Shown here one piece after another: positions 1 through 32,980 of a stretch of 32,980 nt of DNA. Origin of the DNA: a virus; the IMG/VR virus record IMGVR_UViG_3300034106_000815, positions 1 to 32,980 of that record; one strand, given 5' to 3'. The notes beneath the pieces are model-generated. The model was not told where the DNA came from, did not search any database, and was given only the letters and a program-made list of their open reading frames with translations. The position numbers and the translations under genes were made by a program. Positions within the stretch are counted from its first letter, which is position 1. The number at the start of each line of letters is the position of its first letter.

Positions 1-53
1 ACCGTGATCGCGGCCCGCTTCTTGATGATGATTTCTAGCTCTGATCTAGTCAT
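1..53 (-). CDS. Partial CDS cut by the window edge, lysis region
   Basis: Seventeen codons are visible before the left edge, beginning MTRSELEIII and continuing KKRAAIT. The ATG at 53 shares a base with the TAA of the 157-aa gene (TAATG), a stop-start coupling used repeatedly in this genome, so the start is credible. Its place after a holin-like gene would suit an endolysin or spanin, but the visible residues do not identify one. If the molecule is circular, the rest of the gene would lie beyond the right end of this window. Confidence 0.55.
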   Translation of the reverse strand, partial: MTRSELEIIIKKRAAIT

Positions 54-526
54 TACCAGTTGAACCCAGTTATCACAGCCCAGATGGTTACTGCGATTGC
101 AGCACCACCAACAACAAGGCCAACCAACAGGATGATGACCTCTTCAATCTCGGCTTCACGCCTCTTTGCAGCTTCCTTCTTGCGCCGCGCATCGTGAGCA
201 GCGTCGATCTCCATCTGCTTGGCACGGGCTGTGATCCTCTGCCAAACATCCATCTTGTTCGACTGAAAGAAAAGCATCTTGACCTGCTCTTCAAACTCGC
301 GGGCAGACTCTAGAGCCATTTCTAGCTCCAGTGCCTTGCCCAGTGCAGATCCCTTGAAGCCACCAGCCTTGGCCTGCTTGACCACCTCGATGGCTTGCTC
401 TTTGGCATCGAAGTACTTGCCCAACACCGGCCCTAGCGATGCCACATCGTCAACGGTCTTGGAAACCTTTTTGACGAGTTGGACTGCCGATGATATGGCA
501 GCGAGAGCGGTAATTGGATCAACCAC
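53..526 (-). CDS. Helical protein with C-terminal membrane anchor, possible lysis accessory
   Basis: This 157-aa protein is not a family I can name. The first 20 residues are mildly hydrophobic (DPITALAAISSAVQLV). Residues about 60-128 are charged and probably helical or coiled-coil, with a basic patch DARRKKEAAKRREAE. Residues about 129-153 form one strongly hydrophobic segment (IILLVGLVVGGAAIAVTIWA) that should span the membrane, leaving a very short tail. It follows a holin-like gene by one base and overlaps the next gene by TAATG, so it probably belongs to the lysis set as an inner-membrane spanin-like or second holin-like protein. That role is inferred from topology and position only. 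Confidence 0.6.
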   Translation of the reverse strand: MVDPITALAAISSAVQLVKKVSKTVDDVASLGPVLGKYFDAKEQAIEVVKQAKAGGFKGSALGKALELEMALESAREFEEQVKMLFFQSNKMDVWQRITARAKQMEIDAAHDARRKKEAAKRREAEIEEVIILLVGLVVGGAAIAVTIWAVITGFNW

Positions 527-527
527 G

Positions 528-758
528 TCAGCTTCCCTTGAAGTGCCCCGCTACCCAGGTGATGGCCCCACCAACCATGCTGGCAATCGTCATCCCCATC
601 CAGAAGCCACCTTTGCCCTTGTTTGCCAGTGCTAGGAGTTCCTCAATCTGGCGTTCCATCTTGTCGAGCTTCTTGTCAATGACCTCGAACCGGCGCTCGT
701 AGTCCTGGACACGCTGCCACATTGCTCCATACTTGATGGGGTCAATCTCGGGTTCCAT
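528..758 (-). CDS. Holin-like small membrane protein
   Basis: The protein has 76 aa from the ATG at 758 (MEPEIDPIKYGAMWQ). That start has GGAGTG upstream and overlaps the TGA of the previous gene (TGACATG); longer starts have no comparable ribosome site. Residues about 10-48 form a coiled coil (RRFEVIDKKLDKMERQIEEL). A single hydrophobic segment follows (FWMGMTIASMVGGAITWVAG), ending in a basic HFKGS. A soluble coiled coil followed by one C-terminal transmembrane helix is the plan of XhlA-like haemolysin/holin proteins. Holin is the best guess, but no catalytic or family-defining motif proves it. Confidence 0.6.
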   Translation of the reverse strand: MEPEIDPIKYGAMWQRVQDYERRFEVIDKKLDKMERQIEELLALANKGKGGFWMGMTIASMVGGAITWVAGHFKGS

Positions 759-759
759 G

Positions 760-1056
760 TCAGTCACTCCACGGTGTCCCATGTTGCGTGACAGGGTTCT
801 TCTGCAAAGCAATTTGCTGCTCTAGAGCTTGCTCGGCAGATGCCTTATCAATTGATTGCCAGATCCATCCCAATACCTGCTGCTCGGTCAGATTGGCATA
901 GGGCACAGCCGGAGAGCCATCAGACCATGATGCAGTAGAGTAAATGCTTGCGCTGTAGTCCCCATCGGTTGCCGTAGCACGCCAATGAGCCGTAGTGACA
1001 AACCCGTTAGATGTGTTGCGGTCAAGCTGCGTAACGGTCCAAACAATCGTTGTCAT
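760..1056 (-). CDS. Small conserved tail-associated phage protein (DUF7936-like)
   Basis: The start is the ATG at 1056 (MTTIVWTVTQLDRN), which has AAAGGA upstream; this gives 98 aa. The first 60 residues look like a small beta domain (VTTAHWRATATDGDYSASIY), followed by a helical tail (TEQQVLGWIWQSIDKASAEQ). The sequence resembles small proteins seen downstream of tail fibre genes in aquatic phages (DUF7936 as I recall it; this needs a profile search). Function is unknown. Its first residues resemble a 16-codon reading frame immediately upstream, which suggests an ancestral tandem copy. Confidence 0.65.
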   Translation of the reverse strand: MTTIVWTVTQLDRNTSNGFVTTAHWRATATDGDYSASIYSTASWSDGSPAVPYANLTEQQVLGWIWQSIDKASAEQALEQQIALQKNPVTQHGTPWSD

Positions 1057-1066
1057 GGTGAGTCCT

Positions 1067-1117
1067 TTACTTGGCTTCAAGCGCCGTGACGGTCCAAGTA
1101 GTAGTGATAGTAGTCAT
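1067..1117 (-). pseudogene. 16-codon remnant resembling the start of the downstream gene
   Basis: This short frame reads MTTITTTWTVTALEAK and stops at TAA. It has a good ribosome site (AAAGGAG) about nine bases before its ATG. The downstream gene begins MTTIVWTVTQLDRN, so both share MTTI-x-WTVT followed by a similar acidic/basic run. The likeliest reading is the 5' stub of a second copy of the downstream gene, cut off near the HNH gene that ends 13 bases upstream. It could also be a translated leader peptide. Family resemblance rests on about 12 positions, so confidence is moderate. Confidence 0.5.
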
Positions 1118-1130
1118 GGTTTAGGCTCCT

Positions 1131-1616
1131 TTAAGGTTTGGCGTATGCGCCGTGATACAAAGCTCGTGCCTCAGTAGCAACAAGTCCAGCCAACTCCAAG
1201 TCTTTGAAGTATTGATGGACAACAGTCTTCCCATTCTTCATTACACGCACAACCCATGCTTTGCTTTTCTTGTGCCACGACACACCGGGATAGCCTGATG
1301 TGTTGTTTGCCAAAGCATTGCGATTGCATTGATTCTCGCTGCGTGTAGCTGGTCGCAAATTTTCAATCCTGTTGTCAGCACGGTCGCCATTGATGTGGTC
1401 AACCTCTGGCGGCAAGTAGCCGTGATGCAACATAAATATCAAGCGATGTGCTTTCTGAACTTTACCTCGCCATGTGATGTGACGATAGCCTGTTTTGTGG
1501 ATTGATCCAGCAGGCTTGTCCAGCAGATACTGTTTGTTTGGATGGCCTAAGCCCTTCCAATATAAGTACCCATCACGGTACTCAAAGCAGTCGGCAATGG
1601 ATTGTTGCGTAATCAT
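1131..1616 (-). CDS. HNH homing-type endonuclease with AP2 DNA-binding domain
   Basis: This 161-aa protein is a free-standing HNH endonuclease of the kind that invades phage genomes. The HNH core lies at about residues 56-90: H57 in [12 protein letters not shown], then D73-H74 in [12 protein letters not shown] and N82/N86 in NRIENL. An AP2/ERF-like beta domain follows at about 105-150 ([19 protein letters not shown]), as in many phage HNH enzymes. The N-terminal part ([12 protein letters not shown]) is the usual lead-in for this class. The start overlaps the tail fibre stop by ATGA. It is probably a selfish nicking or cutting enzyme with no structural role. Confidence 0.9.
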
Positions 1617-2812
1617 GCTTCGTACACCAGTCTTTCACCGCTGAGCTTTTCCAGCAAGCGAATAGCCTTGAGCATATCCACGTTGATGCGCTTGCCGTCA
1701 CGCTCCGAATAGTAAGACCACGCCATGTCTTCTGACGGGCCTTCTGGGATGAGTTCAAAGTTGTGGGGTGAAAGGGTGGTGACGTTGCCTGCCTCGTCCC
1801 TGACCTTCAATTCGCTGCTTGATGAAACGTCTTCAGTGTAAAGAATGCACCCGTTAGTGACTGATCCTGTTGGAGCCGTGCCGTTGAAAATTGCAAAAGT
1901 GCCAACAGACGATGCTCCTGCGGTTGTGCCGTTCAAAAGCAGATTTCGGTCTGCATCTAATGTGAGCGCCTGAGTAAACGTGATCGCGTTGCCTGCGGTG
2001 CCGGAAGCGGCGGTGTACCACTTGTGCAAACCAAAATCTAACTGATACCGACTTGCGCCAAGTGAGGCAATGGCCGTCCATGTTGACGCCGCAGACAAGT
2101 ACACGTTGCTTGTCAAATTACTGTCGCCGCCAGTAGCCTGCGACAGGGCGGTGTAAGCAGCGCCTGTGCTTCCCGCCTGCAATGCTCTGGACCCTGCTGC
2201 CCAAGCATTCGGCGTCACCCCCAGGCCGAGGTTGCCGGAGGAGTCGAGACGCATACGTTCGGTGGCATTAGGCGCAAAAACAAACGGCGCATTGTTTATC
2301 CCGTAAAAGCGAATACCGTTTGTGGTTGAATCAGCCGCAATTTCTAAACTGTTGCCGCCGGAAGTATTTTCCAACCGCAGTGTGGCGATGCCTGCGCGCC
2401 CAACCTGTAGCCCAGAGCCAAGCGCAAACGCAGGCGAACTCGTCCCAATCCCCAGGTTGCCGGAGGAGTCGAGGCGCATTGACTCAGTACCACCCTCAGT
2501 AAACGCAATGGTGTCTGCTGCGGGAAAGAAAATACCAGTGTTGGTATCTCCATCATTTGTGATTGATGGTGCTGATGCAGTGCCATCTGCAAACTCAATC
2601 ACGGTTGCTGATCCAGTTACGGCTAAGGTTCCAGCCACAGCCAGCGTTTTTCCAGACCCCACATTAAGGCCAACACTGGTGCCAGTGCCATCGCCCTTGA
2701 ATACTGCATCAATGGTATCTAGGTCGGTGTTTAGCTTGCTTCCCCATGAATCTGTTGATGCGCCTACTTCTGGCTTGGTCAAAAGAAGGTTGGTCGTCGT
2801 GGTATCAGCCAT
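1613..2812 (-). CDS. Tail fibre protein with GNLGIG repeats
   Basis: This 399-aa protein has the sequence style of phage tail fibres. The N-terminus ([19 protein letters not shown]) and the following [19 protein letters not shown] are typical of fibre attachment regions. Two copies of a fibre repeat are visible, [19 protein letters not shown] near residue 113 and [19 protein letters not shown] near 188, and the underlying DNA is also repeated around 2221-2260 and 2452-2485. The C-terminal 50 residues turn helical ([20 protein letters not shown]). No S74 peptidase chaperone motif was recognised. It sits in a run of adhesin-like genes and probably contributes to receptor binding. Confidence 0.85.
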
Positions 2813-2820
2813 TTTTCACC

Positions 2821-3651
2821 TCATGCAGCAATTTGCCACGTTTCAGAGTTGTCGGAGATGGGAGTCCAAGTCTCGGGCGTATCGCTATCAGCGGCCCAGC
2901 TTGTCGAGTTATCAGAAACCGCAGTCCAGACCTCGGATGTGTCTTGGATGCTTGTCCATGTCTCTGATGTATCGGATTCCGGCGTCCATTTTAGGATAGC
3001 AGAAACGGATACGCTAGATGAGCAAACAACTGAAGAAGCAGCATTTAGTCTGCTTACAACCCTGATGGAAGTTTGCGACTGTGATGCAATCGATACCTGA
3101 TTGTTGAATGTCCCAGTAGTGTTGATCGTAAGAGTAGATGCACCGTTAAGTTGAAGCGATGCTATGGGCACCCTGGTTGCGGCAAGCGACATCGAGCTTG
3201 CACTTGCAGCGGTAAATGATGCAATGCCATACCTGAGCGCAGATACGCTCATTGATGATGAACTTGCTGCCGAGCATGATGCAATTGCGTAACGAAGCGC
3301 CGATGCGCTCATCGTTGATGAACCAGCAACCGCAAAAGAAGATTTGGCAATAAGCGAAACAAAAACGCTGAGGCTAGATGTCGAACTAGCGTTAAATGCA
3401 CCGACCGCGTACCTTAAAGCTGATACGCTTGCAGACGAAGATGACGAAGCCAATACCGATACATTGGCTGTTGTTTTTGCAGATACCGATACAGTAGAAG
3501 ACGCAGAAACCAACACCGATATGTTGGCTGTTCTTTTTGCAAATACCGATACAGTAGAAGACGCAGAAATAGAAAAAGAAGCATCCTGAACCACTACAGC
3601 GCTTGGTAGCGCTGAAAACGGTATTTCAGAAAATGCAGAAAAGCCAAGCAT
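2821..3651 (-). CDS. Ser/Ala-rich repeat protein, probable tail fibre or adhesin
   Basis: This 276-aa protein is almost entirely repeats. From residue 37 to 216 it runs in 20-residue units, for example SALRYAIASCSAASSSSMSV followed by SALRYGIASFTAASASSMSL. At DNA level the unit is 60 bp; ATACCGATACAGTAGAAGAC recurs exactly 60 bases apart at 3483 and 3543. From residue 222 tryptophans recur every 10 residues (222, 232, 242, 252, 262, 272) in units such as WTPESDTSET. The alternating small and hydrophobic residues suggest a beta-solenoid or fibrous shaft. It lies between two tail-fibre-type genes. The specific family is not recognised. Confidence 0.7.
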   Translation of the reverse strand: MLGFSAFSEIPFSALPSAVVVQDASFSISASSTVSVFAKRTANISVLVSASSTVSVSAKTTANVSVLASSSSSASVSALRYAVGAFNASSTSSLSVFVSLIAKSSFAVAGSSTMSASALRYAIASCSAASSSSMSVSALRYGIASFTAASASSMSLAATRVPIASLQLNGASTLTINTTGTFNNQVSIASQSQTSIRVVSRLNAASSVVCSSSVSVSAILKWTPESDTSETWTSIQDTSEVWTAVSDNSTSWAADSDTPETWTPISDNSETWQIAA

Positions 3652-3654
3652 TTT

Positions 3655-3876
3655 TTACTCTAAAGGCTCTTGTTGCTCTGGCGCAAACTCAAGCACCCAC
3701 ACCTGTCGCCACACACCATCGGCATCTTGTTGTGGCTCTTGCTCCACGGCCACCATGCCAAACTCGCGCGGCATGGTTGTTGGCAGAACCAAGGGGATGC
3801 CGGCCTCCTGCAAAGCCTGGACATTGACATTGGCAGGGATGCTGCCGTCTGCATTGAGTAGGAATTGCTTGGGCAT
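3655..3876 (-). CDS. Small tail-associated protein
   Basis: This 73-aa acidic protein (MPKQFLLNADGSIPANVNVQ) has a repeated ALQEAGIPLVLPT-type segment and a C-terminal beta-like part (GVWRQVWVLEFAPEQQ). Similar short proteins occur beside tail fibre genes in many phages and are often annotated as tail fibre assembly or XkdW-like, but I see no decisive motif. It starts two bases after the glycine-rich fibre gene ends and finishes three bases before the repeat protein starts, so the three are co-translated. A role in folding or capping of a neighbouring fibre is inferred only. Confidence 0.6.
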   Translation of the reverse strand: MPKQFLLNADGSIPANVNVQALQEAGIPLVLPTTMPREFGMVAVEQEPQQDADGVWRQVWVLEFAPEQQEPLE

Positions 3877-3878
3877 AG

Positions 3879-5123
3879 TCAGAAGAATGTGATTACACGA
3901 ACATAACCGTTGCCGCCGTTGCCGCCAGCGCCAGAGTTAACGCCATGACCTGCGCCACCTCCAGCGCCGCCGCCTCCAGGGCGGCCTCCATTGCCGCCAG
4001 CGCCTGCTGTAGTTGTGCCAGAACCACCGCTACCGCCACCGCTACCACCAATAAAAAACGACGCGGCGTCAGCTCCATTGCCGCCAGCTCCGTTTGTTGC
4101 GCCAGCCGCGCCGCCTGAGCCAGTGCTAGTAGAAGAATTATTGTAAGCCGCGCCTCCTAGCCCACCAGCGCCACCAAGGTTAGCCGCAGTAGAGGCTGCC
4201 GAAAACCCGGCACCACCGCCGCCGCCACCACCGCGATAGCCTCCGCGATTTGCTACGCTTCCTGTGGAAGTTGTACCGCCACCTCCATTCGCAGAGTAGC
4301 TTGTAGCGCCTTGTGTAATTCCATCAGCACCGCCGCCACCCCCATTGCCTGAGCCACCGCTGGATGTTGTGCCACCACTACCAGTGGTGCCCGGCCTAGC
4401 AAGACCCCAAGAGCCAAATGATGTGCTTGTGCCATCATTACCGGCTGCACCCGAGGTGTCATCAGTGGTTCGTGCGGCACCGCCTGTGCCGCCAGCGCCA
4501 ACAGTAACTGTTTCCGTGCCGCCCAACGCAGCGGCGGGTATCCACAATTCGGATCTTCCGCCAGCACCGCCGCCGCCGCCGCCAGAAGCGGCGGTGCCAG
4601 CAGAACTTAACGCTCTACGGCGCCCAGACCCGCCACCACCGCCGCCACCAAACATCAAGACATAAACCAGTTTCGCGCCTGCTGGCCTAGTCCATGTAGA
4701 TGTGCCAGTAGAAGTGAACTCTTGGATGTCTGCGCTGACATTGCCCCAGGCAGCCGCAGCATTGGGGCCGGCAGAAATCAAGCCTTGCCCAGATGTTCCT
4801 AGATTATTACTAGCAACAACTGCATACTCTCCAGGATATGTGACAAAAACATCTTTGCTGTTTGAGCTAAAGTTAACGGCAGATCCGCTATTGCTAGACT
4901 CCAAAACAGTATCTCTGCTCAGGGTAGTTCCGCTTGACGTATATGTGCCGATCCCAACCTCCCAAGTACCGGCAGCAGAGTCGACTATTGCATAAAAAGT
5001 CGTGTTACCGTTACCAATGACAGAAAAGGACTGATAACCAGAAGCTGCACCAGCAAGCGTAACTGTGCCCGTGCCGGCTGTGGTGGTTGTTTCTTTTACC
5101 CTGTCTTTTATCACCAAAGCCAT
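3879..5123 (-). CDS. Glycine-rich tail fibre / receptor-binding protein
   Basis: This 414-aa protein has two parts. Residues 1-110 (MALVIKDRVKETTTTAGTGT onward) form a beta-rich N-terminal domain found at the start of several phage fibre proteins. After a short segment TSTWTRPAGAKLVYVLMFGG, residues about 160-405 are dominated by glycine runs (GGGGGGGSG, GGSGNGGGGGA, GGRPGGGGAGGG). Such polyglycine-rich regions resemble the stacked polyglycine-II helices of the S16 gp38 adhesin and of glycine-rich tip proteins. It ends in a beta-strand-like NGYVRVITFF. Receptor recognition is likely. The ribosome site GAGGTA precedes the ATG. Confidence 0.85.
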   Translation of the reverse strand: MALVIKDRVKETTTTAGTGTVTLAGAASGYQSFSVIGNGNTTFYAIVDSAAGTWEVGIGTYTSSGTTLSRDTVLESSNSGSAVNFSSNSKDVFVTYPGEYAVVASNNLGTSGQGLISAGPNAAAAWGNVSADIQEFTSTGTSTWTRPAGAKLVYVLMFGGGGGGGSGRRRALSSAGTAASGGGGGGAGGRSELWIPAAALGGTETVTVGAGGTGGAARTTDDTSGAAGNDGTSTSFGSWGLARPGTTGSGGTTSSGGSGNGGGGGADGITQGATSYSANGGGGTTSTGSVANRGGYRGGGGGGGAGFSAASTAANLGGAGGLGGAAYNNSSTSTGSGGAAGATNGAGGNGADAASFFIGGSGGGSGGSGTTTAGAGGNGGRPGGGGAGGGAGHGVNSGAGGNGGNGYVRVITFF

Positions 5124-5186
5124 ATCAATACCTCAAGACAGAAATTCGCCTAGACGAATACCGCATCAATCACAAGAAACGCTCAA

Positions 5187-5585
5187 TCAAGTCAGAGTAA
5201 CGTCAAGATCGCCAACAGGAATGCGCAACACATCACCATCGTTGATGGTGCGCGAGGTGCTAAGAGCAGCCCAGGCCAGCATATTGCCGCCTGTAGACGC
5301 ATCGAAGATCGCAGCCCAGCCAATCGAACCCCAGTTACCGCCAGAGGCCGCAGGGAACTCGATAGCCGCCGAGTTGGTGGCGTTCGTTGGCGAGGTGCCT
5401 GAAACCGTGATCGTGCCGGTTGCAGTGCGTGCATAGCCGTTGCCGGACACCTCAGTGCCGCCACCAGTGTCAGAAGGCGCAGCAGTGAATAGTCCCACGA
5501 ACCACGCAGTAGGCCGCGTTGCGCTGCCAGTGGTCAAGAGCCAAGTGAGAACTAGGTTCTCGGTGTAGTCGGTAAACGATGACAT
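5187..5585 (-). CDS. Small phage tail fibre-type structural protein
   Basis: This 132-aa protein begins MSSFTDYTENLVLTWLLTTG and continues ATRPTAWFVGLFTAAPSD, a conserved opening shared by many small phage structural proteins usually annotated as tail fibre or tail protein. The rest is beta-rich, with SGNGYARTA and NWGSIGWAAIFD motifs and a final DGDVLRIPVGDLDVTLT. A strong AAAGGAG ribosome site precedes the ATG. It lies between the adaptor and the glycine-rich fibre. The family assignment is from pattern memory; its exact place in the virion is unknown. Confidence 0.75.
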   Translation of the reverse strand: MSSFTDYTENLVLTWLLTTGSATRPTAWFVGLFTAAPSDTGGGTEVSGNGYARTATGTITVSGTSPTNATNSAAIEFPAASGGNWGSIGWAAIFDASTGGNMLAWAALSTSRTINDGDVLRIPVGDLDVTLT

Positions 5586-5597
5586 TTCAACACTCCT

Positions 5598-6221
5598 TTA
5601 TCCAAAAGTCCTAGCCCGCATCATGATAGCCCCGCCAGATGTCGCGCCGCGATCATCTGCAACCTGTATCGCCTCTAAGGCACTTGTGTACATTGAAGAC
5701 CACACAGGAATCCTTGCATCATCCTTAAGGTATGGCGATGCCTGCATCAGCGAGCCATAGAGATACACATCAGGCGATGATGCCAGCAACCAGTTAGAGG
5801 ACACGGTACTTGATAGCTTCGTGAGTTTCGCGTAGTAAGTCAATTCTGCCGTGTAGCTGTTGTCAGGCACAGGCAGAACCCGAATCTGGCCTCCAACGAT
5901 GCTGAAGTATTGAGGCTTGCCAGGAGACAGGTATCTCGTTGACTTCATCAAGTCCATCGCATCAATCGAATCAAACGCCAGAGCCGTCACCGGGTTTGTG
6001 TTGAGCTTGATCGACTTGGTTTCCAAGAAGTCGGCAGGAACCGCGCTGTATTCGGTATCGATTGCAGCCGTAGCCCTTACGATCATCTGACGGGTGCGCA
6101 AAGTCCTCTCAATCTGCGCCTCGGCCAGAGAGATAAAGTCAGGCACCACCGCCGTCAGATCGGTTCGGTTGAGCCAATCCGCGACAGACGATTTCAACTC
6201 GTTGTAAGTGGTCAGGGCCAT
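5598..6221 (-). CDS. Head-to-tail adaptor protein (SU10/P22 gp4-like)
   Basis: This is a 207-aa mostly helical protein starting MALTTYNELKSSVADWLNRT. The ATG at 6221 is preceded by GAGGGAA and shares a base with the stop of the upstream gene (TAATG). The opening helix and the phrase VPDFISLAEAQIERTLRTRQ are characteristic of phage adaptor proteins that bind under the portal ring, as in SU10. A beta segment (YFSIVGGQIRVLPVPDNSYT, then AELTYYAK) and a C-terminal helical stretch follow. The product should join the portal to the tail hub. Position after the capsid genes and before the tail genes agrees. Confidence 0.85.
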   Translation of the reverse strand: MALTTYNELKSSVADWLNRTDLTAVVPDFISLAEAQIERTLRTRQMIVRATAAIDTEYSAVPADFLETKSIKLNTNPVTALAFDSIDAMDLMKSTRYLSPGKPQYFSIVGGQIRVLPVPDNSYTAELTYYAKLTKLSSTVSSNWLLASSPDVYLYGSLMQASPYLKDDARIPVWSSMYTSALEAIQVADDRGATSGGAIMMRARTFG

Positions 6222-6880
6222 TACGATTCCCTCGCTTTTTCCAGATCCTTGATCGCCCAAGTGTGGTCATGCTTGAACTCAAAGGTTCCGACATGGCCGA
6301 TCTCTTTCGAGACATCATGGTCGATCCAGATTTTAAAGCCAGCATCGCGGGATTTTTTACAGAAGAACACATCTTCGCCGATATAGCCGCGCTTGTCATG
6401 CCGCCAAGGGGTTTCATACCACGGCTCGCCCAAAGCCTTGAAGACTTCAGCCTTAATCATCATCACGCCCATGCCGACTGAGCCAACTTCTTGCAGGCCA
6501 GTGCTTTCTGGCATTGTCCAAACAAGCTCACGATCCCCGTTTTCCTTGTAGATCTGAGCAGTCGGGCCTGTAGGCATACGCCTACGCGCACAGTTCGTAG
6601 CCACGATGTCAAGGTCATGCTTGAGCAGCCGCGAGATCATGTCCTGCGGGAAACGCATGTCGGAATCCACGAACAAGATATGCGAGCAGCCCTCGCGCAT
6701 CGCGTCAAGCGTTAGCTCGGCACGCTGATTGGCAATCAAGGTGCCCTCGGAAATCTTGAGAGATACCGCATCATTCGTGTTGAGTGTGTGATAGCAAACC
6801 ATGTTCACCAAGTCGTAGGTGAACATCGTATGCACCATGTCACGCGCAGGCGTGCAGACCGCGATGTAGTTGGTCTTCAT
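6221..6880 (-). CDS. GT-A type glycosyltransferase-like protein
   Basis: This 219-aa protein has the layout of a family-2-like GT-A glycosyltransferase. The nucleotide-binding half contains CSHILFVDSDMRFP, with D72-S-D74 as the metal-binding DxD. The acceptor half has GYIGEDVFFCKKSRDAGFKI with an acidic E-D pair, ending in DHDVSKEIGHVG. There is no membrane anchor, so it is cytoplasmic. It overlaps both neighbours (ATGA-type at 6880, TAATG at 6221), so it is truly part of the late operon. The substrate is unknown; virion protein, DNA base or host glycan are all possible. Confidence 0.8.
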   Translation of the reverse strand: MKTNYIAVCTPARDMVHTMFTYDLVNMVCYHTLNTNDAVSLKISEGTLIANQRAELTLDAMREGCSHILFVDSDMRFPQDMISRLLKHDLDIVATNCARRRMPTGPTAQIYKENGDRELVWTMPESTGLQEVGSVGMGVMMIKAEVFKALGEPWYETPWRHDKRGYIGEDVFFCKKSRDAGFKIWIDHDVSKEIGHVGTFEFKHDHTWAIKDLEKARES

Positions 6881-7191
6881 ACCTTGCCCGGCCTCACGCG
6901 GAAGTGGCGATTTTCTGGATCGTTGAGCCAGCGTTTAATATACGCTTCATCGTCCAGCTTACCTTCTTCCTTCATCTTGTAGTAAAGGCTCAGAGGGATA
7001 GACGCTACGCGGGACCACTCCCCCCAGCGTGCGCGCTCATCCACCTGATTAAATTCGTCCTTGTTCTCCTCGATGATCGCAGTGACATCCTGTTGAGTCT
7101 GGATCGTCGCTTCGTCTTTTTCCGAGTCGTAGTGCCATGTCCTAGTGATCCCGAGATCGGGGTTCACATCAAATAGTTTTTTGTCTGTCAT
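6877..7191 (-). CDS. Conserved phage protein, head region, function unknown
   Basis: This 104-aa protein has an acidic, helical first half (ATIQTQQDVTAIIEENKDEF). Its second half, RWGEWSRVASIPLSLYYKMK then AYIKRWLNDPENRHFRVRPG, strongly resembles a family found beside capsid and adaptor genes in podovirus-type phages. No biochemical role is known to me. The ATG lies only four bases after the U-tract of the capsid terminator and has no Shine-Dalgarno sequence, which is unusual here. It couples to the glycosyltransferase gene by ATGA. Confidence 0.75.
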   Translation of the reverse strand: MTDKKLFDVNPDLGITRTWHYDSEKDEATIQTQQDVTAIIEENKDEFNQVDERARWGEWSRVASIPLSLYYKMKEEGKLDDEAYIKRWLNDPENRHFRVRPGKV

Positions 7192-7195
7192 CGTT

Positions 7196-7222
7196 AAAAA
7201 GGGACCGGGTTTCCCCGATCCC
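7196..7222 (-). terminator. Intrinsic terminator after the capsid gene
   Basis: The minus-strand transcript forms GGGAUCGGG-GAAA-CCCGGUCCC, a nine-pair stem with one G-U pair and a GNRA tetraloop, followed directly by UUUUU. It begins 13 bases after the capsid stop. The next gene starts within five bases of the U-tract, leaving no space for a new promoter, so it should reduce rather than end transcription. Confidence 0.9.
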
Positions 7223-7235
7223 TCCGTTGCTTCGA

Positions 7236-8201
7236 TTAGGAAGTCACAAGGTCTGCTGCCAAACCGTGAGCGTTCTCAGCCAGAACCTTCAGACCCCACT
7301 CGACGATCAGCATACGCTTTTCAGCGTCGCCGGTCTTAGCAAGTTCGACCTGCTGGTACGGACGAAGAACAACCATCTTCGCGTAATCGGGATCGATCAC
7401 GAAGGCGTCACGCTCGCGCTGGAAGCGGTTGGGGACCACTTGCACGTTGCCGAAATCCGACACATAAATGTCGGCAGCACCGATGATGGTGGCAGGGCGC
7501 GCACCGCCGTCGATGTTGAAACGCGAAGAAGCGATACCGGCAAAGCCAGAAACACGCTGCTTGTTGACCGGGCCGGTCATCAAGATTTTGGGCGTGCCGC
7601 CTTGAGTCCAAACCTTCTGAATCACATTCTTGAGAATGGTTTCCGTGAAGGTACGCACGGTCCCGTCAGTACGGCCCAGCGTGGGCAGAGTCGTATAAGT
7701 CGGGTTAACGCCGTTCGTGGTGTCATAGTCCACGTTGGTCTTGATGAAGGCTTGCAGCGAGGCGCTAGTGCGAGCAGCAGTGGTGCTACCAGAGGTGGTA
7801 CCAGCGTTGTTCAGCATTGCGAACTCTTGATCGCGCTTCAGCTCAGAACTGCGCTTTGCAATCTGATACGCAACCTCAGAGCGCCGACCAGCCTTGTTCA
7901 CCACCTCTTCGGTGTTGGACAGGACGATGGTCTTGCGCGAGATCTGCGCATAGTTTTGCAGACGCACAGTTGCCGTCACAGAGTCGAAGGACGTAACGTC
8001 ATCACCCTCAAGCTGTGCGTTAGCAGCAGCAGCGGCCAGAGTGTCAGTCTGCCACTCATAGAGAGTGTTGGTCACGTTCTCACGGCCAATGTTGGACATG
8101 AAAGGCGTTTCTTCGGGTGCAATGTTGGTGATGACATTGCTCAGATCTTCACGAATACCCTTTGCAGAGTAAGTGGTGAAGGTATTGGTCACGATAGCCA
8201 T
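7236..8201 (-). CDS. Major capsid protein (SU10-like, DUF5309)
   Basis: This 321-aa protein matches the DUF5309/SU10 major capsid family with the HK97 fold. It starts MAIVTNTFTTYSAKGIREDL and has the telling phrases NIAPEETPFMSNIGRE, LYEWQTDTLAA and GDDVTSFDSVTATVRLQNYA early on. The middle (AYQIAKRSSELKRDQEFAML) is the spine helix. The C-terminal part has QVVPNRFQRERDAFVIDPDY and MLIVEWGLKVLAENAHGLA. A GAGGT ribosome site precedes the ATG. It lies directly downstream of the scaffold and upstream of a strong terminator, as expected for the most abundant virion protein. Confidence 0.93.
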   Translation of the reverse strand: MAIVTNTFTTYSAKGIREDLSNVITNIAPEETPFMSNIGRENVTNTLYEWQTDTLAAAAANAQLEGDDVTSFDSVTATVRLQNYAQISRKTIVLSNTEEVVNKAGRRSEVAYQIAKRSSELKRDQEFAMLNNAGTTSGSTTAARTSASLQAFIKTNVDYDTTNGVNPTYTTLPTLGRTDGTVRTFTETILKNVIQKVWTQGGTPKILMTGPVNKQRVSGFAGIASSRFNIDGGARPATIIGAADIYVSDFGNVQVVPNRFQRERDAFVIDPDYAKMVVLRPYQQVELAKTGDAEKRMLIVEWGLKVLAENAHGLAADLVTS

Positions 8202-8209
8202 GATTTACC

Positions 8210-9208
8210 TCATTTCAAAAGAAGTTCAATTGCGGAGGCCGCATCTTCGACGCGACCCGTTTTGGCAAGACGCTGTTTTGCTCGAACACTATCGCTCATC
8301 TGTGAAACCCTCCCCGCTGCTCCAGGCTTGGCAGGTCTGGGTCCGTTGTTCGTAACCGGCTTGATGACTTGGCGCTTGGCCTGCATCTGATCGTAAAGCG
8401 CCGCCTTACGAAGAGCCAGAACTACACGGTGGTCATAAATGTTCCCAAGTTCTTGAGGTGTAAATCCCATCTTCTGACCGAATTCGATCAGCATGGTTTT
8501 CTCGGCCTTGGCCTTGGCCGGGTCTTTCCATGACGGAACCGCTTCAAGCAATGCATGCGACTCCTTGACCTTGACGGTCTGAAGTTGCTTGACTTGCTCT
8601 TCCTGCGCGATCTGAAATAGGCGCTGCTGTTCAGCATCAATAGCAGCAGCCCGCTCCTTGTTGTCGCGCATCACCTCGCGCTGCCGCACATACTCGATGG
8701 GGTCTTCACGGTAAAGACGATCCCAATCAATCTGTGGCTCGGCAGCAGCCTTCACTTGCTCACTTAACGCACCTAACAACTGAGCATATTGCTCTCGCTC
8801 GGCCCGAATCGCTTGCAACTCAACTTCGGCAGCTTTACGCACCTCGGCCACTTGCTGCGTCTTTCGGGTGTAATCCTGAGTCCTCGAATAGCCCTTCTGA
8901 AGTTCATCCAAGCTAACCTCGATCTCCTTACCGTCAACCTTGACGGTGAAGACTTGGGGCTTGTCGTCCTCCTGGGTGTCTTCTTCTAACTCGGATTGTT
9001 CGCCATCAGTCTCTTCGCTGGATGCGTCTTCAGTATCCAGAGAATCATCAGATAGCGCCGCAGTCTCCTCCTCATCGGATGAAGACTCTTGCGTCCCGCC
9101 GCCGTCCTGTTGTCCCTCTTCGGGCAGTATTGCTGCGAGTGCTTGGACCGCTTGGTCCATATTCATGGGGCCAGATGGCGCACTTGCCTGGGGCGTGGGT
9201 GCATTCAT
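8210..9208 (-). CDS. Capsid scaffolding protein
   Basis: This 332-aa protein has scaffold architecture. Residues 30-85 are very acidic and disordered (SSSDEEETAALSDDSLDTED). Residues about 86-110 form a small conserved segment (VFTVKVDGKEIEVSLDELQK, then GYSRTQDYTRKT). A long charged helical part follows (about 111-225), with LYREDPIEYVRQREVMRDNK in it. The last 60 residues are basic (PRPAKPGAAGRVSQMSD, VRAKQRLAKTGR), suited to binding the inside of the capsid shell. It stops nine bases before the capsid gene. The length is close to that of P22 gp8 (303 aa). Confidence 0.88.
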   Translation of the reverse strand: MNAPTPQASAPSGPMNMDQAVQALAAILPEEGQQDGGGTQESSSDEEETAALSDDSLDTEDASSEETDGEQSELEEDTQEDDKPQVFTVKVDGKEIEVSLDELQKGYSRTQDYTRKTQQVAEVRKAAEVELQAIRAEREQYAQLLGALSEQVKAAAEPQIDWDRLYREDPIEYVRQREVMRDNKERAAAIDAEQQRLFQIAQEEQVKQLQTVKVKESHALLEAVPSWKDPAKAKAEKTMLIEFGQKMGFTPQELGNIYDHRVVLALRKAALYDQMQAKRQVIKPVTNNGPRPAKPGAAGRVSQMSDSVRAKQRLAKTGRVEDAASAIELLLK

Positions 9209-9221
9209 TGGTCAAATTCCT

Positions 9222-9479
9222 TTATTTGTTTTGAACCCGCTCAATGGCGCGCTGCGCCACCTTGCCGTTATCAATCACCTTTGTCAATTCGGTTCTCAAG
9301 TTGTCAATGGCCTTGAGCATTGCCCAGCACTGTTCGCGCTTGGTAGTCTCTTCTGCCCTCGTTGACTTGAAAACCCAAAGCTGATCGTTCTCCAGTTTCG
9401 TCAGCGCAGCAACCAAAGTCTCGTCCTCTAGTATCTGCTGCGCCTTCCTTCCTTTCCTTACTGCTTCTTCATCACTCAT
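9222..9479 (-). CDS. Small helical protein between portal and scaffold
   Basis: This is an 85-aa all-helical charged protein (MSDEEAVRKGRKAQQILEDE, later AMLKAIDNLRTELTKVIDNG). Small proteins of this kind often lie between portal and scaffold genes in podovirus-type phages, and their role is generally unknown. The start overlaps the portal stop by ATGA. The charged and coil-like composition would suit a scaffold partner or a head accessory factor, but nothing in the sequence identifies one. Confidence 0.65.
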   Translation of the reverse strand: MSDEEAVRKGRKAQQILEDETLVAALTKLENDQLWVFKSTRAEETTKREQCWAMLKAIDNLRTELTKVIDNGKVAQRAIERVQNK

Positions 9480-11674
9480 TGAGCCATTCCATTTAGGTTG
9501 ATTGGTACAGGCTGCATCTGCTGCGCCTGCGCTGCCTGCACAGCAGATTGCACGATGGCGCTCTGCTGACGCATTGCCTCACGGTCCATATTCTGCGCTG
9601 CCATCAATTCGGCATTGCTGATCTGGGTGCCATACTTTAATTCAAGCTCGTATTTTTTCAAGAGGAAATCCTGAGCCAGTTGATCGCGCCGGTAATCGTC
9701 GTCGCGCATCATCTCCTCGCGCTTCAATTCCAACTCGGCAGCTTTCTTCTGGATGTCAGCTTGAATGGCTTCAGCCTGCACCCCCGCCAATACCTCCTCG
9801 GGCGTCGGCTTTGGCTCTGCCTGCGGCACTTGAAAGTCGGCTGGCACCATCTGGAAATACTGCGACGCATCCTTGAACCCTGACAACTCGACCACCTTCT
9901 GCAAGGTGCGCGAATACATCTGAGGCGTTACCAAAGGATTGCTCAATCCAAGCTGGCCGACGATCTGCTCCTGCTTCTGCAAAACCATCATCATGGCCTG
10001 CAAACGCTCATTGACATCGCCATTACCAAGGCCAACATTGACCGCCACATCCATCGATGCATCCCAGCCGCGAGGATCAATTGCAATCCACTGGTTGCGC
10101 AGCCGCACCATGCGGGGCTTGTCTTGGTGAGTGGTCAGCAGATACAGGATGCCCTTAAAGAGCTTCTTCATGCCCTCGGCCATGATCCGCGCAGTCAACT
10201 CAAGGCGGCTCTGGCTTGCGCTAATCGTTGCCGCCACAGCCGCCTTGGTAGACGACTGCAAGGCATCAGCATTCAAACCCATCGCGGCCTTGCTCATGCC
10301 GGTGCGGTCTTCCTTGACCTGATCCATGTACTCCAACATCGAGTAACCGGCCTGCCCGACGAATGGCTGTGCCAAAGGCTGCACCATCCCAGGGGCGCGC
10401 ATCCGAATCACTGCGCCGGTTTCGTTGTTCAGCACATCGTCAATGTTGACCTGCCCCTCGACTATCGCAGTGCGAGGATGGATAGATTGCGCCAATGAAT
10501 CAAGGGTGTTGCGCAGAACCTGCGACTTGATCTCTTGAATGTCGTGCGTGATGTCGAACACGCTCATCGCCTCGATGGGCGAAGTATGAGGCTCAGGATC
10601 AAACGGGAAATCGACAAACGGGATGTAAGACGCTGGCAGGTTGCGCACCATCTTATAGCTCGATCCCATGCAGCAGAGCTTGCGCAATTCGGGCAATCCG
10701 TCATTGTCGTAATCGACGCGGATATACGCCTCGACGTACAGCAGCCGGCGCTGCATCGGGTTCATGGAGTCATTGGACCCCATCGTCGTGGACAGAGGCT
10801 GACGCGCCAGATACTCGTCATTCGTATCCAAGTCAGTTGAGGAGATGTTTGGCTCAATCTCCTCCATGTCGTAGCCCATCTGGAGCAGCTCGCCAACCGT
10901 CAGCATCTGACGATGGGCAATGACTCCAGCCTCCTCAAACGACCTCGCACGCCGGTCAATAATCAACTCTTCAGGCGGCACCGCCATGATGCGGATACGG
11001 CCATCGCGCAGCACCCGCTTGATCTGCACATCGTGCAGCATCGGCAGAGGCGGCACCGCTACGCCAGCAGCTTGCGCCTGGGCTTCTACTGCCGCAATCT
11101 GCTCCTGCGATATCGCAGGGTCCGGGTAGGACATCACAATCTTGACCTCGGCGTCCTCCTGCATCAGCACTTGGACGGTCTGGTCATCCAGACCCGAGTA
11201 ATCCTCAATCCGCACCTCGGCGGTTTCTTCCCACCAATACTTAGCAATCCCGCACTTGCGTACCAGCGCATCCTTGAAGATCGCGTAGGACTGCATGAAA
11301 CCATTGTTGTCAGACGAGAACACATAGTTCGCATAGTCCGTCGCCTGCTGGGCACTGGCTTCGTCCTCCGGCCCGCGTGGCACAAACTCAACCACGTTCT
11401 CGCTTGAAAAGAACACCTTCATCAAGCTCGGCATCATCGCGCTTACCGTGTCGCGCACCTCCATCGCCACGACCTGCGAGCGGCCATCTTCCTCGTTGCC
11501 AAAGGGATCGCCCCGGTAATACTCGGTGCCCTTGGCTCGGATAGGAGAGATGTCCGAGTCAATGTAGGACACCGCGTCAGTCAACTCGCCGTTGATGATC
11601 GATTGCAGTTCGGCATCGTCCATCGGCTCGGGAGCGACCATATCAACTGACAAAGGAATGTCGTTCATGTTCAT
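9476..11674 (-). CDS. Portal protein (P22-type)
   Basis: This 732-aa protein is close in length to P22 gp1 (725 aa) and matches P22-type portals in style. Characteristic parts are KGTEYYRGDPFGNEEDGRSQ and VRDTVSAMMPSLMKVFFSSE near the N-terminus, the wing-domain phrase DALVRKCGIAKYWWEE, and IRIMAVPPEELIIDRRARSF. The stem/crown core includes YIPFVDFPFDPEPHTSPIEA and MSVFDITHDIQEIKSQVLRN. The last 100 residues form a long helical, Gln-rich barrel-like tail (AVQAAQAQQMQPVPINLNGM). It forms the dodecameric DNA gate and docks the terminase. Two in-frame ATGs, at 11674 and 11668, could both serve as start. Confidence 0.93.
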   Translation of the reverse strand: MNMNDIPLSVDMVAPEPMDDAELQSIINGELTDAVSYIDSDISPIRAKGTEYYRGDPFGNEEDGRSQVVAMEVRDTVSAMMPSLMKVFFSSENVVEFVPRGPEDEASAQQATDYANYVFSSDNNGFMQSYAIFKDALVRKCGIAKYWWEETAEVRIEDYSGLDDQTVQVLMQEDAEVKIVMSYPDPAISQEQIAAVEAQAQAAGVAVPPLPMLHDVQIKRVLRDGRIRIMAVPPEELIIDRRARSFEEAGVIAHRQMLTVGELLQMGYDMEEIEPNISSTDLDTNDEYLARQPLSTTMGSNDSMNPMQRRLLYVEAYIRVDYDNDGLPELRKLCCMGSSYKMVRNLPASYIPFVDFPFDPEPHTSPIEAMSVFDITHDIQEIKSQVLRNTLDSLAQSIHPRTAIVEGQVNIDDVLNNETGAVIRMRAPGMVQPLAQPFVGQAGYSMLEYMDQVKEDRTGMSKAAMGLNADALQSSTKAAVAATISASQSRLELTARIMAEGMKKLFKGILYLLTTHQDKPRMVRLRNQWIAIDPRGWDASMDVAVNVGLGNGDVNERLQAMMMVLQKQEQIVGQLGLSNPLVTPQMYSRTLQKVVELSGFKDASQYFQMVPADFQVPQAEPKPTPEEVLAGVQAEAIQADIQKKAAELELKREEMMRDDDYRRDQLAQDFLLKKYELELKYGTQISNAELMAAQNMDREAMRQQSAIVQSAVQAAQAQQMQPVPINLNGMAQ

Positions 11675-11678
11675 GATT

Positions 11679-11933
11679 TCACCATTTCACCTTATTGGCC
11701 CAATACGCGGCGCTCATCTTACCCTTTGCAATGTTCTTCGCGTGCCGCGCCTTGAAGGCTTCATTCCTCTTCGTACCCTCTGGCGAGCCAGATACACCCT
11801 GCTGACCAAAGCGAATGAGCTTCACATCCTCGCCGGTCTTCGCCAACACAGCATGGCTCTTCGTCGGATGCGAGGGAGTGCGCTTAGGCTTGTTGTAGCC
11901 AGAAAAGGTTTCAGAACCGCGCTTGATCGTCAT
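11679..11933 (-). CDS. Small basic conserved phage protein
   Basis: This 84-aa very basic protein contains KRTPSHPTKSHAVLAKTGED and the ending RHAKNIAKGKMSAAYWANKV, a pattern I recognise from many short phage genes next to portal and terminase. No function is established for it to my knowledge. The charge suggests DNA or RNA binding, possibly at the packaging stage. It overlaps the glycosyltransferase gene by ATGA and ends four bases before the portal start. Confidence 0.75.
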   Translation of the reverse strand: MTIKRGSETFSGYNKPKRTPSHPTKSHAVLAKTGEDVKLIRFGQQGVSGSPEGTKRNEAFKARHAKNIAKGKMSAAYWANKVKW

Positions 11934-12631
11934 TTCTTACCCCCAAACCACATATCTGCATACTCTGGCCGATGCGACATGATCCAAGGCATCGACGCAT
12001 CAGTCAATGCCTGGGCATCCATCCCGGTTGATGCAGACCCGACATGATGGACATATGACCTCGAAAGGAAGTGGTGATACCCAGCCTTCTCCAGATCCAT
12101 ACAGTGAACATCATCCGAATACCAATTAAGAGGAGGAAACTTCGCCGCCTGCCACGCGCTGCGCGTAATTACGCCAAATATGGGAGAAACCGCCTTCATC
12201 GGCAAAATGTATTCCTCCCACGGAAACTTGAAAAACTCAACTTTCTCGTTGTAAGGATTACTCCTCACATTCTGCATAGGCCGAGCAGCATCGCACCTCG
12301 CGCAAACCCAGCCTACATAGTCGCCATACTCGTCAGCAATGACGTTCAAGTCCTCCAGCAAAACGCTCACGCTCGTCGGCGTCAGAACAACGTCATCATT
12401 GGCAGCAATCACAGCATCGCATCCGTCAGCAAAAGCCGCGTCAATCACCTCGTTGTAGTCCTCTCCAAAGCTGCGAGCCGCGCCGCGAAGCTGAACATAC
12501 ACATCCTGCCTGGGCTTATCAATCGGCGTCCTCAAGTACACCGGCACCTTCGGTGCATACTCTCGGCAACTGGCAAGCATCACCGGCAGACACCTACCCG
12601 TAACGCTCGCCACTGCAATCGAAATCTTCAT
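11930..12631 (-). CDS. Second GT-A type glycosyltransferase-like protein
   Basis: This 233-aa protein begins with a GT-A-like strand (MKISIAVASVTGRCLPVMLA). It has GCDAVIAANDDVVLTPTSV, where N-D-D is the probable metal site, and a C-terminal acidic motif in LNWYSDDVHCMDLEKAGYHH followed by YVHHVGSAS. The overall plan matches the glycosyltransferase at 6221-6880, including the closing H-x-VG, but the two differ too much to be a recent duplication. It sits between small packaging-region genes and the portal. No strong ribosome site precedes the ATG, and a hairpin lies just upstream. The substrate is unknown. Confidence 0.75.
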   Translation of the reverse strand: MKISIAVASVTGRCLPVMLASCREYAPKVPVYLRTPIDKPRQDVYVQLRGAARSFGEDYNEVIDAAFADGCDAVIAANDDVVLTPTSVSVLLEDLNVIADEYGDYVGWVCARCDAARPMQNVRSNPYNEKVEFFKFPWEEYILPMKAVSPIFGVITRSAWQAAKFPPLNWYSDDVHCMDLEKAGYHHFLSRSYVHHVGSASTGMDAQALTDASMPWIMSHRPEYADMWFGGKK

Positions 12632-12643
12632 TTATTAGCCGTC

Positions 12644-12669
12644 TTATCGTTTTTCGATAACTTCGATAA
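12644..12669 (-). repeat. CGATAA hairpin with extra direct copy
   Basis: The sequence TTATCG-TTTTT-CGATAA (12644-12660) is a perfect six-base inverted repeat with a five-base loop, followed by another CGATAA at 12664-12669. It lies between the 56-aa gene and the glycosyltransferase start, where a ribosome site would be expected. No U-tract follows, so it is not a normal terminator. It could modulate translation. Confidence 0.45.
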
Positions 12670-12671
12670 TC

Positions 12672-12842
12672 TTACTTTTTAGCCGATTTGGGCGGCTTGG
12701 CGGTCTTCGCCGCAGCCTTAAATGCCTTCGACGTAGGCGCTCCAGGCGATCCCGGCTTCCTCATCTTCTCGCCGGAACCCTCCTCGATGCGCTTTCTCTT
12801 GCTATGAATGTTGGCGTACAAGCCAGCGGGCTTATTCTTCAT
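12672..12842 (-). CDS. 56-aa basic conserved phage protein
   Basis: The protein begins MKNKPAGLYANIHSKRKRIE at the ATG at 12842 and continues EGSGEKMRKPGSPGAPTSKA, ending in a Lys/Ala tail (FKAAAKTAKPPKSAKK). The GLYANIH, KRKRI and GSGEKMRKPGSPGAP phrases recur in short phage proteins encoded beside terminase or portal genes, often described as hypothetical. It overlaps the Cys-rich gene by 11 bases. It is likely a nucleic-acid-binding or virion-associated peptide. A longer upstream extension in the same frame is only a shadow of the Cys-rich gene. Confidence 0.75.
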   Translation of the reverse strand: MKNKPAGLYANIHSKRKRIEEGSGEKMRKPGSPGAPTSKAFKAAAKTAKPPKSAKK

Positions 12843-13299
12843 AATCCTCGCCCTCCATCTTGGCGTTCTCCTTGCCCATGTATTCCTCGTCTTCGCCCTC
12901 TTCGTCCTCGTAATCCTCATCCTCCTTGGCAACCCAAGCCCGGCAGGTACGCAAGGCGGCGCACTTGAAGTCAAAGATCTCGCAGTACCCCAGATCGCCT
13001 GCCTCAATCGTCGCCCAAGGATCGCCCTCAGACCCCACACCCTTGGCAATGCACTGAAGCATTTGTGGCGAACGATTAAACGCGGCGCAGTTACCGCAGC
13101 GAGCAGTCTTCGCCTCATCGGTACTCACATCCCACTCATTCGCCATCTCGCGCCAGAAACCCGAGTTCGGCAATTTCGGGTTCTCGGGGCCGTAATTCGC
13201 AGAATCAATGGCCTCGCCACGATTCTTCAGATTGAGCGTAATGTCCTGCGTTGCTCGCGGGCAGGACATCATTTCCATTTCCATCTCGGTTGCCATCAT
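12832..13299 (-). CDS. Cysteine-cluster protein, possible Fe-S or zinc protein
   Basis: This 155-aa protein has an ordered set of cysteines, C68 and C71 in ARCGNCAAFNRSP, C83, C106 in LGYCEIF, C113 and C119 in FKCAALRTCRAW. The spacing is compatible with a high-potential iron-sulphur protein or a zinc fold. It ends in a very acidic tail (KEDEDYEDEEGEDEEY). I recall similar proteins in other phages between terminase and portal, but no established function. The start has two adjacent ATGs (13299, 13296), and the first overlaps the previous stop as ATGA. Confidence 0.75.
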   Translation of the reverse strand: MMATEMEMEMMSCPRATQDITLNLKNRGEAIDSANYGPENPKLPNSGFWREMANEWDVSTDEAKTARCGNCAAFNRSPQMLQCIAKGVGSEGDPWATIEAGDLGYCEIFDFKCAALRTCRAWVAKEDEDYEDEEGEDEEYMGKENAKMEGEDYEE

Positions 13300-13463
13300 T
13301 TACCCCTTTTCATCGGTTTGCTCTTGCCGGCCTCAGATAAGGCAATCGCTACGGCTTGGCGTGGGTTCTTCACAACCTTGCCGCTACCACCAGAATGCAG
13401 CTTCCCGGCTTTGTATTCACGCATAACAGATCCAATCTTCTTCTCGGCTTTAGTCATCTTCAT
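13296..13463 (-). CDS. DUF6496 family small basic protein
   Basis: This 55-aa protein reads MKMTKAEKKIGSVMREYKAG, then KLHSGGSGKVVKNPRQAVAI, then ALSEAGKSKPMKRGK. The pattern K-x-(I/V)-G-x-VM-x-EYKAG-x-LHSG followed by QAVAIALSEA is that of DUF6496, a small family common in bacteria and phages, of unknown function. AAGGGG lies eight bases before the ATG. It ends by an ATGA overlap with the Cys-rich gene, so it is part of the terminase-to-portal run. Confidence 0.85.
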   Translation of the reverse strand: MKMTKAEKKIGSVMREYKAGKLHSGGSGKVVKNPRQAVAIALSEAGKSKPMKRGK

Positions 13464-13491
13464 GGTTTACCCCTTGAATTGGAAACACCCA

Positions 13492-14928
13492 CTATGCTAC
13501 CCGAGGAATGTTCCGACGCAAAGGCTGATTCCACTTCCCAGCCATGCTAGACCCATACGCCCCAATCACCGCGTCACTTGCAAACGTCAAGCAAAACGCA
13601 TCAGCACGGTCAGGCGATGGCAAACCCCGCTTCCTAATCTCGTCCTTCCCCTCAATCTGTATCTTCCCGCTGCTGGTGAAGCTGTAACGCACCGTCGCCA
13701 GTTCAGCCACCAAGGATTCATCCTTGGGCAACCAGCAGTCACGCGCCTCAAGCCACGCCTTGGCCTTGTGCCAAAGCTCGGCCTTCAGATTCCTATACGT
13801 CGTGCCCATCGCGGGCGACTCGGACACGTTGATGCCGCGAGCCGGCAAACCCAATTCCCGCAACCGATCCACCACGCCAGCGCCCAGGCCAATGCTGTCT
13901 ACCAGAATCTCCCTAGGTTTCTGATTCGGCATCAGCGCCTCATACTCCGCGACAACCGCGCCAGTTAACTGCATCAGGTCAAGATTCTTCCAAGTCTTAA
14001 TCGGCTCAATCACAGCATTGCCCTGACGCTTGCATAGCGCGCTCTTGTCGCTGCCAAACCTCGCAACGTCCAAACCCCACACAATCGGCGCATGTTGGCT
14101 GGCGCTCACATCCCGTGACATCGCCATCTCCAGCAACTCCATCGGTATCACCGTGTCGTCGTCCGACCTCGGGAACTCGCCAAGTACGCGAATCCTGTAA
14201 GCATTGCTCTCCTCGCCGTAACGTACCTTCATCTCATCCAAGTACGCCTTGGACACCCTCGGAGAGTCCTCGCAGCTTACGCGCATCGTCACCCAGTCAC
14301 CCGAGAGGCGGTTATGCGTGTCGTAGAAAAACCCGCTAGACCTCACAGGGTTGCCCAGCAGTAACGTCATCGCGGAATGACCAGACATCGAGCCAGCAGC
14401 AGCCTCGAAAACCTGCTCAGGTATGCCGCTTGCCTCGTCGGCCACCAGCATCACATTCTCGCTATGGACACCTTGCAAGGCCTCGGGCTGCTCGGCTCGG
14501 GATGTCCTGGCAGATATAAACGCCTCGTTATTAGCGTCCTTCATCTCGATGCGGTCCTGCTTGACCTCCAGTTGCTCCGCAAGCAAAGGCGGTAGCACCT
14601 TGCACCAGCGTTTGACCTCCGCGAAAAGCGCGTCATACAACTGGCTGCTCGTCGGTGCCGTTACGACAACCTTCACCGGGAAACGCAAGAACAGATACCA
14701 AATCATCGCCCAGGCGGCAGCGGTTGACTTGCCTACGCCGTGACCACTACGCACACTGATGCGCCTGCTGCCACTGGCAATGTGATTTAGAAACTCAACC
14801 TGCCACTCGTCCGGCTTGGTGTTGAGCACCTCGCGCACGAAGAGTACCGGGTTTGTCTTGTATCGCTTGACGAACTCGACAAAAGGGTTTTGCTCTAGCG
14901 CGATTTCAGAATTTTTTTGGCTGGGCAC
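13492..14928 (-). CDS. terL: Terminase large subunit (TerL)
   Basis: This 478-aa packaging motor has a clear ATPase: Walker A SGHGVGKS at residues 61-68, VVVTAPTSSQ as motif before it couples, and Walker B VMLVADEA at 159-166. The RNase H-fold nuclease has D287 in WGLDVARFGSDKSA, D344 in ILVDSIGLGAGVVDRL and D443 in SPDRADAFCL. It docks on the portal, cuts concatemers and pumps DNA. The start is GTG at 14928; no in-frame ATG occurs before the Walker A motif. The ribosome site is weak, and the leader immediately upstream is an extreme C-rich tract in the RNA. Confidence 0.95.
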   Translation of the reverse strand: MPSQKNSEIALEQNPFVEFVKRYKTNPVLFVREVLNTKPDEWQVEFLNHIASGSRRISVRSGHGVGKSTAAAWAMIWYLFLRFPVKVVVTAPTSSQLYDALFAEVKRWCKVLPPLLAEQLEVKQDRIEMKDANNEAFISARTSRAEQPEALQGVHSENVMLVADEASGIPEQVFEAAAGSMSGHSAMTLLLGNPVRSSGFFYDTHNRLSGDWVTMRVSCEDSPRVSKAYLDEMKVRYGEESNAYRIRVLGEFPRSDDDTVIPMELLEMAMSRDVSASQHAPIVWGLDVARFGSDKSALCKRQGNAVIEPIKTWKNLDLMQLTGAVVAEYEALMPNQKPREILVDSIGLGAGVVDRLRELGLPARGINVSESPAMGTTYRNLKAELWHKAKAWLEARDCWLPKDESLVAELATVRYSFTSSGKIQIEGKDEIRKRGLPSPDRADAFCLTFASDAVIGAYGSSMAGKWNQPLRRNIPRVA

Positions 14929-15277
14929 TTTTTACCGCGATGGGGAGTGGGGGGGGAGGGGTAAGCGATTATGGTGCAGGATTATGCGGTTTCGGTCGGC
15001 GTTTGGCTACGCCACCGTCGCCCCCGTCGCCTCGCGGCCCGGGGGGGGGGATCTGCGCGTACCGAGCCAGCGAGGCCGGTTGCCAGCGCGTCCTGCGCGT
15101 GCTGTGGACAAGTCGGCGCGTCTGCGCGGCTGCGCGTACTCTCCTAAGTTGTTGATTTCATTGGTTACTTACACCTAGCTTACAGAATGCAGTTCGCACG
15201 ATCTCCATTATGTTAAGTCGATCAGCGTTTGCGCGTACCGTTTTGCCTGTTTTTTGTGCAGCGCGAGCGTGAAATGC
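14929..15277. other. Non-coding GC-rich region between terS and terL; candidate origin or cos/pac site
   Basis: No believable gene lies in these 349 bases. They hold a G-rich tract at 14942-14961 (GGGG-AGT-G8-A-GGGG) able to form a quadruplex, a ten-G run at 15041-15050 after CCC, and six perfect GCGCGT words at 15055, 15086, 15095, 15116, 15132 and 15231, three of them within TGCGCGTAC. A DnaA-like TGTGGACAA sits at 15103, and an AT-richer patch at about 15143-15185. Position beside terS suits a packaging site; the DnaA sites suit an origin. Confidence 0.5.
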
Positions 15278-15727
15278 TCATTCTGTGGATAACCTTGGTA
15301 TCGCATCTGTGGATAAGTCCTCGATGACCTCGACATGTCGCAGCGCCGCGAGGCGCATGTCCTGAACGTTAAGCGTAATCTGCGGTGCTTTTTGCACGCC
15401 ATATAGCTTTTGGTTCCATCGTTCGGCTATCCACTGCCGCGCCTGGATCTGTAGCCGCGCCTTCGCCGCCTGCTCCGGCTCGGAGCTATCCGCGATCTCT
15501 AGCGCCTGCATTGCGTAGCTCGTCGCAGCCTTCGCACGCGCACGGGCGATTTTAGTCTCATCTGGATCAACTTCGTCAAACCACGCTTGCAGCGGCCTTC
15601 GGCCCACGCCGATCTCGTAGCATATCTGCGAGATTGTTTTACCGTCCTCAATCATGGCCCAGATCATTTCCTCTGGCATTGACTGAAGCGCCTCAAGATC
15701 GGACTTGTATTTTGGCCTTCCAGGCAT
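15278..15727 (-). CDS. terS: Terminase small subunit (TerS)
   Basis: This 149-aa protein begins MPGRPKYKSDLEALQSM and has a helix-turn-helix at about residues 28-50 (GKTISQICYEIGVGRRPLQA), followed by long helices (ARARAKAATSYAMQALEIAD; ARLQIQARQWIAERWNQKLY). This is the usual plan of phage terminase small subunits, which bind the packaging site and hand DNA to TerL. GGAGG precedes the ATG. The last twelve residues (LSTDAIPRLSTE) are written by two TTATCCACAGA repeats, which are perfect DnaA boxes. It lies upstream of terL with a 349-bp gap, unusually large for a ter pair. Confidence 0.88.
   Translation of the reverse strand: MPGRPKYKSDLEALQSMPEEMIWAMIEDGKTISQICYEIGVGRRPLQAWFDEVDPDETKIARARAKAATSYAMQALEIADSSEPEQAAKARLQIQARQWIAERWNQKLYGVQKAPQITLNVQDMRLAALRHVEVIEDLSTDAIPRLSTE
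15284..15316 (-). promoter_or_regulatory. Two perfect DnaA boxes inside the 3' end of terS
   Basis: On the minus strand TTATCCACA occurs at 15316-15308 and again at 15292-15284, in the same orientation 24 bp apart; both continue GA. This is the full consensus box for DnaA. A one-mismatch TTGTCCACA lies at 15111-15103. They probably mark a place where the host initiator binds. Confidence 0.65.
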
Positions 15728-15780
15728 GTTAAAACGGCCTCCAAGCGATTGTTTTGGTCAGGACATAGGTAGACATCAAC

Positions 15781-16452
15781 TTAGCCCTTCGCGGCCTTCT
15801 GCGGCAGCGTGAACATTTTAGGCAAACCGACAGGCGCATCAACGTCGAAATCGTTCTCGATGTCCTCGAACCCTGAAGCACCTCCAGCCGGCCTTTCCTG
15901 CTTCACCTCGATGACCGCTGCCCGAAACGGGATTTCCTCCTTGAGCCGCCAGATGTCCTGTCCGATGCCTGACGATACCATCTGCTCCAACTCTGCGATT
16001 GTCCAGACCTGTCTGACATCTGGCCTGATCGCTTGATACTGCACCGCATCAGCTTCAGTCTGGACGACAACCATCACCCCGCGTTCGGTCTGACCTTCGA
16101 CTGCCTTGACCTGACTGATCGGCTCAAGTCCTTCGGACACTGCCCAGGCATCCAAAGCCTTGAAGGCTCTAACCATCCCATCGCAAGCCGCCTTGAACTT
16201 TTCCTCGTCCTGCTTACCCTGAGCATCCCACACGCGCTCGCTCTGAGCGTAAAAACGCTCCCTGAACACACTAGGAACTAAAGTAATCACCCTGCCGATT
16301 CCCCATTTCCGCTCATGTTCACCCTGAGCCTGATCGATTTCAACGAGCCTAGCCTTCATGAACCTAGACCACTCAGACTCCGGAAACGCCAGCTTCTGAA
16401 CCTCTGGCAATTCTCCGCGATTTCTTTTCTTAGCTTTACTCACCACATCCAT
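15781..16452 (-). CDS. Unknown protein upstream of terS
   Basis: This 223-aa charged protein is not recognised. It starts near MDVVSKAKKRNRGELPEVQK and contains SEWSRFMKARLVEIDQAQGE, WGIGRVITLVPSVFRERFYA and a C-terminal acidic stretch DIENDFDVDAPVGLPKMF. No membrane helix or catalytic motif stands out. AAGGAG touches the ATG at 16452, so the true start may instead be the GTG at 16446 or 16443; a GTG at 16464 gives four more residues. It lies directly after the repeat array and before terS, so it could be the first gene of the late operon, or a DNA-binding partner of the repeats. Confidence 0.65.
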   Translation of the reverse strand: MDVVSKAKKRNRGELPEVQKLAFPESEWSRFMKARLVEIDQAQGEHERKWGIGRVITLVPSVFRERFYAQSERVWDAQGKQDEEKFKAACDGMVRAFKALDAWAVSEGLEPISQVKAVEGQTERGVMVVVQTEADAVQYQAIRPDVRQVWTIAELEQMVSSGIGQDIWRLKEEIPFRAAVIEVKQERPAGGASGFEDIENDFDVDAPVGLPKMFTLPQKAAKG

Positions 16453-16471
16453 CTCCTTGTTCACGCTTGCC

Positions 16472-16637
16472 GGTCAAATCGTGACCATTTGACCGCTCTA
16501 CCCTTCCCCGGTCAAATCGCGGGCGGTCAAATCGTCAAAGGTATACCCTTTTGACGATTCGACCGGACATTGCCTGCGGTCAAATCGTCACGATTCGACC
16601 ACGATTCGACCACGATTTGACCACCCCAAATTTGACC
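16472..16637. repeat. Ten-copy GGTCAAATCG repeat array (iteron/operator type)
   Basis: Four perfect plus-strand copies begin at 16472, 16510, 16525 and 16578. One perfect inverted copy (CGATTTGACC) ends at 16622; three inverted copies with one change (CGATTCGACC) lie at 16555, 16591 and 16602; two weaker inverted copies lie at 16485 and 16628. The last close copies are spaced 11 bp, about one helical turn. Copies at 16525 and 16555 form a 40-bp dyad around GTATAC. The array fills the gap between the primase-helicase and the next gene. Confidence 0.9.
16487..16515 (-). promoter_or_regulatory. Candidate sigma70-like promoter within the repeat array
   Basis: On the minus strand TTGACC (16515-16510) and TCAAAT (16492-16487) are separated by 17 bases. 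Three array repeats cover the -35, the -10 and the expected start near 16480. The match to -10 is only four of six, so activity may depend on a protein binding the repeats. It would drive the late genes from 16452 leftward. Confidence 0.45.
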
Positions 16638-16638
16638 C

Positions 16639-18717
16639 CTAAAAGGACTGCTCATCGACCTTAACGGCATCCTCTATCCACACCCACTCGTTATCAATCC
16701 TAACATTTAATGGCCTTCCTTTTTCACTCCTGACCCTTCTCCAAGCCGACCTAAACGCCTCATCGCCCTCCTCATCAGTGCCCATTTTTTGAGCAAAAAC
16801 AGCCCTCCACTGGTCAAGCCTGACGCATTTTCTGGTTCCAGCAGAAACCTTCCAATGTGTACCTTTAGTATTAATCGCCTCACTTAGCGCATCTACTGCT
16901 ATTGCCTGATTTCGACCCTTCCCTGACCTGTTCAGGGCTTCCTTTTTGGCATCACTCATGCCTGAGCGTACTGATTCATCGCTCGGCTGGACGGCTAAAG
17001 ACTTGCGTCCTTCGTCAAGGCTAAGGCTTGGCTTGCCTTCGTCCTCGATGTCGATTTCGACCATCTCGAACCCAAATCTCAGGCCATCCTCGCCGTCCTT
17101 TTGCTTTGAAACCGTCAAAACGCCTCGCGGCTGATCCTCAAAACGGATCAATTCAAGCTCTGTATCGACGGCTCCGAGCAGGCTGGAATGGCCCCGCAGA
17201 CCCTTTGCTGCATCCTTTCCAGAGTGGTGGATGACCATCAGCGCGGCCTCGAATTCCTCCTGCAAGTAGCCGCATGACGTAATGAAAGCTCCCATGTCCT
17301 CGCTGGAATTCTCATTTCCACCGCCAAATGCTCTGGCTAAGGTATCGATAACGATCAAGTCCACCTTGATCTTTATGGCATCGTTTAGCTCCTTGATGGC
17401 AACTGACAGGCTGGCTATGTCCTCCGCGCTGCTTCTAAGGTTGATCTGGTGGCGTACAAAGTAGATCGGGATGCCTCCCTCGATGTTGTGGTGGATGCGG
17501 CAGGCTTTAATCCGCGCCCCTATGCCGCCGTGGCCTTCGCCAGCGATGTAGATGACCGCTCCGTTGTCCGATGGCTTCGCCTGATGCCCAAACCACTGGG
17601 CCTCGCGGGCAATCGCTGCCGCGATGTCCAGGGCTATGAATGACTTAAATGATCCTGGGGGACCGTACAGCGCTACGAAACCATTTCTAGGGATAACCTT
17701 ATCGACAAGCCACTCGACAGGCTCATCCCTGATTTCGTCCCATGCTTCGAGCGTGATGGCTCTACGCTGCGCCTTTTGCTTCGCATCTGGCGCTTCTGGT
17801 GCCTTTGGCGTTGCTTGGGTTTGCTCTGCCGGCGTAGCCGGCATTGCTGCCTCTGGTGGCTTTTCCTTGAGGCGCTCTGGCGTCCTGATCTCCTGCTCCG
17901 AGGTGATTGGGGCTTGCCCCTTGACCAGATCGGCGAGATCCTGCCGCGTCTTGCCTTGCAGGTGTATCCACTCATAGGCATCGTCGCCCAGGTCATCGCC
18001 ACCCAGGTCGATGATCCTGACCGACTTGGCTACCGGCAGAATCTTGGCTGCTGCCTTCCTGGCGTACTTCCAGCCGGGCTGATCGTTGTCCGGGAGGATG
18101 ACAACATTGGCCCCTGCGAAGTATTGCGTGATAGCCTCCGGCCATGAGCCGCTGCCGGCGTGGGACGTTGTGGCGACTGAGCCGAGCGAGATGATCGCGT
18201 CTGCCGCCTTCTCGCCTTCCGTCAGATAGACGTAACGTCCCTTGGAGATCGCGTCGAGCAGCTCGGGCAGCTTGTACGGGACGATCCTCGCGTCACCCAT
18301 TGCCGCGTGTCTGCGGCCTGCCTCGTCCACCTTGATGAGCTTGTAGTCCTTGCCTTTGCTGTCCGTTGTCCTATACCGCTGCTTGATGAATAGGACTACG
18401 CCTTCCTCGTCGGTGTAGTTCCACTCATGCTCAAGCTGCCGGCTTGCCACCATCGGCTTGATGAGCGACAAGGGTTCGGGCCTTTGCTCTAGCTCGGGCA
18501 GCATTCCTCTCTCGCGCATCACGTTAAAGACGGTTCCCTGATCGCATCCACCGTGACAGTGGAAGAGAGGTTTCCCGTCTGTGCCATCACTGATTGACAG
18601 TGACGGGTTCTTGTCTCCATTGCCTCTGCCATGCCCTGGCACTGGGCAGGAGGCGAGCCATTGCCCGTTGACCTTCTTGGCGTTGCCCAGGGTTTTTGCT
18701 ATTTCTTCGGCTTGCAT
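16639..18717 (-). CDS. Bifunctional primase-helicase with RepA-like ATPase
   Basis: This 692-aa protein starts at the ATG at 18717 (MQAEEIAKTLGNAKKVNGQW), after TAAGG. A longer TTG start would lie beyond the preceding terminator and is rejected. Residues 20-62 form a CHC2-like zinc finger (C24, H29, C54, C58 in FHCHGGCDQG). A TOPRIM domain follows (E167 in LTEGEKAAD; D210/D212 in ILPDNDQPG). A Pro/Ala linker (about 285-320) leads to a RepA/RecA-type ATPase with Walker A GPPGSFKS at 352-359, LIVIDTL at 454-460 and VIHHSGKD near 495. A C-terminal helical domain may bind DNA. It primes and unwinds phage DNA. Confidence 0.9.
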   Translation of the reverse strand: MQAEEIAKTLGNAKKVNGQWLASCPVPGHGRGNGDKNPSLSISDGTDGKPLFHCHGGCDQGTVFNVMRERGMLPELEQRPEPLSLIKPMVASRQLEHEWNYTDEEGVVLFIKQRYRTTDSKGKDYKLIKVDEAGRRHAAMGDARIVPYKLPELLDAISKGRYVYLTEGEKAADAIISLGSVATTSHAGSGSWPEAITQYFAGANVVILPDNDQPGWKYARKAAAKILPVAKSVRIIDLGGDDLGDDAYEWIHLQGKTRQDLADLVKGQAPITSEQEIRTPERLKEKPPEAAMPATPAEQTQATPKAPEAPDAKQKAQRRAITLEAWDEIRDEPVEWLVDKVIPRNGFVALYGPPGSFKSFIALDIAAAIAREAQWFGHQAKPSDNGAVIYIAGEGHGGIGARIKACRIHHNIEGGIPIYFVRHQINLRSSAEDIASLSVAIKELNDAIKIKVDLIVIDTLARAFGGGNENSSEDMGAFITSCGYLQEEFEAALMVIHHSGKDAAKGLRGHSSLLGAVDTELELIRFEDQPRGVLTVSKQKDGEDGLRFGFEMVEIDIEDEGKPSLSLDEGRKSLAVQPSDESVRSGMSDAKKEALNRSGKGRNQAIAVDALSEAINTKGTHWKVSAGTRKCVRLDQWRAVFAQKMGTDEEGDEAFRSAWRRVRSEKGRPLNVRIDNEWVWIEDAVKVDEQSF

Positions 18718-18741
18718 TTGAGCCTTACTTTTTTCAGAGTC

Positions 18742-18768
18742 AAAAAAACCGGGACCAACTGGCCCCGG
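18742..18768 (-). terminator. Intrinsic terminator between SSB and primase-helicase
   Basis: The minus-strand RNA forms CCGGGGCC-AGUU-GGUCCCGG, an eight-pair stem with one G-U, followed by seven U residues. It ends 24 bases before the primase ATG with no promoter between, so the primase must rely on read-through or antitermination. Confidence 0.88.
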
Positions 18769-18786
18769 CCTCCTCAAGACTTAACG

Positions 18787-19377
18787 TCAGAACATCTCGT
18801 CATCGTTTTCCTCGACAGCCCGCTGCGCCGCCGTCTTCGCCACAGGCGCTGGTGCTGGTGCTGGTGCTGGTGCTGCGACTTCCTCGACACTGCCGGCATC
18901 CATACCCGCAGGCCGGGCGATCCAATCGACGACATCGAACTGAGGGATGCGCGTAGTGCCCTTGCCGATCTTCTCCAGCTTGCTTCCCTTGTACTCGCAG
19001 ACAGGAACCAGAGACTCGTTAAGCGGCAGCGCCTTGCGCTCCTCCATGCACTTAACGTAAAGCTGCTCAAGGCCCATGTTCGGGCCTACGCCGTTCGATG
19101 ACCACTCGCAGGTGCCGAGTTGCTTGTTGTAAAACGTGACGTTAAAGCCGCGTTTATGTTCCGGTGTCGGCTGCGCACCTTTGCGGCCTACGGCTGCATC
19201 GGGTTGCCAATCGCGTACACCTACACCGAGCAGGAGCCACCCGGTTTGCACATTGTCAACATCGAAGATGACCTTCTTGAATTGGATTTCCTCTCCTTGG
19301 GAGTTCGTCCAGGCATTCGCTTGAGGCGAGAACCGGATGAAGTTCCCATTGCCACCGCCAGAAGATAGATTAAGCAT
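18787..19377 (-). CDS. Single-stranded DNA-binding protein
   Basis: This 196-aa protein (MLNLSSGGGNGNFIRFSPQA) has a beta-rich body of about 140 residues, consistent with an OB fold, then a Pro/Ala linker written by a GCTGGT/GCACCA-type DNA repeat near 18848, and a C-terminal tail EENDDEMF. A very acidic tail ending in an aromatic residue after a flexible linker is the signature of phage SSBs that recruit partners. A TTG at 19395 could extend the N-terminus by six residues, but the ATG is preferred although its ribosome site is weak. It lies between the Fe-S nuclease and the primase-helicase. Confidence 0.8.
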   Translation of the reverse strand: MLNLSSGGGNGNFIRFSPQANAWTNSQGEEIQFKKVIFDVDNVQTGWLLLGVGVRDWQPDAAVGRKGAQPTPEHKRGFNVTFYNKQLGTCEWSSNGVGPNMGLEQLYVKCMEERKALPLNESLVPVCEYKGSKLEKIGKGTTRIPQFDVVDWIARPAGMDAGSVEEVAAPAPAPAPAPVAKTAAQRAVEENDDEMF

Positions 19378-19422
19378 TTTGCGTTTCGCTTTCAAAGGTT
19401 GAGGTTTCGCCCAGAGCGGGCA

Positions 19423-20532
19423 TTATTGACGCAGGCTTGCGTCCCTTGCAATAGTGATTCCCGAACTTTCCTTTACGGTTAGCTCTTCAAGAATCGCCTT
19501 TTGCTCTTTCGGCAGCAGCTTTTCGGCTGCTGCGGGTGTGATGAACTCTGTTGAATAGAGTTGATCGACGTTGATTCCTGCATCGATCAGGGCTTGCTTT
19601 GCCTTCTGCTCATCGCCCCACTTGCGCGCTGCCCGCTTGGGCGCGAGCTGCCAACCCGGCAGCGTGCCCCCGGCCTTCATGCGCTCTAGGGCGTGCTTGC
19701 GCAGCGCGTCGATGAATGACTCTGCGATAGGTGCGCGATCTAGGAGGCTGCTGACCTGCTCATCGGAAAGCGTTACCATGACCTGATTGATCTCATCCTT
19801 CGTCATCGCGGTGATGTTGGGCTGCGCCTCGATGACATCGAATGACTCCTGCTGCGCAGGGCATGTCAGCTTTGCTGGGCAGTACTGGCAAGCCTTCTCT
19901 GAAGGCTTAGGTTTTGCCTGCGTGTCCATCACTTCGTAGATCGCTGGGATAAGTTGCTCATGCTCCCACTTGCGAAGATCAGTGATGTCCATAACGTGAA
20001 TGCGCACACCACCAGCGCGAGGCTGGTTGATCTGTAGCTCGATCTTTTCGATCTCGTTGAGCTTCATCGACTTGATCGCGGCCAGCGCGTAGACCTTCAG
20101 TTGATTGCTGTCCTCATCGACGTAGTTAGCGCCTGTCTTCAGGTCGGCCACGATGAGAACCTTTTTGTCCTTTGACACGCCGATAACGTCAGCCGTTCCT
20201 CGCAACCTGATTTCATCGCTCTCAAGGTAGGAGACTTTGGACTCGATTCTGACGTTGTACCTACCGACAAAATCCTCGATGTCCTTGATGCATTGCAGGT
20301 GATCCTCTGCCATATCGCAGTGCCACTTTGCGAGCTTCACGCCTTCGACGGTTGCGCCGAGGTGATTCATCGGGTCATCGTCGAACTGGTAGCAGTCCTC
20401 AGCCAGCGCGTGAATGGCTGTGCCAGCTTGCGCCGCGTCCCCGCTAGGCGTTGGCGGTATGTCCTTAGACAGCCTTGCACTGGCAGGACAGGCAATCCAG
20501 CGATCTGCTGCCGACGGGCGTAGCTCAATCAT
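19423..20532 (-). CDS. Cas4/AddB-like Fe-S PD-(D/E)XK nuclease (DUF2800)
   Basis: The start is the ATG at 20532 (MIELRPSAADRWIACPASAR), with GAAGGAA upstream, giving 369 aa. The nuclease core shows H41 in GTAIHALAE, E98, D115 in RGTADVIGV, and D130-x-K132 in VADLKTG. C15 pairs with a distant C215-x2-C218-x5-C224 in ACQYCPAKLTCPAQ; this one-plus-three cysteine layout holds a 4Fe-4S cluster in Cas4, AddB and DUF2800 proteins. It probably resects or trims DNA ends for recombination alongside the SSB. No Cas1/Cas2 is present, so it is not a CRISPR enzyme here. The first eight bases overlap the previous gene. Confidence 0.87.
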   Translation of the reverse strand: MIELRPSAADRWIACPASARLSKDIPPTPSGDAAQAGTAIHALAEDCYQFDDDPMNHLGATVEGVKLAKWHCDMAEDHLQCIKDIEDFVGRYNVRIESKVSYLESDEIRLRGTADVIGVSKDKKVLIVADLKTGANYVDEDSNQLKVYALAAIKSMKLNEIEKIELQINQPRAGGVRIHVMDITDLRKWEHEQLIPAIYEVMDTQAKPKPSEKACQYCPAKLTCPAQQESFDVIEAQPNITAMTKDEINQVMVTLSDEQVSSLLDRAPIAESFIDALRKHALERMKAGGTLPGWQLAPKRAARKWGDEQKAKQALIDAGINVDQLYSTEFITPAAAEKLLPKEQKAILEELTVKESSGITIARDASLRQ

Positions 20533-20749
20533 GGCGATTTTCCTTCTCACGCGATTGCAGATACTCATCTGTTAGGCACTGGTACGCGAGGCTTCTCACT
20601 TCGTCAGTGACCGCCCATCCAAGGTCTTCGCGGTCCAGCAGGCGGCGCAGCAGTTCGCTCTTAGCCATGCTGCGTTTTCTTTCTTGCTCTAGCTGAGTGC
20701 CGAGGAAGATGATGTGATTTCTGAGGGTCTGTCTTTCTTCGTCGTTCAT
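20525..20749 (-). CDS. Small helical early protein
   Basis: This is a 74-aa charged helical protein starting [20 protein letters not shown], with GGAGAAAG before the ATG at 20749. It continues EQERKRSMAKSELLRRLLDR. Longer frames upstream overlap the HTH gene and lack ribosome signals. Its stop overlaps the nuclease start by eight bases. No family is recognised. It belongs to the row of small early proteins; a role as a modulator of host or nuclease function is only inferred from position. Confidence 0.65.
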   Translation of the reverse strand: MNDEERQTLRNHIIFLGTQLEQERKRSMAKSELLRRLLDREDLGWAVTDEVRSLAYQCLTDEYLQSREKENRHD

Positions 20750-21027
20750 TTGCGCTTTCTCCTTATTGACTCGTCTGACCGATATGGCCTGGGGCAATCT
20801 TCTGGCGGCACTATCACGCACCACACTGCTCGATGCGCTCCCGGTGTTTTCCCTCGCACCCACCTGTCGATGTAAGAGTCAGGCATTGCCCGCAGAATGC
20901 GAGCCAGATGCGCTTGATACATTGACGGTATCCTCTCAAGCATCTCGGCAACTGTGAGTCCGTCGGGGTTTGCGTGTAGAAGCGCCCTAACCTGGGCAAT
21001 GCGCCGGCTGCTTTTGGTGTCTGTCAT
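20746..21027 (-). CDS. Winged-helix-like early DNA-binding protein
   Basis: This 93-aa protein starts [20 protein letters not shown], with GAGGAT upstream. Residues 8-55 look like a helix-turn-helix or winged-helix ([20 protein letters not shown] then [19 protein letters not shown]), followed by a beta-like [19 protein letters not shown] and a basic tail. The fold suggests DNA binding, possibly transcriptional control of the early or middle genes. It overlaps both neighbours by ATGA. Confidence 0.7.
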
Positions 21028-21314
21028 TTGATCCTCGCAGGACACTCGCGGCCCTGGTTGCATTTGTTATTGCAAGGCGGGCATCCCCAGTCATCGAATA
21101 GTGGCATTTCGTCTTTGCCGATGTCCCTGATGGCCTGGGCGTTTGCTTGCAGCAGGTTGCGGAACAGAGGGTTTGTCGCGTGCATCGCGTTTTCTTCAAG
21201 CAGTGCTGCGCACGCATCACGCGCTTCCTGCGCCGCGATTGATTCAATCGTCCTAGCGAATGAATGCACCTCCTGATGCTCGCGCCAGAGCGTTGCGATT
21301 TGCTCATTGGTCAT
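21024..21314 (-). CDS. Early protein with Cys-rich C-terminus
   Basis: The protein has 96 aa, [20 protein letters not shown] onward, with AAGGGGG before the ATG. A helical first two thirds ([16 protein letters not shown]) is followed by [20 protein letters not shown], with five cysteines in sixteen residues, probably binding zinc or a metal cluster. Such tails occur in other small phage proteins of unknown role. It couples to its neighbours by ATGA overlaps. Confidence 0.65.
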
Positions 21315-21544
21315 GACTGCCCCCTTGCTCGGATGGCGGCGGCGTATGTCGGCCAAGCCAACAAAGTGTTTTTGTCCTCACACACCTTCGCACACGCCTC
21401 GCGCTCATCAGCACGAACAAGTTCGGCAAAGCGTTTGTCTCTTAGCGCAGACCACTCATCATCGTTTGGCTCCACATCTTCTGTGTGAGTGTCGGCGTAT
21501 TCCGCTGCCTCCCGCGCCATGCGGATGATGTCGTCGCGGGTCAT
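21311..21544 (-). CDS. Small conserved early phage protein
   Basis: The protein is 77 aa, beginning [20 protein letters not shown] and ending [12 protein letters not shown], with [10 protein letters not shown] near residue 48. This [16 protein letters not shown] pattern is common in short early proteins of phages that infect proteobacteria, where it is annotated as hypothetical. No biochemical function is known to me. It overlaps its neighbours by ATGA. Confidence 0.7.
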
Positions 21545-21957
21545 GTGTTCTTCTCCTTTATGCCGTGCGCGGCTTCTGCAAATCGAGCGCCCGCCATAAA
21601 TAAATCAAAATCAAAGCACGAAAGGACGCGACGACCTGATTCAATCTGCTCATCCGTCAGCGGCTTGCGCTGTGCTGGCTGTGCGGTCAGTCCTGCGGTC
21701 ATGTTGTCAATCTGCGTGAGTACGCCTATCAGGTCGTCAAACGGCTTCCACTGCGGTGCGGTGGCCTTATAGTGCTTTTGCCAAATAGCTTCAGCAAGGC
21801 GCTTTGCATGGCCGTAGGCGTCAGCCTCCTGCACAGGTGCTGCGGGTGGGGTGGTGTAAAGCGGTATGTTGTGGTAATCGTCTTTCCACAGCGATATATG
21901 CACCTCGTCTGACTGCATCCACGCCACCGGCTCCTGCTTCATTGCGTCAATGCTCAT
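21541..21957 (-). CDS. Early protein with PVAWMQ/PLYTTPP motif
   Basis: The protein has 138 aa from the ATG at 21957 (MSIDAMKQEPVAWMQSDEVH), chosen because GGAGG lies just upstream and it overlaps the previous stop by ATGA. The EPVAWMQ and IPLYTTPPAAP phrases mark a widespread phage module of unknown function, often at the start of early hypothetical proteins. The C-terminal part has LTDEQIESGRRVLSCFDFDL. Role unknown. Confidence 0.7.
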   Translation of the reverse strand: MSIDAMKQEPVAWMQSDEVHISLWKDDYHNIPLYTTPPAAPVQEADAYGHAKRLAEAIWQKHYKATAPQWKPFDDLIGVLTQIDNMTAGLTAQPAQRKPLTDEQIESGRRVLSCFDFDLFMAGARFAEAAHGIKEKNT

Positions 21958-22154
21958 TTCGTCCTCCAGCATCTGATCGTGCCGTCTGGCATCATCTTGA
22001 CGGAGAACTTGGTCTTGTTGATCTTGCTGTGCCTGTACGCTGCGACAGAAACTCGGTTTCTACCGATCTCATTAGGGATCGCAAACGAGTCGCCCGGCTC
22101 CATTTGATCGAAAGGAAACGTCTTAGGCATCGGGATATTCTTTTCAATCTTCAT
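21954..22154 (-). CDS. DUF7303-like small early protein
   Basis: The protein is 66 aa: MKIEKNIPMPKTFPFDQMEP, then GDSFAIPNEIGRNRVSVAAY, then a C-terminal KFSVKMMPDGTIRCWRTK. The IPMP, MEPGDSF and R-x-W-R phrases match a short phage family I recall as DUF7303. It is basic and may bind nucleic acid, but this is not established. ATGA couplings join both sides. Confidence 0.7.
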   Translation of the reverse strand: MKIEKNIPMPKTFPFDQMEPGDSFAIPNEIGRNRVSVAAYRHSKINKTKFSVKMMPDGTIRCWRTK

Positions 22155-22333
22155 GGCGCATCCTTTGTGCGGTTTTCGTTTGTACGCATCGCGCAGGCCC
22201 AGCCAGCCATTGCGCCACGGTTAGCGGCCTCCTCGATGATGCGCCGCACTTCATCCGCAGTGAGCAACCCCACTGCATTGGCAGGCGGTGCCATCTGCTC
22301 GACGATCTCCTTGACGGACTCCTTGAGGCTCAT
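22151..22333 (-). CDS. Small early protein, unknown
   Basis: This 60-aa protein, MSLKESVKEIVEQMAPPANA, has a mostly helical body with LLTADEVRRIIEEAANRGAM. No family recognised. It is kept because it links to both neighbours by four-base overlaps and shares their reading style. Confidence 0.6.
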   Translation of the reverse strand: MSLKESVKEIVEQMAPPANAVGLLTADEVRRIIEEAANRGAMAGWACAMRTNENRTKDAP

Positions 22334-22518
22334 AGCACCCCCAGCAGCAGCGCCGTGAGCAGACCGACCATGACGACGATGCTGACACCGACGACGATGC
22401 GGTCTGCTTTGGTCATTGGGGTGTACGGCTCATAGATCGCGCCGCGAGAGTAGGGGCCGAAGGCAGACTCCATCGTTCGATGCACTCGGCCTGTGTGGTT
22501 GCTGTGGTTGTGATTCAT
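22330..22518 (-). CDS. Small early membrane protein
   Basis: This 62-aa protein has a His/Asn-rich start (MNHNHSNHTGRVHRTMESA) and a C-terminal hydrophobic helix at about residues 41-62 (RIVVGVSIVVMVGLLTALLL). AGGAGAA precedes the ATG. It should insert in the host inner membrane with its N-terminus in the cytoplasm or periplasm. Early membrane peptides of phages sometimes block superinfection or host functions, but nothing specific shows that here. It is the first gene after the 22535-22560 terminator. Confidence 0.65.
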   Translation of the reverse strand: MNHNHSNHTGRVHRTMESAFGPYSRGAIYEPYTPMTKADRIVVGVSIVVMVGLLTALLLGVL

Positions 22519-22534
22519 GTTGCGTTCTCCTGTG

Positions 22535-22560
22535 AAAAATGCCCGGCTCTTAGGCCGGGC
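22535..22560 (-). terminator. Intrinsic terminator after the first early gene
   Basis: The minus-strand RNA forms GCCCGGC-CUAAGA-GCCGGGC, a perfect seven-pair stem, followed by AUUUUU. It follows the 58-aa gene by seven bases. The next gene begins 17 bases later with only a ribosome site between, so the rest of the early operon needs read-through, antitermination or a promoter inside the 58-aa gene. Confidence 0.88.
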
Positions 22561-22567
22561 TTGTTGA

Positions 22568-22744
22568 TTAAGCTGCGAGCTTTAGAGCATCGACAGGAAG
22601 GCAAATTTCCCCACGACGGGCCTTTCCCGTAACAGGACAAATTTCTTTGAGTTGAGCGTAAGACACGCCGCCAACATTACGCAAGGCCAGCACAACGAAA
22701 GTGCCAGCGACTTTGCCCTTAACGATTTGATTAGCAGAGAACAT
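22568..22744 (-). CDS. First early gene, 58-aa protein
   Basis: The protein reads MFSANQIVKGKVAGTFVVLA, then LRNVGGVSYAQLKEICPVTG, then KARRGEICLPVDALKLAA. AAGGAG lies seven bases before the ATG, and a sigma70-like promoter lies about 40 bases upstream. The IVKGKVAGTFVVLALR opening is one I have seen in other short phage proteins, but I know no function. It is the most promoter-proximal early gene and has its own terminator, so it is probably made early and in large amounts. Confidence 0.75.
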   Translation of the reverse strand: MFSANQIVKGKVAGTFVVLALRNVGGVSYAQLKEICPVTGKARRGEICLPVDALKLAA

Positions 22745-22783
22745 AGAAAAGCTCCTTAGAGGAAGTTTGTTGCTGATGACTGC

Positions 22784-22811
22784 ATCATATCACAGTTGAC
22801 TAGACCATCAA
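22784..22811 (-). promoter_or_regulatory. Leftward early promoter (sigma70-like)
   Basis: On the minus strand TTGATG (22811-22806) and TATGAT (22789-22784) are 16 bases apart, matching four and five of six consensus positions. Transcription should start near 22777, about 33 bases before the 58-aa gene. An imperfect dyad TGATGACTGCATCA (22774-22787) overlaps the -10 and start, where a repressor could bind. Confidence 0.7.
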
Positions 22812-22856
22812 ATACCCTACATCTTAGTCGGATATTCAGACCCTTAGAATTAACCC

Positions 22857-22941
22857 GGAGCCAGGGCAACCTGTCTCGACTGCGGTGTCTCCCCGCAGTT
22901 GCCATGCCCTTCGGGCGAGGTTCACGCCTCGCCCTTTTTTT
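22857..22941 (+). ncRNA. Candidate small structured RNA
   Basis: A -10-like TAGAAT at 22845-22850 would start an RNA near 22857, although its -35 is poor. The RNA can fold AGGGCA (22863-22868) with TGCCCT (22905-22910), enclosing ACTGCGG (22879-22885) paired with CCGCAGT (22893-22899), and ends in a strong terminator. No open reading frame of note lies inside. It sits between the divergent operons. Confidence 0.5.
22913..22941 (+). terminator. Plus-strand intrinsic terminator
   Basis: GGGCGAGG-TTCACG-CCTCGCCC is a perfect eight-pair stem followed by seven T residues. It precedes the regulator's own promoter, so it would insulate the plus-strand cassette from upstream transcription or end a small RNA. 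Confidence 0.88.
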
Positions 22942-22951
22942 GCCATGCCAT

Positions 22952-22981
22952 TTGACTTGCAAGTCATCAGCTGGATACAAT
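22952..22981 (+). promoter_or_regulatory. Promoter of the regulator cassette, predicted leaderless
   Basis: TTGACT (22952-22957) and TACAAT (22976-22981) are 18 bases apart and match five of six consensus positions each. The expected start, six to eight bases past the -10, falls on or beside the A of the ATG at 22989, and no Shine-Dalgarno site fits. The mRNA is therefore probably leaderless. Confidence 0.75.
22954..22965. promoter_or_regulatory. Perfect 12-bp palindrome, likely operator
   Basis: GACTTGCAAGTC is a perfect palindrome overlapping the -35 element and spacer of the regulator promoter. A dimeric HTH protein bound here would block RNA polymerase; autoregulation by the adjacent gene product is the simplest reading. 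Confidence 0.65.
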
Positions 22982-22988
22982 TCTACGC

Positions 22989-23231
22989 ATGACCACTTAC
23001 GCGCAGCAAGCGATTTCTGAAATAAAGGACAAGGCCGAGGCGGCAGGCTTTCGCATGTCCGATGTGTGCCGCGTTGCGGAGATCGATCAGGCGCAGGTCA
23101 GCCGCTGGCATGGCGGCATCACCGAGCCGCTCTACGGGTCCGTACGACGGCTGGAGGATGCAGTTAATGCCCTCGTAGCCGCTCGCCTCAAGAAGATGTC
23201 TGAAAGCCTAGAAATAGCCGGCAAGGCATGA
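22989..23231 (+). CDS. HTH transcriptional regulator
   Basis: This 80-aa protein has a helix-turn-helix at about residues 20-45 (FRMSDVCRVAEIDQAQVSRW), of the Cro/C1 type by the A-x-I-D-x-x-Q-x-SRW recognition helix. The flanks are helical (AQQAISEIKDKAEAAG; RRLEDAVNALVAARLKK). It is probably a dimeric repressor or switch protein controlling its own palindromic operator and perhaps the divergent early promoter. No integrase is present in the window, so this does not by itself indicate lysogeny. It overlaps the next gene by ATGA. Confidence 0.8.
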   Translation: MTTYAQQAISEIKDKAEAAGFRMSDVCRVAEIDQAQVSRWHGGITEPLYGSVRRLEDAVNALVAARLKKMSESLEIAGKA

Positions 23232-23692
23232 AAACCATCGGCATCGACATTGGCCTTGACGGCGCAATCGCGCTGATCGAAAACGGCGATCTCTTAGAAG
23301 TCCACGACATGCCCACCGTGACGCTGGAGCGCAACAACAAGTCAAAGCGTATGGTCAATGCCGCCGAGCTGGCCCGCCTTATCAGGCAGGCAGCACCCGG
23401 CTGCGCGTACCTAGAGCGACTTAACGCGATGCCAGGGCAGGGCGTAACGTCAATGTTCTCGATGGGCCAGAGCCTGGGCGTTGTCCTTGGGATACTCGCA
23501 GCCCTCGACATTCCGACAACGACGATCCCGCCTCGTACATGGCAGCGCGCTTTGGATGTGCCGCAAGGCAAGGACGGCTCGCGCTATCGCGCTGCGCAGC
23601 TTTTCCCGGCGCACGCTGAACTGTTCAAGCGCGTCAAGGACAACGGGCGCAGCGATTCCGCGCTGATCGCCGCCTACGGTGCCCGCCAATGA
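23228..23692 (+). CDS. RuvC-like Holliday junction resolvase
   Basis: This 154-aa protein has an RNase H fold with D7 in MKTIGIDIGLDGAIALIENG, E63 in AYLERLNAMPGQG, and D143 in GRSDSALIAAYGAR. The MPGQGVTSMFSMGQSLGVV segment and the IPTTTIPPRTWQRAL strand-helix are typical of RuvC-type phage resolvases. It should cut branched DNA before packaging, linking it to the minus-strand nuclease and SSB. It overlaps both neighbours by four bases. Confidence 0.87.
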   Translation: MKTIGIDIGLDGAIALIENGDLLEVHDMPTVTLERNNKSKRMVNAAELARLIRQAAPGCAYLERLNAMPGQGVTSMFSMGQSLGVVLGILAALDIPTTTIPPRTWQRALDVPQGKDGSRYRAAQLFPAHAELFKRVKDNGRSDSALIAAYGARQ

Positions 23693-24390
23693 AGTGGGAT
23701 AGCCTCGACCCGTTCCCGCATCTGGTGATTGACGGGTTCATGGATGAGCAGCAGGCTCTGCAACTGTCCAGCGACTTCCCAGACTTCGATTCACCGATCT
23801 GGCATTCATACGATAACGCCATCGAGGTGAAGAAGACCTGCAACAACTGGCACCACTTCTCGCCTGACCTGTACAGGTTTTTCTATGACATGAACTCGCT
23901 TGAGTGCATCTTGCCTTTTGAGGCTCTGACGAATGGCAGGCTATTCCCAGACTACGGCCTTCACGGTGCCGGCCTACACATTCACGGCTCTGGCGGTAAG
24001 CTAAACCCGCATCTGGACTACAGCATCCATCCTAAGATCAAGCTGGAGCGCCGACTCAATCTCATCGTGTACCTTAACCCCGACTGGCAGGAGTCGTGGG
24101 GCGGCTCGCTGGGGCTGTGGCGCGATGACAATGGCAAGCCCGGCGAGCTGGTGAAATCAATCGCGCCGCTGTTTAATCGCGCTGTGATCTTCGACACGAC
24201 AAACGCTTGGCATGGACTGCCTGAGCCTGTAGCGTGCCCTGTAGGACAGCACCGCAAGTCCTTGGCGGTTTACTTCCTGTGCGATCCGAGAGAAGGCGCT
24301 GCCTCGCGTAACCGCGCTCTGTTTGCGCCGACTGCGGAGCAGGCCGGTGATGGCGAGGTGATGGCGCTGATTGAGAGGCGGGCGCGTTAA
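23689..24390 (+). CDS. 2-oxoglutarate/Fe(II)-dependent oxygenase (prolyl-hydroxylase-like)
   Basis: This 233-aa protein carries the full iron and 2-oxoglutarate site: H108-x-D110 in LNPHLDYSIHP, H175 in NAWHGLPEPV, and R189 in HRKSLAVYFL. The jelly-roll strands RRLNLIVYLNPDWQESWGGS and NRAVIFDT fit prolyl-4-hydroxylase-like enzymes. Its substrate could be a protein, a nucleotide or a glycan; the genes beside it do not decide. Its stop shares TTAA with the stop of the convergent 246-aa gene, so the two transcripts overlap at their ends. Confidence 0.87.
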   Translation: MKWDSLDPFPHLVIDGFMDEQQALQLSSDFPDFDSPIWHSYDNAIEVKKTCNNWHHFSPDLYRFFYDMNSLECILPFEALTNGRLFPDYGLHGAGLHIHGSGGKLNPHLDYSIHPKIKLERRLNLIVYLNPDWQESWGGSLGLWRDDNGKPGELVKSIAPLFNRAVIFDTTNAWHGLPEPVACPVGQHRKSLAVYFLCDPREGAASRNRALFAPTAEQAGDGEVMALIERRAR

Positions 24391-25127
24391 GGCGCGAGAA
24401 GGCCGCGCTTAGGCTTGACTTCAAATGCTGGAGAATTTGCGCCAGCACCGTAAACAGAGCCATCATCCAAGACGCCTGCGCTCATATCGGAAACGTCATA
24501 ACCGCTTTTCTGAAGTGACTTATAGACATTTACGGCTGGCTTTTCCACCGTGAAGTCGCTGAAAACTCTTAAACCTCTATTAGAGGCTTCATTGATAAGA
24601 GCCTCATACAAACCTTTCCCGAGTCCCTTCCCACGCTGTGCTTCGTCAAGTTCAGCGTAACTGATCTTTAGGTAAGGCACATCAGAAATGGAGTCTGGTG
24701 GTCTGATGACTCCTCCAACTTGCCCAAACTCAGATTTAGCCGATAAATAATTTCCTGCTTCATTAGTGTCAACATTGATTTTTGAGGCCACATTTTTGAC
24801 ACTCGCCCCAACCGGCAGCCCCTTCGTGGCTCTCACGCCCGCCATCGCCGCACGGCCAATCGGCACAGCCTCCGGTGCCAGCGTCATAAGAGCCGCCTCG
24901 GCCTCTGGGCGCAGGCGTGTCGTCATGCCTCTGCCCTTTGTCAGAGGCTCGCCGTAGGACATGCGCTCAACCGTTGCGGGGATGCCTGTCTCCGCGAGCA
25001 GCCCTCCTAGACCTTGCATCTGCTGCGCACGCTGCGGGCTTCGCATCCACTCTACGCCACCAGTTAAGGCGTCAGATAGCAAACCCAGAAGAGGGTTACG
25101 CGGTGTTGGGCGAATGTAGTCGGCCAT
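24387..25127 (-). CDS. Virion-type protein fused to GNAT acetyltransferase
   Basis: In this 246-aa protein residues 1-105 (NPLLGLLSDALTGGVEW; VERMSYGEPLTKGRGMT) match N-terminal segments seen on large phage virion proteins carrying different C-terminal enzymes. Residues about 128-240 form a GNAT fold: YLKISYAELDEAQRG, the acetyl-CoA loop QRGKGLGKG at 164-172, the helix LYEALINEASNRGL and the closing strand-helix AVNVYKSLQKSGYDVSD. It is probably packaged and ejected with the DNA to acetylate a host target, but this is inference. TAATG joins it to the 656-aa gene upstream. Confidence 0.75.
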   Translation of the reverse strand: MADYIRPTPRNPLLGLLSDALTGGVEWMRSPQRAQQMQGLGGLLAETGIPATVERMSYGEPLTKGRGMTTRLRPEAEAALMTLAPEAVPIGRAAMAGVRATKGLPVGASVKNVASKINVDTNEAGNYLSAKSEFGQVGGVIRPPDSISDVPYLKISYAELDEAQRGKGLGKGLYEALINEASNRGLRVFSDFTVEKPAVNVYKSLQKSGYDVSDMSAGVLDDGSVYGAGANSPAFEVKPKRGLLAP

Positions 25128-27097
25128 TACTCCCCCAGCAATCCAGGCACCGCAGTGCCTGCGGTAGCGGAGTAGCCAGTTGCTCGCGTCTGCTGCTGCA
25201 ATGCCCTGCGCCTAAGCTCATCAAGCACTGGCGTGAGGCTCATCAGCGTTTCTTGCTGACGCACGAAGCTCGGATCAAGCACGCTGCGAGTTAGCTGCTC
25301 TGCGACATTCTGGTCAATGCCCTGCATACGCGGGACAAGCTGGCCGAGCATACGCGAACCGCCACCGAGTAGATCGCCGCGAAGCATCTGCGTGCCAGCC
25401 GAGATGACTTCAGACGGTGCCGGACCTTGAATCTCTCCAACCTCCTGAGCGATTCGCGTTGTCGGTGAACCGCCTTCAATCATGCCGCGAGTACGCGCCA
25501 TAGACTGCTCTCGCTGCAAGTTCTTGATGAAGTTCTCGTATTCGCCAACAGAGTTGAAGATCAGCTTGAAACGATCCTTCATATTCCGATCATTGAGGAA
25601 CTTGCTGGCGACATCAGCCGTTTCGCGCATCCCGTAGATCTCGTCGCGCAGGGTCTGGATAGCGCCCAGGCGATACATCTGCTGCTGCCCCTCGTCTGCG
25701 AACTGATCCAACTCACGGCGAATCTCTGCCGGAGTTTTGCGCAGAAATTTCTCGCGGCCAGAATTGAGCGCGTCAAGCAGCGCCGATTCACCCGAAAATG
25801 TGTCAAGAGCCTTGCCGTAAACAGAGACTTCATCGGTAATGGCTTTGCGCAGTTGCGTGCGCAGGCTCTCCAGATCGCGGAACCGCTCCCTTTCGCCAGA
25901 TCGCTTCGCGGCCTCGGCCAGATCGCCTACATACTTGTATGCTTTGTCCAGCATCACCATATCGTTATCAGGCAGATCGGCAAACTGCGGCAAACGTCGA
26001 GCATTGGCAATGGCAGTCTGAATGTCCTTGGACTTCTTGAGCAGGTTGTCGATTGCGAATGACTCAATCTGTCCTGCTGCCCGCGCCTGATCGTAAAACG
26101 GAGTCGCAAGCATCGAGCGTCGATTGATGATGTCGTTTGCCACATCATCCAAATCACGGGCACCGACTGCCGTCAGATCGGTGATGTCCTTGATGATGCG
26201 AGGACCGGCAGCAACCATGCGCTCCGTCAGCATCTGACGGGTTTCGGTTTCCGCTGCCTGCGGGATAGCCATTGCACCGCGAGCGAGGCGTCTGACACCT
26301 TCGCCGGCAATGTCTGCAAGAGTCTCATCACGCGCCTTGAGGGTACGGACTACTTCGGCTTGGCGTGCCGCCAACTGCTGCGGAGTCATGCCCTCTTGGG
26401 CAATCTTGCGAGCGAGAATCTCTTGCGCTTTGTTCAGTGGATCTTGCGGGCGCACGATACCTGTGGCTTCGCCAACCCTGCGAGCGCCAGATCCGATGCC
26501 AGATGTAATAGCTGGAGTCGCCCCGCCGAGTACGCCACCAGTAACGCCACCAAGCGTTGCGCCAAGGACTCGATCCTCAATGCCGCCTTGAGCCGTACCG
26601 GCACCAGACAGAGCGCCAGTTGCTGCGCCTGCTCCTGCGCCTCTCGTCATCATTGAGGCAAGGCCAGGAATGCGAGCAGCGCTGGCTGCTGTGGCGGCAG
26701 TAGATGCACCGCCAGTAAAAGGAGCCGCAAAAATACCGGCAACCGTAGGCAGCAAACTTCCAGTAGCTTCGCCAGCAAATGCTCTTACTGGGTACTGCTC
26801 TTCGTATTGCTTGATGCCAGCCCTGACCCTGGCAAGCTCCTGCTCGTAACGAGGACCAGACGTTGCGCGAGCGCGCATTGCTGCCTCTGCTTCATCGGAA
26901 AAACCAAACGTCAAGCCTTGAAGAAGTGATCGGCCAATGCCGGCTTGTACTGGCGTGCCTTGAAACCTCGGCGCAGCAGCAGGAGGCTGCATTGCTCCAG
27001 CAGGCACCGGCTCGCCTGATGCTGGGGCGGCTACGCGAAGAGACTCGGGCAGATCATCGAGCGGGACTGCCTGACCGGAACGTGGTGAAGTTGCCAT
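25127..27097 (-). CDS. Large internal virion / DNA-ejection protein
   Basis: This 656-aa protein has a Pro/Ala-rich N-terminus, a glycine-zipper stretch at about residues 130-210 (GAGAGAATGALSGAGTAQGG; GGVTGGVLGGATPA), then a long helical charged body (about 215-620) with DLDDVANDIINRRSMLATPF and NSVGEYENFIKNLQREQSMA. Glycine zippers next to helical rods suit proteins that cross the host membrane during ejection. The ATG at 27097 shares TAATG with the upstream stop; an ATG at 27112 is possible. The exact family is not recognised. Confidence 0.75.
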   Translation of the reverse strand: MATSPRSGQAVPLDDLPESLRVAAPASGEPVPAGAMQPPAAAPRFQGTPVQAGIGRSLLQGLTFGFSDEAEAAMRARATSGPRYEQELARVRAGIKQYEEQYPVRAFAGEATGSLLPTVAGIFAAPFTGGASTAATAASAARIPGLASMMTRGAGAGAATGALSGAGTAQGGIEDRVLGATLGGVTGGVLGGATPAITSGIGSGARRVGEATGIVRPQDPLNKAQEILARKIAQEGMTPQQLAARQAEVVRTLKARDETLADIAGEGVRRLARGAMAIPQAAETETRQMLTERMVAAGPRIIKDITDLTAVGARDLDDVANDIINRRSMLATPFYDQARAAGQIESFAIDNLLKKSKDIQTAIANARRLPQFADLPDNDMVMLDKAYKYVGDLAEAAKRSGERERFRDLESLRTQLRKAITDEVSVYGKALDTFSGESALLDALNSGREKFLRKTPAEIRRELDQFADEGQQQMYRLGAIQTLRDEIYGMRETADVASKFLNDRNMKDRFKLIFNSVGEYENFIKNLQREQSMARTRGMIEGGSPTTRIAQEVGEIQGPAPSEVISAGTQMLRGDLLGGGSRMLGQLVPRMQGIDQNVAEQLTRSVLDPSFVRQQETLMSLTPVLDELRRRALQQQTRATGYSATAGTAVPGLLGE

Positions 27098-29133
27098 TAT
27101 TGATATTCCCATCGACCGTTACGGAAAACAATGTTCCTGTTGTTCCTGTCTTTTGCCGTGTCGCCTTCTTTCGGGACTTGCGCTGGGGGCGGCGGCACAT
27201 AAGGCTGATACGCCCTGCCGGCAGATGTTCGCATAGCGCCAGTGGCGATGGCGCGAGCCTGCTCTTTCTGCCTAATAACTTCTGGCCCCTCTCCAATTTG
27301 CGGGAAATACGTTTCGTATTCCTTGCGCATCTCATCCTCACCGATGACAGCACCAGATTCCTTGCGCAGCTTGGCGCGAATCCAATCATCTGCGGCTTGC
27401 TTGTACTGCTGCTGCTCGGCAGTCATTGCACGCCGCTGCGCGACACCACCAATGACGGGCAACGATCCAGCCACAGCAGCCCTTACGCCGGGTTGCGATC
27501 CTGCTGGTAGACCACTAATGACATCCTGTGATCTTTCCATACGCTGGGCGAAACCAGCAGCATTCGACTCGCCTTCTGTCGGCCTTGCCGATCCGCTAGC
27601 ACCCATCAGCGGCTTGCCTGCTGCATCGGTAAGAGGAATGATGGGCCGGCCAGGAACCTTCGGGACATAAAAGATACCGTTGGCAGTCTCGGTGCGCTCA
27701 TACGCGCCCCTAGCGAACTCGGCTTCGCTGATGTTCAGCCTGCGCCGAGCAATCTCAAGCTGCTGGCCTTCAATGCCCATCAAGGGTTTGCCTGTCGCAT
27801 CCGTCAGAGGAATGACTTTACCGCCTGGAGTCGTTGGCACATACATAATGCCGCCAGGAGTTTCCACTCTCTGATAGTTGCCGCGATTGAACTCATCTTG
27901 ACTGATCTTAAGCCTCTCACGGGCAATGTCCAGAGTCTGACGTTCAATGTCTAGGCGCGCTTGCTCCACCGGAGATATGCCGGTTCCAAAGGTTGTTCCC
28001 GGAGCAATATTCCTCAGATCAACTGCACGCTTCTGACCATCAACGTCAATGATCTGGATGTTCTGTCCAGTGCCGAATTTTGTTCCGACAGGAGTGTTTT
28101 TCAGATCAATCAGTTGCTTCTGACCATCAACGTCAACAAGCTGGAGATCTTGGCCTTTGCCGAATACGGTTCCGACAGGTGTCGCGTTAAGGTCAATAAG
28201 CTGCTTGGTGCCATCAACATCAACGAATTGCAAGTTCCTGCCGGTTCCAAATGTCTGCCCTGCTGCGACTTTGCTCTTGTCAATAGCGACAATCTTGCCG
28301 TCAATGGTTTGCAGCACGACATCACGCTTAGGGCCAAAACCTTCCAGCGGCTTGATGGTGTTGTCGTCGAAACGCTGGACAAGAATCTGATTGCCGGATG
28401 CCTCATCCGTAACGGTCAAAGGCTCGCCAATCGGCTTGACCCTAACTTGCGGCTCAAAGTCCTTGGGCAACTGAATAAAGCCACCAGACTCAGTACGCTG
28501 AACCCAGCCGGTCCTAGTCTGGATCGGCTCTCCGATGACCTTCTGCCGAGTCGGCGCAAGCTGCTCGGCAATGTCGATCATGCGCTTGGCATCTTCAGTT
28601 CGGCCTCTTGATGTGTACAAACGAGCAGCATCACGATACCGCTGCGCTTGCATCTCATTAGGACTCATCGCAGGCGCAGCGGGCGTAGCCTGCCCGATCA
28701 TCCCTGCTCGCGCAACCGTAGGCCCAGCAGGCATACCCTCGGTAACTGGCGCAGCGAGCGCCATATCTGGAGTGATTTCACCTCCAGCAGCAGGCGCAAT
28801 CTGTTGCCCACCGCCAAGAATCTTAGCAATGTTCTCTTCCATCTCACGCGCTCGGCGCGCCTCCTCCAGCTTCTGGCGAGTCATCATGCCGGCTAATGCC
28901 GACTGCTGCGCTCTCTCAGCGCCAGCCTGACCAGCGGTCAAAGCAGACCCGAGCGCCTGTCCTAGCGTGGTGCGTGTCGTAGACGGGCCACCGGCCTGCA
29001 AGAGCGCAGCGGCAGCGGAAAGCATAGCCCTATTCCTGATCGACGATTGTTGCTCTGGCGTCAATAAATCGCCGTATTCGTCAGCACCGAATGCCGACCC
29101 CAGCAACCCGCCAAGATCAAATGATGTTGCCAT
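27097..29133 (-). CDS. Large internal virion protein with two kinds of tandem repeat
   Basis: This 678-aa protein has helical ends (RRAREMEENIAKILGGG; DDWIRAKLRKESGAVIGEDE then MRKEYETYFPQIG). Residues 295-381 are three 29-residue copies, each FG(T/K)G-x5-VDVDG-x-K-x-x-(I/V)DL-x5-GT. A degenerate copy precedes them. Residues about 396-511 are two 58-residue copies sharing IAR-x-RL-x-IS and IPLTDA-GKPLMG. The C-terminal RAKLRKESGAVIGEDEMRKE region I recall from other phage internal or ejection proteins. GAGGT precedes the ATG. The repeats look like stacked beta hairpins and may line a tube. Confidence 0.75.
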   Translation of the reverse strand: MATSFDLGGLLGSAFGADEYGDLLTPEQQSSIRNRAMLSAAAALLQAGGPSTTRTTLGQALGSALTAGQAGAERAQQSALAGMMTRQKLEEARRAREMEENIAKILGGGQQIAPAAGGEITPDMALAAPVTEGMPAGPTVARAGMIGQATPAAPAMSPNEMQAQRYRDAARLYTSRGRTEDAKRMIDIAEQLAPTRQKVIGEPIQTRTGWVQRTESGGFIQLPKDFEPQVRVKPIGEPLTVTDEASGNQILVQRFDDNTIKPLEGFGPKRDVVLQTIDGKIVAIDKSKVAAGQTFGTGRNLQFVDVDGTKQLIDLNATPVGTVFGKGQDLQLVDVDGQKQLIDLKNTPVGTKFGTGQNIQIIDVDGQKRAVDLRNIAPGTTFGTGISPVEQARLDIERQTLDIARERLKISQDEFNRGNYQRVETPGGIMYVPTTPGGKVIPLTDATGKPLMGIEGQQLEIARRRLNISEAEFARGAYERTETANGIFYVPKVPGRPIIPLTDAAGKPLMGASGSARPTEGESNAAGFAQRMERSQDVISGLPAGSQPGVRAAVAGSLPVIGGVAQRRAMTAEQQQYKQAADDWIRAKLRKESGAVIGEDEMRKEYETYFPQIGEGPEVIRQKEQARAIATGAMRTSAGRAYQPYVPPPPAQVPKEGDTAKDRNNRNIVFRNGRWEYQ

Positions 29134-29141
29134 GTTTCACC

Positions 29142-29897
29142 TCATCCAAACAGGCCAAGCAGACCACCAATGCCAGCGCCGATTCCAGTTCCAATTCCTG
29201 GGATGCTGCTTCCTAAACTTGCTCCAGCCAATGCACCACCAAGCGCCCCAGATCCGCGATTGCGATACAGCGGAGATGTCGTCGTCATGCCAAGATTTGG
29301 CAGGCTCCCACTCAATGCGCTTTGCGATATCCCCAACCGCTCAAGGCCGATGTTTCGCAGAGTATCAAGCTCACGCTGCTCAAGCTGCTGACGGGTGCCG
29401 CCAAGACCGAGGACATCCATTGCGCCCTGACGGCCAATGTTGCGCGCCTGCTGGGCAAGTCTTGCAGCTTCGCCGTAGCCTTGCTGGCGCAGCCCCGCAG
29501 ATGCCCTGCTGGCCTCCCTAAGATATGCATCGTTGGTCAGAGCCTGCGCTACGCCCTGCCGGCTACCGCCAAAGGCTTTAGCCGCTGTGGCGCGCTGCGA
29601 TTCAACCATCTGCGCCATGCGCCTTTGCTCCTCGATGTCAGCAAGCGTATTCTGGACAACTTGCTGCTCGTAAGGATTCTGAAAGGCTGTGATCTCTTCT
29701 GGCGCGAATGGAGTCAGCCCCAGGTTTGTAAGCTGCCGCTCGCCAGCCTCGTACAGGGGATTGAACTGCGCGAACTGCTGCGCAGGCAATGCAGCCGCCA
29801 CACCTCGCGCCTGCTCAATCTGTTGCAGGTATGCATTCTTCAGATCAGGGTCAATTGACTGCGTAGTCGTTTGCGTGCCGCCGCCACCTTTAGACAT
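29142..29897 (-). CDS. Internal virion / ejection-type protein with C-terminal glycine zipper
   Basis: In this 251-aa protein the opening (MSKGGGGTQTTTQSIDPDLK) is followed by a long Gln/Ala-rich helical body (YLQQIEQARGVAAALPAQ; EEQRRMAQMVESQRATAAKA). It closes with GALGGALAGASLGSSIPGIG and TGIGAGIGGLLGLFG, a glycine-zipper segment able to enter membranes. This plan is common in small phage proteins encoded with ejection proteins. AAGGAG precedes the ATG. It most likely leaves the capsid with the DNA. Confidence 0.75.
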   Translation of the reverse strand: MSKGGGGTQTTTQSIDPDLKNAYLQQIEQARGVAAALPAQQFAQFNPLYEAGERQLTNLGLTPFAPEEITAFQNPYEQQVVQNTLADIEEQRRMAQMVESQRATAAKAFGGSRQGVAQALTNDAYLREASRASAGLRQQGYGEAARLAQQARNIGRQGAMDVLGLGGTRQQLEQRELDTLRNIGLERLGISQSALSGSLPNLGMTTTSPLYRNRGSGALGGALAGASLGSSIPGIGTGIGAGIGGLLGLFG

Positions 29898-29909
29898 ATT
29901 CCAACTCCT

Positions 29910-30956
29910 TCATTTACGCATTTTGATCGTTGCCCGGCCTTCGTTCAAGGCTTTGAGCTTCTTGTCGCCCAGCTTCTTCACGGTTGATTTCTTGATGACG
30001 TACTCGCCAGCCTGGAGGGCTGCGTAACCGTCATCCGGTCCGGGAGGATCAAAGTCAGTGAGCAGGCCACCCATAGTGACCTTGCCGCCTTTGTAGTAAA
30101 GGCCGCCGCCGCTATCGCCTCCAAAACCTGCATCGCCTCCGAATCCTGCATCGCCACCAAAACCCATACCACCCATATCGCCGGCACCCATGCCGCCTAA
30201 GTCACCAGCACTGTCGGATGCACTAGAAGAACCAAACGCACCCTCACTGCCAAAACCTGACATGCCTGCGGCATCAGCAGCGGCATATCCAGCAGCCGCA
30301 TCTGCGGCAGCAGCCATGCTACCCATATCGCCGGCAATCAAACCGCCTAAATCACCGGCAGAGGCATCGCTAGGGCCACTCATTGCACCAACATCTCCGG
30401 CATTTAGGCCGGCCAAATCACCCAAAGCGGCGGCCTCTGCTGCGGCTGCATCCATAGCCGCGCTCATCTCTGCGGCAGCGGCAGCAGCGTTTAGTCCTGC
30501 GGTATTGCTTGAGGATGCAGCGTCAGAAGCAACCGCTCCCATTGACGCGGCTGTAGCAGCGTCGGCAGCGGCTTGAGACTCCATCGCACCAAGAAGGTCA
30601 GTCCCATAATTGCTGATCGAATTACCCAGCCCCGTAAGACCTAGACTTGACAAAGCGTTGCCTAGTCCGATAAGGCCCATTCCATCATTCATGCCATAGC
30701 CGCCAGCACCTAAGCCACCCATGTCGCCTATCCCGCCACCATCAGCCACACCGAGCAGACCGCCAGAGGTTTCAGGAGCTACAGTTGCAGCCCTGCGAGA
30801 GTAGATGCTAGGGTCATAGCCGCCAGTGAAGTTGCCGTAGGGACTAGTGACTCGGCGCTGCGGCATCTGCCCCATGATCTGCGAGTAGATGTCGCCTTCT
30901 CTGACGTAGTAAGGCAGTTGCGTTCTCATCAACTGGCTCGGATAGGTGATTGCCAT
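29910..30956 (-). CDS. Gly/Ala/Met-rich low-complexity virion protein
   Basis: This 348-aa protein has an ordered N-terminus (MAITYPSQLMRTQLPYYVRE), a long low-complexity middle of G-, A-, D- and M-rich segments (GGLGAGGYGMNDGMG; repeated AGDLGG and AGDMGG; GFGGDAGFGGDAGFGGD, written by an 18-bp DNA repeat near 30119-30175), and a conserved basic end (DDGYAALQAGEYVIKKSTVK then KLGDKKLKALNEGRATI). The DGYAALQAGEYVI end is shared by other phage proteins. Function is unknown; position indicates a virion or ejection role. Confidence 0.7.
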   Translation of the reverse strand: MAITYPSQLMRTQLPYYVREGDIYSQIMGQMPQRRVTSPYGNFTGGYDPSIYSRRAATVAPETSGGLLGVADGGGIGDMGGLGAGGYGMNDGMGLIGLGNALSSLGLTGLGNSISNYGTDLLGAMESQAAADAATAASMGAVASDAASSSNTAGLNAAAAAAEMSAAMDAAAAEAAALGDLAGLNAGDVGAMSGPSDASAGDLGGLIAGDMGSMAAAADAAAGYAAADAAGMSGFGSEGAFGSSSASDSAGDLGGMGAGDMGGMGFGGDAGFGGDAGFGGDSGGGLYYKGGKVTMGGLLTDFDPPGPDDGYAALQAGEYVIKKSTVKKLGDKKLKALNEGRATIKMRK

Positions 30957-30957
30957 C

Positions 30958-31317
30958 TCAAAGCTCCTTGCTCAACACAAACCACTTAGGTTCGTATCCT
31001 TCATCTCTTAAAAAGGTTTTTTGCCAGCCTTTGCGGCCAGCAAGGTTAACCCTGGTGCAACCATTTCGCCTTCCCCAAAGCTCGATGTATGGTCGCATCG
31101 CTTTGAGTTCATCTAGGTCGCCGCCAGCTAAGAAAAAATTCAGAGCCTTCAGTTGCGGGTAGACAATGATCTCGGTGATTACTGCTGCGTTTGGTGCCGG
31201 CCAGAACTGAAAAGCGCCACTCTTCACCCCCGCTGCAATGTCCTCAATTGTGTGTGTCCCTGCCGAGTATTCTAGCGCCGCCTCCAGCCATTTAGAACAC
31301 CTCTCAAAGTCATCCAT
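30958..31317 (-). CDS. GNAT-like acetyltransferase-fold phage protein
   Basis: This 119-aa protein from the ATG at 31317 (MDDFERCSKWLEAALEYSAG) has FQFWPAPNAAVITEIIVYPQ, LKALNFFLAGGDLDELKAMR and a closing CTRVNLAGRKGWQKTFLRDE. This pattern belongs to a group of small phage proteins with a predicted GNAT-like fold. Canonical acetyl-CoA loop residues are not obvious, so catalysis is uncertain. The start shares bases with the upstream stop (TGATG), and the next gene follows by one base. Confidence 0.7.
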   Translation of the reverse strand: MDDFERCSKWLEAALEYSAGTHTIEDIAAGVKSGAFQFWPAPNAAVITEIIVYPQLKALNFFLAGGDLDELKAMRPYIELWGRRNGCTRVNLAGRKGWQKTFLRDEGYEPKWFVLSKEL

Positions 31318-32798
31318 CAGCGTTTTCCTGCCGCGATAGCATCCATCCTCGGCACGCCGACTCGCCAATCATCAAGCACAGCCCCGGTGTACCTGACCTT
31401 AACCTGCCGAGCTGAAAATCTCACATCCGTAGGCTGCGCAGCGGCATAAGGCCCGAAAGTTGTCTCCGTACTTGTCGGAAAGTCTTTTACCTTAAAGGAA
31501 ACCTGCACCTCGCCTAGCGTCTGCTCATCTGGCACCAACTCCAGAACCGTCATGGTCTGATCGCCGTTCCCTAGAGAAATTGGTCCTGACTCCGCAAAAG
31601 GTGTAGCCGAGTCGTAGGCGTAGCCGACTTCATGCTCGTAGATGTAGCCGTCAACCGAAACCATCAAAGGATTGCTGTACACACCTCGATCAGTCCCAGC
31701 CGTACGCGACAGATCGCCAATGGCCCAGTGTCCTTCTCGGTAGTTGTAGACGACATAAGAGTCGTTCTCAGTGGATTGGCTTGACGGGTAGAGCCACCAT
31801 ATCTCGCCATACTTCGAATTGTTCACCGCATATATCTTGCTGGCCTGCGATGTATTGAGATCCTGAAAAACAAAATCAGATACATCGCAAGGCAGTGGCT
31901 TGACGTATCCGTCATATATCCAAAAGCCAGAAGTTGACATCCAAATCGCGGCAGTCTCAATCGCCGCCACGGCTTGCGAGGAAATCACGCCACAGGCAGA
32001 TCCAACCTTCTCAAAGCTGTAGACGTAGGGCAGGCCAATATATGTCGCGGTATGGACATCAACATCTGTGAATAGAATTGAAAGACCGCGAACACGTTTG
32101 CCGCACTTGAGATTGCCGACAGTCGTTAGCTCAAAGTCGCCGGCCTGATTCGTCGCGGCTGGAGTCCAGACAGTGTTATTTTCCTGATCGCACCATTGAA
32201 CCTTGCGAGTGTTGCCACCCGCGCCCAGAGCGAACACGAACCGCTCAGAAGTAACCATTACCGCCTCGTTGCCGGTAGGCGCGTTCGTGATCGCAGCGGC
32301 CAGCGTGGGAGTGGCGAATCCTAGCTGCCACTCGTAGAGCTTGCCGTCAGAGCTTGAGCAGGCGACAAGATACTCGCCCCAGGTATCTAAGCTCCATGTC
32401 GTTGCTGGTGTTACAGATCCAATATCAGGGCGAGCTACGCCGTAGGCGTATGAGCCATAAGGCCCGTAACCGTAACCGATCTTCTGCACCGCGTCGGCAC
32501 TGCCTGCCGTAAAGCCTGAAGGGGTAATCTCCTTGAGGGTTCCGGCCTCGTTCATGACGTACAGCTTGGAATGCGTACCGGCAACGATCCAGCGATCCCC
32601 GCTGTTATCGCGCCAGTTGATAAAGCCTCGGCAAGATCCCGTCATCTGCGATGTGCTGCGTTTGCGCCACCCGCCGACAGGGCGCATCGTGCCTTCGTAC
32701 CAGCGCACCAGCGATGAATCGTAGTACCGGCCAGCAGACTGAAACTCAGTGCCGTTGCGGTACACGCCAGGAGGAATCTTCAGAGGGATGTATGGCAT
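31317..32798 (-). CDS. Tail hub / DNA stabilisation protein (P22 gp10-like)
   Basis: This 493-aa protein is close to P22 gp10 in length (472 aa) and in the opening MPYIPLKIPPGVYRNGTEFQ, with RYYDSSLVRWYEGTMRPVGG following. Most of the body reads as beta-propeller-like blades (GDRWIVAGTHSKLYVMNEAG; WGEYLVACSSSDGKLYEWQL; RGLSILFTDVDVHTATYIGL). The P22 protein closes the head after packaging and carries the tail spikes and needle. This assignment agrees with the portal and adaptor types. The gene starts five bases after the stop of the partial gene at the right edge. Confidence 0.85.
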   Translation of the reverse strand: MPYIPLKIPPGVYRNGTEFQSAGRYYDSSLVRWYEGTMRPVGGWRKRSTSQMTGSCRGFINWRDNSGDRWIVAGTHSKLYVMNEAGTLKEITPSGFTAGSADAVQKIGYGYGPYGSYAYGVARPDIGSVTPATTWSLDTWGEYLVACSSSDGKLYEWQLGFATPTLAAAITNAPTGNEAVMVTSERFVFALGAGGNTRKVQWCDQENNTVWTPAATNQAGDFELTTVGNLKCGKRVRGLSILFTDVDVHTATYIGLPYVYSFEKVGSACGVISSQAVAAIETAAIWMSTSGFWIYDGYVKPLPCDVSDFVFQDLNTSQASKIYAVNNSKYGEIWWLYPSSQSTENDSYVVYNYREGHWAIGDLSRTAGTDRGVYSNPLMVSVDGYIYEHEVGYAYDSATPFAESGPISLGNGDQTMTVLELVPDEQTLGEVQVSFKVKDFPTSTETTFGPYAAAQPTDVRFSARQVKVRYTGAVLDDWRVGVPRMDAIAAGKR

Positions 32799-32802
32799 GG
32801 CG

Positions 32803-32980
32803 TCACGCTGATTGGTTAGACATGAAAGAGACAGTCAAGATTATCGAGGGTGTTGCAGGGATAGCTGGAGTGGTCCCGCTTGCTGTTACGGCTGGGAACT
32901 GCTCAAGAGAAACGCCAGAATCTGATACCCGCCACATCATCTCAAAATAATCGTTTGTCTCCAAGTCAATGATGAAGTTC
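32803..32980 (-). CDS. Partial CDS cut by the right window edge
   Basis: Fifty-eight C-terminal codons are visible (NFIIDLETNDYFEMMWRVSD, later GVSLEQFPAVTASGTTPAIP), stopping at TGA. The 5' end lies beyond the window. The beta-rich, Ser/Thr/Pro-containing stretch is compatible with a tail or virion structural protein, but no family is recognised. Its stop is followed within five bases by the gp10-like gene. Confidence 0.6.
   Translation of the reverse strand, partial: NFIIDLETNDYFEMMWRVSDSGVSLEQFPAVTASGTTPAIPATPSIILTVSFMSNQSA

Follow-up and report, generated by a model that had tools for sequence, protein, structure and literature searches.

The window analysed here is the whole 32,980-base viral record IMGVR_UViG_3300034106_000815, which comes from a tailed phage. 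It encodes an SU10-type capsid, portal, scaffold, Sf6-type small terminase and large terminase, together with a helicase-primase (16639-18777), a Cas4-like exonuclease and a Holliday junction resolvase. No DNA polymerase domain was found among the window ORFs scanned with Pfam. The small terminase subunit is a 149 aa protein encoded by terS (15278..15727, - strand; PHROG phrog_1482, E=2e-15; Pfam Sf6_terminase, E=2e-14), and the large subunit is encoded by terL (13492..14928, - strand; PHROG phrog_2, E=2.1e-46). At the junction of these genes lies a composite DNA element, here called the module, which overlaps the final 13 codons of terS and has terL as its downstream neighbour. In two near-complete relatives the gene order of the window is circularly permuted, and each has one module. 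Elsewhere in the window, a small + strand operon (22989-24390) runs opposite in direction to the other genes and contains a possible CII-like regulator, a RuvC-like resolvase and a 2OG-Fe(II) oxygenase.

The most visible feature of the module is a pair of perfect DnaA boxes, which an earlier note had placed in the last codons of terS. Both were confirmed: TTATCCACA is found at 15308..15316 and at 15284..15292 (- strand), 24 bp apart from start to start, at positions -98 and -74 counted from the first base of the XerD arm described below. They are in frame and encode the LST of LSTD and of LSTE, respectively, so that the terS tail reads ...EDLSTDAIPRLSTE-stop. A third DnaA-type box, listed in the same note as a near-match, is TTGTCCACA at 15103..15111 (- strand, +107). 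In first-order Markov shuffles, perfect boxes occurred at a mean of 0.12 per window and none of 400 shuffled windows held two within 30 bp; the box pair is therefore not due to chance.

The DNA of these codons, rather than the peptide, is under selection. In the window, TTA, TCC and ACA account for 5%, 11% and 20% of their codon families, and TTATCCACA would therefore be expected for about 0.1% of L-S-T tripeptides. Among 56 distinct TerS proteins, however, 67 of the 82 L/I-S/T-T tripeptides in the tail were spelled TTATCCACA and a further 11 were spelled TTGTCCACA. Relatives that kept the peptide while varying its DNA would have spoken against binding sites, and comparison of terS 3' ends showed that the DNA is not free to vary. 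Moreover, in divergent relatives terS stops earlier or has another tail and the boxes lie outside the gene; where it stops earlier, the boxes hold their position and the peptide is lost. The TerS-tail peptide thus follows the DNA and not the reverse, which bears out the idea that a coding tail has been shaped by binding sites. A DNA-level module explains a gene tail with codons dictated in this way. The boxes do lie within terS here, but they belong to a larger array that is elsewhere partly or wholly outside the gene, and in this respect the view of them as a feature of the terS tail was too narrow.

The array is organised around a putative 28-bp Xer site (15191-15218), AGTTCGCACGA-TCTCCA-TTATGTTAAGT, which had been missed on first reading. 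It comprises a XerC arm, AGTTCGCACGA (15191..15201, + strand), a 6-bp central region, TCTCCA (15202..15207, + strand), and a XerD arm, TTATGTTAAGT (15208..15218, + strand). Read on the terS strand, the element is ACTTAACATAA-N6-TCGTGCGAACT and it is present in all close relatives. Two 11-bp arms around a 6-bp centre are the layout of dif, psi and pdif-type sites, and with a broader dif matrix a single site stands out in the window, scoring 25.5 bits and starting at 15191 (next best 10.0; best of six shuffles 12.0). The strongest evidence that the 28-bp element is an Xer site comes from a matrix for which only host-family dif sites, with 28 distinct XerC arms, were used. On 21 phage clusters selected by TerS similarity, and not by boxes or XerC arms, this matrix gave a mean of +8.3 bits at spacer 6, whereas every other spacer from 0 to 30 scored about -6 to -25 bits. 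A transcription promoter had also been considered for TTAACATAAT; no properly spaced -35 element was seen by eye and the spacer test favoured a Xer arm. In one clade, the L068/L074 relatives, the XerC arm is poor (ATGTAACGATT).

The arms resemble putative dif sites of Comamonadaceae. A genome scan for such arms found GATTCGCACGA-TGTATA-TTATGTTAAGT as a single copy in Limnohabitans sp. Jir72, a freshwater betaproteobacterium. The window's XerD arm is identical to the one in this putative dif, as in many dif sites of the family, and its XerC arm matches GATTCGCACGA at 9/11 positions, giving agreement at 20/22 arm positions with a presumed host. Other phage clades have arms resembling Rhodoferax-like arms (for comparison, PMC2731167). 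In a survey of 200 host-family genomes, 48 yielded a putative dif, one per genome; the XerC arms are those typical of the family, in agreement with the published Rhodoferax dif (PMC2731167).

The centres, by contrast, differ between phage and host. Comamonadaceae chromosomal dif sites (Limnohabitans, Rhodoferax) have the centre TGTATA, and the DnaA array belongs to the phage. Among 55 phage clusters there are 22 types of centre, and the plasmid-type form NNNCCA, to which TCTCCA in the window belongs, predominates; the XerD-side triplet is CCA or TCA in 49/55 clusters and TGTATA occurs in none. The host survey pattern admitted only TNTANA centres, and the published table, made without that limit, also supports the contrast.

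These differences bear on whether the phage enters host dif through XerCD. IMEX phages (CTXphi, VGJphi and TLCphi, and the tailless NO16-like phages) use host XerCD in this way via a dif-like site (PMC5357621, PMC9966536). Such a lifestyle would fit the likeness between the phage arms and host dif, and some relatives with the centre TGTCCA share TGT beside the XerC arm with host dif. However, the window's TCTCCA is unlike TGTATA on either side, and a search of 84,980 species genomes, a collection from which near relatives may be missing, yielded no member of the TerS family. Where a host-family dif was found (48/200 genomes), it was in single copy. Owing to the centre mismatch and the missing TerS family, integration at dif is disfavoured and we consider it highly improbable.

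Around the Xer arms, the flanking motifs keep their distances. In the 21 TerS-derived clusters a box lies at -97..-99 in 14/21 and at -74..-76 in 15/21. In this set, the 2,310 bp upstream of the arm contain 37 perfect boxes, and the remaining 144,254 bp contain 9. Box density in the 110 bp before the arm is 257-fold that elsewhere, a DnaA box cluster such as origins possess. Across 60 clusters, picked for at least 2 boxes with one search fixing the -19 box and not the other positions, boxes lie at -99/-98, -75/-74, -60 and -19 from the XerD arm. When TGTGGATAA-N-TTAACATAAT was sought in viral contigs with a free gap of 4-34, the gap was 12 in 56 of 69 non-identical loci. Spacers are only ~31-34% identical between clusters, and so distance rather than sequence is kept, although the fixed spacing could be partly inherited. 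The window's clade is without the -60 and -19 boxes; the window itself has those at -98 and -74, the weaker box at +107 and an IHF site.

This last site lies on the XerC side, where an IHF consensus, AATCAACAACTTA (WATCAANNNNTTR), is found at +61 (15145..15157, - strand). It occurs in 13/21 clusters, in 12 of them exactly at +61 and in one at +72, against 0.055 in shuffles. The same side carries two TGTAAG direct repeats 11 bp apart (15168..15184, - strand), which are partly conserved, and the DnaA boxes are found mainly on the XerD side.

The earlier note had called host-dependent initiation with DnaA plausible. The DnaA-type boxes, the selection on their DNA and the reading of terS into them are supported. 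The spacing, however, is referenced to the Xer site and the locus has no GC-skew switch; initiation is now one of two or three possible readings. As a DnaA-dependent origin beside a Xer site, the module would have DnaA bind the array, IHF bend the DNA and the AT-richer stretch over the Xer site open. The phage helicase-primase (16639-18777) or host DnaB would then be loaded, and the Xer site would only resolve replication dimers. AT content has a local maximum of 61-67% at 0..+60 and drops to 24-38% beyond +90; this AT-richer 60 bp next to the boxes and the presence of the IHF site both keep the origin reading alive. The phage also has its helicase-primase and no DNA polymerase domain among the ORFs scanned. 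On the other hand, no GC-skew switch is present at the locus and neither a 13-mer nor a DnaA-trio unwinding element was recognised at the module. Nor would an origin beside a Xer site require the box-to-Xer distance to be as constant between lineages as it is (~1 bp). A pure origin is, on balance, rather unlikely, but it is a serious rival to the reading preferred below.

E. coli oriC and DARS1 have DnaA boxes with IHF in common with the module, and boxes facing each other at 14-15 bp are shared with DARS1. They differ in that the phage boxes are locked to a Xer site and no unwinding element was recognised. The likeness raises the question of a DnaA-titrating or -recycling element of the datA/DARS type, which would alter the host initiation cycle. 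Clustered boxes with IHF would suit this role, as would the facing pair -75>/-60< (15 bp), which resembles the facing boxes of E. coli DARS1 (14 bp). The third box, however, is spaced at +56 here and at +26 in DARS1, the -60 box is missing from the window's clade, and the Xer site with its fixed distance would be left unexplained. Such an element is therefore very unlikely.

Between the module and terL, C/G runs are found at 15019-15050 and 14949-14956, with a hairpin-forming block. The block, CCCCCCCCCCGGGCCGCGAGGCGACGGGGGCG (15019..15050, - strand), is a possible packaging-terminus signal. A run of at least 6 C/G is present at +30..+330 in 20/21 clusters and upstream in 0/21. The 357-bp terminal repeat of Sinorhizobium phage phiM5 closes with a comparable block immediately ahead of terL, and for this reason the C/G block may mark the packaging terminus. 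The entire module could in principle be a packaging signal (pac or a terminal-repeat end), in which DnaA/IHF-like motifs and the C-run mark the terminase start. Its place between terS and terL, the conservation of the C-run block and the phiM5 parallel agree with this. Its core, however, scores as a Xer site, and related phages carry the module in opposite orientations with respect to terS and terL. We hold this reading of the whole module to be most improbable; the C-run itself may be a packaging signal.

The module was found in many freshwater phages without a recombinase of their own. It adjoins terS in several lineages with different or unrelated TerS and different TerL, and it occurs in both orientations relative to terS, even among phages with TerL ~75% identical to that of the window. 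All 18 of the module-bearing records searched with Pfam were without PF00589, PF00239 and PF13614 (tyrosine integrase, serine resolvase and ParA). Conversely, three of four relatives without the Xer site have their own recombinase, a resolvase in MW202879 and an integrase in MW202496 and phiM5; the fourth, MW202711, has neither. In phage L027 (MW202879.1), which has a TerL 69% identical and no Xer site, a gamma-delta type resolvase gene is found near terS (966-1634); here one resolution system has apparently taken the place of the other.

In some other tailed phages (L167, L174, L203, C72C1) a dif-like site lies near terL but is not accompanied by DnaA boxes. In C72C1, with a TerL 46% identical, a Xer site of 24.6 bits lies between terS and terL. 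The boxes are thus not needed everywhere and the Xer site is more widespread than the DnaA array. Box-free dif-like sites with CGCATAA arms were seen near terL in L167, L174, L185, L189, L203, L204, L216 and L222, with TerL 56-66% identical, which suggests that tailed phages may use host Xer more widely. Relatives with a second TerS family (MW202722, Salmonella phage MS2 LVA) had no Xer site near terS. DNA similarity search gave no full module match in cultured phages or plasmids; with a 154-bp module query, ~40 bp over the Xer site matched Acinetobacter plasmids, and the one fetched carries a pdif-type site.

Several further loci were noted. Contig IMGVR_UViG_3300011116_000225 (69,407 bases; L086, L097) holds two different related phage genomes head to tail, with two terS copies 35,016 bp apart. 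It was considered as a Xer heterodimer and rejected: both 8.4-kb module surroundings are identical to single-genome contigs, so the contig join is not at the module. Terminal repeats were considered as a cause of contig ends: ends of TerS contigs number 20 within 500 bp past terS against ~4 per 500 bp farther, with no sharp edge. A small family (L414, L389, L411, L363, L408) has the form TGTGGATAA-N6-GCTTAACATAA-TTTGGA-..ATGGG.., with a fixed 6-bp gap and a second half unlike a Xer arm. The 66-kb contig of an unrelated phage (L455) has several copies of TTAACATAATG among DnaA boxes and CTCAACGAGAG-like repeats, clustered in one short stretch around TTAACATAAT repeats.

Taken together, the terS/terL junction probably carries a host-factor module, in which XerCD would monomerise or circularise the phage genome, and DnaA and IHF would shape the complex or start replication. 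Its core would be a plasmid-type XerC/XerD site, flanked beyond the XerD arm by DnaA boxes at fixed distances and beyond the XerC arm by an IHF site. Host XerCD, standing in for the integrase or resolvase absent from module phages, would recombine two copies of the phage site in multimers or terminally redundant DNA and yield monomeric circular genomes. By folding the flanks, DnaA and IHF would form a complex that licenses or orients recombination and that may also initiate replication at the module. From the sequence the model takes its architecture, fixed geometry, selection on DNA, arm match to host dif and lack of a phage recombinase; that the proteins bind, that the sites recombine and what the reaction is for are what we infer beyond this. 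More tentatively, DnaA could be an accessory protein of the Xer system, acting from -99, -75, -60 and -19 with IHF at +61 to build the synaptic complex. This role is placed somewhat above that of a pure origin because an origin does not need box-to-Xer-arm spacing kept to ~1 bp. The accessory and origin roles of DnaA may also be combined. To our knowledge, no Xer system is governed by a replication initiator.

One of the closest known counterparts is psi of pSC101 (GGTGCGCGCAA-GATCCA-TTATGTTAAAC, at 6783 of NC_002056.1). Like the phage site, psi has two 11-bp Xer arms and a 6-bp NNNCCA centre and depends on host XerCD. Both psi and cer (ColE1) use PepA with ArcA or ArgR (PMC5357621), whereas the phage module has DnaA boxes and an IHF site, and its carriers are tailed phages. 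Where psi/cer-type sites have their accessory sequence, next to the XerC arm, the phage module carries the IHF consensus and the TGTAAG repeats; most of its DnaA boxes are found beyond the XerD arm. The pdif sites of Acinetobacter plasmids have similar arms and an NNNCCA centre (ACTTCGTATAA-CGCCCA-TTATGTTAAAT in NZ_CP062922.1) and are linked to the phage module by BLAST. Mobile gene modules are flanked by several copies of pdif (PMC6449649, PMC13141974), unlike the phage sites, which are single, next to terminase genes and accompanied by a DnaA array. IMEX phages are filamentous or tailless and integrate at dif, whereas the module phages are tailed, no prophage was found and their centre is unlike host dif. 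In P1, site-specific recombination by loxP-Cre would circularise or monomerise the phage genome. Like the module, loxP is found near packaging genes, but P1 brings its own recombinase where the module would use a host enzyme.

Among open-licence articles, none was found that describes a DnaA/Xer module or a psi-type site in a tailed phage. The parts are known, namely Xer sites on plasmids and filamentous phages, DnaA boxes and IHF; their fusion into a spaced module in tailed phages, as predicted here, appears unreported in that literature. Host XerCD use by phages has so far been described for filamentous and tailless phages integrating at dif. The tailed phages of the present group, which have neither integrase nor resolvase, are predicted to carry a plasmid-type Xer site at fixed spacing from binding sites of the host initiator. 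The resemblance of the Xer arms to host dif could aid host assignment of metagenomic phages. If the model is true, it would explain how monomeric circles are made without the phage's own enzymes, and recombination and replication control would meet in one ~250-bp element. An accessory role of DnaA, if true, would couple phage genome monomerisation to the replication state of host and phage.

Follow-up and report, generated by a model that had tools for sequence, protein, structure and literature searches.

The window analysed here is a single virus record from IMG/VR, 32,980 bases in length. In it, an array of short repeated sites (iterons) takes up the whole interval between two genes: on one side is the stop codon of a primase-helicase gene, one base from the array, and on the other a gene for a protein of 223/227 amino acids (aa), with terS and terL next. 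The features of the locus, by position in the window, are as follows.

15781 to 16464, minus strand: conserved 223/227-aa gene, directly downstream of the array in relatives
16472 to 16637, both strands: iteron array (ten GGTCRAATCG-type sites), a candidate replication origin
16472 to 16481, plus strand: iteron, exact
16485 to 16494, minus strand: iteron, one mismatch
16510 to 16519, plus strand: iteron, exact
16524 to 16565: central dyad of two inverted iterons around a stem of variable, self-complementary sequence with a conserved AAGGGTATACC apex (minus strand reading)
16578 to 16587, plus strand: iteron, exact, forming a tight inverted pair with 16591 to 16600
16591 to 16622, minus strand: three direct iterons at 11-bp spacing (starts 16591, 16602 and 16613)
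16628 to 16637, minus strand: degenerate iteron (GGTCAAATTT, two mismatches) abutting the primase stop codon
16639 to 18717, minus strand: primase-helicase gene, 692 aa, ATG at 18717
16672 to 16923, minus strand: C-terminal winged-helix domain, the predicted iteron reader (AF2 and fold comparison)
16729 to 16761, minus strand: predicted recognition helix, residues 653-663
16747 to 16749, minus strand: codon of Ser657, which covaries with the variable repeat bases

Sites on the plus strand start at 16472, 16510, 16525 and 16578, and those on the minus strand at 16485, 16555, 16591, 16602, 16613 and 16628. Nine of the sites have at most one mismatch and the remaining one is the degenerate copy, all within 166 bp. 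The exact GGTCRAATCG unit occurs eight times in the 32,980-base record, always inside the array, and allowing one mismatch across the 33 kb gives nine sites with none outside it. Simulated sequences with the same dinucleotide make-up as the record (first-order Markov, n = 30) contained 0-4 sites per 33 kb, never two within 170 bp. The first-pass annotation had described ten sites in both orientations at 16472-16637, between the primase-helicase and the terS side of the late genes, with a dyad around GTATAC. All of the sites were found as placed, the gene order agrees, and the dyad pairs 16524-16539 with 16550-16565.

The primase-helicase has a CHC2/TOPRIM-like N-terminus, a RepA-type AAA_25 helicase and a predicted C-terminal winged helix; a longer reading frame (to 18777) is not conserved. 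The AAA_25 match is strong (2e-39), while the CHC2 zinc ribbon and Toprim_2 give weak matches in 7 of 13 relatives. Comparison of the profile with the PDB returned a sole match, the RSF1010 RepA helicase (1G8Y, E 0.004). As the AF2 model of the entire protein was poor (17 sequences, pLDDT 47), the C-terminal domain was modelled alone. The last 105 residues (47 sequences) were predicted to form a winged helix with a mean pLDDT of 80 and per-block means of 74-97 over residues 11-100, with helix 66-76 of this model in the recognition position. VIA-align returned weak, generic winged-helix matches, including Orc1/Cdc6 and CAP (Z 6-7); the absence of the P4 alpha binding domain among the matches listed carries no weight either way. 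Foldseek with this domain gave no significant match in the PDB. Among the loci examined, the domain was not found as a separate protein (an Odn-like nuclease, for example), and nine domain hits in reading frames below 450 aa all fit C-terminal fragments of the primase gene. The 223/227-aa protein had no clear match in Pfam or PHROGs. Elsewhere in the window, a Holliday junction resolvase and a 2OG-Fe(II) oxygenase are encoded on the plus strand (23228-24390), with nearly all other genes on the opposite strand.

An array accompanies the primase-helicase gene in at least 90 distinct IMG/VR relatives, in several named phages and in prophage-like loci. The IMG/VR scans reached loci of about 54% identity and took in the best 80 per scan; hundreds more exist. 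Wherever an IMG/VR relative has sequence past the gene an array is present, sometimes after a spacer. The unit differs by lineage, with all copies in an array changing together. The lineage units are GGTCRAATCG, GAACAAATCG, GGGACAAATCG, GTAACAAAC, GTTACAAAC, GAGACAAA and ATCAGAA, and further ones are TGTCAAATCG, GTGACGAATCG and CGACAAA. Two units are mixed in the arrays of L025 and L027. An array also follows the primase-helicase in Rhizobium phage 16-3 (unit GCGTGACAA), in RHph_N65 (GGCGGAGAT) and in the Roseobacter phages CRP-811 and CRP-823 (ACTACAAA). In GTDB genomes, some distant loci share the gene-array arrangement, many of them alphaproteobacterial. Four homologues (L142, L143, L146 and L149) have no array immediately after the gene. 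In MW202711 the array, of unit GGGACA, is displaced 1.6 kb by inserted genes and by eye lies directly upstream of the 227-aa gene homologue. The first-pass annotation had counted a lack of the array in related phages among the outcomes that would refute its reading; relatives carry arrays, in favour of the replication-origin part of that reading. It had also suggested searching phage genomes for the motif. GGTCRAATCG proved to be a single version among at least seven that are specific to lineages, so that a search with the window motif alone would miss the system.

Several variations on this layout were noted. In MW202711 (L241 3849-5257), small reverse-strand genes, one annotated as an MqsA-like antitoxin, lie between the RepA-type gene and the array, and the 223/227-aa protein is kept beside the array even here (by eye). 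In the L042-type loci (L042, L045, L048, L051 and L055), the primase frame enters the array and a TGA within a unit serves as its stop, so that the iterons overlap coding sequence. One or two units sit right after the primase stop, apart from the main array, in L086, L091, L105, L106, L110, L112 and L117; the spacer in these loci is about 100-150 bp, AT-rich by eye, and might serve for DNA unwinding. Some close relatives of the window (L030 at 3513-4574, also L031 and L056) have an insert of about 1 kb from an ssDNA-binding-like gene to the primase start.

The variation among arrays bears on which protein recognises them. L017 and L018 differ in their units (GAAC versus GGTC), and yet their 227-aa proteins share 97% identity. 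Being near-identical while the units change, it is not the reader of the variable bases, and it was ruled out as the binder. The first pass had listed the 223-aa protein, a winged-helix protein and the primase as candidates. The likely binder is not the 223-aa protein or a separate winged-helix protein, but the predicted winged helix at the C-terminus of the primase-helicase itself.

It is this domain that changes with the array. In pairs of relatives with similar backbones and different units, the body of the enzyme and the next gene are about 80-97% identical in DNA. In the clearest pairs, identity drops to 25-65% across the array and the final 300-400 bases of the gene; pairs with closely related domains show a milder drop (66-87%). 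The ATCAGAA-type domain has 16% identity to the others and occurs on backbones 79-86% identical to the window protein. This type is found on six different backbones and requires six changes on the enzyme-body tree. The possibility that it is an unrelated domain was dismissed by profile comparison (97% probability at 16% identity), which identifies it as a far-diverged relative. The simplest reading of these alignments would be that domain and array move jointly by recombination, as a roughly 0.5-kb cassette with conserved sequence on either side. Because domain and sites are adjacent, they would be swapped together, and a phage would thereby gain a new private origin type. A selective reason for such swapping, for instance escape from competitors or parasites, is speculation.

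Within the domain, one residue stands out. Position 657, which precedes AW in the helix, was compared with the dinucleotide before C[AG]AA of the repeat at 92 distinct loci. Methionine was paired with AA in 18 of 18 loci, threonine with TA in 27 of 27, serine with GT in 17 of 17 and lysine with GA in 17 of 18, the exception being L202. Alanine is ambiguous (9 GA and 3 GT). When all primase columns were ranked by mutual information with the repeat (87 sequences, Neff 27), residue 657 was the most informative, accounting for 0.86 of the label entropy, with 0.74 for the next column. As the whole domain is swapped, some correlation with the repeat exists at every one of its columns; the special status of residue 657 is derived from this rank together with convergence.

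On a tree of the enzyme body, built with the domain left out, the repeat type changes 28 times and residue 657 changes 30 times. In independent pairs, residue changed with repeat for M-AA in five of five cases and for T-TA in about eight of eight (p 0.008); for K-GA, six pairs changed in the same sense and none in the opposite, with three undecided. A tree of the domain, built with the recognition helix left out, separates near and far domains as two clades with 100% support. The Met and Lys forms each occur in both clades, and M-AA and K-GA must therefore each have arisen at least twice. Loci outside the set from which the rule was found were compared by eye and agree with it: MW202711 has lysine with GGGACA, 16-3 arginine with GTGACA, L137, L138, L139 and L160 arginine with GGGAC, and L140 and L157 lysine with GTGAC. 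The ambiguity of alanine, the exception of L202 and the mixed arrays of L025 and L027 indicate that other residues must contribute, and 657 alone of the helix positions was singled out as a contact. It appears from this covariation that one residue of helix three (Ser657 in the window) largely predicts the two variable repeat bases. In terms of the code, lysine would largely specify G, methionine A and threonine T before AC, with serine going with GTC.

The central dyad has a conservation pattern of its own. Across 16 sequences (64 cells), the four pairs of the stem that lie beyond the iterons have undergone 18 double changes and are never broken, whereas the outermost iteron positions of the dyad are sometimes unpaired (8 cells, columns 9-11). 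The apex is AAGGGTATACC in the near group and GAGAGTCTA..AGACTC in the far group and in L050. This covariation suggests a folded or cruciform step, with a symmetric protein site as a possible alternative reading.

Explanations that do not involve replication must be weighed against these observations. The first-pass annotation had read TTGACC-N17-TCAAAT as a candidate late promoter and had proposed a late-gene switch beside, or in place of, an origin. The string does exist, with TTGACC at 16489-16494 and TCAAAT at 16512-16517, both on the plus strand, and it consequently faces back towards the primase 3′ end, away from terS and terL on the minus strand. It is not kept in relatives, since the GGTC part is replaced there. 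A promoter scan gave no sigma-70 site in the array, no terminator match was found at it, and conserved -35 and -10 elements facing the late genes, as a sigma-70 late promoter would have, are absent. Wrongly directed, negative in the scan and lost upon unit change, the late promoter was rejected. An operator or late-gene switch, in which a regulator or the primase-helicase itself binds the repeats and controls transcription of the 227-aa gene, terS and terL, is unlikely. It would suit the location of the array, which occupies a space between genes that run on one strand and always immediately precedes the 227-aa gene. Binding beside that gene could also regulate it, and an origin-bound enzyme could influence through-transcription as a side effect. 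However, the sole promoter-like string faces the opposite way, with no sigma-70 or terminator match, and disappears upon repeat change. The array also tracks a domain of the replication enzyme and not the 227-aa protein, as the 97% identity between L017 and L018 demonstrates.

The folding of the region raises the question of whether the repeats might instead act at the RNA level, as the arms of a hairpin located beyond the primase gene (an attenuator, a leader or a processing site). Both strands fold far better than shuffled sequences (z about -7), and the compensatory changes in the central stem agree with this. Yet the array includes direct repeats, which cannot all pair, and the outer arms of the dyad in L025, L027 and the L042-type loci are different units that remain unpaired. 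With no Rfam family at threshold and the match to the DNA-binding domain left unexplained, a structured RNA is very improbable. The terminase small-subunit gene lies 0.75 kb away, which would fit a packaging (pac/cos) or partition site. That the repeats covary with the primase-helicase, and that the array of MW202711 moves with the 227-aa homologue, make such a site scarcely credible; nothing in these observations ties the array to the terminase.

The pattern of covariation makes it very likely that the C-terminal domain of the primase-helicase targets the array. That it is the phage replication origin, with iterons bound by the primase-helicase encoded beside them, is likely by analogy; this reading is based on the function of the enzyme and on precedents of the same layout (SaPI Rep, P4 alpha and pRN1). 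The replication-origin half of the first-pass proposal is well supported, with arrays kept beside the gene and the repeat tracking the C-terminal domain. GC skew is uninformative on the origin because nearly all genes lie on one strand. In the proposed mechanism, several primase-helicase molecules would dock on the iterons via the winged helix, the third helix of which would recognise the variable bases by means of residue 657, as inferred from covariation. The central dyad would open or fold as a hairpin, providing a loading place for the RepA-type helicase and TOPRIM primase, and replication would start at the array.

Comparable systems have been described. The P4 alpha protein combines a TOPRIM primase, a helicase and a C-terminal winged-helix origin binder in one chain, and short iterons are present at the origin in ori/crr, as cited from Yeo et al. 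2002 in PMC4234260. The window protein likewise has primase, helicase and a predicted C-terminal winged helix in one chain. Its helicase is of the AAA_25/RSF1010-RepA type, unlike the SF3 helicase of P4 alpha, and no SF3 (D5-type) domain was found in it. Compared with ori/crr, the window record, which may be incomplete, has one cluster of exact repeats, and unlike in P4 its sites directly follow the gene. For SaPI Rep and SCCmec Cch2, the iterons that the C-terminal domain recognises are found immediately past the gene that encodes it (PMC7581432), and those of the window likewise lie directly downstream of a putative initiator-helicase gene. The SaPI/SCCmec helicases are of the DUF927 and D5/Primase_Cterm types, in contrast to AAA_25, and neither was found in the window protein; these elements are staphylococcal satellites or chromosomal cassettes, whereas the kin of the window are tailed phages. 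RSF1010 has a separate iteron binder (RepC), helicase and primase, with iterons and stem-loops (PMC4234260). The RepA-family helicase, the iterons and the stem-loop of the window are similar, but here the covarying domain belongs to the primase-helicase chain. An RSF1010-type origin also has ssi hairpins that the primase recognises; in the window a covarying central stem is present.

The pRN1 ORF904 is a primase-helicase with a C-terminal winged helix, and its origin lies downstream of the gene and has a stem-loop that keeps its shape and not its sequence (PMC4234260). Unlike the window, pRN1 is without iterons and has an archaeo-eukaryotic primase and an SF3 helicase. Exchange of specificity also has parallels. 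The PLE RepA/ori modules and the ICP1 nuclease Odn are a case in which the binding domain varies together with the origin and the two are exchanged as one unit; each PLE RepA functions with its own origin only (PMC8263062). The PLE initiator is of the RepA_N type without primase or helicase and there are two replicon types, as against at least seven repeat units in the window family. In geminivirus Rep, one domain residue and one iteron base change together, and recombination of a few hundred bases switches the replication type (PMC2974675). This is a rolling-circle initiator of plant ssDNA viruses, and the protein is unrelated to that of the window. The window system resembles the P4 alpha and SaPI Rep origins in its working and is a member of neither by helicase type. 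No description of the phage module was found in the open-access literature searched. In that literature, neither the combination, nor the number of types, nor the swapping of cassettes in tailed phages seems to have been described.

To our knowledge, the replication origins of most tailed phages are unknown. The family to which the window belongs probably carries a hypervariable specificity cassette of winged helix and iterons, exchanged in a manner like incompatibility types, in which residue 657 largely sets the repeat bases through a convergent code. The position of the origin and the binding domain of its initiator could then be deduced from sequence for hundreds of phages, and the natural variants would constitute ready-made matched and mismatched pairs. 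If this is true, the family would hold a natural one-residue/two-base code for a winged helix. It would also mean that phages frequently swap origin types, which would bear on coinfection, on satellites and on the cause of this diversity.
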